NCBI RefSeq assembly: GCF_005849285.1 | Contig: NZ_CP040517.1 | Location: 378,501-442,500 of the forward strand | Source: Luteithermobacter gelatinilyticus | GTDB lineage: Bacteria; Pseudomonadota; Alphaproteobacteria; Sphingomonadales; Emcibacteraceae | DNA length: 64,000 bases | Direction: 5' to 3' | Part shown: positions 1 through 64,000 of the stretch, piece after piece | Numbering within the stretch: position 1 is the first letter of the stretch | Layout: each line of letters opens with the position of its first letter | Position numbers and translations under genes: made by a program | The notes under the pieces: model-generated | Seen by the model: only the letters and a program-made list of their open reading frames with translations | Told to the model about the DNA's origin: nothing | The model's database searches: none

Positions 1-534
1 CCCGTTGGCCTTGAGAGTGGCGCCGGTGCTGACCAGGTCCACAATACGCCGGCACAGGCCGAGACTCGGGGCCAGTTCCATGGCGCCGTTAAGTTTAATG
101 CATTCCGCCTGCACCCCGCGGCGGGCAAAATGTTTGCGGGTCAGGTTGGGATATTTGGTGGCGACGCGAATATGGCTCCAGCGGCTGGGATCGTCGGTTT
201 TGCTGAGTGCGCTCAATTCCGCCACCGACAAGCGGCAATGGCCGATGTTCAGGTCCAGAGGGGCGTAGATTTCCGGATAGTCAAATTCCAGCAGCACGTC
301 ATTGCCGGCCACCCCGATCTGGGCGGCGCCGAAGGCCACAAAGGTGGCCACATCAAAACTGCGAACCCGGATAATTTTCAGATGCGGATGATTGGTCGCA
401 AAAGTCAGCTTTCTGGACTTGGGGTCGTCGAAATCGGGTTCGGGGATAATGCCCGCTCCATGGATAATGGGCATTACCTCTTTGAGAATACGGCCCTTGG
501 GCAGGGCGAGGATCATCTGTTCCGGACTGGACAC
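1..534 (-). CDS. hisG: ATP phosphoribosyltransferase catalytic subunit, short form (partial)
   Basis: Catalyses the first step of histidine synthesis, joining ATP and PRPP. The C-terminal end runs off the left edge, so 178 codons are visible. Reading from the right, the protein shows [11 protein letters not shown] at the N-terminus, then [14 protein letters not shown] and [14 protein letters not shown], all typical of HisG; the PRPP-binding segment begins at [13 protein letters not shown] at the cut end. The compact layout fits the short-form HisG, which works in a complex with the regulatory subunit HisZ (not in this window). A GTG start at 534 is chosen because AGGAG lies about 8 nt upstream; an in-frame ATG at 516 is the alternative. 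It is the last gene of a minus-strand run with murA and a DUF2948-like gene. Confidence 0.93.
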
Positions 535-691
535 CGGTGTTTCTCCTGAAAAAACGCTTTTTTTTGTATTGTGTTCAGAGTCTGCCCACTATTACGCAAT
601 TGCGGGACAATTTGCCAGAAAAGATTCCACCTTACCCCGAAGGAGCTCTTTTCTGCTCTTACAGGCATACAGGGCGGTCCGGTAGGCCGGC

Positions 692-1168
692 TCAGTCCCT
701 GAGCTCTTCGAGAATTTTGTGTTTGGGGTGACATTTGGCCGGCCAAGGGTCGCCAATGTCCTGCATCCGAGCATTGATCAGTTCCGCTTCAAGACGGATC
801 ACTTCATCGCCGGCAAAAATCAGGTCGATAAAACAGTTACCCTGATCGCCTGCTGTAGCCTCGATAGCCAAAAGCTCCAGGACATGGGATTTCAGTTTTT
901 GCGGCATGTTCTGGGTCGAAACTCTCAGCACATCCTCAAAATGCAACGCCGTGCGGATGCGGGCGCAGGCCTCATCATCCTTGCGGATCGGCTGGCCGGT
1001 TTTCTCGCAGGTATTTTCCCAGATATAGCGATTCAGCATGATAACAAAACGCCGCGCCTGGGGCTGATAGGCGATATCCTCAATGACCGTGACAGCATCC
1101 TGCAGATAGGCAGAAAGGATCAACAGGTCTTCTTTGTCTTCGGCTTTGAGTTTGAGCGGTTTGAACAT
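692..1168 (-). CDS. DUF2948-like conserved protein
   Basis: A 158-residue soluble protein without signal peptide or membrane segment. It begins MFKPLKLKAEDKEDLLILSA and carries RFVIMLNRYIWE and DLIFAGDEVIRLEAE, a pattern I associate with the alphaproteobacterial DUF2948 family commonly found beside murA and his genes. Function is unknown. The ATG at 1168 is preferred over an upstream start at 1186 because AGGGGA sits just before it and family members begin with a similar sequence. A copy of the 38-bp dispersed repeat lies 33 bp upstream, between this gene and murA. Confidence 0.8.
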   Translation of the reverse strand: MFKPLKLKAEDKEDLLILSAYLQDAVTVIEDIAYQPQARRFVIMLNRYIWENTCEKTGQPIRKDDEACARIRTALHFEDVLRVSTQNMPQKLKSHVLELLAIEATAGDQGNCFIDLIFAGDEVIRLEAELINARMQDIGDPWPAKCHPKHKILEELRD

Positions 1169-1201
1169 GGCGATCCCCTGTACCATCCATTTTGTTTGTT
1201 C

Positions 1202-1239
1202 TAGAGTGAATTGTGAATAGGTTGGCTCAATTCACTCTA
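1202..1239. repeat. 38-bp dispersed palindromic element, copy 1
   Basis: Ends TAGAGTGAATTG and CAATTCACTCTA form a perfect 12-bp inverted repeat around a 14-bp centre TGAATAGGTTGGCT. The sequence is the exact reverse complement of the copy at 16094-16131. It lies between murA and the DUF2948-like gene in an apparent operon, so it is probably transcribed. Confidence 0.95.
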
Positions 1240-1327
1240 AGTATAGCTGACCTGCGTCGTTGCGTCAGCCTTTTGCCACAATTTTTCCGCTGCGGGTGCG
1301 GTGGTTTTACGATCTGTGTCGGTGCGT

Positions 1328-2623
1328 TCAGGCCGGTTCCGTTTCCCGGCGGATCTGTGCCCCGCAGGCGCCAAGCTTGAGTTCCAGTCCCTCATACCCC
1401 CGGTCAAGATGATAGATACGGTTAATGGTCGTTTCCCCCTCAGCGGCAAGGCCCGCCAACACCAGCGACATGGAGGCCCTAAGGTCGGTGGCCATCACCG
1501 GTGCGCCCAACAGCTTTTTCACGCCGCGTACTGTGGCGGTGCTGCCGTGAATGGTGATGTCGGCGCCCATCCGACTGAGTTCCGGCACGTGCATGAAACG
1601 GTTTTCAAAAATGGTTTCGGTGATGACCGAGGCTCCTTCGCACAGCGTCATCATCGCCATGATCTGGGCCTGCATGTCGGTGGGAAAACCGGGATAGGGC
1701 TGGGTCACCACATTGATGCCGTGAATGCGGCCGTGGGCCAGGCGGCAAACCACGCCATTGCCGGTTTCCCGAAAGCCGATCCCGGCATCTTTCAGCACAT
1801 CCAGGCTGCCGGTCATTACGATCCGGAGATTGTGGCCCACAAGTTCGATTTCTCCTCGGGTCATGGCGGCGGCCACGGCATAGCTGGCGGCTTCGATCCG
1901 GTCAGGCATTACCGCATGTTCTGCCCCATGCAGGCGCTCCACGCCTTCGACAATGATCATTTCTGTGCCAATGCCGGAAATCCGCGCCCCCATTTTATTG
2001 AGACAATGGGCAAGATCGGCGATTTCCGGCTCGCGTGCGGCGTTTTCAATGATGGTTGTCCCTTCGGCCAGGGTTGCGGCCATCAGAATATTTTCGGTGG
2101 CCCCCACCGAGACCATCGGGAAATGCACGGTTCCGCCTTTGAGGCGTCCCCCCGGCGCGCGGGCCCGAACATACCCTTCCTGAAGGTCGATTTCCGCGCC
2201 CAGTTCTTGAAACCCTTTCAGATGCAGGTCGATCGGACGGTTGCCGATGGCGCACCCGCCGGGCAGGGAAACGGTGGCTTCTCCCTCTCGGGCGAGCAGG
2301 GGGCCGAGGACCAGGATGCTGGCGCGCATTCTGCGCACAATGTCATAGGGGGCGGTGGTGCTGGTGATATCCTGGGCAGTAAGGCTTAAGGTCTCACCGC
2401 CATTCAGCGGCGTGCCGGCCTTTTCACAGGTTAGCCTTGTGCCATGCTGTTGTAAAAGTTCGGACAGGGTACGGATGTCGGCAAGATGTGGCAGACGGCT
2501 CAGCGTCAGGGTCTCCCGGGTCAACAGGGCGGCGCACATCAGCGGCAAAGCGGCGTTTTTCGCGCCGCTGATCGGGATTTGTCCTTCGAGACGGTGGCCG
2601 CCTTGCAGTACCAGTCGATCCAT
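1328..2623 (-). CDS. murA: UDP-N-acetylglucosamine 1-carboxyvinyltransferase
   Basis: Cytoplasmic enzyme that transfers enolpyruvate from PEP to UDP-GlcNAc, the first committed step of peptidoglycan synthesis. At 431 residues it has full family length. [11 protein letters not shown] (Lys22) near the N-terminus and the catalytic loop [11 protein letters not shown], with the nucleophilic Cys at about residue 124, are both intact. The Cys is the residue targeted by fosfomycin in this family. It starts 30 bp downstream of dcd on the same strand and is followed by the DUF2948-like gene, so these are probably co-transcribed. Confidence 0.97.
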
Positions 2624-2653
2624 ATGATTTTCCTGACTTTAACAGTTCGGGGT

Positions 2654-3208
2654 CTAGAGTTTGGGCAGCGTGACGCCGGTCTGTCCCATATATTTGCCAT
2701 CCCGCATCCTGTAGGAAACCTCGCAGGGCTCGTTGCCTTGCAGGAACAGGAACTGGCACGCACCTTCATTGGCGTAGACCTTGGCGGGCAGGGGGGTGGT
2801 GTTGGAAAACTCCAGCGTCACATGGCCTTCCCAGCCCGGCTCCAGTGGTGTGACATTGACGATAATGCCGCAGCGCGCATAGGTGGATTTACCCAGACAA
2901 ATGACCAGCACGTCTTCGGGAATCCGGAAATACTCCACGGTGCGGGCCAGCGCAAAACTGTTGGGTGGAATGATGCAAACATCGCCCGGCCGGTCGACGA
3001 AACTTTTTTGTGAGAAGTCCTTGGGGTCGACGATGGCGGAATCCACATTGGTGAAGATTTTGAATTCATTGGAGACCCGGGCGTCATAGCCGTAGGAGGA
3101 CAGACCGTAGGAAATGACGCCTTCGCGGTTCTGCCGGTCCACAAACGGGTCGATCATGCCGTCATTCAGTGCTTTTTCCCGGATCCATTTATCGGACATG
3201 ATGGCCAT
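2654..3208 (-). CDS. dcd: dCTP deaminase
   Basis: Converts dCTP to dUTP for thymidylate synthesis. The 184-residue reading starts at [11 protein letters not shown], the usual N-terminus of the family; an upstream ATG at 3247 would add a non-conserved 13-residue leader. The catalytic region WEGHVTLEF with the general-base Glu at about residue 133, and the nucleotide-binding GKSTYARCG, are present. The spacing to murA is 30 bp. The enzyme normally acts as a homotrimer in the cytoplasm. Confidence 0.95.
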
Positions 3209-3288
3209 AGGGGCGTATTCCTTCAATTGTTTAAGAAAATTGTGCAAAAAGGTCTTTTTTCTTATCCCAGTTTGTCCCCCAGGACAAG

Positions 3289-3450
3289 TCAGCTTTGTGT
3301 GTCGGTGGGGCCGGATTTTTTGCCGGGGGGCGTTGTCTTGTGATCTTGGGCTTTGCGACTTTGGGCCTTGCGGCGTTTCAGATTGGCCCTGAGCGCCTCG
3401 GCGAGCCGGTCCTGTTTTTCCTGACGGGTGCTTTTCTTGTTGTTGCTCAT
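3289..3450 (-). CDS. Small basic conserved protein (53 aa)
   Basis: A short open frame on the minus strand, upstream of dcd, starting ATG at 3450 and ending TGA at 3289-3291. The product is very basic, with a central helix [16 protein letters not shown] and a Lys/Arg/Gln-rich tail. I recall similar short proteins with an [11 protein letters not shown] core in many alphaproteobacteria, which is the main reason to call it real. Its function is unknown; the charge suggests nucleic-acid or ribosome contact, but that is inference. No strong ribosome binding site is visible. Confidence 0.7.
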
Positions 3451-3651
3451 GGGGACGGTTTTCGGTTTTTGTTTCTATTCTGGTTCGTTTCCTTTATTCT
3501 TTTTATTGTTATTGCCGTTCAATTGCGGCAGGAGCAGGGCCAAAAGCCCGGCACCATTCCCTTATTAACGGCCGGGCAAAATTTTCGCAAATATTTCCAT
3601 AATTAGGTCTTGCGCGGCGGGGCAAGCTATGGCATGTTCCGCGCCATTCCG

Positions 3652-3680
3652 GCAAGAGTCGTGGCCCGCAAGAGTCGTGG
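3652..3680. repeat. Short tandem duplication, GCAAGAGTCGTGG x2
   Basis: Two perfect 13-bp copies at 3652-3664 and 3668-3680 (16-bp period), just upstream of tRNA-Thr. Confidence 0.85.
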
Positions 3681-3708
3681 TAATGTTTTTGCCGGATCCA
3701 TCTTTCGG

Positions 3709-3783
3709 GCCGCTGTAGCTCAGTGGTAGAGCGCACCCTTGGTAAGGGTGAGGCCGAGAGTTCAATTCTCTCCAGCGGCACCA
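3709..3783 (+). tRNA. tRNA-Thr (anticodon GGT)
   Basis: A full cloverleaf: acceptor GCCGCTG pairs with CAGCGGC, D-arm GCTCAGTGGTAGAGC, anticodon stem CACCC/GGGTG around loop TTGGTAA, T-loop TTCAATT. Discriminator A and an encoded CCA complete the 75-nt gene. The anticodon GGT reads ACC/ACT threonine codons. Confidence 0.97.
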
Positions 3784-3829
3784 TCTATCCCCCTCAAATC
3801 ATTGGGTTTTCACGGCTTTCCCTTGTGAT

Positions 3830-3852
3830 TGGTACACAAAACTGGTACACAA
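3830..3852. repeat. Short tandem duplication, TGGTACACAA x2
   Basis: Two perfect 10-bp copies at 3830-3839 and 3843-3852 (13-bp period) between tRNA-Thr and the helix-hairpin-helix gene. Confidence 0.85.
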
Positions 3853-3866
3853 TGGGGGTGAGCGTC

Positions 3867-4094
3867 CTAATCCTCTGACAGGGCCAGTTCAATCAGGTTT
3901 TCCAGTGCCCGCCGGCCGGTTTCGTTGATGTGACGGCGTCCCAGCATGTCGTTGATCCGCATTTGCAGTTCTTCTGCGCTTAAGTCTTTGAGATCGGCAA
4001 GCCTTTCGATGCCGATCATGTCCAGATACCTCACCATTGTTGGTCCAATGGAGGAGGCTTTCATCATCTTGTGCCGTTCCTCATCAGGGATCAT
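3867..4094 (-). CDS. Helix-hairpin-helix protein, Cdd1-like
   Basis: A 75-residue soluble protein with SSIGPTMVRYLDMIGIERLA, a helix-hairpin-helix core (GPTM hairpin, then LDMIGI) like that of the small Cdd1/pathogenicity-locus family. Such folds usually contact DNA without sequence specificity; the cellular role is unknown. The first ATG (4094) abuts a half-copy of the dispersed repeat and has no ribosome binding site, whereas ATG at 4067 or 4064 follows GAGG by about 11-14 nt, so the true protein may be 65-66 residues. Confidence 0.75.
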   Translation of the reverse strand: MIPDEERHKMMKASSIGPTMVRYLDMIGIERLADLKDLSAEELQMRINDMLGRRHINETGRRALENLIELALSED

Positions 4095-4121
4095 GGGTCA
4101 ACCTATGCACAATGCACTCTA
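4095..4121. repeat. Dispersed element, half copy
   Basis: GGGTCAACCTATGCACAATG followed by CACTCTA matches the left-terminal repeat of the 23331-23600 element (in reverse complement), including the diagnostic GGGTCAACC instead of GAGCCAACC. It lies directly against the start codon of the helix-hairpin-helix gene. Confidence 0.85.
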
Positions 4122-4181
4122 GCGTCTGGCGCAAAACGCCCCAACAATTTTACAGAAGATTGGAGTAGGGGGAAAGAAAAA

Positions 4182-4269
4182 TGGCAGAGAGGAAGGGATT
4201 CGAACCCTCGAGGGCTTGCGCCCAACACGCGTTCCAGGCGTGCGCCTTAAACCACTCGGCCACCTCTCT
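4182..4269 (-). tRNA. tRNA-Ser (anticodon GGA)
   Basis: Read on the minus strand: acceptor AGAGAGG with CCTCTCT, D-arm GCCGAGTGGTTTAAGGC, anticodon stem CACGC/GCGTG with loop CTGGAAC (anticodon GGA), a long class II variable arm and T-loop TTCGAAT. Discriminator G and an encoded CCA finish an 88-nt gene. It reads TCC/TCT serine codons. Confidence 0.96.
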
Positions 4270-4429
4270 GCACGAACTGTATAGGGGATATATAAAATCT
4301 TGCTTTGGATCGCAAGGGGCAACCTGCAAAAAATCGTCATTTTTTTCCGCCGTGATGCCCTCTCAATGCCCTATAATGGACATAAATGCCGGGATACTTG
4401 GAAAAGTGTCACCCCGGAAGGAGGGGAAA

Positions 4430-4726
4430 ATGCTGCTCGGCAGGATTATCGGATTTGTCATGATCGCTTGTGCGCTTCTGGTGGCCGGCGCGGATCTGTT
4501 ACGCCTTTTTGAAGCACGGAACTTTTCCCCGCTGTCGCTGGAGGAGATATGGGGAGCGATCAGCCCCACGGGGCCTGCGGCTCTTAGGGAAGCAGTCATT
4601 GCCGGCCGCTTTCCCGGTCTGTGGGATGATGTGATCCGGCCGGTTCTGGCCCTGCCTGGGGCGATTCTGTTGTTTGCCCTGGGTGGCCTCCTGCTTTATC
4701 TGAACCGGAAACGTCATCTGAGCTGA
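4430..4726 (+). CDS. Small membrane protein, two predicted TM helices (98 aa)
   Basis: The ATG at 4430 follows a strong GGAAGGAGGGG site. The product has a hydrophobic N-terminal helix (IIGFVMIACALLVAGADLL, residues about 5-23), a roughly 45-residue mostly polar segment, and a second helix near the C-terminus (PVLALPGAILLFALGGLLLY) followed by basic residues NRKRHLS. I do not recognise a named family; the layout suggests an inner-membrane protein with both termini near the same face. It stands alone between tRNA-Ser and rpmF. Confidence 0.7.
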   Translation: MLLGRIIGFVMIACALLVAGADLLRLFEARNFSPLSLEEIWGAISPTGPAALREAVIAGRFPGLWDDVIRPVLALPGAILLFALGGLLLYLNRKRHLS

Positions 4727-4764
4727 AATAACAGAAGAGCACTCCTGGGCGGGGGAGTGTTCGC

Positions 4765-4792
4765 CAGTACATCAAAACCAGTACATCAAAAT
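4765..4792. repeat. Short tandem duplication, 14 bp x2
   Basis: CAGTACATCAAAAC (4765-4778) is followed directly by CAGTACATCAAAAT (4779-4792). Confidence 0.85.
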
Positions 4793-4839
4793 ATGGGAGA
4801 AAGAGGCGACCCAGGGACAGTTCGGCCTGCAAGAAAAGC

Positions 4840-4868
4840 TTGACAAGTCCGGTGAGTTTAACGATAAG
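4840..4868 (+). promoter_or_regulatory. Candidate sigma-70 promoter of rpmF
   Basis: A perfect -35 hexamer TTGACA (4840-4845) and a GATAAG -10 (4863-4868) separated by 17 bp, about 110 bp before rpmF. This predicts an approximately 100-nt leader. The call is from consensus matching only. Confidence 0.5.
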
Positions 4869-4977
4869 ACCACTTTCATGATTGAGACATTTTTTCAGGA
4901 ACCTGCCTTGTCCTGGTAATCAGAGGCAGGGTCCGGTTAACCCCCGGCAACGGGATGAGTAAAGTTAGGATAAAACG

Positions 4978-5163
4978 ATGGCAGTTCCAAAAAGGAAAGT
5001 CTCACCGTCCCGCCGCGGAATGCGCCGCGCCCATGACGCGTTGAGTGTTGATAAATATGTGGAAGATCAGGAAAGCGGCGAACTGCGTCGCCGACACCAT
5101 ATTGACCTGAGCACGGGGAAATATCGGGGACGTCAGATCCTGGAACCTTCCGACAAATATTGA
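4978..5163 (+). CDS. rpmF: 50S ribosomal protein L32
   Basis: A 61-residue basic protein beginning [20 protein letters not shown], the L32 signature, with the alphaproteobacterial-type C-terminus [15 protein letters not shown]. It lacks the zinc-binding cysteines seen in some L32 variants. AGGA lies about 8 nt before the ATG, and a strong terminator follows at 5182-5213, so it is probably monocistronic from the promoter at 4840. Confidence 0.95.
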
Positions 5164-5181
5164 TCCCTTTTTCTGGGTGAG

Positions 5182-5213
5182 AAAAAACCGGCCGGTTTCT
5201 GGCCGGTTTTTTT
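5182..5213 (+). terminator. Rho-independent terminator of rpmF
   Basis: AAAAACCGGCC pairs with GGCCGGTTTTT around loop GGTTTCT, followed by a T tract. The A-run on the other side makes it potentially bidirectional. Confidence 0.92.
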
Positions 5214-5358
5214 GTGCCTGTTTTGTCGATTTTATAAGGGCCCGCGCAGTGTCGTGGTATTTTGGCGTTTTTGCCTTTATCCGGTAAGATGGACAAGATA
5301 TCCTGTGGCGGAACATCCGAAAAAAAATCGAAAAAGTGTCAGAAAGCAGGGGAAAACC

Positions 5359-6462
5359 ATGAACTTTTCCAGGATTGCCCGGATATCCGTGAAACTCATT
5401 TTGTGGGGAGCCATGATGACAGGTCTTGCCCAGGTCGCGGCCCAAGCGGACGATACACGGACAACAGGAGAATACCGACTGGTGATTCACGGCGGGGCCG
5501 GCACGATTATGAAAGAAAACATGACCCCGGAACTGGAAGCGGCGTATCGGGCCAAGCTGAAACAGGCCCTCAGGGCCGGGCAGGCGGTGCTGGCCCGGGG
5601 AGGGGCGGCGCTGGATGCGGTGACGGCGGCCATTACCGTGATGGAGGATTCGCCTCTGTTCAACGCCGGCAAAGGGGCGGTGTTCACCCATGAGGGGCGA
5701 AATGAGATGGATGCCAGTCTGATGGAGGGGCGGGATCTTAATGCCGGAGCGGTGGCCGGCGTCAGACGGGTCAAGAATCCGATTCTTCTGGCCCGCAAAG
5801 TCATGGAGCACTCGCCGCATGTGATGCTGGCGGGAGAGGGCGCCGAAGAATTTGCCGAATTGCACGGAATGGAGCTGGTGGATCCGGGCTATTTCAGAAC
5901 AGAACATCGCTGGCGTCAGTTGCAAAAAGCATTGCAAAAAGACCGTATCGAGCTGGACCATTCAGACGAGGAGACGGGGGACCAAAGCCGGAACCAGAAC
6001 GGGGTGGCGCCTCTTGAAGGAGTTGAGCCGGGGGACCCGGACTACAAGTTCGGCACCGTTGGAGCTGTGGCTTTGGACCGGCATGGCAATCTTGCTGCGG
6101 GCACCAGCACCGGGGGTATGACCAATAAACGCTGGAACCGGATCGGGGACAGCCCGGTGATTGGTGCGGGGACTTATGCAGATAATATGAGCTGTGCGGT
6201 TTCGGCCACGGGCCACGGGGAATTTTTTATTCGCGCCACCGTCGCGCGCAGCATTTGTGCGCTGATGGAATATAAGGGACTTTCCCTTGAACAGGCCGCC
6301 GAGGAGATTATCCACAACAAGCTGGTGAAGATGGGCGGCGACGGGGGCATTATCGCCGTGGACCGGGCCGGTAATATCTCCATGACCTTCAACACCTCCG
6401 GCATGTATCGGGGGTATGTCAGCGGAGATGGCGCGCCGGTCGTCGGGATTTACAAAGACTAA
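5359..6462 (+). CDS. Secreted isoaspartyl peptidase / L-asparaginase (Ntn hydrolase)
   Basis: A 367-residue protein of the plant-type asparaginase family, which hydrolyses isoaspartyl dipeptides and often asparagine after autocleavage into two subunits. The N-terminus has a signal peptide (RISVKLILWGAMMTGLAQVAAQA), giving a periplasmic product. LVIHGGAGTI opens the alpha subunit; the FGTVGAVALD segment contains the nucleophilic Thr exposed by autocleavage, and GTSTGGMTNKRWNRIGDSP follows as in the family. The chosen ATG at 5359 follows an AGGGGAAA site; an upstream extension lacks support. The stop overlaps the next gene's ATG by one base, implying coupling to the EamA transporter. Confidence 0.92.
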   Translation: MNFSRIARISVKLILWGAMMTGLAQVAAQADDTRTTGEYRLVIHGGAGTIMKENMTPELEAAYRAKLKQALRAGQAVLARGGAALDAVTAAITVMEDSPLFNAGKGAVFTHEGRNEMDASLMEGRDLNAGAVAGVRRVKNPILLARKVMEHSPHVMLAGEGAEEFAELHGMELVDPGYFRTEHRWRQLQKALQKDRIELDHSDEETGDQSRNQNGVAPLEGVEPGDPDYKFGTVGAVALDRHGNLAAGTSTGGMTNKRWNRIGDSPVIGAGTYADNMSCAVSATGHGEFFIRATVARSICALMEYKGLSLEQAAEEIIHNKLVKMGGDGGIIAVDRAGNISMTFNTSGMYRGYVSGDGAPVVGIYKD

Positions 6463-7406
6463 TGCCACCCGCGATACGTCAGCCGCTAGACGGGTTTGCT
6501 GTCGGCGTTATGCTGGGGTTGTGCATGATCTGGGGGCTGCAGCAGGTGGCCATCAAGGCGGCCGCCCCGGATCTCAGCCCGGTATTGCAGATTGGCCTGC
6601 GTTCCCTCATGGCGGCCGGTCTGGTAGCGGGGGTGATGGTCTGGCGGCGACAGAAAGTCACTTTTTCCGACGGCACGCTGATCCCCGGACTGTTGGCGGG
6701 GCTTTTATTTGCGGCGGAATTTCTTTTTGTGGCCTGGGGACTGGATCACACCACGGCATCACACATGGTGGTTTTCCTCTATACCGCGCCGGTCTTTACG
6801 GCACTGGGCCTGCATGTCTTTGTGCCGGGAGAGCGCCTTGGCCTGATGCAGGCGGGGGGCGTGCTGCTGGCTTTTCTGGGACTGGCGGTCACCTTTTCCG
6901 GCGGTTTTGCGAAGGGGAGCGGGATTGAGAAAAATATCCTGCTGGGCGATGCGCTGGGGGTGCTGGCGGGGCTGTGCTGGGGCGCGACCACGGTGCTGAT
7001 CCGGGCCACGTCCTTGTCCGAGGCGCGCCCGACCATGACCCTGCTGTATCAGTTGCTGGTGGCGGCCGTTGTGTTATGTTTTGTGGGGCTGGTCCAGGGG
7101 GATTTTCTGACCCTGCGCATGACGGGGCTGGCTTGGGCCAGCCTGTTGTATCAGGGGGTGGTTGTAAGTTTTGGGGCATTCCTCACCTGGTTCTGGCTGT
7201 TGAGAAGATATCTGGCCGGACGCCTCGCGGTGCTCACTTTCCTGAGTCCGCTGTTCGGGGTGGCCTTCGGGGTCGTGCTTTTGGGCGAAACGCTGGAAAA
7301 AGAATTTATGGCCGGCGCCGTGCTGGTGTTTGGGGGTATTATTCTGGTCAATATGAAGGTCGCAGCCCAGAAGCTTCCCCCTGGCCCTAAAGTGAATCGT
7401 GAATAG
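6462..7406 (+). CDS. DMT-superfamily transporter, EamA type
   Basis: A 314-residue inner-membrane protein with about ten hydrophobic helices in two EamA repeats (first starting LGLCMIWGLQQVAIKAAAP, second ALGVLAGLCWGATTVLIRA). Such proteins usually export amino acids or other metabolites. The TAATG overlap with the isoaspartyl peptidase gene suggests one transcript, and hence perhaps a substrate related to that enzyme, which is inference. The last five codons (KVNRE) and the stop TAG at 7404-7406 are encoded inside a relic of the dispersed repeat, so the original C-terminus may have been replaced. Confidence 0.88.
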   Translation: MPPAIRQPLDGFAVGVMLGLCMIWGLQQVAIKAAAPDLSPVLQIGLRSLMAAGLVAGVMVWRRQKVTFSDGTLIPGLLAGLLFAAEFLFVAWGLDHTTASHMVVFLYTAPVFTALGLHVFVPGERLGLMQAGGVLLAFLGLAVTFSGGFAKGSGIEKNILLGDALGVLAGLCWGATTVLIRATSLSEARPTMTLLYQLLVAAVVLCFVGLVQGDFLTLRMTGLAWASLLYQGVVVSFGAFLTWFWLLRRYLAGRLAVLTFLSPLFGVAFGVVLLGETLEKEFMAGAVLVFGGIILVNMKVAAQKLPPGPKVNRE

Positions 7407-7416
7407 GTTGACTCTA
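7391..7416. repeat. Dispersed element relic supplying two stop codons
   Basis: AGTGAATCGTGAATAGGTTG then ACTCTA matches the left arm and end of the 38-bp element with one substitution and an internal deletion. It contains TAG (7404-7406), the stop of the EamA gene, and on the other strand TAG (7416-7414), the stop of the convergent ATP-grasp gene. Confidence 0.85.
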
Positions 7417-8583
7417 GAGAATTCGGGCCCGCTGTAAAAGGTCCCTGACCCGGTGTTCCAGCGGCGAGGGTAATATCGCCCATCCCAGATTGCCTTCAAT
7501 CAGCCGGGCGCCTTGTTCGGTGATGCCGATGTCCCAGGCGATCATGGGCTGGGGATAAAATTTCCAGGCTGCTTCCCGGGCCAACGCCACGGCCTCGTCC
7601 CAATGGGGCAATGCCGTTCCCGGCAAGGTCATTGCGGTCTCTTCATAATAATCCGTGGTGATGAAACGTTTGTCGCCAGGAGCCAGCATATGAGCCGATT
7701 GAATTTTTCCGGTGGCGCAATCGACGCTGATCCACAGATTGCCGCTCTGGCCTTTGGAAAAATTATCGCTGATATTTCCCTTGCGCGCGATGCGGAACAG
7801 GCCGTATAGCAGCAGCAGTTCATTATCCAGAATCAGGGTCGTCAGTCGATAGGTGGAAATGGACCGGTTGCCGGTGATCTTCACAATATCCGGATGGGCA
7901 AAAAGCCGTTCCTGGATAATCCCTTTATGGGATCTGTGAGCGAGGCCAAGGCCGTGGCTCCACAGCCCGGTGGCGAAATAATTCTTTCCGCCCAGTGACT
8001 GAAGCACACCATATACATCCTCTGCCTGATAGGCGGTGCCCCGATGATCCAGAAAATGGCCGTCCTGTCTGGAAAAGGCCTGAACCCCTTGGCCGATCAG
8101 GCCCAGGGCCGGTTTGACAATGAACTGTTCCGGCAGGTCGTGTAAGAATCCGATCCACTCTTCTTCACGGCCTAACGGCCGGCCGTCAGCTGTCCAGCCT
8201 GCGGGCTGATCGAACACAGCATAAAGAGCTGGAATCGGGAGGCCCGCAGCCTTGCAATAGGCGTAAAAGACCGCCTTGTCAGAGGTGAGGCAGTGATAGC
8301 TGCGTGGGACAAGCCGGCTTTCCAGCGCGACCTGATATTCGCGGCTCAGATAATACGCCAGCCTGTCCTCCGGAATGTCCGGTGACAGCAGACCATTGAG
8401 AAAGATTTCTTCGGGGGAAAGTTTCAGCTGATGATAAAGGCGCCAGAATCGCCGCAAGGTCGCTGCGGGGGAAATGCCGTAATATCTGCTGTCTTCCAAA
8501 AGATGCCGGACTAGTTTCAGCCTCTTGAGAAGTTTCTTTTTAACCCCCACGCGGCTTCCCCTGATGTTCAATCCGGCAGCCAC
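7414..8583 (-). CDS. Sugar-transfer-associated ATP-grasp domain protein
   Basis: A 389-residue protein resembling the ATP-grasp family linked to capsule and exopolysaccharide loci (PF14397 type). The N-terminal third is basic and helical; the ATP-grasp region includes FIVKPALGLIGQGVQAF (about residues 173-190) and a C-terminal metal-binding segment GARLIEGNLGWAIL. The substrate is unknown, and no polysaccharide genes are nearby. The longest frame starts at GTG 8583; GTG 8550 has a better site (AGGGGAAG five bases upstream) and may be the real start (378 aa). The gene is convergent with the EamA transporter. Confidence 0.8.
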   Translation of the reverse strand: MAAGLNIRGSRVGVKKKLLKRLKLVRHLLEDSRYYGISPAATLRRFWRLYHQLKLSPEEIFLNGLLSPDIPEDRLAYYLSREYQVALESRLVPRSYHCLTSDKAVFYAYCKAAGLPIPALYAVFDQPAGWTADGRPLGREEEWIGFLHDLPEQFIVKPALGLIGQGVQAFSRQDGHFLDHRGTAYQAEDVYGVLQSLGGKNYFATGLWSHGLGLAHRSHKGIIQERLFAHPDIVKITGNRSISTYRLTTLILDNELLLLYGLFRIARKGNISDNFSKGQSGNLWISVDCATGKIQSAHMLAPGDKRFITTDYYEETAMTLPGTALPHWDEAVALAREAAWKFYPQPMIAWDIGITEQGARLIEGNLGWAILPSPLEHRVRDLLQRARIL

Positions 8584-8656
8584 TATACCCTGTTTTGTGG
8601 GGGAAAACCAGAATCGTCTTTCTTGTGCACCGGTCAGGACGGCTCCGCGGGGATAT

Positions 8657-8678
8657 CTTATAGAGGGCTTATAGAGGG
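8657..8678. repeat. Short tandem duplication, CTTATAGAGGG x2
   Basis: Two perfect adjacent 11-bp copies, 8657-8667 and 8668-8678, in the spacer between the ATP-grasp gene and the end of the receptor gene. Confidence 0.85.
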
Positions 8679-8696
8679 AATGTCATCGCTTCCCCC

Positions 8697-11561
8697 TCAG
8701 AAATTGATGCGGCTGATGACCCCGATCGTGCGCGGCTGATTACGCAAATAGGCCGCCCGTCCTGCGCCGCCGCGTTCCCGGTCCAGCGCCAGTTCGGCAT
8801 GTTCGTTCCAGAGATTGCGGATATAAAGGGCCAGATCCCAGCCCTTGTGGGACCTTATCCCCACGCGCAGATGCCCCAGATTATAGGCGGATAATTCGGC
8901 TGGAATCCGAATTCTGAGCGGATCATCCGCCGCCCGACCGAGCAGCACGTCCACCGGTAGGGTGGCCTCGTTTCTCTGGTCCAGAAGAAAACTGATGGAC
9001 CCGCCTACATGCTGAACCGTAAAACTGCCGTAGACTTCCCATGCGTCTGAGACCGGCTGGGCATAGGACAGGTTTGCGCTGAACTGGAAATCAGGCGAGG
9101 TGGGCAGGCGATCGTCCGGGCGAATATCCACCAGATCAATGCCCCGGGTCACTTTGGTGTTGTTGTAATTCATCACCAGGCTGAAGTCCAAGCGGTCGCT
9201 GGGGCGGGCGAAAAACTCCAGCTCCGCACCGACGGACCGCGCCTTTGGCACATTGAGGATAATGGTGGACGAGCAGGGCAGGCGCACCGCCACCTGTAGA
9301 TCTGAAATATCAATATAATAAGAGGCCGCATTAATCCCGATCCGTCCGCCAGCCAGGGCCGCCTTCACCCCGACTTCATAATTCCAGACGGATTCCCCGC
9401 CAATCCGTTCCAATCCCGGGCCGCCCAGCGCATCCAGATCTTCCCGGCAGATATCCGTGATCAGTGGATCATTGATGCCGCCCAGCCGGAATCCCCGTGC
9501 GGCCTGAAAATTAACGCTTATGTCATTCCTGAGCCGATAAGACAGGATAAAACGAGGGTTGAAACTGCTTTCTGCGGTGGTGCGTCGGCGCAGCTTCGGG
9601 GCTGTCGGACCGTTATTGAACAAGCCAGCAATGATGCCTTCCCGGTCCTCATCGAAATTATACCAGCGCAGACCCACCGTCGCCGTCAGCCGCTCCGTCA
9701 AATCATATCCGGCTTCGCCAAAAAGAGCATATTGCCGGAAATGAATGTCGAAATCGGAGATAAACAGGATATCGGGCCGGGTCGTGAGCGGCCGGGAAAA
9801 GGCGGCGGTGTCGATAAAATTCGCCGGGGTGTTCTGAAGGGCATTAAAGGCGTCTTCAAACCCCGCCACATCCAGTGTTTGACCGTACGCCTTGTTCTGA
9901 ACCATAAAATAACTGCCCACCAGCCATTGAAACGGCCGATCTTCGGCAGAGGTGAGGCGAATTTCCTGGGAAAATGTCTGAAGGTCGGTCCGATCCAGCA
10001 GCGGGGCGTCCCGGGTGGCCAGCGAAGGAGCGCCGAAAATAAAGGCGTTGATAAAACCGGTCAACTGGCTAGCGTCGCGCAATACCCGGAGTTTTCGATC
10101 CAGAAAGGAGGTTACCGATGTCAGGGAGAACCGCTCAAAGTCATAAGTCAGTTTCCCATCCACCAATAAAAAGTCGTCGTTCAGCCCTTCCCTGAGCTGA
10201 ATGAATTGCTCCAGAGGACCGAAACCCGCGGCCGGGCGTGTTGTCGTATACGTATTGCGAAACAGGTTAAAGATATCGCCACGGGGGAAACCGTTGGTTT
10301 CAAGGCGCTGATAAACGATCCGCGGGGTAAAGCTGAAATCTTCATCAGGCGCCAGGGTGACGGCAAAACGCCCGCCATATTTTTCTCCGTCATTCACGTC
10401 TTTCCAGACAGTGCCCGTGGGCGTATGGGCATCAATAAACCCACCGATCCTGTTATAGTAGCCAACGGCGCGGAACGCCGCCTTTTCTTCTAGAAAGGGC
10501 AGATTCATCATGGCCCGCAGGGCATATTCAGCCGTTCCGTCCTCGATTCCGCCGTAACCGGTCTCAAGGATGTGTTCCCGCCTCGACAAGTCGGGTTGAC
10601 GGGAAATATACCGCAAGGTGCCGCCCAAAGACCCGGCCCCAAACAGGGTTCCTTGCGGCCCGCGCAGCACCTCCAGCCTCTGCAAATCGAACAGATCCAG
10701 ATCCGGGGTGAACAGGGCCACGGAAATCAGGGACTCATCCAGATATACGCCCACGGTTTCCTTGCGGCTGGCTTCGTCACGCACCACCTGCCCCGAACTC
10801 ACCCCGCGGATGGTTACCTGATTTTGCCCTGGCCCTAGATCCACAATGGTCAGTCCCGCGACATTTCGCCCTGCTTCGACCAGACTGTCTGCTCCGGACA
10901 TGCGCAACCGATGTTCCCCGAGAACCGCCACTGAAAAGGGAACTTTCTGGAGGCTGGTTTCCCGTTTGGTGGCCGTCACAACAATTTCATCCAGAAACGG
11001 CGTGCGGTGGGACGACGGGTTTTGCGGGGGCTGTTCACGGGCATCAGCCGCGTGGGCAGTATCGGGAGAGGAGGAGGGCTGCGCGACCGAAGTTGGAGTG
11101 TCTTCCTTGTCGCCAGATAGGGGTCGGGGGCGGATGACCACCGTTTCAGGGGAAATAAATTCAAAGGCCAGCGCCGTGTCCTTAAGCAAAAGCTCAAGCG
11201 CCTGACGAGGCGTATATCTTCCCTCCACACGTGCCGTTTGGCCTTGTCCCAAAGTTTGGGGCGAGGTCAGAAGTTGAATTTTGGTCTGTTCGGAAAAAGC
11301 CAGAAGGGCGTCGGCAATGGCCTGTGCCGGGATATTTATTTCCACATAGCGTGTTGCGTTTTTTGAGGCCGGAGGGGAAGCGGGGGGGATATGTTGAGGT
11401 GGTTGGGCTGCGCCAGGCGAAGCGGCGAAAACGGCCATCAGAAAAAAGCTGCACCCCAGAATCGGGAGCCTTTTTCCGATTTTTCCGTCAGGGTGACTTT
11501 TTTGGTATGTTCTGCATCGGACAAAGGAATAGACGTCTCCCACGGCACTAATCAACCGCAC
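8697..11561 (-). CDS. TonB-dependent receptor with STN signalling domain (FecA-type transducer)
   Basis: A 954-residue outer-membrane receptor. After a signal region ending FAASPGAAQ comes a secretin/TonB N-terminal (STN) domain (about residues 70-145: INIPAQAIADALLAFSEQTK, TPRQALELLL), which in FecA-type receptors contacts the FecR protein. The plug starts at LDEIVVTATKRETSLQKVPF (TonB box region) with QRLEVLRGPQGTLFGAGSLGG, and the barrel ends RTIGVISRINF with a terminal Phe. The start is GTG at 11561 with GGAG upstream. It lies downstream of ECF sigma and FecR genes, so it is expected to sense and import a ligand, perhaps a siderophore or glycan; the ligand cannot be read from sequence. 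Confidence 0.92.
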   Translation of the reverse strand: MRLISAVGDVYSFVRCRTYQKSHPDGKIGKRLPILGCSFFLMAVFAASPGAAQPPQHIPPASPPASKNATRYVEINIPAQAIADALLAFSEQTKIQLLTSPQTLGQGQTARVEGRYTPRQALELLLKDTALAFEFISPETVVIRPRPLSGDKEDTPTSVAQPSSSPDTAHAADAREQPPQNPSSHRTPFLDEIVVTATKRETSLQKVPFSVAVLGEHRLRMSGADSLVEAGRNVAGLTIVDLGPGQNQVTIRGVSSGQVVRDEASRKETVGVYLDESLISVALFTPDLDLFDLQRLEVLRGPQGTLFGAGSLGGTLRYISRQPDLSRREHILETGYGGIEDGTAEYALRAMMNLPFLEEKAAFRAVGYYNRIGGFIDAHTPTGTVWKDVNDGEKYGGRFAVTLAPDEDFSFTPRIVYQRLETNGFPRGDIFNLFRNTYTTTRPAAGFGPLEQFIQLREGLNDDFLLVDGKLTYDFERFSLTSVTSFLDRKLRVLRDASQLTGFINAFIFGAPSLATRDAPLLDRTDLQTFSQEIRLTSAEDRPFQWLVGSYFMVQNKAYGQTLDVAGFEDAFNALQNTPANFIDTAAFSRPLTTRPDILFISDFDIHFRQYALFGEAGYDLTERLTATVGLRWYNFDEDREGIIAGLFNNGPTAPKLRRRTTAESSFNPRFILSYRLRNDISVNFQAARGFRLGGINDPLITDICREDLDALGGPGLERIGGESVWNYEVGVKAALAGGRIGINAASYYIDISDLQVAVRLPCSSTIILNVPKARSVGAELEFFARPSDRLDFSLVMNYNNTKVTRGIDLVDIRPDDRLPTSPDFQFSANLSYAQPVSDAWEVYGSFTVQHVGGSISFLLDQRNEATLPVDVLLGRAADDPLRIRIPAELSAYNLGHLRVGIRSHKGWDLALYIRNLWNEHAELALDRERGGAGRAAYLRNQPRTIGVISRINF

Positions 11562-11633
11562 CCCATTCTCCCGATTTATCGTTTTCTCCCTATATTCTGA
11601 TGAATAATCCTTACAGATTTATCAGGCAAGTCA

Positions 11634-11655
11634 AGAAAAACGGTTCGGCAAACCG
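11634..11655 (-). terminator. Terminator between FecR and receptor genes
   Basis: On the minus strand CGGTT-TGCCG-AACCG is followed by TTTTTCTT. It sits just after the FecR gene and about 75 bp before the receptor start, so the receptor probably has its own promoter in this gap or depends on read-through. Confidence 0.7.
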
Positions 11656-11670
11656 GGGGGGCAGGTCGGC

Positions 11671-12894
11671 TCAGGAGGTCTTTTGCTGGTGGGAACGAAT
11701 GATGACCTGATTCCCCTGATTTTTCACAGTGACGGGAAAAACACTCGTGAGCGCCTCAAACCAGTGATCAATATTTTCCAGTTGCACAGTGCCAGTAAAC
11801 AGAAACTGTTTGGCCATCTCGTCCTGGATTACCACTTCCCGTTCCGTATAGCGGTTAATGCTGGAAATGACATTCTCCAGGCTCTCCCCGGAAAAGCTAA
11901 AGATGTCTCTGGTCCAGGAAATGGCCTGGTCGGGGTCAATGGATGCCGGGGTGAGAACCGGTCTGGTGCGGGAATAGGTCACCTGCTGTCCCATCTCTAG
12001 CAGAGCTGTCGGCGCGGGTTGGCCTGTTTGGTTTGTATCCGTTTGGCGTCCGGGGGCTATGGCTGGGGGGGCCAGGGGCTGGACCTCGACAACGCCTTCC
12101 ACAACGGAAACAATTACGCTGTCGGCAGCGCGGCGGACGTTAAACGCTGTTCCCACCGCCCGGACATCAAGGGCTTCTGCGGTTCTGACCACAAAGGGGC
12201 GCATCGGATCTTTTGCCACGGTAAAGTAGGCCTCTCCCTGACTGAGCAGAATCAGGCGCTGATCATCTGAATATTTTTGCTGCAGAACGGTACGTGCCCC
12301 GAGCAGGACACTGGAACCGTCTTCAAGAAAAATGCGCCGGTGTTCAGCAATATCCGTTTCGATGGTCTGCATCCCGGTCATATTCAGAGTCAGAGCCACA
12401 ACAACCAGGACGAAAACAGCGGCCAGGCCCGCAGCGAACGCAAATTGCCGCCGTAAAGGGAAAGCCCAGGAAAGTTTTTGGGCAAGCGTTCTGCGCTGTG
12501 CTGCGGGGCGGTCCGTGACGGTTCCGGTACAGGCCGTTACCGTCCCCTGGCGCGCCTGATAAGTCGTCACCGGGACGGTGCCGTCATAGGTGTCTGTTTG
12601 CAGCTCTTTTTTCGTGGGATCGCCGGGGCGCGGCACATGGTCCAGAAGGTCCCAGAGAGCTTCGAGCCGGGCCAGCGTGGCGGCGTGCTGTTCTGATTTG
12701 GCGGCCGTATTACGGTAATGATCCCATTCCTCCAGGCTGGCCTCCAGGTTGGCCTCGTGAGAGTGCAAGGATAAAAACCTTTCCACACAGTTGTTCCAGA
12801 TCCGGTCCTCTTGTGTCATATGAGTCCCAACCGTTTTTTCTGTGGAGGCTCCACCCGTATCCCCAGCCGGGTTTATCGTTTTTTCAGTCGTCAT
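11671..12894 (-). CDS. FecR-family anti-sigma factor / transmembrane regulator
   Basis: A 407-residue inner-membrane protein that holds and activates the partner ECF sigma factor in response to the receptor. The cytoplasmic N-terminal part has the DUF4880-like motif RFLSLHSHEANLEASLEEWD (about residues 39-58); a transmembrane helix FAAGLAAVFVLVVVALTL lies near residues 155-175; the periplasmic FecR domain follows (IFLEDGSSVLLGARTVLQQK, RPFVVRTAEALDVRAVGTAF) and then a C-terminal STN-contacting region. It starts 15 bp after the sigma gene stop, on the same strand, with a weak GGGAT site. Confidence 0.93.
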   Translation of the reverse strand: MTTEKTINPAGDTGGASTEKTVGTHMTQEDRIWNNCVERFLSLHSHEANLEASLEEWDHYRNTAAKSEQHAATLARLEALWDLLDHVPRPGDPTKKELQTDTYDGTVPVTTYQARQGTVTACTGTVTDRPAAQRRTLAQKLSWAFPLRRQFAFAAGLAAVFVLVVVALTLNMTGMQTIETDIAEHRRIFLEDGSSVLLGARTVLQQKYSDDQRLILLSQGEAYFTVAKDPMRPFVVRTAEALDVRAVGTAFNVRRAADSVIVSVVEGVVEVQPLAPPAIAPGRQTDTNQTGQPAPTALLEMGQQVTYSRTRPVLTPASIDPDQAISWTRDIFSFSGESLENVISSINRYTEREVVIQDEMAKQFLFTGTVQLENIDHWFEALTSVFPVTVKNQGNQVIIRSHQQKTS

Positions 12895-12909
12895 TTATCC
12901 CACTCAGTT

Positions 12910-13506
12910 TCAGTATTCTTTTAATCTTTCCGCACAATACCTTACGGCCTGTAAAACATATTTTCTGATCATGCTTTCGCTCAGTCCCATGCGTCGGGCA
13001 ATCTCGCGATATTCGAGCGCATCAAACTTGTACAACACAAACGCCAGCCGGCATTTGGGCGGCAATTCCTGGATGACCCGTTCCAGAAAGTCGATCTTCT
13101 GACGAGCTTCCACGGTTTTTGCCACATCACTGCCCGGGGCCTCCAGAGGGAGTCTGGTGACGTCCTGGGTCTGATCCTCTCCCTTTCTGTTGCGCTCCTG
13201 AATCCGGTTTATCGCCAGATTCCGAGCGGTGCGGAACAAATAGGCCCTCAGATGATTTATCACATCAGGATTGTCCAGTCCCAGCACCTTGACATAGGCT
13301 TCCTGAGCAATATCCATCGCTTCCTGACGCGATCCCAGCTTGACACACAGAAACCGAACCAGGGAATCGTTATGCTCCTCATACAGTTTCTGTATCTCTT
13401 TTTTATGGCCGGCGCTTATTTTGCTTCTTTCATTTCCCGGGTTCCCAATGCCGGTATCGGAAACCTCTTTCATCCTGACGGATGCTCGCTTGTGTTCTCC
13501 CTTCAA
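12910..13506 (-). CDS. ECF-family RNA polymerase sigma factor (FecI-like)
   Basis: A 198-residue sigma factor with region 2 (LYEEHNDSLVRFLCVKLGS, AYVKVLGL, LRAYLFRTARNLAINRI) and region 4 (LPPKCRLAFVLYKFDALEYR, EIARRMGLSESMIRKYVLQA). Directly followed by its FecR regulator and then an STN-type receptor, the classic iron/glycan-uptake signalling order. The longest frame begins at TTG 13506 with AAGGAAAG upstream; ATG 13473 is an alternative that removes 11 residues without touching the conserved core. The minus-strand spacer upstream contains an inverted repeat at 13579-13607. Confidence 0.92.
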   Translation of the reverse strand: MKGEHKRASVRMKEVSDTGIGNPGNERSKISAGHKKEIQKLYEEHNDSLVRFLCVKLGSRQEAMDIAQEAYVKVLGLDNPDVINHLRAYLFRTARNLAINRIQERNRKGEDQTQDVTRLPLEAPGSDVAKTVEARQKIDFLERVIQELPPKCRLAFVLYKFDALEYREIARRMGLSESMIRKYVLQAVRYCAERLKEY

Positions 13507-13578
13507 CGGACTTTCCTTTTCATACGACGGCCGTCGCAGACCGGTCCTGTTATCTCTTAAGACAAAAAATCCGCATGA

Positions 13579-13607
13579 TTTGGGAATTTTTTTAAGATGT
13601 TCCCAAA
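13579..13607. promoter_or_regulatory. Inverted repeat upstream of ECF sigma gene
   Basis: TTTGGGAA (13579-13586) and TTCCCAAA (13600-13607) form a perfect 8-bp inverted repeat with a 13-bp AT-rich centre, about 75 bp before the sigma factor start. It could be an operator; nothing in the sequence identifies the protein. Confidence 0.45.
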
Positions 13608-13610
13608 TTA

Positions 13611-13655
13611 AAAAGCAGGGGAAACACCAAACCCTTGATGGATGCCCCCCTGCTT
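13611..13655 (-). terminator. Candidate terminator of the histidine kinase gene
   Basis: On the minus strand AAGCAGGGG and CCCCTGCTT form a 9-bp stem with a long loop, followed by TTTAATTT. A competing stem is possible within the loop (CCCTTGA with TCAAGGG at 13632-13664), so the fold is uncertain. Confidence 0.45.
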
Positions 13656-13739
13656 CTCAAGGGGGTATTTTACCGCAGAACACAAAAAAAGTCATTTTCC
13701 GCGTACTGAGACAGGCTTGATGAGAAAGCACAACGGGAT

Positions 13740-15674
13740 CTATTCGGAAAAGATTTTGGCTTTGACCGGGAAAAAGACGGATACACAAGTCCCAACGTCA
13801 GGGGTGCTGTTAATGGTCACCCGCCCTCCTTGCAATTCGGTCAAATTCTTGACAATGGCCAGTCCCAGACCCACGCCTTCGTGATTGCGGGTGAAACTCA
13901 TATCCGCCTGGGCAAAGGGGCGGAAGACCTTGTCAATATCTTCCGCTTTCATGCCGATGCCCGTATCCTGAACATAAATCTCCACATCGCCTTCAGGGAT
14001 GTTTTCGGGGGAGGCATGCAGCCGGGCACCCATAATGATTTTTCCACCGGAATCGGTGAACTTGACGGCATTGGTTAACAGATTGCTCATGATTTGCCGG
14101 CACAGCCTTTTATCCAGATACAGATCAGGAATGTCCGCATCAATATCTGTCTGAATAGCGATGTTCTTGGCCAATGCTTTTTCCGTAATATAACGCAGCG
14201 TGCCGGTAATCAGTTCCTCCGCCCGGATCCAGTCCGGTTTGACCTGAACCGCGCCGACCTCAATCCGCGACAAATCCAGAATGTCATTGATGATTGATAA
14301 TAAATGCTGCCCGCTTTCCAGAATATAACCGGCATATTCACGGTATTGGGCCGGGCTGTTCCCGAACAGCCCCTTTTGCATACCGCTGCTGAAGCCGATA
14401 ATGGCATTCAGCGGTGTACGTAACTCGTGGCTCATCGTAGCCAGAAACTGGGATTTGGCCCGGTTGGCGGCTTCCGCCTGATTGCGGGCTTCGGCCAGGG
14501 CTTTTTCGCGATGCCAGCTTTCCGTAATATCCTGAACCGTTCCTGTCATGCTGAGTGGCTCGCCTCGTTCATTGCGCAGCACCTCCCCCAGTTCATGAAC
14601 GATTTTTTCCTTGCCGTCGGGACAAATAATCCGATGAATGATGGAATAGGGTTTACCCGATTTCAGGGCGTGTTCCACGGCCTTCTCCACTTTTGGACGA
14701 TCCTTTTCATGGATCGTGGCCAGAAAGGCCGCATAGGATGCCTCAAAAATGTCGGGCGTCAGGCCGAAAATCCGATAGACCTCATCCGACCAGTAAATTT
14801 CGTTTGTGGAAATATTCCACTCCCAGTTGCCTAGGTGGGCGATTTGTTGTGCCCGGGCCAGCCGATTCTCACTCTCTTTCAGGGCTTCATTGGTTTTGAC
14901 AAGACGGGTCACGTCCACGGCTTCCAGAACAATCAGCATTTCGCCCTCGGGGCCCGTGGCAAATTTCTTGAGGCTCATGTCCAACGACATGGAGCGCCCC
15001 TCACAGGAGGTGATCTGTGCCGTCAGGCGGCTGAACCCGTCATCTTTCAGATGTTTAATTTCATATCTTACCATCGCGGGGTAGATCTCGCCGTTCCAGA
15101 AATCACATCTCCAGATTTCCTGTCCCACGTAATTGGCTTGATCCTGTCCCAGAAAAGTTCGTGCGGTTCTGTTTATTTCAAGAATCCGTCCCTGATCATC
15201 CATTAAAATGATCAGGCGATTGGAGCTGTTGAAAATCGCCTTGAATTTGGCGTGGTTTTCCGCAAGGCGCTGTTCGCGGCATAGCCTGTGGGAAATGTCC
15301 CGGCATATGGCCGTAAAGCGGATCGGGCTGGCCCCGCGATGTTTCTGGATCGTAATTTCAAGGGGGACTTCCCGACCATCCCTGGCTTTGCCGTAAAGGG
15401 GGATTGTCTTGCTCATTATACGGGACGTTTGGGCCGTCCGGCTGAAGGTTTCGATATATCTCTTGTGGGCTTTGCGAGAACTGGCGGGAAGCAAAATGGT
15501 CAGCGGCTGGCCCAGAACTTCTTTCGACGCATAACCGAAAATTTTTTCAGCCCCGTTGTTGAACAGGACAATATTCTGATTCTGATCCAGGGATATAATG
15601 CCATCTTCGGCAAACTGGATGATCTCCTGAAGTGCCTCAGGATAACTGCCCAGCTTGTTCCAGTCTTGCGTCAT
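13740..15674 (-). CDS. Multi-PAS sensor histidine kinase
   Basis: A 644-residue soluble kinase with no transmembrane helix. Three PAS/PAC units (about residues 10-125, 140-260 and 275-390; the first has EDGIISLDQNQNIVLFN, the third LGNWEWNISTNEIYWSDEVY) precede a HisKA domain with FLATMSHELRTPLNAIIGF (phosphoacceptor His near residue 414) and an HATPase domain (NLLTNAVKF, DTGIGM, GVGLGLAIVKNL). No response regulator is adjacent, so it is an orphan here. ATG 15674 with AAAGGGG upstream is chosen; the longest frame would begin at a GTG inside a repeat copy at 15725 and is unlikely. Confidence 0.92.
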   Translation of the reverse strand: MTQDWNKLGSYPEALQEIIQFAEDGIISLDQNQNIVLFNNGAEKIFGYASKEVLGQPLTILLPASSRKAHKRYIETFSRTAQTSRIMSKTIPLYGKARDGREVPLEITIQKHRGASPIRFTAICRDISHRLCREQRLAENHAKFKAIFNSSNRLIILMDDQGRILEINRTARTFLGQDQANYVGQEIWRCDFWNGEIYPAMVRYEIKHLKDDGFSRLTAQITSCEGRSMSLDMSLKKFATGPEGEMLIVLEAVDVTRLVKTNEALKESENRLARAQQIAHLGNWEWNISTNEIYWSDEVYRIFGLTPDIFEASYAAFLATIHEKDRPKVEKAVEHALKSGKPYSIIHRIICPDGKEKIVHELGEVLRNERGEPLSMTGTVQDITESWHREKALAEARNQAEAANRAKSQFLATMSHELRTPLNAIIGFSSGMQKGLFGNSPAQYREYAGYILESGQHLLSIINDILDLSRIEVGAVQVKPDWIRAEELITGTLRYITEKALAKNIAIQTDIDADIPDLYLDKRLCRQIMSNLLTNAVKFTDSGGKIIMGARLHASPENIPEGDVEIYVQDTGIGMKAEDIDKVFRPFAQADMSFTRNHEGVGLGLAIVKNLTELQGGRVTINSTPDVGTCVSVFFPVKAKIFSE

Positions 15675-15700
15675 ACCTATTGCCCCTTTAACCTCAGGAC

Positions 15701-15729
15701 TAGAGTCAATCTCATCACAATTCACTCTA
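15701..15729. repeat. Variant dispersed element (29 bp)
   Basis: TAGAGTCAATCTCATCACAA then TTCACTCTA: the ends match the 38-bp family, but the centre differs and resembles 25132-25155 (shared AATCTCATCACAA). It lies in the leader of the histidine kinase gene. Confidence 0.7.
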
Positions 15730-16093
15730 TGGTTTCGGACCGCATTGCCCCGTAGGGAACAGGGAGCATCGTTGGTGACGCCCCGCTGCGGCCCGACCAG
15801 TTAATCAGAATTCCATATACCCTGAAGGTTACTCTCTGAAATAGACGGTTGAAGGACAGGGGGGTTTCGGAACATTCGTTGATGGTCTCTGACCGGAAAC
15901 TCACTGACGCTCACCCTCATATTTCTGCCGTAACACTCTTTTTACACTCGTGACACTCGATATCGGAGACCTTATGAAGGGTTGAATGATTGAATTTCGG
16001 TTTCGGTTTCCATATCGGCGTCTTATATATTTTAAGCCCTGTATGGGCATCTCATCCTATCTTGTTTAAGATTAGGTTAAGGCGGATAAAGTC
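15730..16093. other. Intergenic region without a recognised gene
   Basis: About 360 bp between two element copies (15701-15729 and 16094-16131), upstream of the histidine kinase and downstream of the monooxygenase gene. Short minus-strand frames here have no recognisable motifs. The only structure noted is a small GCCC-TGTAT-GGGC hairpin near 16040. It probably contains the kinase promoter. Confidence 0.5.
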
Positions 16094-16131
16094 TAGAGTG
16101 AATTGAGCCAACCTATTCACAATTCACTCTA
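16094..16131. repeat. 38-bp dispersed palindromic element, copy 2
   Basis: Exact reverse complement of the copy at 1202-1239, with perfect TAGAGTGAATTG / CAATTCACTCTA ends. Lies just beyond the terminator of the monooxygenase gene. Confidence 0.95.
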
Positions 16132-16137
16132 AACAAC

Positions 16138-16168
16138 AAAAAGGCCGGACTCTGGCTGAGCCCGGCCT
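16138..16168 (-). terminator. Rho-independent terminator of the LLM monooxygenase gene
   Basis: On the minus strand AGGCCGG pairs with CCGGCCT around a 13-nt loop and is followed by TTTTTGTTG. Located 26 bp after the stop codon. Confidence 0.9.
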
Positions 16169-16193
16169 GATGTCCTTGTGCGTGTGCGGGTCC

Positions 16194-17303
16194 TTAACCT
16201 TGCGCCGGCACCCGAATACCCCTTTCTTCCAAAATCGGCAGTACCGTTTCGGCAAAATAGGGCAGTTCCTCGGCATAGTTGACAAAGGCCAGTGTGGTGC
16301 CGCCAAAACCGGCCTCATAAAGGTCGATAAGCCCCTGGGCCACCACTTCCGGCGTGCCCACCAGCGGCACGCCTCCATGCCCGCCGGCAAAACGGTTTCT
16401 CAACGCTTGCAGCATTTCCGGCGGGAAGGACTGGGCATGCTGGAACATCAGATTGATGATGTTGTCCACGGCCTGCCAGTCGGCATTGTCCCGGGCATAA
16501 TATTGATGAAATTCCTCGGCTTCCTTCTGGGTCGGACGGCAGACCACATAGGAGAAGGTCAGAACCCCCACGTCGCGGCCTTTTGCTGCGGCCTGTCCCT
16601 TGAGCTCGGCAATCTCCGCTTTGGATTTTTCCAGTTCAATCATGGAAGTGAACAGGAAGTCGGCATTGTTGGTGGCAAATTCACGGCCTTCTTTCGAGCC
16701 TGCGGCATTAAAAATCGGCACGGTGCCGCGAACCGGTTGCGGGTCGCCATAAGTGTTTTTCAGTTTGAAAAATTCACCGTCCCAGTCAAAGGGTTCAGGG
16801 TGTGTCCACAGCTTGGAGACAATATCAAACCATTCCTGACCATACCGGTAGCGGGTTTCATGATCCTGCGGCAGATCCAGGCCAAAGGCGTCATATTCCG
16901 GTTTGTTCCAGCCGCATACCACATTCAGGCCGGCGCGCCCCTTGGACAGCTGGTCGATGGTGGCAATTTGTTTGGCGACAACACCCGGATGGTTGAAGGC
17001 GGTGTGAATGGTGGCGAAAACATTGATATGTTCTGTCTTGGCCAAAAGCCCCGCGGCCCATGTCATGGTTTCCAGAACACTGCCGTGAAAATTGGTTTCA
17101 CCGCCATATCCGACCCAACGGGCAATCGGTAACAGAAAATCAAGCCCCACCTTGTCGGCGATCTGGGCCATTTTCAGATTATTTTCCCAGCTATTAACCC
17201 AACGTTCGGGAATTTTGGTGACGGCCATGCCGCTGGAGCAGTTGGCAGAGAACAGTCCAAGGCGGAATTTGTTCCGGGTGAAAAGTGAATTTTGTCCTGA
17301 CAT
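16194..17303 (-). CDS. LLM-class flavin-dependent monooxygenase
   Basis: A 369-residue luciferase-like (TIM-barrel) oxidoreductase that would use FMNH2 and O2. Features include KIPERWVNSWENNLKMAQIAD, the FMN-site region TIHTAFNHPGVVAKQIATID, GRAGLNVVCGWNKPEYDAFG and VPLVGTPEVVAQGLIDLYEA, similar to the RutA / dimethylsulfone monooxygenase (SfnG) branch. The substrate is unknown. ATG 17303 (MSGQNSLFTRNKFR) is preferred over 17336 because GAGG lies about 10 nt upstream. It is transcribed away from a MarR-type regulator across an AT-rich 280-bp spacer. No dedicated flavin reductase gene is visible. Confidence 0.9.
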   Translation of the reverse strand: MSGQNSLFTRNKFRLGLFSANCSSGMAVTKIPERWVNSWENNLKMAQIADKVGLDFLLPIARWVGYGGETNFHGSVLETMTWAAGLLAKTEHINVFATIHTAFNHPGVVAKQIATIDQLSKGRAGLNVVCGWNKPEYDAFGLDLPQDHETRYRYGQEWFDIVSKLWTHPEPFDWDGEFFKLKNTYGDPQPVRGTVPIFNAAGSKEGREFATNNADFLFTSMIELEKSKAEIAELKGQAAAKGRDVGVLTFSYVVCRPTQKEAEEFHQYYARDNADWQAVDNIINLMFQHAQSFPPEMLQALRNRFAGGHGGVPLVGTPEVVAQGLIDLYEAGFGGTTLAFVNYAEELPYFAETVLPILEERGIRVPAQG

Positions 17304-17359
17304 CGTTAAAGCCTCGTCATTTTTGGTTAAAGACATGGTTTGAATTTATATTATTATAA

Positions 17360-17394
17360 TGTATTTTACATATAAAATTTATCATTAAAATACA
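17360..17394. promoter_or_regulatory. Inverted repeat in the LLM/MarR divergent promoter region
   Basis: TGTATTTTA (17360-17368) and TAAAATACA (17386-17394) are a perfect 9-bp inverted repeat in the very AT-rich spacer between the divergent monooxygenase and MarR genes. MarR proteins bind such palindromes, so this is a candidate operator; that assignment is inference. Confidence 0.5.
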
Positions 17395-17586
17395 AATAAA
17401 AAAATTATTTAAAACGCTTTTAACAAAATTCGGCTAATTTATTGATAAAAAGAAGGGAGATGCCTGATTTTAAAGTTTTCAAAAGCGGCGTGAACGCCTA
17501 CACTGAAGGCCGTGGCCTGCCCTGCAAAAAGGGCAGCCAGCGCAAACAAGGAAATCCGGCGCAAATAAGAAAATAAAGAGGCTGCC

Positions 17587-18180
17587 ATGTCAGACGATGC
17601 AAACAGAAAAACCAAGAATAAAACCGCCAGCCCCAATTTTGAAGATGAGGGACTGGACCGGCGGTGGCATCTGGCCACCACGCCGCGTGAGGTGGCGGTG
17701 ACCGAGCTGGAATATTCCCTGTTCCGGTCTTTTGAGGCCTTTTGTAAATGGCAGGTCGAAGGAATGGCGGTGGCGTCCGGCAAAAATCTCAGCGCCAGTG
17801 ACGGGGCCATTCTGAATGTGATTGCCATGCGGGACCGGCCCAAGGGAATCACGGAAATCGGTCGCCTGTTGAATCGGGATGACATGACCAATATTCAATA
17901 CACCATCCGCAAGCTCACCCAGGAAGGGTTGATTGAGAAAACCACCAAGGATAAACGCCGCAAGGGCGTGAGTTATCGGGCCACGGAAAAGGGCCTTCAG
18001 GTTATCCAGCGTTATGTGTCGTTGCGCAAACGCCTGCTGATCAAACTTACCGAAACCATCCGCGGTATGAATGAGCTCCTGGAAAACGGCAGTCACATTC
18101 TGGACCTGATGACCGGTATTTATGAGCAGGCGGCCCGGGTTGCGGCCGCTCATCGTAATCCAGTGGATGATGATCAATAG
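17587..18180 (+). CDS. MarR-type winged-helix transcriptional regulator
   Basis: A 197-residue regulator. The winged-helix part (about residues 75-145) reads ASDGAILNVIAMRDRPKGIT, EIGRLLNRDDMTNIQYTIRK, LTQEGLIEKTTKDKRRKGVS, matching MarR_2-type DNA-binding domains. An N-terminal acidic/basic extension precedes it. AGAGG lies 6 nt before the ATG. It is divergent from the monooxygenase gene and upstream of the GMC dehydrogenase pair, so it probably controls the whole module (inference). Confidence 0.88.
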   Translation: MSDDANRKTKNKTASPNFEDEGLDRRWHLATTPREVAVTELEYSLFRSFEAFCKWQVEGMAVASGKNLSASDGAILNVIAMRDRPKGITEIGRLLNRDDMTNIQYTIRKLTQEGLIEKTTKDKRRKGVSYRATEKGLQVIQRYVSLRKRLLIKLTETIRGMNELLENGSHILDLMTGIYEQAARVAAAHRNPVDDDQ

Positions 18181-18313
18181 ATTCAACTCATAATAGACAG
18201 CCGCGCCAATGCATCCTGGCCGAGGGCCGTGGACCATGGCGCAAGGCGCGCGGAATGCCGGTTAATGATCCGGCAGCATAGGAAACATATAAAGAGACTA
18301 TCGAGGTCATGAC

Positions 18314-18904
18314 ATGTCGCTGAACAGAAGAAGTTTCCATAAACGGGTGGCAGGGGGGCTCTTGAGTTGTTTTATTGGCGGGAAAACGGTTTTACTCACG
18401 CCCGCAGAGGCAACCCAGAAAAAAATCCCTTTCCGCATCCTGACCCCGGGGGAGGGGCGGCTGCTGTCTCTGCTGGGAGATGCCCTTGTGCCCGGGGCCC
18501 GTGAGGCCGGCCTGGCTCATTATGTGGATCATCAGCTGTCCGATACCACAGAACGCAACATGCTGATGCTGCGTTATCTGGGGGTAAGGCCCCCTTTTAC
18601 CGATTTTTATCGTTCTGCTCTTGGGGCAGTGGCGCAAAGTCTTGAGCAGGCGGCCGGGCGGCCTATGGACGCGGTTTTTGAAAACCCGCCGGCTGAAAAA
18701 GAGCTGGAAGACTATATCGCCCGCCTCTCCCGGGAAAACCCGCCGGGCTGGGACAAAATGGAAAATGCGCCGCCAGCGCCGTTTTTCTATTTTGTTCTGC
18801 GGGCCGATGCTCTGGACGTGACCTATGGCACCCGGGAGGGGTTTGAGCGTCTCGACATTCCTTATCTGGCCCATATCGAGCCGCAGCGGAGGAGCTGGTC
18901 ATGA
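18314..18904 (+). CDS. Tat-exported gluconate 2-dehydrogenase subunit 3-like protein
   Basis: A 196-residue small subunit of membrane-linked GMC dehydrogenases. The N-terminus has a twin-arginine motif (NRRSFHKR) followed by a hydrophobic stretch, so it is probably exported folded, carrying along the GMC partner. The core FRILTPGEGRLLSLLGDALVPG is typical of the subunit 3 family. GAGG is 7 nt before the ATG. Its stop overlaps the ATG of the GMC gene (ATGA), strong evidence for a complex. The cytochrome c subunit found in some systems is absent here. Confidence 0.88.
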   Translation: MSLNRRSFHKRVAGGLLSCFIGGKTVLLTPAEATQKKIPFRILTPGEGRLLSLLGDALVPGAREAGLAHYVDHQLSDTTERNMLMLRYLGVRPPFTDFYRSALGAVAQSLEQAAGRPMDAVFENPPAEKELEDYIARLSRENPPGWDKMENAPPAPFFYFVLRADALDVTYGTREGFERLDIPYLAHIEPQRRSWS

Positions 18905-20481
18905 CAAAGCTGCCTCAGAAAGAAAAAGTTGACGTGGTGATTGTGGGCTCCGGCGCCGCTGGCAGCCTGATGGCGGCCAAACTTTCGGCGGCCGGCAAGA
19001 CGGTTGTCATTCTGGAGGCCGGACCGAAACGGGAAATGAAGGACCTGGTCAGTTCCGGGCTTAATGCCCGTCGTCTGAAATGGGCGGGCTCCCCGGTTGA
19101 GGAGGCCGGCAACCGACCTGTGGGCAATGGTTTCAACAGCGGTTATGGTACCGGTGGCAGCGCGCTCCATCATTATGCGGTCTGGCCGCGTCTGCATGAA
19201 GAAGATTTCAAAATGCGCAGCCTGTATGGTCGGGGACTGGACTGGCCCATAAGTTATGGCGACCTGCGGCCCTGGTATGACCGGGTACAGAAAGAAGTTG
19301 GTTTGTCCGGCGATGCGGCGGCGGAAATCTGGCGACCGGCGGGAGCGGCCTATCCGATGGGGCCAGTGCCGGTGTTCGGTCAGGGCGAGGTCATCGCCCG
19401 GGGGTTTGAAAAGCTGGACCGGGTTACGGCCCCGCTGCCGCTGGCCATTACCACCGAAGAGTATCAGGGCCGCAGCGCCTGCCTGTGGGATGGTTGGTGT
19501 GATGCGGGGTGTCCGATCGGGGCGCTGGCCAATCCGCAGACCATCTATCTGCCCCGTGCCCTCAAGCAGGGGGCCGAATTGCGCCATCGAGCGACGGCGG
19601 TTGAAATCCTGACCGATGAGACGGGCGAAAAGGCCGCAGGCGTGGTCTATCTTACGGCCGGGGGAGCGCGTGTTTTTCAGCCGGCGGAACTGGTCGTGCT
19701 GGCGGCTTTTGCCGTGCAGACCCCGCGCCTAATGCTGCTGTCCCGTTCGGACAAACATCCCGAGGGGCTCGCCAACCGCAACGGTCTGGTGGGCAAATAT
19801 GTGATGAGTCATGCCGCCGGTTTGATCTATGGCCTGTTTGACGAGGATACTCAGTGTTATCTGGGGGCGACAGGTGGGCAATTGCTGAATCAGGATAATT
19901 ATGATCATAAAGACCGCCGCGCCAAAGGCTTCGGAAGTTACCAGTGGATGATCGCCCAAGCCACCAAACCCAATGACCTTCTGGGCTTTGGCGGTAGCGA
20001 CCCGGCTCTGTTCGGGGCGAAACTCACCAAATTTATGCAACAGGCCACCCGTGGTTTTGCGACCATGACGGCCTGTGTCGAGGATTTGCCGGTGGTGGAA
20101 AATCGGGTGACCCTGTCCGAGACGAGGGATCAGCACGGCCTGCCGCTGGCGCATGTGGTGCATAATTCTCATGTCCAGTCCCTGGCTCTTTGGGAAGACA
20201 GCCTTGAAGACGGGCGTCGGGTTTTTGAGGCGGCGGGGGCAAGGGAGATCTGGACGGGCCCGCCCGGGGCCATGCATATCATGGGCGGAACCATTATGGG
20301 TCAGGACAGCGCCACCTCGGTCACCAACAGCTACGGCCAGACCCATGAAGTGGCCAATTTGTTCATTGCCGGACCGGGCCTGTTCCCCACCAGCGGCGGG
20401 GTCAATCCCACTTTTACCATTCATGCGCTGACCCTGCGGGCTGCAGACTATATTGTGAACAACTGGGGCGGGTTGGTGTAG
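18901..20481 (+). CDS. GMC-family FAD oxidoreductase
   Basis: A 526-residue flavoenzyme that oxidises an alcohol or sugar. VDVVIVGSGAAGSLMAAKLS is the FAD-binding GxGxxG motif; GNGFNSGYGTGGSALHHYAV and CLWDGWCDAGCPIGA are typical of the gluconate/sorbose-type branch, and the C-terminal GLFPTSGGVNPTFTIHAL carries the conserved catalytic Asn region. The gene overlaps that of the Tat-bearing subunit, so the enzyme likely acts in the periplasm by hitchhiking export. The substrate is unknown; the neighbouring TonB receptor and LLM monooxygenase suggest an imported organic compound. Confidence 0.92.
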   Translation: MTKLPQKEKVDVVIVGSGAAGSLMAAKLSAAGKTVVILEAGPKREMKDLVSSGLNARRLKWAGSPVEEAGNRPVGNGFNSGYGTGGSALHHYAVWPRLHEEDFKMRSLYGRGLDWPISYGDLRPWYDRVQKEVGLSGDAAAEIWRPAGAAYPMGPVPVFGQGEVIARGFEKLDRVTAPLPLAITTEEYQGRSACLWDGWCDAGCPIGALANPQTIYLPRALKQGAELRHRATAVEILTDETGEKAAGVVYLTAGGARVFQPAELVVLAAFAVQTPRLMLLSRSDKHPEGLANRNGLVGKYVMSHAAGLIYGLFDEDTQCYLGATGGQLLNQDNYDHKDRRAKGFGSYQWMIAQATKPNDLLGFGGSDPALFGAKLTKFMQQATRGFATMTACVEDLPVVENRVTLSETRDQHGLPLAHVVHNSHVQSLALWEDSLEDGRRVFEAAGAREIWTGPPGAMHIMGGTIMGQDSATSVTNSYGQTHEVANLFIAGPGLFPTSGGVNPTFTIHALTLRAADYIVNNWGGLV

Positions 20482-20489
20482 GTCCTTTC

Positions 20490-20544
20490 TAGAGTGAATT
20501 GAGCCAACCTATGCACCATTCACTCTCTATGCACAATTCACTCT
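20490..20544. repeat. Dispersed element copy 3 with partial tandem extension
   Basis: TAGAGTGAATTGAGCCAACC starts 8 bp after the GMC stop codon and runs to about 20527; a second right half (CTATGCACAATTCACTCT, 20527-20544) follows directly, as if the 3' half had been duplicated. Confidence 0.88.
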
Positions 20545-20619
20545 GGCTCACGATTGTCTGTTTAAATTTTGTGATATGCATGGGATCCGCCATACTGCGG
20601 ATGTCGGGACCGCCCCCAC

Positions 20620-20648
20620 AAAAAAGACCCGGGCGTTCGGCCCGGGCC
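20620..20648 (-). terminator. Terminator of the TonB receptor gene
   Basis: CCCGGGC (20628-20634) and GCCCGGG (20640-20646) form a stem with loop GTTCG, followed on the minus strand by TCTTTTTTG. Lies 41 bp after the receptor stop. Confidence 0.88.
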
Positions 20649-20688
20649 ATCCATTACAGTATAAGGTGAGGTCTCTACACTTGGGAGC

Positions 20689-23091
20689 TTAAAATTTCCG
20701 TTTCACGGAAAGATACCATTCGCGGGGCCGGGCATAGACCCCTTCGATCACCCCGTCGGTGGAATTGTCGCCTGCCACCAGATAGGTCTCATCGGTCAGG
20801 TTCCGGACCCCCAGATTAACGTTCCACAGATCCGCCTGATCGGCAAACATCAGCGCCGCATTCACCAGATGCAATCCGTCCTGGATCAGTTCCGGCGTGT
20901 TTTTGGCATCATTGGCGATTTTTGAGGTATAGGCGTAATCCACTCGCGGTGTCACCGTCCACTCCTCGCCCAGATCCAGGGTGTAACCAACGCCCACATT
21001 GACGGACCATTCGGGGGTGTTGACCAATTGATGGTTCAGCGTCAGCCCAGCGGCAATAGCCGGCCCGGTCAGTTCGTTATAGTTAGCGTCCAGATAACCA
21101 AGACCGGCCTCGACCACCCAACGTTCATCCGGCACAGCGATCAGTTCCAGTTCCGCGCCCTTGATTTCGGCGGCGGCTGCATTGCGGGTGATGATGCCGA
21201 TATCCTGATCGGTGCCACCCGGCGTTTTTTCCGTCACGTTCACCTGCATATCGGTGTAATCGCTGTAGAAAAACGCGCCATTTAACCGGACTTGGTTGTC
21301 AGCCCAGGTGGATTTGAAGCCCAGTTCATAGGCTTTGACCTTTTCCGGATTTGCGCTCGGTATGTCAGGGCGCGGCGGGAACACCCGCTGGGTGAAGGTG
21401 CCGCCCTTGAAGCCTTCGGAGAAGGAGGCATAGGTCATGAAATCCTCGGTCCAGCGATAGGCCAGGTTGACATGGATGTCGAACACCTTGTCGGCCTGTA
21501 CCCCTTCGAAGGTCGGCAACACCAGCACCCCGACCGGAATCCCCAGGCCATTATCCTGGGCGACGACGGAGTCCGGCGTAAACCGTTTGTCTTCGTCGGT
21601 CCAGCGGAACCCGACCGTGGCGCTGAACTGATCAGTCACATCATAGGTGGCCTGGCCAAAGACGGCCTTGGATTCGTTATTGATGCTGCCGCCGCTGTCA
21701 AACACAGCGCCGGGAATTTCTACCACATCAATATGTTCGCCTTCTTCCTTGAAATAATACACGCCCAAAATCCAGTTGAGGCGTCCGTCCAGATTATTGC
21801 CCAGCAACTGGAATTCCTGGGTGAACTGCTCCTGGGTGAAATCATTTACGGTTTGCAGGATCAACAACGGGGAATGATCCACATCCCGGGCCCAGTAACC
21901 GCTCAGCTCCCGATAGGCGGTGATGGATTTAAAGGTCAGGCTTTCATTAATGTCCCAGTCCACCCCGAGGGAAATGCCCCACAGGTCCAGTTCTGATTTG
22001 GGCTCCATCGGCCGGCCCAGGAAAGTGTTCACAAAATCGTTGGGGGTGGTGTGGGTGCTGTAGGTACGGAAGGGCCCTGCAATCCACTGCGCATTCCAGC
22101 AGGTGGGATCGTTCAGCCGGGCCGGATTGTTTGCATCGGCACAGACGGCGCTGGGGGTCGGCAGGCCATGACGGTTGGTGAACAAGGGCAGAGCCCCGTT
22201 GGTGATCAGCGGGAAAAACTGGCTTTCATCCACCCCGATCAGGACGTTGGCCGCCGGGGCCTCGCGCTCGCGGGTGCCGTCGATGGCCAGGTTAACCTCA
22301 ACAGTGTCGGACGCCAGCCAGCGGAATGCGGCGCGGCCTGCCCAGGCATCTTCATCACCCAGCTCAGGGCCGCCCGGAATCAGATTTTTGACATACCCGT
22401 TGCGTTTCTTGCGCGAACCGGCGAAATTGGCAAAAAACGTATCTGAGACTGGCACATTAATGCCGAAACGCACATCGGTGCGATCCTCGCTGCCGATGGT
22501 GACTTCGCCATACCCTTCCAGCTCCTCATGGGGTTTTTTGGTCGTGATGCTGATGGCGCCGCCAATGGTGTTGCGCCCGAACAGGGTCCCTTGCGGCCCT
22601 TTCAGTACCTCGACCCGTTCCACATCCAGAAGGTCCATGACGCCACCGACGGAGCGCGCAATATACACCCCGTCCACATAAAGCCCCACACCCGGATCGG
22701 TCGGCAGGGCCCAGTCGATCTGGCCCACGCCACGAATGTAAATGGCGGCGGCTGAGCTGGTTGCGGCAATGGCGGCCGTGTTGTCAAACACCAGGTTGGG
22801 GGTGAATTCTCCAATTTCGGAAATGTCGGAAATTCCGCGGGCCTCCAACCCGCCCGAAGAAAATGCGGTAATGGAAATCGGCGTCTCCTGAAGGTTTTCC
22901 TCCCGTTTACGGGCCGTCACCGTAATTTCTTCCAGCATCAGACTGCCGCCATCATCCTGGCTTTCTTCCGCCAGATTTTCCGCCATTCCCGCGGCGGGCA
23001 GGGCCGTGAGAGCCAATGCGCTGTATGCTACCCCATAGTACATGAACCGGACGTATTTATTCATCGTCCGCCTTCCCTTGATATTTTCCAT
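20689..23091 (-). CDS. TonB-dependent receptor
   Basis: An 800-residue outer-membrane receptor without an STN domain. A signal peptide (YSALALTALPAAGMAE) leads to the TonB box MLEEITVTARKREENLQETP, the plug with RVEVLKGPQGTLFGRNTIGG, and a barrel ending REWYLSVKRKF with terminal Phe. Two starts have good sites: ATG 23091 (AAGGA) and ATG 23064 (GGAAGG, giving MNKYVRFMYYG). It ends convergent with the GMC gene and probably imports the substrate of the LLM/GMC module (inference from position). Confidence 0.92.
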   Translation of the reverse strand: MENIKGRRTMNKYVRFMYYGVAYSALALTALPAAGMAENLAEESQDDGGSLMLEEITVTARKREENLQETPISITAFSSGGLEARGISDISEIGEFTPNLVFDNTAAIAATSSAAAIYIRGVGQIDWALPTDPGVGLYVDGVYIARSVGGVMDLLDVERVEVLKGPQGTLFGRNTIGGAISITTKKPHEELEGYGEVTIGSEDRTDVRFGINVPVSDTFFANFAGSRKKRNGYVKNLIPGGPELGDEDAWAGRAAFRWLASDTVEVNLAIDGTREREAPAANVLIGVDESQFFPLITNGALPLFTNRHGLPTPSAVCADANNPARLNDPTCWNAQWIAGPFRTYSTHTTPNDFVNTFLGRPMEPKSELDLWGISLGVDWDINESLTFKSITAYRELSGYWARDVDHSPLLILQTVNDFTQEQFTQEFQLLGNNLDGRLNWILGVYYFKEEGEHIDVVEIPGAVFDSGGSINNESKAVFGQATYDVTDQFSATVGFRWTDEDKRFTPDSVVAQDNGLGIPVGVLVLPTFEGVQADKVFDIHVNLAYRWTEDFMTYASFSEGFKGGTFTQRVFPPRPDIPSANPEKVKAYELGFKSTWADNQVRLNGAFFYSDYTDMQVNVTEKTPGGTDQDIGIITRNAAAAEIKGAELELIAVPDERWVVEAGLGYLDANYNELTGPAIAAGLTLNHQLVNTPEWSVNVGVGYTLDLGEEWTVTPRVDYAYTSKIANDAKNTPELIQDGLHLVNAALMFADQADLWNVNLGVRNLTDETYLVAGDNSTDGVIEGVYARPREWYLSVKRKF

Positions 23092-23250
23092 TCTGGTATT
23101 CCTTCCCTGTTTAATGGACTCAGAAGTTTGATAATTTTATTTGTAGAAAAGATTAGATTTTTATAGGTGTTTTTATTATTAATTTTAAACCTAAAATAAT
23201 TTTATGAATTGTCAATCATTTTCTTTTTTCAAGTCCTTGTTCTGGCTGTA
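23092..23250. other. AT-rich upstream region of the TonB receptor
   Basis: About 160 bp of very AT-rich DNA upstream of the receptor start with near-palindromic stretches (for example TAGGTGTTTTTA against TTTTAAACCTA near 23164-23193). It probably holds the promoter and operator. No gene is seen. Confidence 0.5.
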
Positions 23251-23275
23251 ATAAAAAAGCCGCGCGAGGCGCGGC
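23251..23275 (-). terminator. Rho-independent terminator downstream of GntR and repeat cluster
   Basis: GCCGCGC-GAG-GCGCGGC stem with TTTTTT on the minus strand. The nearest upstream minus-strand gene is the GntR regulator (ends 23654), so its transcript would include the whole 23331-23636 repeat cluster as a long 3' region. Confidence 0.8.
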
Positions 23276-23330
23276 AGATCGGGCGAGAGGGATTTAATCC
23301 TGATAAGGCTTAAGACGCAGGTCTTGATCC

Positions 23331-23600
23331 TAGCGTGAATTGTGAATAGGTTGACCCATTCTGCCGGTCAGGTCTGGTTCAGGAGCCAGGGGTTTGGCGC
23401 AGGCCATACTGGCGGTACGGCCAAGCCAAACCCCGCCGGAACTGGACCAGATCGGCCCGGCCCTTCGGGTTGGCGGCTTGGGGCCGCTCACTTTGTCAGA
23501 CGCCTGGCCCGATACCCCGCATCGCCCGGCGCCGTCTTCCGCGTGAGGCGGGCCACAATCCGCCAACAGAATTGAGCCAACCTATTCACAATTCACTCTA
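23331..23600. mobile_element. 270-bp MITE-like element with long terminal inverted repeats
   Basis: The left end (TAGCGTGAATTGTGAATAGG, then TTGACCCATTCTG) and the reverse complement of the right end (TAGAGTGAATTGTGAATAGG, then TTGGCTCAATTCTG) match over about 33 bp. Between them are two strong hairpins: 23373-23451 (inner perfect 10-bp stem GGGGTTTGGC / GCCAAACCCC) and 23469-23567 (GTTGGCGG / CCGCCAAC plus extensions). No open frame of note is inside, so it is non-autonomous. The solo 38-bp copies elsewhere look like its ends joined. Ends in TA; no transposase is in this window. Confidence 0.8.
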
Positions 23601-23636
23601 GCGTGAATTGAGCCAACCTATGCACAATTCATTCTA
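23599..23636. repeat. Dispersed element copy in tandem with the 270-bp element
   Basis: A complete 38-bp unit (TAGCGTGAATTGAGCCAACC to AATTCATTCTA) sharing its first TA with the end of the 270-bp element. Two substitutions at the ends make the inverted repeat imperfect. It lies 17 bp after the GntR stop. Confidence 0.9.
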
Positions 23637-23653
23637 AGAACAGGAGTGGGGGA

Positions 23654-24325
23654 TTACGATGCCTTTCCGGTGCACTCGCAGGACAGGATCAGGGTCAGCA
23701 GATTTTCCACCAGCGCCGTGCGGGCATCGTGATAGGTTTTCAGGGCATCGCGCAGGCCGCGATAGTTTTTCTGATAATACAGGCGGCACAGATCCAGAAG
23801 TTCGGTTTGGGCGTTTGGCAGGAAATCGGGTTCATGCAGGCGAATGTAATGGAGACGGTCATTGATGTTCCGAATTTTCCGGACAATTTCGCGGTTGTGA
23901 GACTGGCTTGCCACGTGATTGAATAATTGTTCCGTAATCTGGACCAGGGCCTCGGCCTGGATCTGGGCCTCAGCCTCTGTTGGTGACGGCTCGGGAAATA
24001 GTCGCGGGGGGCGGACCAGGCCGGTCACCAGATGGCCTTTACGCAAGGCCCCTAGCGACCAGTCCAGCAGCAGCCGGTTCAGGTCATACAGATTGCGGAT
24101 TTCATGCTCCGTGGGGTGATGGACAAAAAAACCGATTTGTGGCACATCGTCAATCAGCCCTTCGGAAACCAGCCGGTTGAGAACTTCCCGCACAGGTGTG
24201 GTGCTGACCCCCAGATCATCGGCCAGATGGCCAATATTAAGCCGGGTTCCGGGTTTGATATGATAGGTCATGACCTGTTGTTTCAGCTGGTCATAGACCC
24301 GTTTGATTACAACCTCTGTGGCCAT
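23654..24325 (-). CDS. GntR-family regulator, FCD type
   Basis: A 223-residue regulator with an N-terminal winged helix (VIKRVYDQLKQQVMTYHIKP, GTRLNIGHLADDLGVSTTPV, REVLNRLVSEGLI; residues about 7-65) and a C-terminal helical effector domain with spaced His residues as in the FCD group. It is bracketed by copies of the dispersed repeat: a cluster just after its stop and one 20 bp before its start. It may regulate the adjacent receptor or the glyoxalase-fold gene; position is the only evidence. Confidence 0.9.
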   Translation of the reverse strand: MATEVVIKRVYDQLKQQVMTYHIKPGTRLNIGHLADDLGVSTTPVREVLNRLVSEGLIDDVPQIGFFVHHPTEHEIRNLYDLNRLLLDWSLGALRKGHLVTGLVRPPRLFPEPSPTEAEAQIQAEALVQITEQLFNHVASQSHNREIVRKIRNINDRLHYIRLHEPDFLPNAQTELLDLCRLYYQKNYRGLRDALKTYHDARTALVENLLTLILSCECTGKAS

Positions 24326-24345
24326 CGCATTCCCCTGAAGATGTC

Positions 24346-24383
24346 TAGAGTGAATTGAGTCAACTTATTCGCAATTCACTCTA
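24346..24383. repeat. 38-bp dispersed element, copy 5
   Basis: TAGAGTGAATTGAGTCAACT to GCAATTCACTCTA; perfect 12-bp ends, three changes in the centre. Located 20 bp upstream of the GntR start codon, within its leader. Confidence 0.93.
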
Positions 24384-24512
24384 GAATGTCCTTGTTTCTT
24401 CTTTATGAGTAAAACGATATTTGCCGTCCAGCGCACCCCTCTGTTCTGGCGTCTGGTCAGCTTTTCTTTTTGGGCTTTCGAGGATGCTTGTTGAGTCGTG
24501 GCGTAGGGGGCT

Positions 24513-24550
24513 TAGAGTGAATTGAGCCAACCTATTCGCAATCCACTCTA
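24513..24550. repeat. 38-bp dispersed element, copy 6
   Basis: TAGAGTGAATTGAGCCAACC to CAATCCACTCTA, same orientation as copy 5, with 129 bp of unassigned sequence between them. Ends two bases before the stop codon of the VOC gene. Confidence 0.93.
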
Positions 24551-24552
24551 GG

Positions 24553-24987
24553 TCAATCGATAAGAACCTTCTCATATGTTTTGAGTTCCACGATCGTTCC
24601 GTCCGGGTCTTTAAGATAAAAGGACTGCCCATAACCCCGGGCGCCCCAGACGCTTTCCGGCTTGCTTAGGGAGACGGTTTGGGCCTGTTGGAGACGATCC
24701 AAAATGGCGCGCCACTTTTTCGCCGGGAGCGCCAGGCAAAAATGGTTAAGATTAGGATGCGATGCAGAAGGGGCGGCGGAAGAAGATGGCGGGGCTTTGG
24801 GGCGCCACATTTCTGGTGGGAAAATGTCAATAATCAGCGTTTCGGAGAGTCGGACGCTGGGAAAGGGAACCTCTCCGGCCTGAAAGGCGGCCCAGCGTTC
24901 CGGTTCCGCTTCCAGCAGGTCGCAATAAAAGCGCAAGGTTTTTTCTACATTGGTGGCGTTTAAGACAATATGGTCCAGGATGATCAT
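24553..24987 (-). CDS. VOC / glyoxalase-fold protein
   Basis: A 144-residue vicinal-oxygen-chelate protein: N-terminal ILDHIVLNATNVEKTLRFYC with the first metal-binding His, a middle LNHFCLALP segment with the second, and C-terminal GYGQSFYLKDPDGTIVELKT with the ligand Glu. Such proteins include glyoxalases, dioxygenases and fosfomycin-type resistance enzymes; the size fits a single-chain dimer-forming member. The Pro/Ser-rich insert PPSSSAAPSASHP near residues 66-78 is unusual. Confidence 0.88.
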   Translation of the reverse strand: MIILDHIVLNATNVEKTLRFYCDLLEAEPERWAAFQAGEVPFPSVRLSETLIIDIFPPEMWRPKAPPSSSAAPSASHPNLNHFCLALPAKKWRAILDRLQQAQTVSLSKPESVWGARGYGQSFYLKDPDGTIVELKTYEKVLID

Positions 24988-25100
24988 GTAGGCCTCATAT
25001 TGGTGGTTGGCTGATGATAACTCTATGCCGTGTGGGAGATCATAATATCATGATCGGCGCTACAAGGGTTTCAAAAAAACAACTCCAACTATTCTATTAT

Positions 25101-25126
25101 GGGCCAATATGATGGGCCAATATGAT
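25101..25126. repeat. Short tandem duplication, GGGCCAATATGAT x2
   Basis: Two perfect adjacent 13-bp copies (25101-25113, 25114-25126) upstream of the VOC gene. Confidence 0.88.
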
Positions 25127-25131
25127 GGGAA

Positions 25132-25187
25132 GAGTTAATCTCATCACAACTGGCTCTGGAAAGCGCAGCCATCCTTGTTGTGATGAG
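25132..25187. repeat. Hairpin with AATCTCATCACAA variant motif
   Basis: CTCATCACAAC and GTTGTGATGAG form a perfect 11-bp inverted repeat around a 26-bp centre. The left side shares AATCTCATCACAA with the variant element at 15701-15729. Confidence 0.65.
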
Positions 25188-25279
25188 CCTATGAATCCTC
25201 TGGATCGCCACACCTGTGTTACGGGTTCGCGATGACTTCTCTCTGCCGTGTGGATTGCGAAGCAGAGCTGAGGGAGGGG

Positions 25280-25849
25280 TTACGGTTTTCCTCGTCCCCG
25301 GGGGCGTCCGCCGTTTGTTCTGCGTCGTGCTTTTCCGTCGGATGAGATGTTTTTGACGGCTTTGGTCAATTCGTCCTCCGTGACTCGACAGTCGCCATTC
25401 AGGTCAAGTTTTGCGAAGTTTGGACTGCCGTGCCCTGTAAATTCGTGCCCAGCAAGCCCGTAGCCAGCAGACCCGTGCTTAATAAATTCCTCATAAGACA
25501 CCAAGGCGTCATGGTTTGTATCGTAAAGGGTCATGTGGTCCCGAGCATAGGCGGGGTGGCTCCAAGGGGTTTCCTGAAACTCTTCCAGGTTTAGTTGACC
25601 GTTTTGATCTTTGTCGGCGGCCTGAAATCTTTGGCGTTGCTGCAGGCGGGCGTCCGCGCAAGTGATCAGGCCATCCTGATCAGTATCCAGTTTTTCTTTC
25701 AGCCGGTGGCGCATCAGGTCAAGCTGTGCTGATGAGGTATCGGCGTGATGTTTGGGCGATGCGCAGGCGGAGAGTGTCAACAGCACTAAAATTATGCCCT
25801 GGCAGGCAGGGGAAAACGGTATATTTTGTAGGGGACGTTTCGTGATCAT
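25280..25849 (-). CDS. EF-hand calcium-binding lipoprotein
   Basis: A 189-residue protein. The N-terminus is a lipoprotein signal (IILVLLTLSACAS, lipobox LSAC). Four EF-hand loops follow: DTDQDGLITCADA, DKDQNGQLNLEEF, DTNHDALVSYEEF and DLNGDCRVTEDEL, spaced about 30-45 residues. The tail is Arg/Gly-rich (RRRTNGGRPRGRGKP). It probably senses or buffers Ca2+ at the cell envelope. ATG 25849 with AAGGA upstream is chosen, since the longer frame from 25927 would bury the signal peptide. Confidence 0.85.
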   Translation of the reverse strand: MITKRPLQNIPFSPACQGIILVLLTLSACASPKHHADTSSAQLDLMRHRLKEKLDTDQDGLITCADARLQQRQRFQAADKDQNGQLNLEEFQETPWSHPAYARDHMTLYDTNHDALVSYEEFIKHGSAGYGLAGHEFTGHGSPNFAKLDLNGDCRVTEDELTKAVKNISSDGKARRRTNGGRPRGRGKP

Positions 25850-25978
25850 GAGGGCTCTTTCCTTGCTGCTTTTAGGGGGGATGCATGGCTGTCCCCGTGC
25901 CAAAGCAGCGGTTTCCCGTTCCCGCATCTTGTGTTTGATACGCTATTTGCCGAAGAATCCTTTGCGCTGTGGAAAAAT

Positions 25979-26006
25979 TTTTAAAATTCTACTTTTAAAA
26001 TTCTAC
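25979..26006. repeat. Short tandem duplication, TTTTAAAATTCTAC x2
   Basis: Two perfect adjacent 14-bp copies, 25979-25992 and 25993-26006. Confidence 0.9.
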
Positions 26007-26614
26007 GGAGGCTAGAGGCCCGCAGCGATGATATATTTATCTGAATAAATATGGCAAAAAAGACATGGGGTTTGCCCGCGCTCCAGAAGGACGCTGGCTG
26101 GTTTTCGGTTTTATTCGGCGTTTTTGGGGCGGCGACTGAGCTGTAGATACTGGATTAGCTATTTGATTCGCAAGGGTTTTATAAAAATATCAATTCTTCT
26201 CTGTAGAAAGAAATTTTATTGCGTTTAGCAATCTGGCCGCGAAAACAGAGACAAAAAAGCATCACTGTTGCTAAAAAAGCACACTTTTCTGGATTATCGA
26301 ATTTTTTTACAAAAAAATAATATCAATCAGAATTTTGTTCTGTTTGTTGATTTTTTATGTTCAGAAAATGTCATTTTTTCTTATGCTGTATTCGAAAAAC
26401 GGTTTCTTTCTGGCGGGGTGGGGGATCGTGGCGCAGGTTAAAAAAATTGACGGTGATTCAGACTAATGATAGCGTCTCGGCGTTACCTTAATGTTTCACT
26501 GTGTGGCCTGTCATCATATTTTGGGGAATGGCAGGAGAGGCATTAAAGGCAACGCACACCATAAAATTAATAACGAATGGTGGAACGATGATCCAAAACG
26601 AAAGAGGAGGAAAG

Positions 26615-26646
26615 TCACTATTTTTCTGAAATCACTATTTTTCTGA
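26615..26646. repeat. Direct repeat, TCACTATTTTTCTGA x2
   Basis: Two perfect 15-bp copies (26615-26629, 26632-26646; 17-bp period), about 105 bp before the receptor start codon. Could be a duplication scar or a pair of regulator sites. Confidence 0.88.
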
Positions 26647-26750
26647 TGTCTTGGAAGAGGGTCTTTGTGTGGAAGGCCGTCTTGTGGTGTGCATAAGGAT
26701 GTTCAGGAAAATAGCCACCAGTTGTTATCAACTTCTACGGAGGAATGAAC

Positions 26751-29660
26751 ATGAAGAGCGATCTTACATCGCGTCTGAAGTATGGCGTGTCTGCTGTTGC
26801 AGTCGCAGCTACTTTTACCCTTGCCGCTCAGGCAGCCCAAGCCCAAGAAACGGCCATGGCCGAAGAAGAAATGATGCTGGAAGAGGTGGTCGTCACCGGT
26901 TCCCGTATTAAGCGTAAGGATGTGGAAAGTGTTAGTCCGTTAACTATCACCGGTTCTGAGGAGATTAAATTCAGCGGTTATACCCGTATGGAAGACATGC
27001 TGAATACCCTCCCCCAGCTGGAAACTGCGCAAACTGCATTCATTGCCAATGGTGCTACGGGGACGGCGCAGCTGGACCTTCGTGGTTTGAGCCCTATCCG
27101 TACCCTGGTTCTGGTTAACGGTCGTCGCCTGCAACCTGGCGGTGTATTCACTAACGCTCCTGACATTAACCAGATTCCGGCTGGCCTTGTTGAGCGTGTC
27201 GAAGTGGTCACTGGTGGGGCCTCATCTGCCTACGGGGCAGATGCTGTTGCTGGTGTTGTTAACTTCGTGATGGATAAAAACTTTGAAGGTGTTGAAATTT
27301 CTGCCGGTATTGCAGCATATCAACACAATAACGACAATGATTACTTGCCGCCACTGATGGATGAGCGTGGTTTTGAGTATCCCAGCGGCAGCACCTGGGG
27401 TGGTGAACAGTATAACATCGACATGATTGCTGGTGGCTCCTTCGCTGATGATCGTGGTCATGTTACTGTGTATGCTAACTGGCGCAAAGTCGAAGAACTG
27501 CGTCAGGGAGAAAGGGATTATTCCTCCTGCGCCCTGAATAGTGCTGGTACCTCCTGTGGTGGATCATTTAACGCTATTGTGCCGAACTTCGATATTTATC
27601 CTATTGATCCGGACACTGGAGAGACTATCTATACAGGGACCTTTAATGGTGTTGATGCGAACAAATTTGTCACTCTAACGCCTGATGGAGGTTTTACCAG
27701 TGCTCTGGGTAATCTTTACAACTACGCCCCCATCAACCATTTCCAGCGCCCGGATGAGCGTTGGTCTGGCGGCGCCTTCCTGAATTATGAAGTGAATGAG
27801 TACTTCAAACCTTATATGGAAATCAGCTTCACGCGTGACAGAACCGTGGCGCAGATTGCAGAAAGTGGTACTTTCTTTGCTGAAGAGTATCATCTGAGTT
27901 GCTCAACACCGTTGCTCAGTGCTGAACAACAAGCCGCAATTTGCGGTGATTACGGGCTGGGGCCGGATGATGAATTTGCCGTCTATATCGGTAAACGTAA
28001 CGTTGAAGGTGGTCCTCGTCAGTCCCTTCTGGAGCATAATGCTTTCCGTATTGTAACCGGGAGTGAAGGGGATATTTCCGAAACCTGGAGCTACGATGTT
28101 TCCTTCCAGTATGGCTCAACCAGCAGTTCACAGGGCTACGTGAATGACTTCTTCGCCGACAACATCAGGAATGCCATTGATGTCACCGTTGATGGTGAAG
28201 GTAACCTTGTGTGTGTTTCCGGTGGGGATTGTGTTCCCTATGAGGTCTTTACCTATCAGGGCGTAACTCCTGAGCAGGCCGCCGGTTTGACAGGTGTTGG
28301 TATTCTTCAAGGGATTACCAAGGAATATATCGTCAATGGTTATGTTACCGGCGATCTTCCACTGACCATTCCGAGCGCGAGCAATCCGATCCAGGTTGTA
28401 TTTGGGGCTGAGTACCGTAAGGAAGTCTTTGAGCGTCTGAGCGACCAAGTCATGGAGGAAGGCCTGCTGTTGGGGCAGGGCGGTCCGACCGTGTCCGTGG
28501 CGGGTTCCTATGACGTCAAGGAAATCTTTGGTGAGGCCATAGTTCCGCTTGTCCAGGATACGGATTTTGCTCAGGACCTTTCTTTGGAGCTTGGGTTGCG
28601 GTTTTCTGACTATAGTTCTGTAGGGAGTACCGAAACTTATAAAGTTGGGTTGAACTGGCAGCCAGTAGATATGGTGAAGTTCCGTGCCAGCTATAACCGT
28701 GCGGTGCGTGCACCGAACGTTACGGAACTGTTTATTCCGCAAAGCATTGGTCTGTGGCAGGGTGAAGATCCTTGCGCCGGTTCGACGCCGGAACTTACTC
28801 AGGCTCAATGTGCCAATACGGGTTTGACGGCGGCACAATATGGCAATATTTCAGCCAGCCCCGCCAGCCAGTATAATGGCCTCTTTGGCGGTAACCCGGA
28901 TCTGGATCCGGAAACGGCCGATACCTGGACGCTGGGCTTGGTAGCTAACCCGGTTGAAGGTTTGCGCCTGAGCGTTGATTACTGGGATATTAAGGTGGAA
29001 GACATCATTGACACCATCTCCGAAGAATTGGCCATTACCCAGTGTGGCCTGACAGGTGAGGCAGTTTTCTGTGACCTGATCAACCGTGCGCCTAACGGCA
29101 GCCTGTGGCTGGGTCAGGAGGGCTTTGTTACCGCAACCAACATCAACCTTGGTAGCCGTCACTGGCAGGGAATCGACTTCACAGCCGACTATGTTATGGA
29201 TGCTTGGGACGGTGGAACTTTCCGTGCAGATTTTACCGGGTCTTTATTGCTGAAGAAATTCACAGAAGAGATTCCTGGTCTCGAATCCTCTCAGTATGAC
29301 TGTAAGGGGGTCATCTCAACGGACTGTTTCGCGTCTCCGAAATGGCGTCACACTCTGCGTCTGACTTATGCGTCTGACAGCTTCTGGACGGCTTCTGTCA
29401 AATGGCGTTTCTTCGGTAGTGTGAATAACCCGGATGTAGATGAAGGTCTGAATGCTGGAATCGGGTCTCAGAGCTATTTTGATCTGACCGGTAACTTTGA
29501 CATCAATGAAACTCTGGGTCTAACAGTAGGGGTGAATAACGTCTTTGACAAAGAACCTCCGATGGTTGGCGGTAGTCTTTCTACAAATGCCAACACTATT
29601 GCTGGTTTCTATGATACGTTGGGACGTTATTTCCACGCCACGGTAACGGCTAAATTCTAA
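26751..29660 (+). CDS. TonB-dependent receptor (large, VVVTGSRIKR class)
   Basis: A 969-residue outer-membrane receptor. Signal peptide VSAVAVAATFTLAAQAAQAQ, TonB box LEEVVVTGSRIKRKDVESVS, plug with DLRGLSPIRTLVLVNGRRLQ and VEVVTGGASSAYGADAVAGV, and a barrel ending RYFHATVTAKF. This VTGSRIKR class is common among alphaproteobacterial receptors for oligosaccharides or peptides, but the substrate is not readable. ATG 26751 is spaced 7 nt from GGAGG; ATG 26745 is too close. Codons are biased to GGT, CGT, GCT and GTT compared with neighbours, which suggests high expression. A strong terminator follows. Confidence 0.94.
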   Translation: MKSDLTSRLKYGVSAVAVAATFTLAAQAAQAQETAMAEEEMMLEEVVVTGSRIKRKDVESVSPLTITGSEEIKFSGYTRMEDMLNTLPQLETAQTAFIANGATGTAQLDLRGLSPIRTLVLVNGRRLQPGGVFTNAPDINQIPAGLVERVEVVTGGASSAYGADAVAGVVNFVMDKNFEGVEISAGIAAYQHNNDNDYLPPLMDERGFEYPSGSTWGGEQYNIDMIAGGSFADDRGHVTVYANWRKVEELRQGERDYSSCALNSAGTSCGGSFNAIVPNFDIYPIDPDTGETIYTGTFNGVDANKFVTLTPDGGFTSALGNLYNYAPINHFQRPDERWSGGAFLNYEVNEYFKPYMEISFTRDRTVAQIAESGTFFAEEYHLSCSTPLLSAEQQAAICGDYGLGPDDEFAVYIGKRNVEGGPRQSLLEHNAFRIVTGSEGDISETWSYDVSFQYGSTSSSQGYVNDFFADNIRNAIDVTVDGEGNLVCVSGGDCVPYEVFTYQGVTPEQAAGLTGVGILQGITKEYIVNGYVTGDLPLTIPSASNPIQVVFGAEYRKEVFERLSDQVMEEGLLLGQGGPTVSVAGSYDVKEIFGEAIVPLVQDTDFAQDLSLELGLRFSDYSSVGSTETYKVGLNWQPVDMVKFRASYNRAVRAPNVTELFIPQSIGLWQGEDPCAGSTPELTQAQCANTGLTAAQYGNISASPASQYNGLFGGNPDLDPETADTWTLGLVANPVEGLRLSVDYWDIKVEDIIDTISEELAITQCGLTGEAVFCDLINRAPNGSLWLGQEGFVTATNINLGSRHWQGIDFTADYVMDAWDGGTFRADFTGSLLLKKFTEEIPGLESSQYDCKGVISTDCFASPKWRHTLRLTYASDSFWTASVKWRFFGSVNNPDVDEGLNAGIGSQSYFDLTGNFDINETLGLTVGVNNVFDKEPPMVGGSLSTNANTIAGFYDTLGRYFHATVTAKF

Positions 29661-29692
29661 ACCGACGCGTTTAGAAGAAAGATCCAAATACG

Positions 29693-29723
29693 AAGCGGCG
29701 GGATCTCCCCGCCGCTTTTTTTT
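29693..29723 (+). terminator. Rho-independent terminator of the TonB receptor
   Basis: AAGCGGCGGG pairs with CCCGCCGCTT, loop ATCTC, followed by a run of T. About 30 bp after the stop. Confidence 0.93.
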
Positions 29724-29742
29724 ATGCCTTGCCCCGAAAACG

Positions 29743-29779
29743 AAAAAGCCCGGCCGGGCGGGGCCTGGGCCGGGCTTTT
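29743..29779. terminator. Bidirectional terminator between receptor and putA
   Basis: AAAAGCCCGGCC pairs with GGCCGGGCTTTT around a 12-nt loop; T tracts exist on both strands. It mainly serves putA, which ends 20 bp to the right. Confidence 0.88.
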
Positions 29780-29799
29780 GCATTGCGGGTCCAGAAAAT

Positions 29800-32700
29800 C
29801 TATTCCTCCTGTGCGTCCGGCTTTTCCTCCAGGCTGAACAGTTCCGTATTGCCGCCGGTGGCGACCGTGTTGATGGTTACGGTTTTTTCGGTGGCAAAGC
29901 GGAACAGATAATGCGGGCCGCCGGCCTTGGGCCCGGTCCCGGACAGCCCCTGGCCGCCGAACGGCTGCACGCCGACCACAGCGCCAACGATGTTGCGGTT
30001 CACATAGACATTGCCCACATCCAGCCGTTCGGCCAGTTCCCGTGCGCGGCGTTCGATCCGGCTGTGAATGCCAAAGGTGAGGCCGTAGCCGGTTCCGCGC
30101 ACCTCCTCCAGAATGCGGTCCAGATCACCGGCCCGGTACCGGATCACATGCAGGATGGGCCCGAACACTTCCCGCTCAAGCCGGGTGATGCTGTCAATCT
30201 CATAAATCCTCGGGGCGAAGAAAGTGCCTTTGGCGCAGGCCTGAGGAACCTCCAGCGCCGTGACCAGCCGGGCGTCTTGGTCCATACGGGCCGCATGGCT
30301 TTCCAGCATGGCGCGGGCGTCCTCATCAATGACCGGCCCCACATCGGTGCTGAGCCTGAGCGGGTCACCAAGCCGCAGACATTGTGTCGCCCCCTTCAGC
30401 ATTTCCAGAATGGGCTCGGCCACATCTTCCTGAAGATACAGCACCCGGAGCGCGGAACAGCGTTGCCCGGCGGACTGAAACGCCGACGCCAGCACATCAT
30501 CCACCACCTGTTCCGGCAGGGCCGTGGAATCCACGATCATCACATTCTGCCCGCCGGTTTCCGCAATCAGCGGAACGATCGGACCTTCCCGTTGCGCCAG
30601 CGACAGATTGATGGCCCGCGCTGTTTCCGTGGAGCCGGTGAACGCCACCCCGGCGATGCGCCGGTCCGCGACCAGCGGTGCGCCCACCCGGGCCCCGTCG
30701 CCCGGCATCAAATGCAGAACCTCCGCCGGCACCCCTGCTTTATGCAGCAATTTTACGGCTTCGGCCGCGATTAGCGGCGTCTGTTCTGCCGGTTTGGCGA
30801 TGACCGCATTGCCCGCCGCCAGCGCCGCCGCAACCTGACCGGTGAAAATGGCCAGCGGGAAGTTCCACGGGCTGATACAGACAAAAACCCCCCGGCCCTG
30901 CAGCTTAAGGTCGTTGTCCTCGCCGGTCGGGCCCGGCAGCGGTTTTTCAGTGGCAAAATGAAGACGAGCCTGCTGGGCGTAATAGCGACAGAAGTCCGCC
31001 GCCTCACGCACCTCGGACAATCCGTCAACCAGTGTCCGTCCCGCCTCACGGGAAATCAGACTCATCAGCCGGGCCGTATTCTCCTGTAACAAATCGGCGG
31101 CTTTCTCAAGAATTTCCGCGCGGGCATCGCCGCCCAAGCGGTTCCAGTCTTTCTGGGCCCGTACCGCCGCGCCCAGCGCCCGGTCCATGTCTTCCTGTTC
31201 CGGAATGCCGACGGTACCCACCACTTCGTCACGATTGGCCGGGTTGCACACATTTTCTGTCGGTCGTTCGACCAGTTGACCACACACGATAGGGCCGCTG
31301 CGCCAGTCTTCCCGGGCCGCCTCCTGCATCTCTTGCTCCAGGGTGTCCACCGTCAACGGATCAGCGAGATCAAGCCCCGGCGAGAATACCCGTTTAAGCG
31401 GCTCCCGTCCGGAATGGCTGAGGATATCCCGTGGTAGCGGAATATTGGGATGGCGCCGGGGAGTGGCCTGTTCCACCTGGGAAATGACATCCTGCATCAG
31501 TTCCTCCACCGGCACAGTCTTGTTCATAAAGCGATTGACAAAGGAACTGTTGGCGCCGTTTTCCAAAAGCCGCCGCACCAGATAAGGCAGCAGGTCCCGG
31601 TGCGCCCCCACCGGCGCATAAACCCTCAGGGAAACGGGATTGTCCAAGGTGCTGAACAACTGTTCATACATCAGATGTCCCATACCGTGCAGGCGCTGGA
31701 ATTCAAAATCCCGGTCTTCGCCCGCCAGTTCCAAAACCATGGCGATGGTATAGGCGTTATGGGTCGCAAACTGCGGATAGATCACGTCGCGTGCGGCCAT
31801 CAGCCGTTCGGCGCATACCTGATAGGACAGGTCCGTTGTCGGCTTGCGGGTATAGACCGGATAATCCGGCAGCCCCATCTGCTGTGCATGTTTGATTTCG
31901 CTGTCCCAATAAGCGCCCTTGACCAGCCGCACCATGAATTTGCGATCCGTTTCCCGGGCCAGTCGCACCAGCCAGTCCAAAACATAAGGCGCACGTTTCT
32001 GATAGGCCTGAACCACCAGGCCCAGCCCGTCCCAGTCGGCGAGTGTTTCATCCCGAGCCAACGCTTCAAAAATATCGAGGGAAATGTCCAGCCGGTCGGC
32101 TTCTTCCGCATCAATGGTAAAACCGAGCCCGCCGGCCTTGGCTGCTGCTGCCAGTTCCTTGATGCGCGGCAGCATTTCACGCATCACCAGGTCACGCTGG
32201 GCATATTCATAACGTGGATGCAGGGCGGAAAACTTGACGGAAATGCCGTCCGCCTCGCGCACATTGTTCTTTTTATTGGCGGTGGAGATTTTATTGATTG
32301 CCGACATATACGCCTGGAAATACCGGTCGGCATCGGCCATGGTACGGGCCCCTTCCCCCAGCATGTCAAAGGAAAACCGCGTCCCCGGATGGTTCAGCTT
32401 CAGACCGCGCTGGGTCGCTTCTTCAATGGTGCGGCCCAGAACATACTGGCTGCCCATGATTTTCATGGCCTGCATTACCGCGGAGCGGATCACCGGTTCA
32501 CTGGCGCCGGAGACGATTTTCTTGATCCAGCTGCGCGGATTCTTTTCGGCATCTTCGCCCAGTTCCACAACCCGCCCGGTCAGCATCAAGCCCCAGGTCG
32601 AGGCATTGACCAGTGGTGATTCCGAATGCCCCAGGTGTTCGTCCCATTTGCCGGAACGCACCTTTTCTGCTATCAGGTCATCGGCCGTTTCCCCGTCCGG

Positions 32701-32997
32701 CACCCTAAGCAGGGCTTCAGCCAGACACATCAGGGCCACGCCTTCCTTGTTGGACAGGCCGAACTCCTGAAGAAAATAATCCATGGTGCCCTGTTTGTCG
32801 CTTTTGGACCGAGACAGGGTCACCAGATTACGGGCGCGCTCGACAATGCGTTCGCGCGCGGCATGGGTCAGGCCCGAAGCCCGGATCAGATTGCGGATAC
32901 AGCTTTCCTCATCCGCATGGGTGGCCTGGCGTATGGCGCGGCGGAGATCCGCGAGGCTCTGTGAATGCACCATGGAAATCAGGGACAGGTCATACAT
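29800..32997 (-). CDS. putA: Bifunctional proline dehydrogenase / glutamate-semialdehyde dehydrogenase
   Basis: A 1065-residue enzyme that oxidises proline to glutamate with FAD then NAD+. The N-terminal helical arm (about 1-150) is followed by the PRODH barrel (FTIDAEEADRLDISLDIFEA, VKGAYWDSEIKHAQ, LRVYAPVGAHRDLLPYLVRR, LLENGANSSFVNR) and the aldehyde dehydrogenase half (SPWNFPLAIFTGQVAAALAA, VAFTGSTETARAINL, AETGGQNVMIVDSTAL, FQSAGQRCSALRVLYL with the catalytic Cys). There is no ribbon-helix-helix domain, so it should not repress its own gene; an Lrp-type regulator lies nearby instead. Start ATG 32997, with 32973 as alternative. Confidence 0.97.
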   Translation of the reverse strand: MYDLSLISMVHSQSLADLRRAIRQATHADEESCIRNLIRASGLTHAARERIVERARNLVTLSRSKSDKQGTMDYFLQEFGLSNKEGVALMCLAEALLRVPDGETADDLIAEKVRSGKWDEHLGHSESPLVNASTWGLMLTGRVVELGEDAEKNPRSWIKKIVSGASEPVIRSAVMQAMKIMGSQYVLGRTIEEATQRGLKLNHPGTRFSFDMLGEGARTMADADRYFQAYMSAINKISTANKKNNVREADGISVKFSALHPRYEYAQRDLVMREMLPRIKELAAAAKAGGLGFTIDAEEADRLDISLDIFEALARDETLADWDGLGLVVQAYQKRAPYVLDWLVRLARETDRKFMVRLVKGAYWDSEIKHAQQMGLPDYPVYTRKPTTDLSYQVCAERLMAARDVIYPQFATHNAYTIAMVLELAGEDRDFEFQRLHGMGHLMYEQLFSTLDNPVSLRVYAPVGAHRDLLPYLVRRLLENGANSSFVNRFMNKTVPVEELMQDVISQVEQATPRRHPNIPLPRDILSHSGREPLKRVFSPGLDLADPLTVDTLEQEMQEAAREDWRSGPIVCGQLVERPTENVCNPANRDEVVGTVGIPEQEDMDRALGAAVRAQKDWNRLGGDARAEILEKAADLLQENTARLMSLISREAGRTLVDGLSEVREAADFCRYYAQQARLHFATEKPLPGPTGEDNDLKLQGRGVFVCISPWNFPLAIFTGQVAAALAAGNAVIAKPAEQTPLIAAEAVKLLHKAGVPAEVLHLMPGDGARVGAPLVADRRIAGVAFTGSTETARAINLSLAQREGPIVPLIAETGGQNVMIVDSTALPEQVVDDVLASAFQSAGQRCSALRVLYLQEDVAEPILEMLKGATQCLRLGDPLRLSTDVGPVIDEDARAMLESHAARMDQDARLVTALEVPQACAKGTFFAPRIYEIDSITRLEREVFGPILHVIRYRAGDLDRILEEVRGTGYGLTFGIHSRIERRARELAERLDVGNVYVNRNIVGAVVGVQPFGGQGLSGTGPKAGGPHYLFRFATEKTVTINTVATGGNTELFSLEEKPDAQEE

Positions 32998-33015
32998 GTT
33001 CGATCTCTTCGCTTG

Positions 33016-33122
33016 TTCAGACTAAGTTTCGTCTGAAATATATCAAGGCGTAAGCAGATTATGTTGCTATATTCGCGAAATAAACGATATTCTGACTAAT
33101 ATTTCACAGAAAAATCAGAATA
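33016..33122. promoter_or_regulatory. putA upstream control region
   Basis: Within the 145 bp between sdaA and putA lie three elements: the inverted repeat TTCAGAC/GTCTGAA (33016-33022, 33031-33037), the 14-mer TATGTTGCTATATT (33060-33073) that is repeated before the Lrp-type gene at 35423, and the inverted repeat TATTCTGA/TCAGAATA (33088-33095, 33115-33122). These are candidate Lrp-family binding sites for proline-responsive activation. Confidence 0.6.
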
Positions 33123-33142
33123 AAAAACTAAATGAAGAGGTG

Positions 33143-34522
33143 TCAGCACAGTGGCACGCTGACGGCCAGACCGCCTTTAGAGGTTTCCTTGTATTTATCC
33201 TGCATATCCCGGCCGGTCTGATTCATGGTTTCAATCACTTTGTCCAGCGAGACCATATGTTTGCCGTCGCCGCGCAGGGCAAGGCGGGCGGCATCAATGG
33301 CCTTAACCGCGCCCATGGCATTGCGTTCGATACACGGGACCTGCACCAGTCCGCCGATGGGATCGCAGGTCAGGCCCAGATTATGTTCCATGCCGATCTC
33401 AGCGGCATTTTCCACCTGTTCGTTGCTGCCGCCCATGGCCGCCGCCAGCCCCCCTGCCGCCATGGAACAGGCCACGCCTACTTCCCCTTGGCAGCCCACT
33501 TCCGCCCCGGAGATGGAGGCGTTTTTCTTATACAGTGACCCGATGGCCGCCGCAGTCAGGAGGAAGGTGTGAATGCCGTCTTCGCCGTGCCGATTGTAAA
33601 ACCGGTCATAATATCTCAGTACCGCGGGAATGATTCCGGCCGCGCCATTGGTGGGGGCGGTAACCACCCGGCCGCCGGCGGCGTTTTCCTCATTCACCGC
33701 CAGCGCCCACAGGTTGATCCAGTCCAGTATAATGGTGGGATCGGCAAGCTGTTTTTCCTGACTCTCCCGAAGGCTCTTGCACAAGGCATGGGCCCGGCGG
33801 GTGACGTTCAGGCCACCGGGCAGGGTACCGGTCTGGCTGCACCCGCGGTCGATACAGTTTTCCATGGCCTGATGGATGTCATTCAGCTGGTCCCGCACCA
33901 TCCTTTCAGGTGCCAGAATCTTTTCATTGGCGAACATCAGCTCTGCAATGGTCAAATTGTGCTGCCGGCAAAGGTCCAGTAACTCCGCCGCATTGTCAAA
34001 CGGATAGGGCACTTTTACCTCCGGCTCGGCGGGCTGGTTGCTGCCGATATCCTGTTCCGACTGAACAAAACCGCCGCCTACGGAATAATACACTTCCCGG
34101 GCCAGAAGTTCGCCGTCCTGGTCATAGGCAAAAAATTCCAGACCGTTGCTGTGATAGGGAAGCTGTTCTTCCATGCGGTACTGGAAGGTTGTCTTTTCGT
34201 CGAACTGGATGGGGTGGCGCCCCAGAAGTGCAATTTTTCCCGTTTGCCGGACCGCATTCAGCCGTTCTTCTATGATGTCCGGGTCGATGGTGGCAGGGTT
34301 ATGCCCTTCCAGCCCCAGGATCAGGGCCTTGTCGGTGCCGTGGCCGATGCCGGTCAGGGCCAGAGAGCCGTAAATAGTGACGCCAATCGAAGAGGTTGTT
34401 GACAGGCGATCTGCAGCGTCGAGCGCCTTGAGGAAACGGCGGGCCGCAACCATCGGCCCCACGGTGTGGGAGCTGGACGGACCGATGCCGATTTTGAAAA
34501 GCTCAAAGGCACTAAGATACAT
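33143..34522 (-). CDS. sdaA: L-serine ammonia-lyase (serine dehydratase)
   Basis: A 459-residue iron-sulfur enzyme converting serine to pyruvate and ammonia. The N-terminal beta domain has [20 protein letters not shown]; the alpha domain contains the [4Fe-4S]-binding cysteines within [20 protein letters not shown] and [20 protein letters not shown]. Full single-chain length. GGAG lies 10 nt before the ATG. It is upstream of putA on the same strand but separated by that gene's own control region, so it is probably a separate unit in a shared amino-acid catabolism locus. Confidence 0.95.
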
Positions 34523-34630
34523 TGTTCACTCCGCATGAAAAAATGCGGGATGTCATATGACCTTCAGGAGGACTGTGCAGTCTGTACTGCGCCGGCCGGT
34601 TTGAAACGTGACGTTTATAAACGCGGCGTC

Positions 34631-34801
34631 TTAAACGTGGCTGGCCTTGCCGTTCAGACTTTTTTCAATCGCCCTGATATGGTCCAGAACACGAAACCAT
34701 TTATTCGCCTGGCAAATCTGAATCGCTTGAGACCGTCCCATGCGACGAACCAGCTGGCGCGCCAGGGTTTCAATGGTTTCCTCACCCATAGTCTTACTCA
34801 T
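34631..34801 (-). CDS. Small conserved-looking protein (56 aa)
   Basis: A 56-residue soluble product (MSKTMGEETIETLARQLVRR, then MGRSQAIQICQANKWFRVLD). The GRSQAIQICQANKWFRVLD helix resembles a short motif I have seen in small alphaproteobacterial proteins of unknown role, but I cannot name a family. It lies 108 bp upstream of sdaA on the same strand. The start is uncertain: the frame is open to 34846, and no clear ribosome binding site precedes either ATG. Confidence 0.5.
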   Translation of the reverse strand: MSKTMGEETIETLARQLVRRMGRSQAIQICQANKWFRVLDHIRAIEKSLNGKASHV

Positions 34802-35055
34802 TTTTTTAGCTGCTTTATTATGCCGCACTGTATTTCGGGGCCGCAACCCCGATAAATTTCAGACTACACCAGCCTATTTTTTATGCAACACAAATTCATC
34901 GCGCAGTCACAAAAAAACAATTTATTGCAATACCTTGCCCGGTTTTCGATGAAAATTTTTCCAGAACCGCCTTTTTTAGTCAGAGATTCGGGCCATGGGA
35001 GGGCCTTGACCACGACCTTTTCTGCGCCATGGCTTCAGCCAAAAAAGGGGGATGG

Positions 35056-35225
35056 AAAAAAGGGGCTCTTCGTTTTGGAAGAGCCCCTGAGTATCGGCAT
35101 TTAGGAGAAACAAGAGAACCCGCATGCTTTCAGATCATCCCGGTCATATATTGACCTGCATAAAGGTAAGAGTGCCACCTGTTGGGGACAATATATAATC
35201 TGTCCCCCGAACCTTCATGATAAGG
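35056..35225 (-). ncRNA. Candidate small RNA with CUCCU motif and intrinsic terminator
   Basis: The 3' end is a perfect 10-bp stem GGGGCTCTTC/GAAGAGCCCC with TTTTTT on the minus strand. Upstream in the same sense are a GGGGACA/TGTCCCC hairpin (about 35189-35212) and a single-stranded-looking TTTCTCCTAAATGCC segment carrying an anti-Shine-Dalgarno CTCCT. No minus-strand gene lies before it. The 5' end is a guess. Confidence 0.5.
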
Positions 35226-35422
35226 ACATGATGGCAAAGCCACCCCCATCATATCCCGACTGCAAGCATGCGTGGTCCCTGGGTTGGGGCCGCGCCATGC
35301 GGTCTGGCCCCTGCATTCACATCATTCGCCGGAAAGGCTTGAACAGTCCGGAGAATGACTTTAAAATCACCAAAAGCTCGAAAGCCTTGATTCGTCTACA
35401 GACTATCTTCAAAAAAGCAGAA

Positions 35423-35436
35423 TATGTTGCTATATT
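35423..35436. promoter_or_regulatory. 14-mer shared between Lrp-type gene and putA promoters
   Basis: TATGTTGCTATATT, identical to 33060-33073 upstream of putA, 57 bp before the Lrp-type start codon. Candidate binding site for autoregulation. Confidence 0.6.
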
Positions 35437-35492
35437 AGAATTAAATTTGGAATAATATCTATTTTCAGATCACAAAAACAGTATAAAGAACT

Positions 35493-35978
35493 ATGCCTCC
35501 AGACACTCAGCGCCGACTGGACCGGATTGACCGTAAAATCCTTCGCATCCTGCAAGAGGACGGACGGATTCCCAATGTCAAGCTGGCCCAGATGATCAAT
35601 CTCAGTCCCACCCCCTGTCTTGAACGGGTCAAGCGCCTGGAACGGGAAGGGTATATCCGGGGGTATGTGGCGCTTCTGGAACCCCGACTTCTTGATGCCG
35701 GGCTGGTGTCGTTCGTGGAGGTGTCGCTTGACCGGACCACTACCCGGGCGCTGGATAATTTCCGGGAAGAGGTTTTGCGCATGGAAGAGGTTCAGGAGTG
35801 TCACATGGTGGCCGGCGGGTTCGATTACCTGATCAAGGTCAGAACCCGGGATATGGAACATTATCGCCGTTTTCTGGGCGAAAAACTGTCGACCATCAAA
35901 GACGTTAGCAGCACGCACACCTATGTGGCCATGGAAGAAGTCAAGGCCACCAGTGCAATTACCATCCCCGATACTTGA
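35493..35978 (+). CDS. Lrp/AsnC-family regulator (probable proline-responsive activator)
   Basis: A 161-residue regulator: N-terminal helix-turn-helix (LDRIDRKILRILQEDGRIPN, VKLAQMINLSPTPCLERVKR; residues about 8-60) and a C-terminal RAM domain (ECHMVAGGFDYLIKVRTRDM). Length and sequence match the Lrp group that includes PutR, which activates putA in related bacteria. The 14-mer shared by its own promoter and that of putA supports this role. The leucine-responsive alternative cannot be excluded. Confidence 0.9.
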   Translation: MPPDTQRRLDRIDRKILRILQEDGRIPNVKLAQMINLSPTPCLERVKRLEREGYIRGYVALLEPRLLDAGLVSFVEVSLDRTTTRALDNFREEVLRMEEVQECHMVAGGFDYLIKVRTRDMEHYRRFLGEKLSTIKDVSSTHTYVAMEEVKATSAITIPDT

Positions 35979-36039
35979 TCGCGTCTGATATTTTCTCTAT
36001 ATGAAAAGCTCCCAAAAAAACAGACTGGAGTATCGGTTT

Positions 36040-36354
36040 ATGACGAAGATTACCTTCATCACGGAAGATGAAACCCGCTATGAGGTGGACGCGGAAGATG
36101 GGGCGTCCGTCATGGAAGCGGCCGTGAATAACGGCGTCCCCGGCATTGATGCCGATTGTGGTGGCGCCTGCGCCTGTGCCACCTGTCATATTATTGTGCC
36201 CGACACCTTCAAGGCCCTTACCGGTACGCCGGGGGAAGATGAAAACTCGCTGCTTGATTTTCTCGACAATCGTGAAGAAAACAGCCGCCTGAGCTGTCAG
36301 ATCGAAGTGTCCGGAGCGCTTGACGGAATGGAAGTTCGCGTTCCGGCGGCCTGA
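36040..36354 (+). CDS. 2Fe-2S ferredoxin, adrenodoxin type
   Basis: A 104-residue electron carrier. The cluster ligands follow the adrenodoxin pattern C-x5-C-x2-C (DCGGACACATCH) with the fourth in RLSCQIEV. The chosen ATG (MTKITFITEDETRYEVDAED) follows GGAG; a longer frame starting at 36001 adds a non-conserved leader. Such ferredoxins serve cytochrome P450s, Fe-S assembly or hydroxylases; no obvious partner is next to it. It is convergent with mmsB, two bases apart. Confidence 0.93.
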   Translation: MTKITFITEDETRYEVDAEDGASVMEAAVNNGVPGIDADCGGACACATCHIIVPDTFKALTGTPGEDENSLLDFLDNREENSRLSCQIEVSGALDGMEVRVPAA

Positions 36355-36357
36355 TTC

Positions 36358-37245
36358 TCAGCCCTTTCTCAACATGTTGATGATGCCGGAAAAGTCCGTG
36401 TTGGCATTTCCGGCTTCCGTATACTGGCTGTATAGCTGTTCCGCCAATGCTCCCAGAGGGGTCTGGGCCCCGCTGTTTTTTGCTGCAGACTGGGACAGTC
36501 TCAGGTCTTTGAGCATCATGGCGGCGGCGAAGCCGGGTTTATAGTCGTTATTGGCCGGCGAGGTGGGGACGGGCCCCGGTACCGGGCAATAGGAGGTCAG
36601 CGACCAGCACTGTCCGGATGCCTTAGAGGAAATATCGAACAGTTTTTGCGCATCAAGCCCCAGTTTTTCCGCCAGAACAAACCCTTCCGCCACGGAAATC
36701 ATCTGGATTGCCAACATCATATTGTTGCAGATTTTTGCGGCCTGGCCGGCCCCGGCATCACCAGCATGGATAATGTTGGCACCCATGACGTCCAGATAAG
36801 GACGGGCCGCGTCAAAGGCTTCTGCCGTGCCGCCGACCATGAAAGTGAGTGAGCCGGCCGCCGCCGCCGCGACACCGCCGGAGACCGGGGCGTCCACCAT
36901 AAGAATATTTTTTTGGGCCGCTGCGGCGATGACTTCCCGGGCGCTGTCCACATCAATAGTGGAACAATCCATCAGGATGGCCTCGGGGCGGCAATGGGCC
37001 AGAACCCCGTCTGGTTCCAGATACACCGTTTTGACATGTTGCCCGGCCGGTAGCATGGTGACCACGGCATCGGCGCCTTTAACGGCGTGGGCCGCGCTTT
37101 CCGCCGCCACGACACCATCGACCTCAAGGGCCGCCACCGCTTGCGCATTCAGGTCAAACGCGTTGACCTGGTGTCCGGCCTTTAAAAGATTGCGGGCCAT
37201 GCCGCTGCCCATATTGCCCAGTCCGATAAATGCTATTGTCGCCAT
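36358..37245 (-). CDS. mmsB: 3-hydroxyisobutyrate dehydrogenase
   Basis: A 295-residue NAD-dependent enzyme of valine degradation, oxidising 3-hydroxyisobutyrate to methylmalonate semialdehyde. The N-terminal Rossmann motif FIGLGNMGSGMARNL, the substrate-binding DAPVSGGVAAAAAGSLTFMV and the catalytic Lys in GAGQAAKICNNMMLA are all present. It is the last gene of the mmsA-acd-hydrolase-mmsB operon, 51 bp after the hydrolase gene. Confidence 0.96.
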   Translation of the reverse strand: MATIAFIGLGNMGSGMARNLLKAGHQVNAFDLNAQAVAALEVDGVVAAESAAHAVKGADAVVTMLPAGQHVKTVYLEPDGVLAHCRPEAILMDCSTIDVDSAREVIAAAAQKNILMVDAPVSGGVAAAAAGSLTFMVGGTAEAFDAARPYLDVMGANIIHAGDAGAGQAAKICNNMMLAIQMISVAEGFVLAEKLGLDAQKLFDISSKASGQCWSLTSYCPVPGPVPTSPANNDYKPGFAAAMMLKDLRLSQSAAKNSGAQTPLGALAEQLYSQYTEAGNANTDFSGIINMLRKG

Positions 37246-37296
37246 AATGCAGCTCCCGTCATTGTGTTCGATAGTGTCCTGCCCGAAACCCCAACC

Positions 37297-38352
37297 TCAG
37301 AGTTTCAAATCCCTGTCCCCAAGGCTCTCAAAATGTTTCAGCACATGATCCCGGCTCACCTCTTCCAGTGACGCCGGCGACCAGCGCGGGCTATTGTCCT
37401 TGTCAATCAGCACCGCCCGCACGCCCTCGAAAAAGTCGCTCTGATAGGAGACCAAGTGATTGACCAGCCGGTATTCCATGATCATACAGTCATCAAAATC
37501 CAGTGTTGCTCCGCGTTTCAGCTGTTCCATAACCAGTTTCTGGCTGGTGGGGGACAGACGGCGCAAGCCGGTGAGTGTCTGGCGGGCCCAGTCATGATCC
37601 AGAGCATCCAGATGATCATAAATGTCTTCCACGCTGTCTTCATCAAATGCCGCGTCGATCAGGTCCCGGAATTCATCCAGCGGTGCCGCGCCCGGATCCT
37701 CAGCGAACCCGGCAATGACCTCATCCACATCCTGGGGACCGTTGAGGGGGCGTTCCACCAGTGCCGCTTTCAGTGCCGCAAGCCGGTCGGAAGGCACATA
37801 AGCGGTGCCGATACCGGCATATAACGTATCCGCCGCCTTGAGCCGTGCGCCGGTAAGGCCCAGATAAAGCCCCAGCCGTCCGGGCAGGCGCGGTAGAAAG
37901 TAACTGCCGCCCACATCGGGGATCAACCCAATGCCGGTTTCCGGCATGGCAAACAGGGTGCGTTCCGTCACGATCCGGTGTGAGCCATGCACCGAGACGC
38001 CCACACCGCCGCCCATGGCAATGCCATCAATCAGCGCGATATAGGGTTTGGGAAAATGAAAAATCCGGGCATTCATGCGGTATTCGGTGGCAAAGAATTC
38101 TTCGGCGGCCCGAGGGTCCTTCGGCCCGTTTTCCGCCAGCGCCCGCACGTCTCCGCCGGCGCAGAACGCTTTTTCACCGCTGCCTTCAATAATAACTGCC
38201 TGAATGTCCTCGCGCCCGGCCCAGTAGATCAGTTTTTCATCCAGCGCCCGGCACATGGCGGTGCTCAGCGCATTGAGCGTCCGGGGGCGATTCAAGATGA
38301 CAATCCCCAGGCCGCCCTTTTCTTCAAACAGTATTTCGGCTTCGCTGGTCAT
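37297..38352 (-). CDS. 3-hydroxyisobutyryl-CoA hydrolase
   Basis: A 351-residue crotonase-fold protein. VILNRPRTLNALSTAMCRAL, the oxyanion-hole segments GEKAFCAGGDVRALAENGPK and DGIAMGGGVGVSVHGSHRIV, and FAMPETGIGLIPDVGGSYFL are typical of HIBCH, as is the long C-terminal domain absent from simple enoyl-CoA hydratases. It removes CoA from 3-hydroxyisobutyryl-CoA in valine degradation. AGGAG lies 6 nt before the ATG. Three 18-bp tandem repeats fill the gap to the upstream dehydrogenase gene. Confidence 0.93.
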   Translation of the reverse strand: MTSEAEILFEEKGGLGIVILNRPRTLNALSTAMCRALDEKLIYWAGREDIQAVIIEGSGEKAFCAGGDVRALAENGPKDPRAAEEFFATEYRMNARIFHFPKPYIALIDGIAMGGGVGVSVHGSHRIVTERTLFAMPETGIGLIPDVGGSYFLPRLPGRLGLYLGLTGARLKAADTLYAGIGTAYVPSDRLAALKAALVERPLNGPQDVDEVIAGFAEDPGAAPLDEFRDLIDAAFDEDSVEDIYDHLDALDHDWARQTLTGLRRLSPTSQKLVMEQLKRGATLDFDDCMIMEYRLVNHLVSYQSDFFEGVRAVLIDKDNSPRWSPASLEEVSRDHVLKHFESLGDRDLKL

Positions 38353-38362
38353 AGGCTCTCCT

Positions 38363-38416
38363 TATTTTTCTATGGGGCGGTATTTTTCTATGGGCCAGTA
38401 TTTTTCCATGGACCGG
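38363..38416. repeat. Three tandem 18-bp repeats between acyl-CoA dehydrogenase and hydrolase genes
   Basis: TATTTTTCTATGGGGCGG (38363-38380), TATTTTTCTATGGGCCAG (38381-38398) and TATTTTTCCATGGACCGG (38399-38416) lie end to end and finish exactly at the dehydrogenase stop codon. The array makes up most of the intergenic spacer inside the valine operon. Confidence 0.95.
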
Positions 38417-39553
38417 TCAGGCCAGAAGCTGGCGGGAAACGATCAACCGCATGATCTCGTTGGTGCCTTCCAGGATTTGGTGCACCCGCACGTCCCGGAG
38501 GAACCGTTCTACCGGATAATCCCTGAGATAACCATAACCGCCGTGCAGCTGCAACGCCTCATTGACCACTTTGAACCCTGTATCCGTGGCCAGGCGTTTG
38601 GCCATGGCCGCATATCGGGTAGCTTCCGGTGCGCCGGCGCTGACCATGGCGGCGGCCTTGTGGAGCAGAAGCCGCGCGGCTTCCAGTTCCGTCGCCATGT
38701 CCGCCAGTCTGAATTGCAGGGCCTGGAAATCGGCGAGAGGCTTGCCGAACTGTTTGCGGTCCTTCATATAGGTGATGGTCAGGTCAAGGCAGGCCTGCGC
38801 CGCGCCCAGGGAACAGGCGCCGATATTGAGTCGGCCGCCGTCCAGGCCTTTCATGGCGATTTTGAACCCTTCGCCTTCTGCGCCCAGCCGGTTGCTTGCC
38901 GGCACCCGGCAGTCCTCAAAGATCACCATGCTGGTGGGTTGGCTGTGCCAGCCCAATTTTTTCTCTTGTGCGCCAAAACTGAGCCCTGGCGTCTCCTTTT
39001 CCACCACCAGGGCGCTGATGCCTTTCGGGCCGTCTTCGCCGGTGCGCACCATGACCACATACACGTCCGAACGCCCGCCGCCGGAAATAAACGCCTTGCT
39101 GCCGTTCAGCACATAATGATCGCCGTCCCGCACCGCCCGGGTCTTAAGCGCTGCCGCGTCGGAGCCGGAGCCGGGTTCCGTCAGGCAATAACTGCCAACC
39201 AAGTCAAATTTTGCCAGTCCTGGGCAGTATTTCCGGCGTAATTCATCCGAACCGTACCGGTCGATCATCCAGGTGACCATGTTATGGATGCTCAGAAACG
39301 CCGCTGTGGAGGTGCAACCTTTGGACAGCTCCTCAAAGATGATGGCCGCATCCAGACGGTCCAGGCCGGACCCGCCGACGTCTTCGCGGACGTAAATGGC
39401 CGCTAGGCCCAGCTCTGCGGCCTGTTTCAGCTTGTCCTCGGGAAAATGATGGGTTTCATCCCATTTTGCGGCATGGGGGGCAAATTCCCGCTCCGCGAAA
39501 TCCCGGGCCATATCCTGGATGGCCCGCTGTTCTTCTGTAAGACTGAAGTCCAT
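38417..39553 (-). CDS. Acyl-CoA dehydrogenase (isobutyryl-CoA dehydrogenase-like)
   Basis: A 378-residue flavoprotein starting MDFSLTEEQRAIQDMARDFA. YCLTEPGSGSDAAALKT and RDVRVHQILEGTNEIMRLIV are acyl-CoA dehydrogenase signatures; the latter contains the catalytic Glu typical of short/branched-chain members. Its place between mmsA and 3-hydroxyisobutyryl-CoA hydrolase genes points to isobutyryl-CoA as the substrate in valine breakdown. Electrons would go to EtfAB (encoded at 52-53.7 kb). ATG 39553 follows AAGGAT; the longer frame is not supported. Confidence 0.93.
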   Translation of the reverse strand: MDFSLTEEQRAIQDMARDFAEREFAPHAAKWDETHHFPEDKLKQAAELGLAAIYVREDVGGSGLDRLDAAIIFEELSKGCTSTAAFLSIHNMVTWMIDRYGSDELRRKYCPGLAKFDLVGSYCLTEPGSGSDAAALKTRAVRDGDHYVLNGSKAFISGGGRSDVYVVMVRTGEDGPKGISALVVEKETPGLSFGAQEKKLGWHSQPTSMVIFEDCRVPASNRLGAEGEGFKIAMKGLDGGRLNIGACSLGAAQACLDLTITYMKDRKQFGKPLADFQALQFRLADMATELEAARLLLHKAAAMVSAGAPEATRYAAMAKRLATDTGFKVVNEALQLHGGYGYLRDYPVERFLRDVRVHQILEGTNEIMRLIVSRQLLA

Positions 39554-39634
39554 ATGCGTATCCTTTGATTGGCAAACGGTCTCTGGTCCTGAAATCACCA
39601 AGGCCCGGCAGAAGCCGGGCCCTGGTTCCGCCCG

Positions 39635-41131
39635 TTACTTCAGGGTCGGAATGGAGAAATCGGTGGCCAGTGTTTTTTCGGACCAGCGCGCGGTAACGGT
39701 TTTTACCTTAGTATAAAACCGCACGGCTTCCTGGCCATACTGGTTGTGATCCCCAAAGGCGGACTGTTTCCATCCGCCAAAGCTGTAGAAGGCCAGCGGG
39801 ACGGGGATCGGCACATTGATGCCGACCATGCCCACTTCCACCTTGTCCGCATAGGTGCGGGCTGCTGCGCCGTTGCGGGTGAAGATGGAGGTGCCGTTTC
39901 CATATGGGTGTTCGGTGGCCAGTGCCAGACCTTCTTCAAAGGTCTTGACCCGCACCAGTTGCAACACCGGCCCGAAGATTTCTTCCTGATAGGAGCGCAT
40001 ATGCGGTTTGACATTGTCAAACAGGCTGCCGCCTAGGAAAAAGCCGTTTTCATAACCGGGCAGGGTAAAGTTGCGGCCATCCACAACCAGGTCGGCGCCT
40101 TCCTCCACGCCCATCTGGATATAATTCATGACCTTTTCCCGATGTTCCCGGGTCACCAGCGGGCCCATCTCCAGCCCTCTTTCATGGCTGGGGCCGATTT
40201 TGAGCGCCTTGACGCGGGGTTTCAGGAGTTCCACCAGCTTGTCGGCCACTTCGTCGCCCACACAGACCCCAACGGAAATCGCCATGCAACGTTCGCCGGC
40301 GGATCCATAGGCCGCCCCCATCAGGGCATTGGCTACATCCTCCAGATCCGCATCCGGCAGGATCAGCATGTGGTTCTTGGCCCCGCCCATGGCCTGACAG
40401 CGTTTGCCGTGGGCGGTGGCAGTTTTATAGACCTCTTTGGCAATGGGGGTGGAGCCCACGAAACTTACGGCCTTGACCCGTTCATCCGTGAGCAGCACAT
40501 CCACAGCTTCCTTGTCGCCATTGATAACGTTAAATACGCCTTTGGGACCGCCGGCTTCCACAAACAATTCTGCCAGCCGCAGCGGACAACCCGGATCCTT
40601 TTCGGAGGGTTTAATGACCACGGTGTTGCCGCAGGCGATGGCCATGCATGCCATCCACAGCGGGATCATGGCCGGGAAGTTGAACGGGGTGATGCCCACG
40701 CAGACGCCCAGAGGTTTACGCATGGAATAAAGATCAATTCCCCCGGACACGCCGTCGGAAAATTCTCCTTTCTGCAATTGCGGAATGCCGCTGGCAAATT
40801 CCGCAACCTCGATACCGCGTAGCACGGAGCCCATGGCGTCTTCAAACACCTTGCCATGTTCGGAAGAGACCAGTTCGGCCAGCTCCGGCTGATGTTCATA
40901 CAGCAACTGGGTGTAGCGGGCCATAATGCGGGAGCGTTGTAACACGGAGGTAGCGGCCCAGGCCGGGAATGCCGCTTCGGCAGCTGCCAGCGCCTTGTCC
41001 ACATCGTCCTGGTTGGCAAAGGGGACCTGAGCACTCACTTTGCCCAGGGTCGGGTTGTACACGTCACCAAACCGGTTGCTGCTGCCGGTGAAATGCTCAC
41101 CATTGATAAAATGGGTATAGGTTTTGGTCAT
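39635..41131 (-). CDS. mmsA: Methylmalonate-semialdehyde dehydrogenase (CoA-acylating)
   Basis: A 498-residue aldehyde dehydrogenase that forms propionyl-CoA from methylmalonate semialdehyde. GVCVGITPFNFPAMIPLWMA, AVSFVGSTPIAKEVYKTATA and YGSAGERCMAISVGVCVGD, with the catalytic Cys, match MmsA; unlike most aldehyde dehydrogenases the usual Glu base region reads QAMGGAKNHMLILPDA, as expected for the CoA-dependent type. First gene of the valine operon, with a GGAGAAGGA site, divergent from a LysR gene. Confidence 0.96.
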   Translation of the reverse strand: MTKTYTHFINGEHFTGSSNRFGDVYNPTLGKVSAQVPFANQDDVDKALAAAEAAFPAWAATSVLQRSRIMARYTQLLYEHQPELAELVSSEHGKVFEDAMGSVLRGIEVAEFASGIPQLQKGEFSDGVSGGIDLYSMRKPLGVCVGITPFNFPAMIPLWMACMAIACGNTVVIKPSEKDPGCPLRLAELFVEAGGPKGVFNVINGDKEAVDVLLTDERVKAVSFVGSTPIAKEVYKTATAHGKRCQAMGGAKNHMLILPDADLEDVANALMGAAYGSAGERCMAISVGVCVGDEVADKLVELLKPRVKALKIGPSHERGLEMGPLVTREHREKVMNYIQMGVEEGADLVVDGRNFTLPGYENGFFLGGSLFDNVKPHMRSYQEEIFGPVLQLVRVKTFEEGLALATEHPYGNGTSIFTRNGAAARTYADKVEVGMVGINVPIPVPLAFYSFGGWKQSAFGDHNQYGQEAVRFYTKVKTVTARWSEKTLATDFSIPTLK

Positions 41132-41434
41132 GGTTCCTTCTCCGGATCATCAGGGCCGCATGGGCCCCGTCTCAAGCTGACATTTTGGGCCGACTGGCCG
41201 TGGTTGACGGGCCATTGCCCGATCAAGCCAATCGTCGAAATTTTGTGCCTCGCCCCTGTTTTGACCCAACAGGTGTATTTTTATTGCAGTTTAATAGAGA
41301 CAAAAATGCAAGGCTATGACAAAATACTCACACTTAATCTGCAAAAATGCACAATATGAACCGGGCTGAAATGAGCCGGGCCAAAATGTTCTTCTCAGGA
41401 TCGGGAGCCTTGAAGACAGGACAGTTTTTGAAAA
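41132..41434. other. Divergent promoter region mmsA / LysR
   Basis: About 300 bp without a gene. GC-rich on the mmsA side and AT-rich near 41270-41345. LysR-type sites (T-N11-A) are expected here, but I could not single out a convincing one. Confidence 0.5.
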
Positions 41435-42331
41435 ATGTATGACTGGAATGATCTGAAATATTTTCTGGAATTGTCACGCCGCGGCAAACTGGTGACAGCG
41501 GCGCAGCGGCTGCATGTGGATCATACCACGGTAAGCCGGCGCATTGCGGCGCTGGAAAAGGCGCTTGATGCCCGTTTGTTTGACAAATCCCCGCGGGGGT
41601 ATCAACTGACCGATGCCGGGCTACGGCTGTTGCCATTGGCCGAGCAGATGGAGGCGCAGTCCAACACGTTGTATCAGGAAATTTCCGGCAAGGACGCCAG
41701 CACCTCGGGCACGGTGCGCCTCGCCGCGCCGGAAGCGGTCGGCACCCAGATTGTGGCCCGGCATCTGCGGGAATTCCGGGCCCAATATCCCCATATTGAA
41801 CTGGAACTGATCGCGGAAACCCGGCGCATGAGCCTGTCAAAACGCGAAGCGGATATCGCCATTTCCCTGGCCCGGCCGGATTCCGGGCGGTTGGTGGCCT
41901 GGAAGCTCAGTGATTACCGGCTGCGGCTTTATGGCACCCGGGCCTATCTGGATACGCACCCGCCGATCCGCCGTCGCGAGGACCTCACCGGCCATGATTT
42001 TATCGGCTATATTGATGATCTGATCCAGATGCCAGAACTGCGTTTTATTGACGATGTAATCCGCGATCCCCACTTGGTGTTTCGCAGCACCAATGTCATG
42101 GCCCAGTATAACGCAGTTCTCGATGGGGTAGGGCTGGCGATGGTGCATTGTTTTATGGCCAGCGCGGAACGGCAACTGGTGCCGGTACTGCCGGATGAAA
42201 TTTACATTGATCGCCAATATTGGCTGGTGGTGCATGAGGACCTGAGGAAGGTTGCCCGCATTGACGCGGTGTGCCGGTTTCTTACCACCCTGTTCCGTAA
42301 TCAGCGCTCCCTGATGATGGGGCTGGGCTGA
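41435..42331 (+). CDS. LysR-family transcriptional regulator
   Basis: A 298-residue regulator. The N-terminal helix-turn-helix reads LKYFLELSRRGKLVTAAQRL, HVDHTTVSRRIAALEKALDA, RLFDKSPRGYQLTDAG; an effector-binding domain follows (GTVRLAAPEAVGTQIVARHL). Divergent from mmsA, so it probably controls the valine operon (inference from position). The Shine-Dalgarno site is weak. Confidence 0.93.
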   Translation: MYDWNDLKYFLELSRRGKLVTAAQRLHVDHTTVSRRIAALEKALDARLFDKSPRGYQLTDAGLRLLPLAEQMEAQSNTLYQEISGKDASTSGTVRLAAPEAVGTQIVARHLREFRAQYPHIELELIAETRRMSLSKREADIAISLARPDSGRLVAWKLSDYRLRLYGTRAYLDTHPPIRRREDLTGHDFIGYIDDLIQMPELRFIDDVIRDPHLVFRSTNVMAQYNAVLDGVGLAMVHCFMASAERQLVPVLPDEIYIDRQYWLVVHEDLRKVARIDAVCRFLTTLFRNQRSLMMGLG

Positions 42332-42454
42332 ATTTCCCCTCCCGTCTTTGCCCTGGATGGCTTCGATGCTGGTGCGCCACGCACTCACGGTGAAAGGACG
42401 TGAAAGGAAAAAATGTCATTGTGCTCCCTCTGGAAGGGCGGAACGATCCGTCAT

Positions 42455-44236
42455 TCACAGCGCCATCAGGGATTCTGTAGCCTTCAACAACCAAGCTTTT
42501 TCTTCGCCGTCCAGATGCGGGGCGATCAATTCGCGCACCTTGGCATGATAAATGTTGAGCCAGGTGATCTCCGCCCCACTCATCATATATTCATTGATCA
42601 GGCGCGTGTCGATGGGCACATAGGTGAGGGTTTCGAAGGTCAGCATCGGTCGTTCTTCTTCGTCGATGCGGCTTTCTGTCACGACCACCAGGTTTTCGAT
42701 GCGGATGCCATATTCCCCGGGCTTGTAATATCCCGGTTCATTGGACAGGATCATGCCTTCTTCGAGAGGGGTGGAAAAACTCAGTCGGGAGATTCCCTGA
42801 GGTCCTTCATGCACACCGAGATAGCTGCCGACCCCGTGACCGGTGCCGTGATCATAATCCAGTCCCGCATCCCATAACGGTTTGCGCGCCAGACTGTCCA
42901 GATGGGCGCCGCTGCGGCCTTTGGGAAAGCGGGCCTGGGCCAGCGCGATATGGCCTTTGAGCACCCGGGTAAAGCGGTCTTTCTGTTCTTCCGTCGGGCT
43001 GCCGATTACGATGGTGCGGGTAATATCCGTGGTGCCATCCAGATATTGACCGCCGCTATCCACCAGATACAGCATATCTGGCTGCAAGGGGCGGTTACTT
43101 TCCGGCGTGGCCCGATAGTGTACAATGGCGCCGTTGGGCCCGGCCCCGGAAATGGTATCGAAACTGGTGTCCTGGAACAGGGGCTGTTCCTGGCGCAGGC
43201 GCAGCAGCTTGTTCGCCGCTGTGAGTTCATCGACGGTGCCCTTGGGGCCTTCCCTGTCCAGCCAGTAGAGAAACTTGCACATGGCAATGGCGTCGCGCAG
43301 ATGGGCGCTGCGCGCGCCTTTGAGTTCCACGCTGTTTTTGCGCGCCTTGGGCAGAATGCAGGGATCATCCCCGGTGATAATCTCGGCGCCGGCATCGTCC
43401 AGCCGGTCAAACACCGCCGCATGGGTTTTTCGGGGGTCCACAAGAACCTTTTTGCCCGAGAGCCGGACCAGTTCAGAGACAAAGCTGTCCCGGGACAGAA
43501 GTTCCACCCCGTCCCCCAGATGCGTCTGCAATTCCGGCGTTACCTTGGCCGGATCCAGAAACAGCTTGGCACGGCCGTCCTGATACAATAGGGCAAAGCT
43601 GAGCACCACTGGCGTGTGTGCTACGTCCTGGCCCCGGATGTTGAACAGCCAGGCGATGCTGTCCAGCAGGGTCAGCACCGCGACCTCGGCTCCCTTGGCC
43701 CGCAGGTCGGCGCCGAGTCTCTGGCGTTTGTTGGCGCTGTCTTCGCCGGCATAGGCGAGGGGATGCGGTACGGCCGGGGCGGCGGACGGGGCCGGGCGGT
43801 CCTGCCACAGCGCATCAATGGGGTTTCCCGCCACGGGCACCAGCTCTGCGCCTTTTTCCGCCAGCGCCCGGGACATTCTGGCCCGCCAGTCCCGGGTATG
43901 CAGCCAGGGATCATAGCCGATCCGCTCCCCCGTCTTGACACGGGCCGCGAACCAGTCTTCCATCGGGTCTTCATGCAGTTTCAGCGGCGTGAAAAAATGG
44001 CTGTCCACCTGCTGGCGCACCTGCAGGGTGTATCGTCCATCCACAAAAATTGCGCCTTCGCTAAGTGTGATAGCCGCTTCGCCCGCCGATCCGGTAAAGC
44101 CGGTCAGCCAGGCCAGCCGCTCCGCATAGGCCGGGGTATATTCGCTTTGATGTTCGTCGGTGTGCGGGATCACAAACCCCGCGAGTCCCTGTTCCCGCAA
44201 AACTTGTCTGAGGGCGAGCAGCCGTGCTTTAACCAT
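42455..44236 (-). CDS. Xaa-Pro aminopeptidase (aminopeptidase P, M24 family)
   Basis: A 593-residue cytoplasmic metallopeptidase that removes N-terminal residues preceding proline. Two creatinase-like N-terminal domains precede a pita-bread catalytic domain with the metal ligands in DSGGQYLDGTTDITRTI (two Asp), DHGTGHGVGSYLGVHEGP (His), SNEPGYY (Glu) and IRIENLVVV (Glu). Length fits the long three-domain form. GGGG lies just before the ATG. Transcribed alone and convergent with the LysR gene. Confidence 0.95.
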   Translation of the reverse strand: MVKARLLALRQVLREQGLAGFVIPHTDEHQSEYTPAYAERLAWLTGFTGSAGEAAITLSEGAIFVDGRYTLQVRQQVDSHFFTPLKLHEDPMEDWFAARVKTGERIGYDPWLHTRDWRARMSRALAEKGAELVPVAGNPIDALWQDRPAPSAAPAVPHPLAYAGEDSANKRQRLGADLRAKGAEVAVLTLLDSIAWLFNIRGQDVAHTPVVLSFALLYQDGRAKLFLDPAKVTPELQTHLGDGVELLSRDSFVSELVRLSGKKVLVDPRKTHAAVFDRLDDAGAEIITGDDPCILPKARKNSVELKGARSAHLRDAIAMCKFLYWLDREGPKGTVDELTAANKLLRLRQEQPLFQDTSFDTISGAGPNGAIVHYRATPESNRPLQPDMLYLVDSGGQYLDGTTDITRTIVIGSPTEEQKDRFTRVLKGHIALAQARFPKGRSGAHLDSLARKPLWDAGLDYDHGTGHGVGSYLGVHEGPQGISRLSFSTPLEEGMILSNEPGYYKPGEYGIRIENLVVVTESRIDEEERPMLTFETLTYVPIDTRLINEYMMSGAEITWLNIYHAKVRELIAPHLDGEEKAWLLKATESLMAL

Positions 44237-44409
44237 GATCCCCGTTCCGATGCCGATGATATGTCGGTTTAAAAGTTGTCATATTTATTTAACATGCTAG
44301 CGGCTCCCCCTGTCAATGTCGAGAGGCGGTGAGGGAAAAGATTAGGACCCGCTGTGCCCCAAAATGCCAATTCTCTTGGCAGAAAGAAATTCTAAGCTCC
44401 TGAAAAGAT

Positions 44410-44486
44410 TGGTGCGCCCGGCGGGATTCGAACCCACGGCCCCCAGATTAGGAATCTGGTGCTCTATCCTGCTGAGCTACGGGCGC
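44410..44486 (-). tRNA. tRNA-Arg (anticodon CCT)
   Basis: On the minus strand: acceptor GCGCCCG/CGGGCGC, D-arm GCTCAGCAGGATAGAGC, anticodon stem CCAGA/TCTGG with loop TTCCTAA (anticodon CCT), T-loop TTCGAAT, discriminator A and encoded CCA. It decodes AGG. Confidence 0.97.
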
Positions 44487-44625
44487 CCGATGGTCTGATG
44501 GTCTCTGTGGGCCGCCGGGGAACCGTGTCCCGCCAACGGCTCCCTAGAGATGCCCGAGCTTGACCGGCAAGTCAAGCCTGATGATCTGCCCCAGGGCGCG
44601 ATATAACGCGCCCCGCCCGCTGTTC

Positions 44626-44659
44626 ATGTTTTTTTGATCAGGATGTTTTTGATCCCGGG
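44626..44659. repeat. Short near-tandem duplication, 17 bp x2
   Basis: ATGTTTTTTTGATCAGG (44626-44642) followed by ATGTTTTTGATCCCGGG (44643-44659); imperfect, upstream of the membrane-protein gene. Confidence 0.6.
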
Positions 44660-44743
44660 CCGCCAAATCCCCTATAATCCCGCATGAAGGGTCATGGGCA
44701 GGGAAGGGTCCCGCCCGGATCAGGCCCAAAACGGGGAGAGCGT

Positions 44744-45451
44744 ATGGACCGTTTCGAGCAGACCGCCGCCACCGCTGCCTTCTGGGACAATATGTCGTTC
44801 TGGGACAAAGTATTGGAAACCGCGTCCAGCCTGCATTGGGTGGTGGCCATCTTTATCGGGTTTTTGGTGATTTTCCATGTGATTCTGGTGGGGCTGTTGC
44901 CGCTTAATACACGCCAGTGGAAACTGGTGGAATATGTCTGGGTGTCGCTGGCCTTCATTTCCTCGTTGGGTTTTGTGGACGAGGCCCGGCGATATCGGGC
45001 GGAACTGCATCTGAATGAGGTGCGCGGGCAACTGGAGACCAGCCGTCGTGACGTCACTGACTGGTTTGACAGTTACCAGATCTATGCCTGTGAAGAGGCG
45101 GGCGGGGATCTGGACCGGGAAGTGCTTGAGGCGGCCTGCGGCTGGTTCACCGATCGCCAGAAGGACCTCACCCTGTTGCAGATGGAAAACCGTATCGCGC
45201 CGGATCTGCGTCCGACCCTGCTGGCGGGGGCCGATCGGCTGACCCCGTTGCTCAGTCCGGAGAATGTGGCCATCATCACTGACCGTCTTGCCACCTATCA
45301 GGCCCATCGACAGCGGTATCTGGAACTGGTCGAGGCCAGCCGGCGGGGCACCTTGCAGAAAATCCTGATTATGCTGGCGCCCATTCTGTTCTCCGCGGCC
45401 CTGGCACTGAAAATGACCAAGGTGACCGGGGAATACCGGCGGATGCGATGA
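44744..45451 (+). CDS. Membrane protein of unknown function (235 aa)
   Basis: Three hydrophobic segments: VVAIFIGFLVIFHVILVGLL (about residues 32-51), YVWVSLAFISSLGFVD (about 67-82) and ILIMLAPILFSAALALKMT near the C-terminus. Between the second and third lies a roughly 130-residue polar, helical, probably coiled region (RYRAELHLNEVRGQLETSRR) with two cysteines in YACEEAGGDLDREVLEAACG. No family recognised. The ATG has a GGGGAGAGC site. The ATGA overlap with the SNase gene implies co-translation. Confidence 0.75.
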   Translation: MDRFEQTAATAAFWDNMSFWDKVLETASSLHWVVAIFIGFLVIFHVILVGLLPLNTRQWKLVEYVWVSLAFISSLGFVDEARRYRAELHLNEVRGQLETSRRDVTDWFDSYQIYACEEAGGDLDREVLEAACGWFTDRQKDLTLLQMENRIAPDLRPTLLAGADRLTPLLSPENVAIITDRLATYQAHRQRYLELVEASRRGTLQKILIMLAPILFSAALALKMTKVTGEYRRMR

Positions 45452-46287
45452 ACAAGACAAGATGGCGTTTTCCGGTGGTGTTGAACTGTCGCCGCTCCGG
45501 TCTGTGGGCGGGGGTGTTGGGGGTGCTGCTGCTATGGGCCGCTCCAGCTTGGCCGGCGCCCCCTGATTTTCTGGAGGCGCTGGAAAAGGCGGAGCGTCGG
45601 CGGGTGAGCCATGTCATTGACGGTGACACACTGGTTTTGCAAGACGGACGGGAAGTGCGTCTGGTGGGGCTTCAGGCCCCGAAACTGCCGTTGGGACGCA
45701 AGGGGTTCCGGGAATGGCCCTTCGCTCGGGAAGCCAGGGAAACCCTGGAGATGTTGACCCGCGGAGCGTTTGTCACGCTGTATTACGGCGGGCGAAAGGT
45801 GGACCGTTACGGTCGGATCTTGGCGCACCTTGTGCGGGATGACGGTCTGTGGGTGCAGGGGGACATGCTCAGTCGCGGCATGGCCCGGGTCTACAGCTTC
45901 CCGGATAATCGTGCTCTGGTAGCGGAGATGCTGACCCGCGAACGTGCCGCGCGGGCGGCGCGCCGGGGGATCTGGCGGCTGACCTATTATGCCGTCAAGG
46001 ACCATCTGGAAGCGGGACGGTTTCTCAACAGTTTTCAGATTGTTGAAGGCCGGGTGCGCGAGGTCGCTCGTCGGCGCAGCATCACTTATCTGAATTTTGG
46101 CGCGGACTGGCGGCAAGATTTCACGGTGGTGATCCGCGGCCGGGCCCGACGGCTTTTTGAAAAGACGGGCCTTGACCTGGACAATCTGAAAAATAAAAAA
46201 ATCCGTATTCGCGGCTGGTTAAAATATTATAATGGCCCGATGATCGAGGCGACCCACCCGGAACAGATCGAAATTCTGTCCCGGTGA
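45448..46287 (+). CDS. Secreted SNase-like nuclease
   Basis: A 279-residue exported protein. Signal region LWAGVLGVLLLWAAPAWPAP; SNase domain (about residues 50-180) with HVIDGDTLVLQDGREVRLVG (calcium-binding Asp, catalytic Arg) and VDRYGRILAHLV (second catalytic Arg). The C-terminal 85 residues resemble an OB-fold extension (GRVREVARRRSITYLNFGAD ... IRIRGWLKYYNGPMIEATHP). It probably degrades nucleic acids in the periplasm or outside, although the second Arg and metal site should be tested. It overlaps the membrane-protein gene and precedes the M48 protease gene by 32 bp. Confidence 0.88.
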   Translation: MNKTRWRFPVVLNCRRSGLWAGVLGVLLLWAAPAWPAPPDFLEALEKAERRRVSHVIDGDTLVLQDGREVRLVGLQAPKLPLGRKGFREWPFAREARETLEMLTRGAFVTLYYGGRKVDRYGRILAHLVRDDGLWVQGDMLSRGMARVYSFPDNRALVAEMLTRERAARAARRGIWRLTYYAVKDHLEAGRFLNSFQIVEGRVREVARRRSITYLNFGADWRQDFTVVIRGRARRLFEKTGLDLDNLKNKKIRIRGWLKYYNGPMIEATHPEQIEILSR

Positions 46288-46319
46288 GGGGGCGGAAACT
46301 ACAGACACAGGGGAATGTC

Positions 46320-47840
46320 ATGTCACACGTATCCTTTTCTTTCCTGGCACAACCTCTCAGATCGGGGAAAAGGCTTCTGTTTGCCGGGGTGCTGGCGCTG
46401 GCCCTGCCGGCCTGTACCACCCTTAATCCGGCTACGGGCAAGTCCGAATTCACGCCCTTTATGAGCCCGGCCCAGGAAAAAAAGATCGGTGCGGAAAACC
46501 ATCCGGCGGTGCTGGCGGAACATGGCGGCGTATATGATGATCCTGAGCTTGGCGGTTATGTGGCGAGTGTGGGCGGACGGTTAGTGGCGGCATCGGAAAT
46601 GCCGGACGAACCGTTTACCTTTACCGTGCTGAACTCGCCGCTGGTGAACGCCTTTGCCTTGCCGGGCGGCTATATCTATGTGACCCGCGGCATTTTGGCG
46701 CTGTTTAATGACGAAGCGGAAATGGCGTCAGTGCTGGGCCATGAAATCGGCCATGTTACTGCCCGCCACACCGCCAAACGCTACAATCAGCAGATGTTTG
46801 CCGGCCTGCTCGGCGCCGGCATCGGCATTTTTGCCAAAAATGAGCAGGTGGGGCAATTGTTCAATTATGGCTCGCAGCTCTATTTGCTGAGTTATTCCCG
46901 GGACCAGGAATATCAGTCCGACGAATTGGGCGTGCGTTATACCAGCCGGGCCGGCATGAACCCGTATGGCGCGCCGGATATGCTGCGGGCGTTACAGGCG
47001 GAAACCGAATTGCAGGATCTGATTTCCAACCGCACGGGAGAAAGCCGGCCGCCGGAATTTTTCTCCACCCACCCTAATACCCAGGAGCGGGCCCAGCGGG
47101 CGCGGGCCGCCGCCCGGGCGACGGGCCTGGCTCCGCAATCCCGGCCTCGCCATCGGGACCGGTATTTGGCGGCTATTGACGGCATGATCTATGGTGATGA
47201 CCCCAAACAGGGACTGATCCGGGGTCGGACCTTCTGGCATGGGGAACTGCGGTTCACGTTCGAGGCGCCGGAACATTACCGTCTGATCAACAGCTCCGAA
47301 GCAGTGCTGATTCAGGGCACCGGTCCGGCCCAGGGCAGTGTGGCCCTGTTTGCCGGCGGGCCGCTGAAAAACCGCTCTCTCAGCAGCTATCTGGCCGCGC
47401 TGTGGAAGGATCTGGGTGCTGATCAGCCACTGCAGGGATTGCAGGAAACCCGAGTGGGCGGGATGCCGGCGCTTACCGGCTGGGCCCGGGGCAGCATGCA
47501 AAATACGCCGGTCATTGTGCGCCTGATGGCCATTCGCTATTCCACCGAACAGGCCTATCATTTCCTGATGATCATTCCGGAAAACCTGTATGAGGCGCAG
47601 GAACAGGGACTACGGCGCATGACCTACAGTTTCCGCAAACTCAGTGCTACGGAGGCCGGAAAATACAAACCCCGGCGCATCAAGATCGTCACCGTACAGC
47701 AAGGCGACACGGCGCACAGCCTGTCCCGGCGCATGGCGTTTGAGGACTATCGGCTGGAACGATTCCTGGTGCTCAACGGGTTGGACAGGACTACGAAACT
47801 CAGGGCGGGTCAGAAGGTCAAACTGATTGTGGAGGAGTAA
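46320..47840 (+). CDS. M48-family metalloprotease lipoprotein with LysM domain
   Basis: A 506-residue periplasmic protease. The lipobox LALPACTT gives a lipoprotein signal. The M48 core has ASVLGHEIGHVTARHTAKRY (HExxH zinc site) and QEYQSDELGVRYTSRAGMN (third ligand Glu). After a central domain (about residues 290-450) comes a C-terminal LysM-type module (VQQGDTAHSLSRRM, LNGLDRTTKLRAGQKVKLIV), expected to bind peptidoglycan. The combination resembles BepA-like envelope-quality proteases but with LysM in place of TPR. AGGGGA precedes the ATG. Confidence 0.92.
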   Translation: MSHVSFSFLAQPLRSGKRLLFAGVLALALPACTTLNPATGKSEFTPFMSPAQEKKIGAENHPAVLAEHGGVYDDPELGGYVASVGGRLVAASEMPDEPFTFTVLNSPLVNAFALPGGYIYVTRGILALFNDEAEMASVLGHEIGHVTARHTAKRYNQQMFAGLLGAGIGIFAKNEQVGQLFNYGSQLYLLSYSRDQEYQSDELGVRYTSRAGMNPYGAPDMLRALQAETELQDLISNRTGESRPPEFFSTHPNTQERAQRARAAARATGLAPQSRPRHRDRYLAAIDGMIYGDDPKQGLIRGRTFWHGELRFTFEAPEHYRLINSSEAVLIQGTGPAQGSVALFAGGPLKNRSLSSYLAALWKDLGADQPLQGLQETRVGGMPALTGWARGSMQNTPVIVRLMAIRYSTEQAYHFLMIIPENLYEAQEQGLRRMTYSFRKLSATEAGKYKPRRIKIVTVQQGDTAHSLSRRMAFEDYRLERFLVLNGLDRTTKLRAGQKVKLIVEE

Positions 47841-48014
47841 CGTTTTTCCGGATTTCTGATCTTGTGTGAGTCCGATTGCTTCTTCCCGGCTTTTCTTGGC
47901 TTCCTTGCGGCGTGAAGTGTCCTGATTTCGGGAGAACTTCATGCCGGCAGGGAAAAAATCGTGAAAAATTGCACTTCATTATTTTCAAACAGGTCATTTT
48001 AGCGTATAGCTCCT

Positions 48015-48040
48015 GTTAAGAATGATTATGAAAACTATTT
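48015..48040. promoter_or_regulatory. Candidate iron-responsive site before feoA
   Basis: TTAAGAATGATTATGAAAAC lies about 20 bp before feoA and partly resembles the AT-rich Fur-type GATAATGAT repeats. The match is weak, and alphaproteobacteria also use Irr and RirA, so the assignment is tentative. Confidence 0.3.
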
Positions 48041-48050
48041 GTAAGCCGTT

Positions 48051-48350
48051 ATGAAAAAATACCTGAGCGAACTTTCCATAGGGGATATGGCAAAAATCAG
48101 CGGCTTTGATGCCGATCGTTGCAGCGACCGGGATTTTGCCCGTGACCTGGAAGACCGTCTTCTGGAAATCGGTTTTGAGGAAGGTCTGAAGGTGGAAGTG
48201 TTGCATGAGGGTCCTGTCGGCCGGGATCCCATGGCCGTGCGGGTTGGGAACATGACTGTGGGTCTTAGGCGTATCGAAGCCGATGCCGTGTGTATTCACG
48301 AAGAGGACCAGCAGGAAAGTCACGGGAATGAAGCCGCCGCGGCGGAATGA
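48051..48350 (+). CDS. feoA: Ferrous iron transport protein A
   Basis: A 99-residue SH3-like cytoplasmic partner of FeoB. It starts MKKYLSELSIGDMAKISGFD and shows the family core LEIGFEEGLKVEVLHEGPVG, then DPMAVRVGNMTVGLRRIEAD. Its stop is 10 bp before feoB, so both are co-transcribed. FeoA is thought to regulate FeoB activity or complex formation. Confidence 0.95.
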   Translation: MKKYLSELSIGDMAKISGFDADRCSDRDFARDLEDRLLEIGFEEGLKVEVLHEGPVGRDPMAVRVGNMTVGLRRIEADAVCIHEEDQQESHGNEAAAAE

Positions 48351-48359
48351 GAGTTTTTG

Positions 48360-50228
48360 ATGAGTGATCTGCATATCGCGTTGGTGGGGACCCCCAATTG
48401 TGGGAAAAGTTCGCTGTTCAACATGCTGACTGGCAGTCGCCAGAAAGTGGCCAATTACCCTGGTGTGACGGTGGAACGCCGCAGCGGACACTATCAGACC
48501 AGCACCGGTCGGCAGGTGCATCTGGTCGATTTGCCAGGGATATACAGCCTCAAGGATCGCACCCTTGATGAACGGATCACCCGTCAGGTCGTCACTGGGG
48601 CACATCCCCATGAACCACGCCCGGACATTCTGTTGTGTGTGGCGGATTCAACCAATCTGCGGGTTCATCTCAGGCTTGTCCTGGAACTCAGGGCGCTGGG
48701 GCTGCCGCTTATTCTGGCGCTTAATATGGCGGATCTTGCGGAACGGGACGGGATTCGTATCGACCTGGACAGGCTTTCCCGGGAGCTGGGCGTGCCGGTC
48801 ATTTCCACCGTAGCCGTTCGCCAATCCGGTATGACCGGTCTGAAGAAATTGCTGGATCGGGATCTTCACGACCTGACACGAAAGCAGGCACCTGCGGGAG
48901 AAGGTATCCGCAAGGAACAGCATCTATCCACCCGCGACCTTCAAAAAATGGCCCGCAAACTGGCCAACAGGATTCTGATCGCCGAAGGGCATCAGCACCG
49001 AATCACCCGGCAGCTTGACCAGGTTATTCTGCATCCCGTGGTCGGCCCGTTTGTACTGTTTGGTTTGTTGTTTGTCATGTTCCAGGCTGTTTTCAGTTGG
49101 GCCGAGGCGCCGATGGCGTGGATTGACGGTTCCATCGTCTGGTTGCAGGACCGCCTGGTGGCATTCCTCCCGGAAAGCTGGTTTCTCAGCCTGCTTAATG
49201 ACGGTATTCTCGCCGGAGTGGGCAGCGTCATTGTGTTTCTGCCGCAGATTCTGATTCTGTTTACCTTCATTTTGATTATGGAGGCAACGGGGTATATGGC
49301 CCGGGCCGCTTTTCTCATGGACCGCCTAATGGCCAAGGTCGGCCTTAACGGGCGCGCTTTCATCCCGCTGATCAGCAGTTTTGCCTGCGCCATCCCGGGG
49401 GTCATGGCGACCCGCACCATTGAAAACGCCCGGGACCGGATGACCACCATCATGATTGCCCCGTTGATGACCTGTTCCGCCCGGTTGCCGGTCTATACCC
49501 TGATCATTGCCGCTTTCATTCCCAATAAAACGGTCTGGGGGGGTATGGGCTTGCAAGGGCTTGTAATGTTCGGGCTTTATCTTTCCGGGGTGGTGAGCGC
49601 GCTAATTGTTGCCGCCGTTATGAAAATGACTCTCACCAAAGGCGTGGCTCAGCCATTTCTGATGGAATTGCCGAAATATCAGTTGCCCAGGCTGAAAAAT
49701 TTGTTGATCGACCTGATGGAACGGGCCCGGATTTTTCTGCGCCGGGCCGGCACTATTATTTTGAGCACCACCATTATTCTCTGGGGTCTGGCAAGCTATC
49801 CCAAAGCTCCCAAAGACGCTACTGATCCGGAAATCTATTACAGTTTTGCCGGCATGCTGGGCAAAATATTGCAGCATATTTTTGCCCCGTTGGGATTTAA
49901 CTGGGAAATCACCGTTGCGCTGATCCCGGGCATGGCCGCGCGGGAAGTGGCGGTGGCGGCGCTGGGCACCGTTTATTCCCTCAGCGGGGATGAAGACAAG
50001 GTGGCCGATAGTTTGGTGAATGTGTTGCAGGGTAGCTGGCCGTTGCCTACGGCGCTGGCGTTTCTGGCCTGGTATGTTTTTGCGCCGCAATGCTTGTCTA
50101 CCATCGCTGTGGTGCGTCGGGAAACCAACAGCTGGCGCTGGACTGGTTTTATGGTCGCTTATCTGTTTGCTCTGGCTTACCTTGCCGCCTGGGCCGTCAA
50201 CAGCATTGCCCGTGCGGTTATAGGCTGA
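48360..50228 (+). CDS. feoB: Ferrous iron transporter B
   Basis: A 622-residue inner-membrane Fe(II) transporter with an N-terminal G domain: VGTPNCGKSSLFNMLTG (G1), DLPGIYSL (G3), LNMADLAE (G4). The membrane part follows with helices and the conserved Gate motifs ISSFACAIPGVMATRTIENA and PGMAAREVAVAALGTVYSLS. It is shorter than the E. coli protein (773) because of a compact C-terminus. ATG 48360 is chosen over an in-frame TTG one codon upstream. Its end overlaps the convergent LplT-like gene by 11 bp. Confidence 0.96.
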   Translation: MSDLHIALVGTPNCGKSSLFNMLTGSRQKVANYPGVTVERRSGHYQTSTGRQVHLVDLPGIYSLKDRTLDERITRQVVTGAHPHEPRPDILLCVADSTNLRVHLRLVLELRALGLPLILALNMADLAERDGIRIDLDRLSRELGVPVISTVAVRQSGMTGLKKLLDRDLHDLTRKQAPAGEGIRKEQHLSTRDLQKMARKLANRILIAEGHQHRITRQLDQVILHPVVGPFVLFGLLFVMFQAVFSWAEAPMAWIDGSIVWLQDRLVAFLPESWFLSLLNDGILAGVGSVIVFLPQILILFTFILIMEATGYMARAAFLMDRLMAKVGLNGRAFIPLISSFACAIPGVMATRTIENARDRMTTIMIAPLMTCSARLPVYTLIIAAFIPNKTVWGGMGLQGLVMFGLYLSGVVSALIVAAVMKMTLTKGVAQPFLMELPKYQLPRLKNLLIDLMERARIFLRRAGTIILSTTIILWGLASYPKAPKDATDPEIYYSFAGMLGKILQHIFAPLGFNWEITVALIPGMAAREVAVAALGTVYSLSGDEDKVADSLVNVLQGSWPLPTALAFLAWYVFAPQCLSTIAVVRRETNSWRWTGFMVAYLFALAYLAAWAVNSIARAVIG

Positions 50229-51510
50229 TGGCCCGGAAGCTGTGGTGAAGCCCCAGCGCCACCAGAAAAGTGCCGCCGCCCAGGACCAGGAAAATTTCGG
50301 GGATGGAAAGGCCCCAATGCAGCAGGGTCATGACCAACAGGGCGGACAGCACCATCAGAAATGCATTCATAATGTTGTTTGCAGCCACCATGCGGGCGCG
50401 CCGGGCCGGATCGCTTCTTTCCTGCAATAAGGCATAAAGCGGCACGATATAAAGGCCGCCGAAAATGGCGATCAGGCTGCAATCCAGCAAGATGCGCCAG
50501 TTCCGGCCTTCCCGCACAAATGTTTCAAGTGATTGGGGAATGGCGCCTGCGGCGGCGGGGCCTGGGGGGCTGGCCAGATACAAATCGGCGCAGAAGACCG
50601 CCATGCCCATAGCGGCGGCGGCCACATAACGGGGGGAAATATTCCCTTTCAGCAGCTTGTTGCATAACAGCGATCCCAGCGCAATGCCGATGGAAAAGGC
50701 GCACAGCAGCAGGGTGACCGCCTGTTCGTCACCATTCAAGATGTTTTTGGTATAGGCCGGAAACTGGGACAGGAATGTCGCGCCCAGAAACCAGAACCAG
50801 GAAATGCCCAGAATTGACAGAAAAACCGGTCGATTATAGCTGGCGCTGCGGACAATCGCATAACTTTCTGAAAAGATATTCGGATTGATCCGCAAGTGCG
50901 GTGCTGCTGCCCGGGCCCGGGGCATGGCCAGGCTGCTAAGGAAGCCGCCGGCGGCCACCGCAATACTCATTACGGAGACAAGGGGTCGGCCGCTTTCCCC
51001 AAGAATTAAAAGCCCCCCGGCGATGGTTCCCAGAAGAATGGCCAGAAAAGTACTGCCTTCCACCAGGCCGTTCCCGGCAATCAGTTCATCCTCTGCCAGA
51101 TGATCGGGCAGGATGCCGTATTTCAAGGGACCGAAAAAGGCGGACTGGCTGCCCATCAGAAAAAGAGTGGCCATCAGCAGATAAAAACTTTCCAGCCAGA
51201 AGCCCAGCCCCGCCAGGATCATCAGCAGGATTTCCACAAACTTGATACGCCGGATCAGTCCGGTTTTTTCATATTTGTCGGCCAGTTGCCCAGCAAAGGC
51301 GGAAAACAGGAAAAATGGCAGGATGAACACGCCCGCCGCCGCTGTGACCACCAGGCGCACATCACTGCCCACCTTGTCCGCCAAATCATAGGTGAGCAGA
51401 ATGACAAGGGCGTTCTTGAAGACATTATCGTTAAACGCCCCCATGAACTGGGTCAGAAACAGGGGAAGAAAACGGCGGCGTTTGAGCAAATAAAACTGAT
51501 CTTCCGACAT
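50218..51510 (-). CDS. MFS transporter, LplT-like
   Basis: A 430-residue permease with about 12 hydrophobic helices. RRRFLPLFLTQFMGAFNDNV, FSAFAGQLADKYEKTGLIRR and FFGPLKYGILPDHLAEDELI match the lysophospholipid transporter LplT family, whose members flip lysophospholipids inward for repair by an acyltransferase. The Aas acyltransferase often linked or fused to it is not in the window. AAGGGAA precedes the ATG. Convergent with feoB. Confidence 0.9.
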   Translation of the reverse strand: MSEDQFYLLKRRRFLPLFLTQFMGAFNDNVFKNALVILLTYDLADKVGSDVRLVVTAAAGVFILPFFLFSAFAGQLADKYEKTGLIRRIKFVEILLMILAGLGFWLESFYLLMATLFLMGSQSAFFGPLKYGILPDHLAEDELIAGNGLVEGSTFLAILLGTIAGGLLILGESGRPLVSVMSIAVAAGGFLSSLAMPRARAAAPHLRINPNIFSESYAIVRSASYNRPVFLSILGISWFWFLGATFLSQFPAYTKNILNGDEQAVTLLLCAFSIGIALGSLLCNKLLKGNISPRYVAAAAMGMAVFCADLYLASPPGPAAAGAIPQSLETFVREGRNWRILLDCSLIAIFGGLYIVPLYALLQERSDPARRARMVAANNIMNAFLMVLSALLVMTLLHWGLSIPEIFLVLGGGTFLVALGLHHSFRAISL

Positions 51511-52031
51511 GCCGTTCCCTTTTTCCCTGTTTTTACCGTATTTCGGTCTGATGTTTTCTTTAAGGATGAAGTGTTATGAGAGGGAGGCGAAGCAGTCTGG
51601 CCCGCGTTCCCGGCTATATATGGCTTTGCATTATATGCATGATCCAGCCGGTAGCGTAAAATAAATAAAAAGAATCACCCTGCCGGGATATGCCGGCAGA
51701 CCTCTGAATAGCCGAGAATGGCTTATGTCGGGACGGTTTTGCGCCGAGAAAGGCATTGTCGTTTTTTTTCTTTACCTGATACGGCGTTAGGGCTATAAGC
51801 AGGCAAATAATTTTATATATTAAATAATTTCCATTCAAACAGTCGTTTGAATTTGGCGTAGGGATCATATATAAAGGCTCAGTTTCGATTGACAGCTCTG
51901 ATGATCGCAGGTTACCTTCCAGTAACTTTTGCCTGTTTTTGCATTGCAAAAGATTTTTCGGATCACACATTGCGCAGATCAGAAGATCATAGTAGTTTCA
52001 TTTTTGGAATGATTGAGGGAGAGCAAATTCG
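51511..52031. other. Intergenic region upstream of etfB
   Basis: About 520 bp without a supported gene; a 118-codon minus-strand frame (51614-51970) has no recognisable motif or RBS. It contains a CTGCCGG-GATAT-GCCGGCAG hairpin near 51680, AT-rich DNA at 51800-51845 and the palindrome at 51937-51951 in the likely etf promoter. Confidence 0.55.
51937..51951. promoter_or_regulatory. Perfect palindrome TTTTGCATTGCAAAA upstream of etfB
   Basis: A 15-bp perfect palindrome (7-bp arms, one central base), 81 bp before the etfB start. The arrangement suggests an operator for a dimeric regulator of fatty-acid or acyl-CoA metabolism; the protein is unknown. Confidence 0.5.
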
Positions 52032-52781
52032 ATGAAGATCCTTGTCCCCGTAAAAAGGGTAATTGATTACAATGTGAAGGTTCGCGTAAAGGCGGACGAA
52101 AGCGGCGTCGAACTGGCGAATGTGAAAATGTCCATGAACCCGTTTGACGAGATCGCGGTGGAAGAAGCCATTCGTCTGAAAGAAGCGGGCAAAGCGGAAG
52201 AGATTGTGGCCGTATCCATCGGCCCCGCTCAGGCCCAGGAAACGCTGCGCACAGCGCTTGCCATGGGGGCGGATCGAGCTATTCTGGTTAAAACCGATGA
52301 GGTGGTGGAGCCGCTGGCCGTGGCAAAAATCCTTAAAGGCGTTGTGGCCGAAGAAAACCCGGATCTGGTCATTATGGGCAAACAGGCCATTGACGATGAC
52401 TGTAACCAGACCGGCCAGATGCTGGCGGCGCTGCTGGGCTGGCCGCAGGGCACCTTCGCCTCCAAGGTGGATCTGGGCGAAGGCACCGTAGACGTGACCC
52501 GGGAAATTGACGGCGGTCTTGAAACCGTCAAACTCAACATGCCGGCCGTGATTACCACCGATCTGCGCCTCAATGAACCCCGTTATGCCTCCCTGCCCAA
52601 TATCATGAAGGCGAAACGCAAACCTCTTGATGAAAAAAGCCCCGCGGATTACGGGGTGGAGACCGCCCCGCGTCTGGTCACGCTGAAGGTTGCGGAGCCG
52701 CCCAAGCGTCAGGCCGGAATCAAGGTGGAAAGCGTCGAGGAACTGGTCGACAAACTGCGTAATGAAGCGGGAGTACTCTGA
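52032..52781 (+). CDS. etfB: Electron transfer flavoprotein subunit beta
   Basis: A 249-residue subunit starting [20 protein letters not shown]. The ETF beta signature is present as [20 protein letters not shown], and [20 protein letters not shown] belongs to the AMP-binding region. With EtfA it carries electrons from acyl-CoA dehydrogenases (such as the one in the valine operon) to ETF-ubiquinone oxidoreductase. Two bases separate its stop from etfA. Confidence 0.97.
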
Positions 52782-52783
52782 AC

Positions 52784-53716
52784 ATGACAGCCTTAGTAAT
52801 AGCCGATCACGATAACACCGTACTTAAGGACAGCACGCTGAATACAATCACCGCCGCTGCCAAACTGGGCGGTGATGTTCATGTCCTTGTCGCCGGATCC
52901 AACTGTGCTGCCGTGGCCGAGGCTGCTGCCAAGGTTGAGGGCGTGACCAAGGTGCTGGTGGCGGATGCTCCCGATTATGAACATCCGCTGGCCGAGGTTT
53001 TGGCGCCGCTGGTGGTCAGGTTGGCGGACGGTTATGACGCCATTCTGGCGGCGGCCACCACCACCGGCAAGAACTTCATGCCGCGGGTGGCTGCGCTGCT
53101 GGATGTGGCTCAGATTTCTGACATTATCGCGGTGGAAAGCCCGGACACGTTCCAGCGGCCCATCTATGCCGGTAACGCCATTGCCACGGTGCAGAGCAAG
53201 GACGCCAAGAAGGTGATCACCGTTCGGACCACCGCCTTTCCGGCAGCTCCCGCCGAAGGCGGTTCCGCCTCCATTGAAAATGTGGAACCGGCTGAGAATC
53301 CGGGACTGTCCAGCTTTGTCGGGCAGGAACTGAGCAAATCCGAGCGGCCCGAACTGACCAGCGCCAAAATCATTATTTCCGGTGGGCGCGGCATGGGCAG
53401 CGGGGAGAACTTCGCCCTGATTGAAGCCGTGGCAGACAAGTTGGGTGCGGCCATTGGCGCGTCACGTGCGGCTGTGGATGCGGGGTTTGTACCCAATGAT
53501 TACCAGGTGGGCCAGACCGGCAAGATTGTGGCGCCGGAACTGTATATCGCCGTGGGAATTTCCGGGGCCATTCAGCATTTGGCTGGCATGAAAGACTCGA
53601 AAGTGATTGTGGCCATCAACAAGGATGAGGAAGCGCCGATTTTCCAGGTAGCTGATTATGGCTTGGTCGCAGATCTGTTCCAGGCTCTGCCGGAACTGGA
53701 AAAAGCCCTTTCTTAG
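52784..53716 (+). CDS. etfA: Electron transfer flavoprotein subunit alpha
   Basis: A 310-residue subunit with the FAD-binding C-terminal domain: [40 protein letters not shown] and [20 protein letters not shown], then the signature [25 protein letters not shown] lies about 14 nt before the ATG. Operon with etfB and probably with the 3-hydroxybutyryl-CoA dehydrogenase gene, although a strong hairpin lies between. Confidence 0.97.
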
Positions 53717-53724
53717 AGCTTTTT

Positions 53725-53764
53725 TTAAGGCTCCCCTCTTTACAGGGGGGGAGGGGAGTCTTAA
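53725..53764. terminator. Strong hairpin after etfA
   Basis: TTAAG.CTCCCCTC and GAGGGGAG.CTTAA form a 13-bp stem with one mismatch. No T tract follows, so it may stabilise the etf mRNA 3' end or attenuate transcription into the next gene rather than stop it fully. Confidence 0.5.
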
Positions 53765-53856
53765 ACATAAAATATTAGCTATAGCTATTGCCTTCTTAAA
53801 ATAAGGGATAGCCAGTAACAGTAACTAACCGCCACAAAATAAGTGAGAAACCGGAA

Positions 53857-54729
53857 ATGGTTCAAAAAGTAGGTATCATCGGCGCAGGACAGATGGGGAA
53901 TGGCATCGCGCATGTTTTTGCGCTGGCCGGATATGATGTGGTGATGAGCGACATCAGTCAGGAAAATCTGGACCAGGCAATGGAAACGATCCGGACCAAT
54001 ATCGCCCGTCAGACCGCCAAGGGGCGCGTCTCAGAAGAAGACGCCGCGGCGGCGCTTGCCCGGATCAAGCCGGTGATCGGACTTGACGGATTTTCGGAAG
54101 TGGATCTGGCTATTGAGGCGGCGACGGAAAATGAGGAAATCAAGAAAAAGATTTTTCAGGACCTGTGCCCCAAGCTGAAACCCGAAGCGCTTCTTGCCAC
54201 CAATACCTCCTCCATCTCCATTACCCGGCTGGCGTCAACTACGGATCGGCCGGAAAAATTCATTGGCCTGCATTTTATGAATCCGGTGCCGGTGATGAAG
54301 CTGGTGGAGCTGATCCGGGGCATCGCCACCAGTGATGAAACCTATAAAACCGCCAAGGAAGTGGTCAAGAGCCTGGGCAAAACCACGGCCAGTTCTGAGG
54401 ACTTCCCGGCCTTTATCGTTAACCGCATTCTGCTGCCCATGATTAACGAGGCGATTTATACGCTGTATGAAGGGGTGGGATCAGTGGAAGCCATTGACAA
54501 GGCCATGCGGCTTGGCGCCAATCATCCCATGGGGCCGCTGCAACTGGCGGACTTTATCGGGTTGGATACCTGCCTGTCCATTATGCAGGTGCTGTATGAA
54601 GGGCTTGCCGATAGCAAATACCGGCCCTGTCCGTTGTTGGTGAAATATGTGGAGGCCGGTTGGGTCGGCCAGAAAGTTGGGCGCGGCTTTTATGACTATC
54701 GTGGGGAAAAACCCGTTCCCACGCGATAG
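53857..54729 (+). CDS. 3-hydroxybutyryl-CoA dehydrogenase
   Basis: A 290-residue NAD(P)-dependent enzyme converting acetoacetyl-CoA and 3-hydroxybutyryl-CoA. VGIIGAGQMGNGIAHVFALA is the nucleotide-binding motif; LATNTSSISITRLASTTDRP, FIGLHFMNPVPVMKLVELIR (catalytic His) and FPAFIVNRILLPMINEAIYT complete the family core. Placement after etfBA is a common alphaproteobacterial order. The last codons and stop lie in a short tandem duplication (54722-54753). Confidence 0.96.
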   Translation: MVQKVGIIGAGQMGNGIAHVFALAGYDVVMSDISQENLDQAMETIRTNIARQTAKGRVSEEDAAAALARIKPVIGLDGFSEVDLAIEAATENEEIKKKIFQDLCPKLKPEALLATNTSSISITRLASTTDRPEKFIGLHFMNPVPVMKLVELIRGIATSDETYKTAKEVVKSLGKTTASSEDFPAFIVNRILLPMINEAIYTLYEGVGSVEAIDKAMRLGANHPMGPLQLADFIGLDTCLSIMQVLYEGLADSKYRPCPLLVKYVEAGWVGQKVGRGFYDYRGEKPVPTR

Positions 54730-54753
54730 TTCTTTTGCGCGATAGTTTTCTTT
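54722..54753. repeat. Tandem duplication spanning a stop codon
   Basis: CGCGATAGTTCTTTTG (54722-54737) followed by CGCGATAGTTTTCTTT (54738-54753). The first copy contains the TAG stop of the 3-hydroxybutyryl-CoA dehydrogenase gene. Confidence 0.85.
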
Positions 54754-54971
54754 ATTAAATGAAAATCAAATTATCCTGCCGGCAGACATGGCCCCTGCGC
54801 CAGCAGAAGAGTTCCCTCCTGTTGCGTATCATTCCCCGGATAAGGTCTAGGCGCGGGCATTGACGCGCATCAATGCGGAACCGGCTCCTGCGGGGTAAGT
54901 TCGGCTGAAGGCGCCGTCATGTCATGCTGGCGCTGTTTCCCAATTTGAATATGAGTCCATAGGAGATTGTC

Positions 54972-55748
54972 ATGCGACGCGCTGCTTTTGGTTTTGTGAT
55001 CGCCGCCTTTTCGTGCCTTTTGGCCCCGATGGCCGGTCAGGCCGAGCCGACCGAGATCACCGTAAGAGTGATCAGCAAGGACGCCAAGTTTATCGGCAGC
55101 AGTATGGGCGGCATGCGGGTGACACTTCGTGATGGGCACACCGGGGAGGTTCTCGCTACCGGAATCACCAGCGGCGGGACCGGCAATACCGGGCTTGTCA
55201 TGCACAAGGAGGGCGGGCGTCGAGCGCGGCTGGCCGATGAGACCGCCGCAGGTTTTAAGACGGTTCTTGATCTTGAAGAACCGCGACTGATTGAGGTCGA
55301 AGCCTACGGCCCACTGGCCCAGCCGCAGGCGGCGCATCGGGTCAGTTCCAGCCAATGGGTGGTGCCGGGCCGGCATCTTTCTGCTGGGGATGGCTGGGTG
55401 CTGGAACTGCCTGGTTTTGTGGTTGATGTGCTGACCCCGCCGGCCGCGATCAAGCTTTCTGCCGCCACCCGCCAGCTTGAACTGCGGGCCAATGTGATCA
55501 TGATGTGTGGCTGCCCCATAAAACCGGAAGGGCTGTGGGATGCCAACGGGTATGAAGTGAAGGCGATCGTGCGCCGCAATGGCGAACTGGTCCGCCGTCT
55601 TGATCTCTCTTATGCGGGCGAGACCAGCCAGTTTGCCGGCAGCCTGCCCATTGAGGCGCCAGGCACGTATGATGTTGTTGTTTATGCTTATGATCCGGCG
55701 AATGGCAATACCGGCCTGGACCGCACCACTTTCACCGTGACAAAATAA
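54972..55748 (+). CDS. Secreted protein of unknown function (258 aa)
   Basis: Signal peptide RRAAFGFVIAAFSCLLAPMAGQAE, then two beta-rich parts. The first (about residues 25-135) looks like a carboxypeptidase-regulatory-like or Ig fold (EITVRVISKDAKFIGSSMGG). The second ends GTYDVVVYAYDPANGNTGLD, an Ig-like strand pattern. In between is a conserved-looking MMCGCPIKPEGLWDANGYEV segment with a C-x-C pair that could bind metal. No family named. AGGAGA lies about 8 nt before the ATG. Standalone gene. Confidence 0.75.
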   Translation: MRRAAFGFVIAAFSCLLAPMAGQAEPTEITVRVISKDAKFIGSSMGGMRVTLRDGHTGEVLATGITSGGTGNTGLVMHKEGGRRARLADETAAGFKTVLDLEEPRLIEVEAYGPLAQPQAAHRVSSSQWVVPGRHLSAGDGWVLELPGFVVDVLTPPAAIKLSAATRQLELRANVIMMCGCPIKPEGLWDANGYEVKAIVRRNGELVRRLDLSYAGETSQFAGSLPIEAPGTYDVVVYAYDPANGNTGLDRTTFTVTK

Positions 55749-55786
55749 AACCGACGCCCCCGTCCTATGACGATCAGGGCGGGGGC
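55744..55786 (-). terminator. Terminator between the secreted protein and MAPEG genes
   Basis: GCCCCCGTCCT (55756-55766) pairs with AGGGCGGGGGC (55776-55786); on the minus strand the stem is followed 6 bases later by TTTTATTTT, so it mainly ends the MAPEG transcript. Confidence 0.65.
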
Positions 55787-55797
55787 AGAAGTTTGGA

Positions 55798-56229
55798 TCA
55801 GGCGAGCCTCAGACCGTGCTGAACGATGAGGACGGCCAGGGCCATAAAGCAGACAATCTGGGTCAAAAAGAAAATAAAACGTACAAGCGCCACGCGGTTT
55901 GTTTGCGTAAAACAGATATGGGTGACGGATTGGGCAACACGGGCTACAAGAACAATGACGGACAGGATGTCTGCAAGTGGGGTGGAGATGCCGCTGACAT
56001 AGAGGGCAAAAACGATCACGGCAAAGACCGGCAGATTTTCCACACAATTGGCATGAGCCCGCATGGACCGCAGATAGAAGTCCTGGCCTTCAACCTGGTC
56101 GGCCCGGAACTCCTTGATTTCTACCCGTCCCGTCAGAATCCGGCTCCAGCGGTAAATCCCGACACTGAGAAACAGCACGAGAACGGTCCAGACCGCAAAA
56201 CCCAGCAGCATCCATAGGGGTAATGTCAT
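55798..56229 (-). CDS. MAPEG-family membrane protein
   Basis: A 143-residue protein with four hydrophobic helices (WMLLGFAVWTVLVLFLSVGI; NLPVFAVIVFALYVSGI; LADILSVIVLVARVAQ; FFLTQIVCFMALAVLIV). The loop FYLRSMRAHANCVENLPVFA with RAHANCVEN matches the MAPEG family (membrane-associated eicosanoid and glutathione metabolism). Bacterial members may have glutathione transferase activity. AGGAGAGA precedes the ATG. Confidence 0.9.
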   Translation of the reverse strand: MTLPLWMLLGFAVWTVLVLFLSVGIYRWSRILTGRVEIKEFRADQVEGQDFYLRSMRAHANCVENLPVFAVIVFALYVSGISTPLADILSVIVLVARVAQSVTHICFTQTNRVALVRFIFFLTQIVCFMALAVLIVQHGLRLA

Positions 56230-56403
56230 TTCATCTCTCCTGTTCAGGCAGTTTGTCGTAAAATGTTATGAAAGAGGGGCTGTCTCGCTTGTTGCCCGAG
56301 GGGAGATCCCGCCGAACAGATAGGACAGCGGTCTGCTGCCCGTGGACGTTGCTCTGTCAGACGGTGGTCTCATCCCTGAGGGACATGTGGACGGCCCGCA
56401 CGC

Positions 56404-57267
56404 CTACAGGGCATTTAAGGGGATTTTCAGGTAGGAGATGCCGTTGTCCTCTTGCGGCGGAAATTCACCGGCCCGGATATTGACCTGCACGGAAGGCAGG
56501 ATCAAGGTTGGCATGTCAAGGGTGGCGTCCCGCGCCGTGCGCATGGCGACAAAGTCCTCTTCCGTAATGCCGTCATGGACATGGACATTGTGGCGGCGCT
56601 CCGCTTCGACCGTGCTTTCCCAGACATACTCGTCCCGCCCCGGAGCCTTGTAATCATGGCACATGAACAGCCGCGTTTCAGGCGGCAAAGAAAATATTTT
56701 CTGGATGGAATGGTACAGGGTCCGGGCATTGCCGCCCGGGAAATCGGCCCGTGCCGTGCCGTAATCCGGCATGAACAGCGTATCCCCGACAAAGGCGGCA
56801 TCCCCAATCACATAAGTGAGGCAGGCCGGCGTATGGCCTGGCGTATGCATCACCCGCCCTTCGAGCGTGCCGATCCGGAAGGTTTCGCCATCCCGGAACA
56901 GGTGATCGAACTGGGAACCGTCTATGGCAAAGCCGGCCTCCAGATTAAAGACACCCTTGAAAATCTTTTGAACCTCACGAATATGTTCGCCAATGGCAAT
57001 GCGCCCACCAAGTTTTTCTTTCAGATAAGGGGCGGCGCTCAGATGGTCGGCATGGGCATGGGTTTCCAGAATCCATTCCACTTCCAGGCCGTATTCCGAA
57101 ATATGGGCAATGATGGCATCGGCGGAATGGGTATCGGTGCGCCCCGATTTAGGGTCATAATCGAGAACGGAGTCGATGATGGCGCATTTGCGGCTGTTGG
57201 GGTCTGTGACCACATAGGAAACCGTGTTGGTGGTTTCGTCAAAAAATGAGTTTACAGTCGGGCTCAT
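56404..57267 (-). CDS. blh: Persulfide dioxygenase-like MBL-fold hydrolase (Blh)
   Basis: A 287-residue metallo-beta-lactamase-fold protein with ETHAHADHLSAAPYLKEKLG (THxHxDH iron site), HTPGHTPACLTYVIG, FVGDTLFMPDYGTARADFPG and MCHDYKAPGRDEYVWESTV, closely following the Blh/ETHE1-type persulfide dioxygenases that turn glutathione persulfide into sulfite. It is divergent from a BigR-type regulator, the classic Blh-BigR arrangement. ATG 57267 with GAGGTG upstream is preferred over 57321. Confidence 0.93.
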   Translation of the reverse strand: MSPTVNSFFDETTNTVSYVVTDPNSRKCAIIDSVLDYDPKSGRTDTHSADAIIAHISEYGLEVEWILETHAHADHLSAAPYLKEKLGGRIAIGEHIREVQKIFKGVFNLEAGFAIDGSQFDHLFRDGETFRIGTLEGRVMHTPGHTPACLTYVIGDAAFVGDTLFMPDYGTARADFPGGNARTLYHSIQKIFSLPPETRLFMCHDYKAPGRDEYVWESTVEAERRHNVHVHDGITEEDFVAMRTARDATLDMPTLILPSVQVNIRAGEFPPQEDNGISYLKIPLNAL

Positions 57268-57328
57268 CGGTTGCACCTCGGATGTGTTGGGTTTGTCCTG
57301 TGCAGAAAGGATCTGCTTCACAATTTAC

Positions 57329-57361
57329 TTGACAATATATGCATAGTTATGAATATATGCA
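57329..57361 (+). promoter_or_regulatory. bigR promoter and probable BigR operator
   Basis: A -35 TTGACA (57329-57334) and an AATATA/ATATAT -10 about 17 bp on overlap two direct copies of AATATATGCA (57334-57343 and 57352-57361). The start codon at 57365 lies about where transcription should begin, so the mRNA may be leaderless. The duplicated sequence is a candidate BigR site covering the promoter. Confidence 0.6.
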
Positions 57362-57364
57362 AGT

Positions 57365-57706
57365 ATGAAGATTGAAAAGATTCAGAACTCGGCAGAAAAA
57401 GCCGCCGATCTGATGCGTTCCCTCTCCCATGAGAAACGCCTGATGCTTCTGTGTCAGCTGGTGGAGGGGGAAAAGAGCGTCGGTGCCCTTGCGACGGCTC
57501 TGGGCATTACCCAGGCCAATGCCTCGCAGCAGCTGGCGCTGTTGCGCAAGGATGGTCTGGTGCAGACCCGGCGCGAGGGGCAGACCATCTATTATTCCCT
57601 GGCCGGCCATGAGGCCCGGCGGGTGATCGAAGTTCTGTATGAACTTTACTGTGAACCGGTGTCACCTGAAAAACAGACAGCAGGTACAGGAGAAGATGAT
57701 GAATAA
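57365..57706 (+). CDS. bigR: BigR/SqrR-type persulfide-responsive ArsR repressor
   Basis: A 113-residue winged-helix repressor. ADLMRSLSHEKRLMLLCQLV and GITQANASQQLALLRKDGLV form the ArsR fold. Two cysteines, Cys30 and Cys96 (VLYELYCEPVS), occupy the positions of the dithiol sensor in BigR and SqrR, which form a disulfide or polysulfide link on exposure to persulfides and release DNA. It starts the bigR-rhodanese-SulP operon and is divergent from blh. Confidence 0.93.
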   Translation: MKIEKIQNSAEKAADLMRSLSHEKRLMLLCQLVEGEKSVGALATALGITQANASQQLALLRKDGLVQTRREGQTIYYSLAGHEARRVIEVLYELYCEPVSPEKQTAGTGEDDE

Positions 57707-58085
57707 CGACATCAGGAACGAAACCGCCGCAGGATTGCAGGAGATTCAGCCCGACGAACTGAAACGGCGGATGGAGGCGCGGGACGTGCTGCTGATTGAT
57801 GTGCGCGAACCTGGAGAATTTGAGGCCGAGCGTATTCCCGGTGCCGTGTTATACCCCCTGTCCGAATTTGACCCGCGCTGCCTGCCGGCCGAAGTCTTTC
57901 CTTCGGTGGTGTTGATGTGCGGGTCAGGGAAACGTTCAGCGACGGCGGCCTGCAGGGTTCTGGACAGTGGCGTTGGGCGGACAACACATCTGGCGGGCGG
58001 TATCATGGCCTGGAAAAAGGCGAACCTGCCGACCATCAGCTTTGATCCGGCGACCGGTGGTTGGCGTCGGGGTCCGGCTGCTTGA
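57696..58085 (+). CDS. Rhodanese-like sulfurtransferase
   Basis: A 129-residue single-domain rhodanese. LLIDVREPGEFEAERIPGAV and VVLMCGSGKRSATAACRVL hold the CH2A/active-site features, with catalytic Cys75. It moves sulfane sulfur, probably between glutathione persulfide and thiosulfate, in the sulfide oxidation pathway with Blh. The gene overlaps the end of bigR by 11 bp; AGGAG lies 4 nt before ATG 57696 and 7 nt before ATG 57699, so either may be used. Confidence 0.92.
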   Translation: MMNNDIRNETAAGLQEIQPDELKRRMEARDVLLIDVREPGEFEAERIPGAVLYPLSEFDPRCLPAEVFPSVVLMCGSGKRSATAACRVLDSGVGRTTHLAGGIMAWKKANLPTISFDPATGGWRRGPAA

Positions 58086-58131
58086 TCCCGTGTCTAATTT
58101 CGTGCCAGATCCTGTGTCTGATCCCGTGCCA
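58084..58131. repeat. 24-bp tandem repeat at the SulP start
   Basis: GATCCCGTGTCTAATTTCG.. (58084-58107) is repeated with changes at 58108-58131; translated it gives PVSNFVPD then PVSDPVPD. It obscures which GTG is the true start. Confidence 0.8.
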
Positions 58132-59925
58132 GATTCCATAACCGACAACAATCCGGACGTGAAACAGGCTCGTCCCCGCCCTGTGTGGGAAAAACTTATC
58201 CCGGCCAGCCAGTGGCTGAAGGGATATGGGCGCAAGGACGTGGCGGCTGATCTGCTGGCGGCTGTGATTGTCACTATTATGCTAATCCCCCAGAGCCTGG
58301 CCTATGCCCTGCTGGCGGGATTACCGCCGGAAGTCGGCCTTTATGCCAGTATGAGTCCGCTGTTGCTTTATGCCTTGTTCGGGTCAAGCCGCACTCTGGC
58401 GGTGGGGCCTGTGGCGGTAGTCTCCCTCATGACGGCGTCCGCCGTGGGGAATGTGGCGGTCCCCGGCACCACCGAATATGTCGGGGCGGCGCTGGTTCTG
58501 GCTTTTCTCTCTGGTCTGTTTCTGGTGCTGATGGGAATCCTGCGATTGGGGTTCCTTGCTAATCTGCTCAGTCATCCTGTCATTTCCGGATTCATTACCG
58601 CCTCGGGCATTTTGATTGCCGCCAGCCAGATCAAACATGTGTTGGGTGTGGATGCAGGTGGTGCGACGCTGGGGGAGATTGCCCTTTCCCTGATGACCCG
58701 CTTCGGCCAGATCAATATGCCGACAGCGGCGATTGGGGGGAGCGCTATTCTGTTTTTGTTTTGGGTCCGCAATAACCTGAAACCCTTCCTCCTGCGCATG
58801 GGAATAAGCGACTATGCCGCCGCCATGATTGCCCGGGCCGGCCCGGTGGCAGCGGTCCTCGCTTCGATCCTTCTAGTGCCGGCCCTGGGGCTTGCGGACA
58901 GAGGAGTAAGCATTGTCGGCGCCATCCCCGGGGGATTGCCGTCCTTGACATTGCCCCCTTTCGAAATGGCCCTGTGGCAGGAATTGCTGCCGGCGGCGGT
59001 TCTGATCAGTATTATCGGTTTTGTGGAATCTGTTTCCGTCGCCCATACCCTGGCGGCCAAACGCCGTCAACGGATTGACCCCAATCAGGAGCTGATCGGG
59101 CTTGGCGCCGCCAATCTGGCCGCCGGGGTCAGCGGGGGATATCCGGTCACCGGCGGTTTTGCCCGTTCGGTAATCAATTTCGATGCCGGGGCGGTGACCC
59201 CCATGGCGGGAGTTTTTACAGCAGCAGGTATTGCCCTGACGGCGTTGTTTTTGACATCTTTCTTTTATTATTTGCCCAAGGCGGTGCTGGCGGCCACCAT
59301 CATTGTTGCCGTTTTGGCGCTGGTGGACCTGAAGACCATCAGGCGGACCTGGATTTATTCCAAAATTGATTTTTCCGCCATGCTGGCCACGATTCTTGTG
59401 ACCCTGCTGGCGGGAGTGGAGCCCGGCATTCTTGCGGGGGTCGTCCTGTCACTGGCGCTGCATATTTGGCGCACAGGCCGCCCTCATCTGGCGGTGGTCG
59501 GCCGCATTCCCGGTACCGAACATTTCCGCAATGTGTTGCGGCACAAGGTGCGCACCAACCCGCAGATCCTAATGATCCGGATTGATGAAAGCCTGTATTT
59601 TGCCAATGCTGCCTTTCTGGAGGATACCCTGCTGAACGCGGTGGCCGAACAGCCGCGCCTGAAACATATTGTCCTGCTTTGCGGGGCCGTGAATGTGATT
59701 GACGCCAGTGCGCTCGAAACACTGGAGCGTTGTGTGGAAAGTCTGCACGACAGCGGGGTTCATCTTCATCTGGCAGAAGTCAAGGGGCCGGTCATGGACC
59801 GACTTGAGCGAACGAGTTTCCTGTCGGCGCTGGCGCCCGGGCGCGTTTTCTTGAGCGCCCATGAAGCCATGAGCCGGCTGGAACAGGAACTGGAGGCGCC
59901 GCAGCATTACGGCGCCGGAATTTAG
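58090..59925 (+). CDS. SulP-family anion permease
   Basis: An inner-membrane sulfate-type transporter, 611 residues from GTG 58090. LAAVIVTIMLIPQSLAYALL, AGLPPEVGLYASMSPLLLYA and LAVGPVAVVSLMTASAVGNV are SulP signatures, followed by about a dozen helices and a C-terminal STAS domain (about the last 120 residues; HIVLLCGAVNVIDASALETL). In this operon it may remove sulfite or sulfate made by persulfide oxidation. The start is uncertain: in-frame GTG codons at 58090, 58102, 58114 and 58126 all precede the conserved region, and the longer frame to 57967 overlaps the rhodanese gene. Confidence 0.88.
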   Translation: MSNFVPDPVSDPVPDSITDNNPDVKQARPRPVWEKLIPASQWLKGYGRKDVAADLLAAVIVTIMLIPQSLAYALLAGLPPEVGLYASMSPLLLYALFGSSRTLAVGPVAVVSLMTASAVGNVAVPGTTEYVGAALVLAFLSGLFLVLMGILRLGFLANLLSHPVISGFITASGILIAASQIKHVLGVDAGGATLGEIALSLMTRFGQINMPTAAIGGSAILFLFWVRNNLKPFLLRMGISDYAAAMIARAGPVAAVLASILLVPALGLADRGVSIVGAIPGGLPSLTLPPFEMALWQELLPAAVLISIIGFVESVSVAHTLAAKRRQRIDPNQELIGLGAANLAAGVSGGYPVTGGFARSVINFDAGAVTPMAGVFTAAGIALTALFLTSFFYYLPKAVLAATIIVAVLALVDLKTIRRTWIYSKIDFSAMLATILVTLLAGVEPGILAGVVLSLALHIWRTGRPHLAVVGRIPGTEHFRNVLRHKVRTNPQILMIRIDESLYFANAAFLEDTLLNAVAEQPRLKHIVLLCGAVNVIDASALETLERCVESLHDSGVHLHLAEVKGPVMDRLERTSFLSALAPGRVFLSAHEAMSRLEQELEAPQHYGAGI

Positions 59926-59962
59926 ATCTGATAGAATTTAGGGGCGCATCTTGTCGGATGAT

Positions 59963-59989
59963 GGGTCAACCTATTTACAATTCGCTCTA
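59963..59989. repeat. Dispersed element, half copy
   Basis: GGGTCAACCTATTTACAATT then CGCTCTA: same left-type half as at 4095-4121, 37 bp after the SulP stop. Confidence 0.85.
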
Positions 59990-60045
59990 GACATTATCCA
60001 CTGGACACTTACGCAGATATAGATGGGGAACCCGTAACCCGGGGG

Positions 60046-61038
60046 TTAAGGCTGAGCGTGCAGCCTGATGGTGGCCACATATTTAAAATCGTCCCGCGAC
60101 GAGGCCTTGCCAGTAACGGTTTTTATATAAAGGTCGATCTTGTCCTGGTCGATCCGCACCCGGGCCACGGGTTTAAGGTTGTCCAGGATCTGTTTTTTAT
60201 ACTGCCCCTTCATATATTTCTTGTATTTCTCATAATCCGGGTGGTTTTCTGGTTGCAGGCCGATGACATCGGTGATGGTAAAGCGATAATGCCCATAAAG
60301 GTAATACATCCCGTTAAACTGCTGATCGAGCTTTTCCGCCTGCTCAGCCGGCATGGAAATCCAGTGGGTTTTGGCAGGGCCCATATTGCTGATCTTGTGG
60401 CTCACGGGGCCCCGGCCATAGGCGTATATCCAGGGTAGGCGGATTTTGTCTCCTGCGGGAAGATAAATGGGCCAGGCCGCGCGGTCGAAATCATACCGCC
60501 CCACTTTGACCGAAAGATTATTATCAATATTCTTGTCTACCGCCGACAGGGACGAGCGGTTGTCCAGCCACGGCGCCACCTCGAAGGAGGCCGGGGCGTT
60601 TGCGCTCTCGGCAAGAATCCTGTTCTTGAAATCGCTCTTGTGTTTGCGCCATGTAAATTCGTTGGCCAGGGTTTTGTTTTCATCGGGATAGAACACGCGC
60701 ACCAGTTCTTTCAGTTGATGGTCGGGCCGGCTTTCCCATATTTCCGGCGCCAAGTTGAGAATTGCTCGGGCGACTTTGCGGCCCGAGGTGGGCAGGGTGT
60801 CCGGGACAGCGGTTTTATCCGGCTTGGCGGGGGAGGCCGGAGAGGAAGGGGAAGAGGCACCGGAAGGGATTCCCTGAGGTTTTTCCTTGGTTTTGGTGAA
60901 TTGTTCGCTGGCCGTCTTTTCGATCTCATCGGCCTTTTTCTTCAGTTTGTCAAAAAAACTCTGCGCCGCCGATGAGGAGGCCATGGGCAGGCAAAGCCCA
61001 GGCAGGATCATGCCGTAAATAATAAGAGACCGTTTCAT
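60046..61038 (-). CDS. Secreted protein of unknown function (330 aa)
   Basis: Signal peptide SLIIYGMILPGLCLPMASSSAA, then a charged helix (FFDKLKKKADEIEKTASEQF) and a Ser/Pro/Ala linker (SGASSPSSPASPAKPDK, about residues 57-75). The C-terminal 240 residues are mixed alpha/beta with aromatic motifs (GMYYLYGHYRFTITDVIGLQ) and a final strand KYVATIRLHAQP. No catalytic motif is recognised. Divergent from the HTH-TPR gene across a 300-bp spacer. Confidence 0.72.
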   Translation of the reverse strand: MKRSLIIYGMILPGLCLPMASSSAAQSFFDKLKKKADEIEKTASEQFTKTKEKPQGIPSGASSPSSPASPAKPDKTAVPDTLPTSGRKVARAILNLAPEIWESRPDHQLKELVRVFYPDENKTLANEFTWRKHKSDFKNRILAESANAPASFEVAPWLDNRSSLSAVDKNIDNNLSVKVGRYDFDRAAWPIYLPAGDKIRLPWIYAYGRGPVSHKISNMGPAKTHWISMPAEQAEKLDQQFNGMYYLYGHYRFTITDVIGLQPENHPDYEKYKKYMKGQYKKQILDNLKPVARVRIDQDKIDLYIKTVTGKASSRDDFKYVATIRLHAQP

Positions 61039-61338
61039 GTTATTCTCCTTTAGAGTAATTCACTTTAATCCAGTCTGTTGGTACCTGATCCGGCGCCGCC
61101 TGGATGCAATATGGCGACCGGTTGCGGACTGAAGAAAAGGGTAAGGGATTCGGGGCTTTGGCACATCTAACGGAAACCGTCGTTATCCGCCGTTATCGCC
61201 ACTTAACATGTTTTTTTTGACCGGCTTGCACTGGAACGCCACAATCGGTAAGCTTCCAAAAGGGGGATTGTTGCGCAGAATCTCTGTACAAAATTATTAT
61301 ACAAAAACTGTTGTGCAGGCTGGGAGAGGGGTGATGAT
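61039..61338. other. Divergent promoter region
   Basis: 300 bp without a gene between the secreted-protein and HTH-TPR genes. It holds a possible relic of the dispersed repeat (TAGAGTAATTCACTTTA, 61051-61067) and a 10-bp tandem duplication (CGTTATCCGC / CGTTATCGCC, 61181-61200). Confidence 0.55.
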
Positions 61339-63348
61339 ATGGAAGAGGGTGAAAGGGAGCGTCAAAACAGCCGCGTAAGAAACAGGGGTATACGGGCCTC
61401 ACGTGTGCTTCTGGAAAAAGCCCTTTCCCAAAGCGACCTTGAAAAGAAAACCCAGATCGCACTGGCCAACCGCATCGCCGACCTGGAGGGGCTTGAGGCC
61501 GCCCCCAAGGATTTGGTGAACAAGGTTTTTCGCGAGCGTCCCGTGGACCCCCAGACCCTGGAGCGCATAGCACGCGCTTTGGGTGTGGAGGCCCGCGATC
61601 TTTATCTTGAAAAAGACGTTCCGGTATTCTCACCCGCTTTCAGGCCCGCAGAAAGAAGAGAGCACCCCGCCCCGAAACAGCCTGCTGCACGACGTCAGAG
61701 AACAGGGTGGCCCTTCATCTTTGTCGCTGTGGCGCTGCTGTTGGGAACGGCTGTTGTCTGGGGTCTCTCAGGCAACCGGGACGTGGCGTGCCGGATCAAC
61801 GAATTTTTTCATCCTCTGAAGACGCCGGACGGGCGATTGGGGATTATTATTGCCCGGTTTGCGGGGGATCCCGGAAATGTGGCGCAGGCCAGTCTGGTGT
61901 CTGGGTTTTTGAATGACCCGAAACTTGGCCCCTATGTCAGTGTGCTCAGGTCCTGTGACAGGCCCTCTCTGGCCGGTCCCGGCGACATTAGCTCGCGGCT
62001 GGAAATGATTAGGAAAGAGGGGCGCGAAAGGTTACATCGCGCTGGCGCTCATATCCTGTTATGGGGGCATTTTGACGGGGAAAGAATACGGGTTCGTTTC
62101 ATTTCTGGGACGACAGATCTCAGTCCGGTGTCGCTGGATGTGGGGGGGAGGCCTGCCCAGCTTTCGGAAACCCGGCTGGAAGTCCCGGTTTCCTTCAGCG
62201 ATCCGGGAGCCGCTTTTGCGGATATCAAAAAACTGACCCTTGATTTGATGAAGCTTGAAACCCCGGAACTGCGGCACCGCCGGCAGGAAGCCGTACGGTC
62301 CTACCGAACCTCCATGGACTGGCTTCGGGCATCCATTCTGGGAGACCGTAATGTCCGGCGCCAGATAGATGCGAAGAAGGACCCACAACTCTGGGCGCTG
62401 ATCAATGGTCAGCTGTGTTATAAACAGCGCCTTCTGGGAGATTATGACGCGGACATCACGCAATATCTGGAAGCGCAGGAAAGCTGCCGCAATGCTCTGG
62501 CGGTGCGTGACCGCGCGCAATATCCCCGGGACTGGGCAACGCTCAAAATCAATCTGGCCAGTGTGCTGATCCGGTTGCATCTATATGCGGACAGCCCGGC
62601 CAAAAGCCTTGAAGCCCTGCGCCAGGCCGAGGCTCTTATGGCCGAAGCCGGTCAAGTTCTGGACAGAGCGGCCATGCCGCAACTCTGGGCTCTGCAAAGA
62701 CGCAATATGGGGGTGGTTTTCATGCGGTTGGGAGAACTTTCCACCGGGGCGCAGGCAGAAAGTTACTTTGAGCGCGGCCTGGAACTGATGGAGGCTTCCT
62801 TAACGGTGTTGGATCCCGAGTTTCAGCCGGTGGACTGGGCCATGACCCAGCAGAACATGTGTGCCTCCCTCTATCGCAAAGGCTATAACCAGGGGGCTGG
62901 AGGGGTGCCTCTGGTCGTGTTGGCGGAAGAACATTGCCGAGAGGCCCTACGCTGGCTTGATCCGGAAAACACGGCGCTTACCTGGGCCATGGTGCAAAAC
63001 AATCTTGCGGTCAGTCAGGCTATTCTTGCGCAACTGGAACAGGACCCGGATCGTCTGGCCCAGGCTATCGACGAGTTTCGCAAGGCGCAGCGTGTTTACA
63101 CCCGGGATGCATTTCCGTCCAACTGGGCGGAAGTGGAAATCAATCTGGGCGAATTGCACTGTAATCTGGCGGTGCTGCGTGGGGATCCGTCTTATCTTGA
63201 GACGGCGATTGCCCATTCCGAGCAGGCATTGGAAATATTGATGTATAAAAAAATGGCCCGCTATCAGCGTTATCTGCAGGGACTGCTTACGACCTACAGA
63301 AACTGTCAGCGGGACGATATTTCCCGCTGTGTTTGTGCCCCTGGGTAA
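61339..63348 (+). CDS. Membrane-anchored HTH protein with TPR-like periplasmic region (669 aa)
   Basis: The N-terminal part has a Cro/C1-like segment (ALSQSDLEKKTQIALANRIA, TLERIARALGVEARDLYLEK; residues about 28-95), then one transmembrane helix (WPFIFVAVALLLGTAVVWGL, about 128-147). The C-terminal 510 residues are outside the cytoplasm: an alpha/beta stretch (LGIIIARFAGDPGNVAQASL, HILLWGHFDGERIRVRF) followed by at least six degenerate TPR-like repeats, several with the spacing of paired helices around a xxWAxxxxNLA pattern (DWATLKINLASVLI, TWAMVQNNLAVSQ, NWAEVEINLGELHC). AGGGG precedes the ATG. Function unknown; it resembles one-component transmembrane regulators. Confidence 0.85.
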   Translation: MEEGERERQNSRVRNRGIRASRVLLEKALSQSDLEKKTQIALANRIADLEGLEAAPKDLVNKVFRERPVDPQTLERIARALGVEARDLYLEKDVPVFSPAFRPAERREHPAPKQPAARRQRTGWPFIFVAVALLLGTAVVWGLSGNRDVACRINEFFHPLKTPDGRLGIIIARFAGDPGNVAQASLVSGFLNDPKLGPYVSVLRSCDRPSLAGPGDISSRLEMIRKEGRERLHRAGAHILLWGHFDGERIRVRFISGTTDLSPVSLDVGGRPAQLSETRLEVPVSFSDPGAAFADIKKLTLDLMKLETPELRHRRQEAVRSYRTSMDWLRASILGDRNVRRQIDAKKDPQLWALINGQLCYKQRLLGDYDADITQYLEAQESCRNALAVRDRAQYPRDWATLKINLASVLIRLHLYADSPAKSLEALRQAEALMAEAGQVLDRAAMPQLWALQRRNMGVVFMRLGELSTGAQAESYFERGLELMEASLTVLDPEFQPVDWAMTQQNMCASLYRKGYNQGAGGVPLVVLAEEHCREALRWLDPENTALTWAMVQNNLAVSQAILAQLEQDPDRLAQAIDEFRKAQRVYTRDAFPSNWAEVEINLGELHCNLAVLRGDPSYLETAIAHSEQALEILMYKKMARYQRYLQGLLTTYRNCQRDDISRCVCAPG

Positions 63349-63439
63349 ATGGGCACCAGCCTGGGATCTTTTCTGCGCCGGGCAGCTTTGTTTTATTCCC
63401 CATTGCACTGATTGAAAATACATCTTACATATAGGATGA

Positions 63440-63615
63440 GCGGGTACTGCCTTGTGCGAGGTTTTTTTTATTCCCTGGGGCTATAAAATTCTCTGAGGGA
63501 GCTGTCCCTGTGAAGATCGTGGTCTTCATATAACGGCGCCCACCTGTTTCTGCAGGCACCGGAGGATTAAACAGAAATCACGGCAAGGTGGTCCCGCCAT
63601 TGTTTAATCCGCCCG
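63440..63615 (+). ncRNA. ssrS: 6S RNA (candidate)
   Basis: Located directly upstream of the 5-formyltetrahydrofolate cyclo-ligase gene, the usual 6S RNA position. The ends can pair (ACTGCCTTG near 63446 with CAAGGTGGT near 63583). Inside are GGGAGCTGTCCCTG, a TGAAGA/TCTTCA hairpin (63511-63528) and a CCTG/CAGG hairpin, and the 3' part reads GGTGGTCCCGCC, all like alphaproteobacterial 6S RNAs. It would bind RNA polymerase holoenzyme. The exact ends are estimates. Confidence 0.7.
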
Positions 63616-63666
63616 TTGATTATACCGGTTAATCTGCAAGGGCGGAAAACGTATGATCAGAGATTC

Positions 63667-64000
63667 ATGAACAGCAAGAGCGAGCTACGCAAAAAACTGC
63701 TTGAGGAGCGGCGGTATTTGTCACAGACCCAGGGCGTTGCGGCGGCACGGGATGTGGCGGCACGGCTGCTGTTGCTGCCGGAAATGAAAAATGTCGAGTT
63801 TGTGGCCGGATACGCCCCGCTGAACAGCGAACTGGATTGTCTGGTAGCGCTCAAAGTGTTGCATGCGGCCTATTATCGGGTGGCTTTGCCGGTTGTGGTG
63901 CGAAAGGACAGCCCACTCATGTTCCGGGAATGGGACTTTGAGCGGCCACTCATCAACGGCCCTTATCAGACCCGCCACCCCGACGAAAACTACCATGAAG
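63667..64000 (+). CDS. 5-formyltetrahydrofolate cyclo-ligase (partial)
   Basis: The first 111 codons of a YgfA/MTHFS-type enzyme that converts 5-formyl-THF to 5,10-methenyl-THF with ATP. SKSELRKKLLEERRYLSQ and the NSELD substrate-site motif (VAGYAPLNSELDC) are diagnostic. The C-terminal half, with the ATP-binding loop, lies beyond the window. The 6S RNA candidate ends about 50 bp upstream; both are likely on one transcript, the usual arrangement for this pair. Confidence 0.92.
   Translation, partial: MNSKSELRKKLLEERRYLSQTQGVAAARDVAARLLLLPEMKNVEFVAGYAPLNSELDCLVALKVLHAAYYRVALPVVVRKDSPLMFREWDFERPLINGPYQTRHPDENYHE

Follow-up and report, generated by a model that had tools for sequence, protein, structure and literature searches.

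MITEs are usually seen as side products of a single insertion sequence, with ends that are kept and an inside that is dispensable. RUP (repeat unit of pneumococcus) is described, in the accessible parts of two sources, as non-coding, with TA ends and a terminal sequence common to the resident IS630-Spn1, and as over-represented between convergent genes (PMC2229807, PMC3049150). The window analysed here (64,000 nucleotides of Luteithermobacter gelatinilyticus, contig NZ_CP040517.1, positions 378,501–442,500) contains an element at 23331–23600 which is like RUP in being non-coding, in its TA ends, in a tip common to a resident IS630 and in its bias towards convergent genes; by analogy, it would work as RUP does with IS630-Spn1. 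RUP differs in its length (107 bp), and in those same parts of the sources it is described in streptococci only and no interior shared with other-ended elements is described.

Correia/NEMIS (about 107–155 bp) and ERIC (127 bp) are, like the element, TA-flanked, palindromic and highly structured MITEs, and differ from it in length and hosts; in the accessible text of the source no matching transposase is named for them and no single interior with exchanged ends is described (PMC2229807). By description, the nearest alphaproteobacterial relatives in the accessible literature are the CIR elements, which have TA ends and two stem-loop arms joined by a linker; on this comparison of descriptions only, they differ in being about 110 bp long, in having no terminal inverted repeat and in containing GANTC (PMC2229807). 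REP/RAYT systems are similar in that a genome contains many short intergenic palindromes, whereas the present element has TA..TA ends, inverted repeats and DDE transposases. IS630-family insertion sequences have their tip and probably also the TA duplication in common with the element, which lacks a transposase gene.

Taken as a whole, the element is in our judgement probably a non-autonomous MITE, moved in this host by IS630 and belonging to a widespread family with a conserved interior and tips that differ between hosts. What was observed is the number of copies, their boundaries and targets, the tips held in common, the homology of the interiors and their covariation; transposition in trans and an interior that acts at the DNA level are the proposed parts of this reading. 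The wide conservation of the interior, the differing ends and the insertions on stop codons go beyond the initial annotation.

Boundaries and fold of the element

The element starts with TAGCGTGAATTGTGAATAGGTTG and ends with CAACCTATTCACAATTCACTCTA. Its interior of about 220 bp consists of two large, mutually inverted hairpins around a mini-hairpin. The features of the locus are as follows.

23331..23600, plus strand: full-length MITE copy, 270 bp, TA to TA (copy number and copy alignment)
23331..23363, plus strand: left terminal inverted repeat, made up of a host-specific tip and the inner arm GGTTGACCCATTCTG (the tip agrees with the left end of the resident IS630)
23363..23461, plus strand: hairpin I, inverted homologue of hairpin II (covarying helices 2–4; opposite-strand matches of the hairpin-II model)
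23461..23469, plus strand: central mini-hairpin CCCTTCGGG (near-invariant across genomes)
23469..23567, plus strand: hairpin II, whose GATG(N)CCCGCATCG apex is conserved (covarying helices 6–8; basis of model R1)
23567..23600, plus strand: right terminal inverted repeat (arm complementarity and copy alignment)
23599..23636, plus strand: 38-bp derivative, terminal TA in common with the right end of the full element
23259..23275, minus strand: intrinsic-terminator-like site 3' of the GntR gene and the element (consensus match only)
23654..24325, minus strand: putative GntR-type regulator gene, upstream of the element (ORF; family as assigned in the initial annotation)

The initial annotation had described terminal inverted repeats ending in TA, two stem-loops and no coding frame. 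The repeats were recovered as arms at 23330–23358 and 23573–23601, which are 90% complementary over 29 bp, and TA is present at both ends. The second stem-loop (23469–23567) agrees with the consensus helix, and the first, originally given as 23373–23451, extends further, over about 23363–23461. The statement that there is no coding frame holds in essence. Two ORFs of 77–78 amino acids that overlap each other are present; a coding role was rejected because the 13-bp repeat units and single-base indels between copies would shift any frame. The initial annotation was also correct in placing the element between the GntR gene, which stops at 23654, and a minus-strand terminator-like site (23275–23259).

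The fold was compared with that of 200 shuffled sequences, none of which was as good (z = −8.1 with RNA and z = −7.1 with DNA parameters). Comparison with Rfam gave a chance-level match only for the element (E = 0.68) and none in relatives.

Copies and 38-bp units in the genome

The initial annotation would have dropped its MITE interpretation had no second copy of the interior been found. A search of the genome (3,145,891 bases, one contig) yielded 27 full-length or near-full-length copies of 269–296 bp at 85–100% identity, one of which (L021) is without its left end, together with partial copies; the 283 and 296 bp length variants result from extra 13-bp units of GTCAGACGCCTGG. Copy contexts were read from the sequence stretches around the matches. 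The 27 full copies and 63 verified 38-bp units have differing flanks and so lie at unrelated sites, and the element carries terminal inverted repeats and no transposase. The element family is thus a MITE, i.e. a non-autonomous transposon, as first supposed from its non-coding sequence and its repeats, and the many copies at unrelated TA sites demonstrate, at the level of sequence, that it has been mobile in the past.

The 38-bp pattern was matched 148 times (both strands, at most three mismatches, arms of full elements included) against zero times for the reversed control. At least 63 of the 38-mers were read with their flanks, and nearly all of these run from TA to TA at unrelated sites. An apparent strand bias of the 38-mers proved to be an artefact of the matches listed. 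In addition to the unit that abuts the full element, the window contains the following.

1202..1239, minus strand: 38-bp derivative (genomic copy at 379702)
16094..16131, plus strand: 38-bp derivative (genomic copy at 394594)
20490..20527, plus strand: 38-bp derivative, right end partly altered
24346..24383, plus strand: 38-bp derivative
24513..24550, plus strand: 38-bp derivative

The 38-bp unit is composed of the left tip TAGAGT, GAATTG and the remainder of the right arm, just as a deletion that joins the two GAATTG copies within a single element would produce. The proposal that these units are internal-deletion products, with one arm joined to the opposite tip, is therefore exact as to the junction. 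As an account of the units as mere deletion products it falls short, since only 15 of the 63 (three of 41 core haplotypes) have an arm sequence that occurs in full elements; some haplotypes recur among 38-mers only and several units share variants absent from all full elements, so part of the 38-mer population has probably multiplied or aged separately. The 38-bp units would be one-arm derivatives formed via the short repeat GAATTG which may move independently. The reverse order, in which the 38-bp unit is an original REP-like repeat and the 270-bp form captured a structured segment between two units, would account for the excess of 38-mers over full copies and for the variants that they alone share; it is nevertheless very improbable, given that the interior, together with its matched ends, is of old origin and wide distribution and that joining the two GAATTG repeats of a full element predicts the 38-mer exactly.

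About ten of the 27 full copies (counted by eye) adjoin a 38-mer or fragment with the terminal TA in common, an arrangement that fits insertion into a YTAR created by an element end. Three 38-mers (at 578022, 586125 and 1595313; L207, L208 and L195) have the downstream flank gtcttctgac in common and differ in their upstream flanks; another repeat may begin there.

Resident IS630 element and shared tips

Two DDE_3 proteins were found in the own genome (E = 6.6e-37 in one search and 8.8e-37 in a second) and were assigned to the IS630 family by NF033545 (1.1e-45). Both are located within 1058-bp IS630 elements that run from TA to TA (L031 and L032) and differ at ten positions. In each (L031:971–2028, L032:971–2028) the transposase is divided between two frames that overlap at an A-run, an arrangement suggestive of programmed −1 frameshifting.

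The left end of the IS630 element, TAGAGTGAATTGTGAAAAGGTTGGGTC, has 25 of 27 bases in common with the MITE tip and the right end has 19 of 27. The 28 IS630 ends taken from other species match the tip at 12–19 of 27 bases, so the link between this IS630 and the MITE is specific. An autonomous IS with matching ends, which the initial annotation had recommended looking for, is thereby present in the genome. Mobility and end-matching of the element are well supported, and the resident IS630-type transposase probably moves the MITE in trans: it would recognize the tip of about 25 bp common to the MITE and the IS. No IS630 with the same tip as the MITE was found in six other MITE-bearing genomes that were searched; the one intact IS recovered among them (in G282) has a different tip.

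IS5-type elements of the own genome were rejected as partners, as the search turned up no end similar to the MITE tip. What may be another IS, about 848 bp long and with ends CCTAGGCTCAGGAC, was noted at L034:1475–2322 (genome about 77928–78775), some 1 kb away from a MITE-like arm (L034:521).

Conserved interior in other genomes

When 385 genomes of the class, which was taken to be Alphaproteobacteria from the hosts of transposase relatives, were searched with plain DNA, related interiors were obtained at 68–78% identity, the best matches ending about 20 bp short of the element ends. Weak matches around 1e-4 (L255–L259) were dropped because no element architecture was seen. The whole elements that were extracted were 270–272 bp long (one 287 bp) and bounded by perfect or near-perfect TA..TA repeats, the sequence of which differed in each genome. 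Their alignment supports the outer stem, hairpin I, the mini-hairpin and hairpin II. Double changes were found at 51 of 93 pairs and all five covariation measures were equalled in 0 of 500 shuffles; the covariation score was 0.497 compared with 0.168 for shuffled data and a maximum of 0.12 when the structure was slid.

A covariance model (R1) was built from hairpin II alone. It matched 40 of the 385 class genomes, many with several copies, and 13 of 398 genomes drawn from the whole phylum, five of them outside the class. The element ends lie outside the model, and flanking inverted repeats are therefore an independent check on its matches: a near-perfect 20-bp inverted repeat surrounds 56 of the 62 R1 matches not cut by contig ends, with the arms mostly 125–130 bp upstream and 29–32 bp downstream of the match, whereas random places reached a maximum of 14 of 22. 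The flanking repeat is also present at most of the weak phylum-draw matches put to this check, among them three from outside the class. In many copies the hairpin-II model matches hairpin I on the opposite strand. Among 74 distinct sequences 25 of the 28 modelled pairs of hairpin II covary, in an alignment fitted to the model.

The main rival interpretation is that of an ordinary IS630-derived MITE with passenger DNA as its interior, the pairing of which is kept by template switching between the arms of the palindrome during replication. Such switching can produce strong Watson–Crick covariation without selection, the copies are multi-copy and mobile by nature, and it is almost only Watson–Crick pairs that vary together (wobble makes up 1.8% of the paired hairpin-II cells). 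Arm correction by itself does not conserve loops or length, however, and the length near 270 bp and the motifs CCCTTCGGG and GATG..CATCG are kept across families and even classes; the homologous interior is also joined to unrelated tips, as described below. We regard this alternative as rather unlikely. The preferred reading, a mobile element with a conserved interior, would have that interior act as DNA: folded into a cruciform or as a single strand, it would draw the two ends together or be bound by a host factor, and such a function would stay useful whichever TA-targeting transposase moves the element.

TAGAGC..GCTCTA palindromes were observed in G048 and G051 (the genomes of L093 and L153): a Hyphomicrobiales MAG has dozens of near-identical 52-bp copies, and a Rhizobium has such palindromes in pairs 12 bp apart (about 115 bp in total), an arrangement similar to that described for CIR. 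The palindromes may be minimal units comparable to the 38-mers. Raw TAGAGC..GCTCTA counts in other genomes were uninformative, as the reversed control was equal or higher; the sequences listed nonetheless include evident repeat families.

Different ends on one interior

Most tips in other genomes consist of TAGAGC/T plus variable bases, as in IS630 ends. In several families, a clade of interiors has TAGCCCGCATTTCTCACC-like tips instead, which are IS1380-like. Genome G112 contains an intact IS1380 element with CTAGCCCGGATTTCTCACACTG at both ends; for comparison, MITE tips include CTAGCCCCTATTTCTCACC. For an IS1380 of G240 a single end was found, TAGCCCGGATTTCTCACC, and over 18 bases it shows no difference from the MITE tip of G334, a genome of the same genus. 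An IS1380 with a similar tip is thus present in the same genome (G112) or genus (G240/G334); no IS1380 match was obtained in the other searched genomes with an IS1380-like MITE tip (G344, G332 and G421). Further tips at R1 matches, CTAGGGCGTGTCATCAATCC, TAGGGCCTGCTCACAC and TAGGAGCCTGTCTGAG, may resemble IS5/IS427 ends.

Interiors of the IS1380 type, together with one that has an unassigned tip, scored 40–78 bits against a sequence-only profile of the IS630 type, compared with 5 bits for the best of 1200 structure-preserving decoys. These scores and the alignment show that the two types of interior are homologous. In a tree of interiors the IS1380-type tips fall essentially in one clade, so the exchange of ends may be rare and ancient; in this tree L280 and L333 carry wrong labels and L302/L303 are oddly placed, possibly because they are reversed.

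On the preferred reading the element belongs to a family in which the interior of about 220 bp is conserved and the tips vary by host, resembling the ends of different transposase families. Whether the family is defined by a folded-DNA payload that has combined with ends from two or more unrelated families of transposase (IS630 and IS1380, perhaps also IS5/IS427) and kept its interior, its length of about 270 bp and its TA/YTAR target, as a transposase-agnostic hitch-hiker, is in our estimate an evenly balanced question. Set against the usual view of MITEs, the inside would here be kept over large distances and the ends would follow the local transposase. If so, the fold itself is what is selected, and the importance of secondary structure in MITEs becomes directly testable with one transposase and altered interiors. 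Neither a description of one interior carried between transposase families nor an existing name for the element was found in the open literature; subscription papers may contain an earlier description of either.

Target sites and neighbouring genes

An IS630 preference for CTAG is known. In the flanks of 81 clean-ended copies, CTAG was enriched 26-fold and CTAA/TTAG tenfold, giving the target YTAR. Mixed flanks such as T..G occur, so the duplication would be of TA and not of four bases; nearly all copies have TA at each end, and this, with the YTAR context, is consistent with TA duplication. In the proposed mechanism the IS630 transposase would insert the MITE at the TA inside YTAR, preferably CTAG.

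None of 90 elements lies within a predicted gene, though about 82% of the window is coding; genes were called with a simple codon-usage gene finder, which is crude, so that all gene-context counts are approximate. Among the classifiable 38-mers 28 of 53 lie between convergent genes, compared with eight of 45 gene pairs in the window. On this mechanism, surviving copies would be confined almost entirely to the space outside genes, for the most part at 3' ends.

RNA-level roles, either the protection of mRNA 3' ends or service as a processing site, have been proposed for ERIC and Correia repeats. By analogy, and in line with the action on RNA stability suggested in the initial annotation, the element could be a mobile regulatory RNA, a cloverleaf transcribed with the upstream gene that protects or exposes mRNA 3' ends or is itself a processing site. 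The very stable fold, the convergent-gene bias, the many elements that adjoin 3' ends and the position of 23331–23600 between a gene and its terminator would all suit such a role. The harmlessness of 3' ends explains the position bias equally well, and a search for selection at the RNA level through an excess of wobble pairs gave no consistent signal: G-U and A-C counts were 36 and 58 in hairpin II (76 sequences) and 27 and 11 in the hairpins of the ten-sequence alignment. With wobble rare and no consistent one-strand excess of G-U over A-C, the data weigh weakly against selection as RNA, and we consider this role improbable.

The neighbouring gene stops exactly on the element's own TAG in 30 of 90 cases, as against seven of the 59 free intergenic YTAR sites of the window (p = 0.002). 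Random trimming of genes by insertions is expected to reach the three frames about equally; overlaps in the stop frame outnumbered those in the other frames by 30 to 5 (p = 2e-10). The seven tested genes that end on an element TAG have Pfam domains, mostly extending near the C-terminus. The element begins with TAG, and insertion into the TA of a stop codon consequently keeps the stop at the same place; this offers a simple explanation of how elements of this kind are able to multiply in a dense genome without doing harm. At L008 a single element provides the stop for two convergent genes, a Na+/H+ antiporter gene and a purH-like gene.

As a separate observation, CTAG is scarce in the window, with 28 occurrences compared with about 244 expected from base composition.
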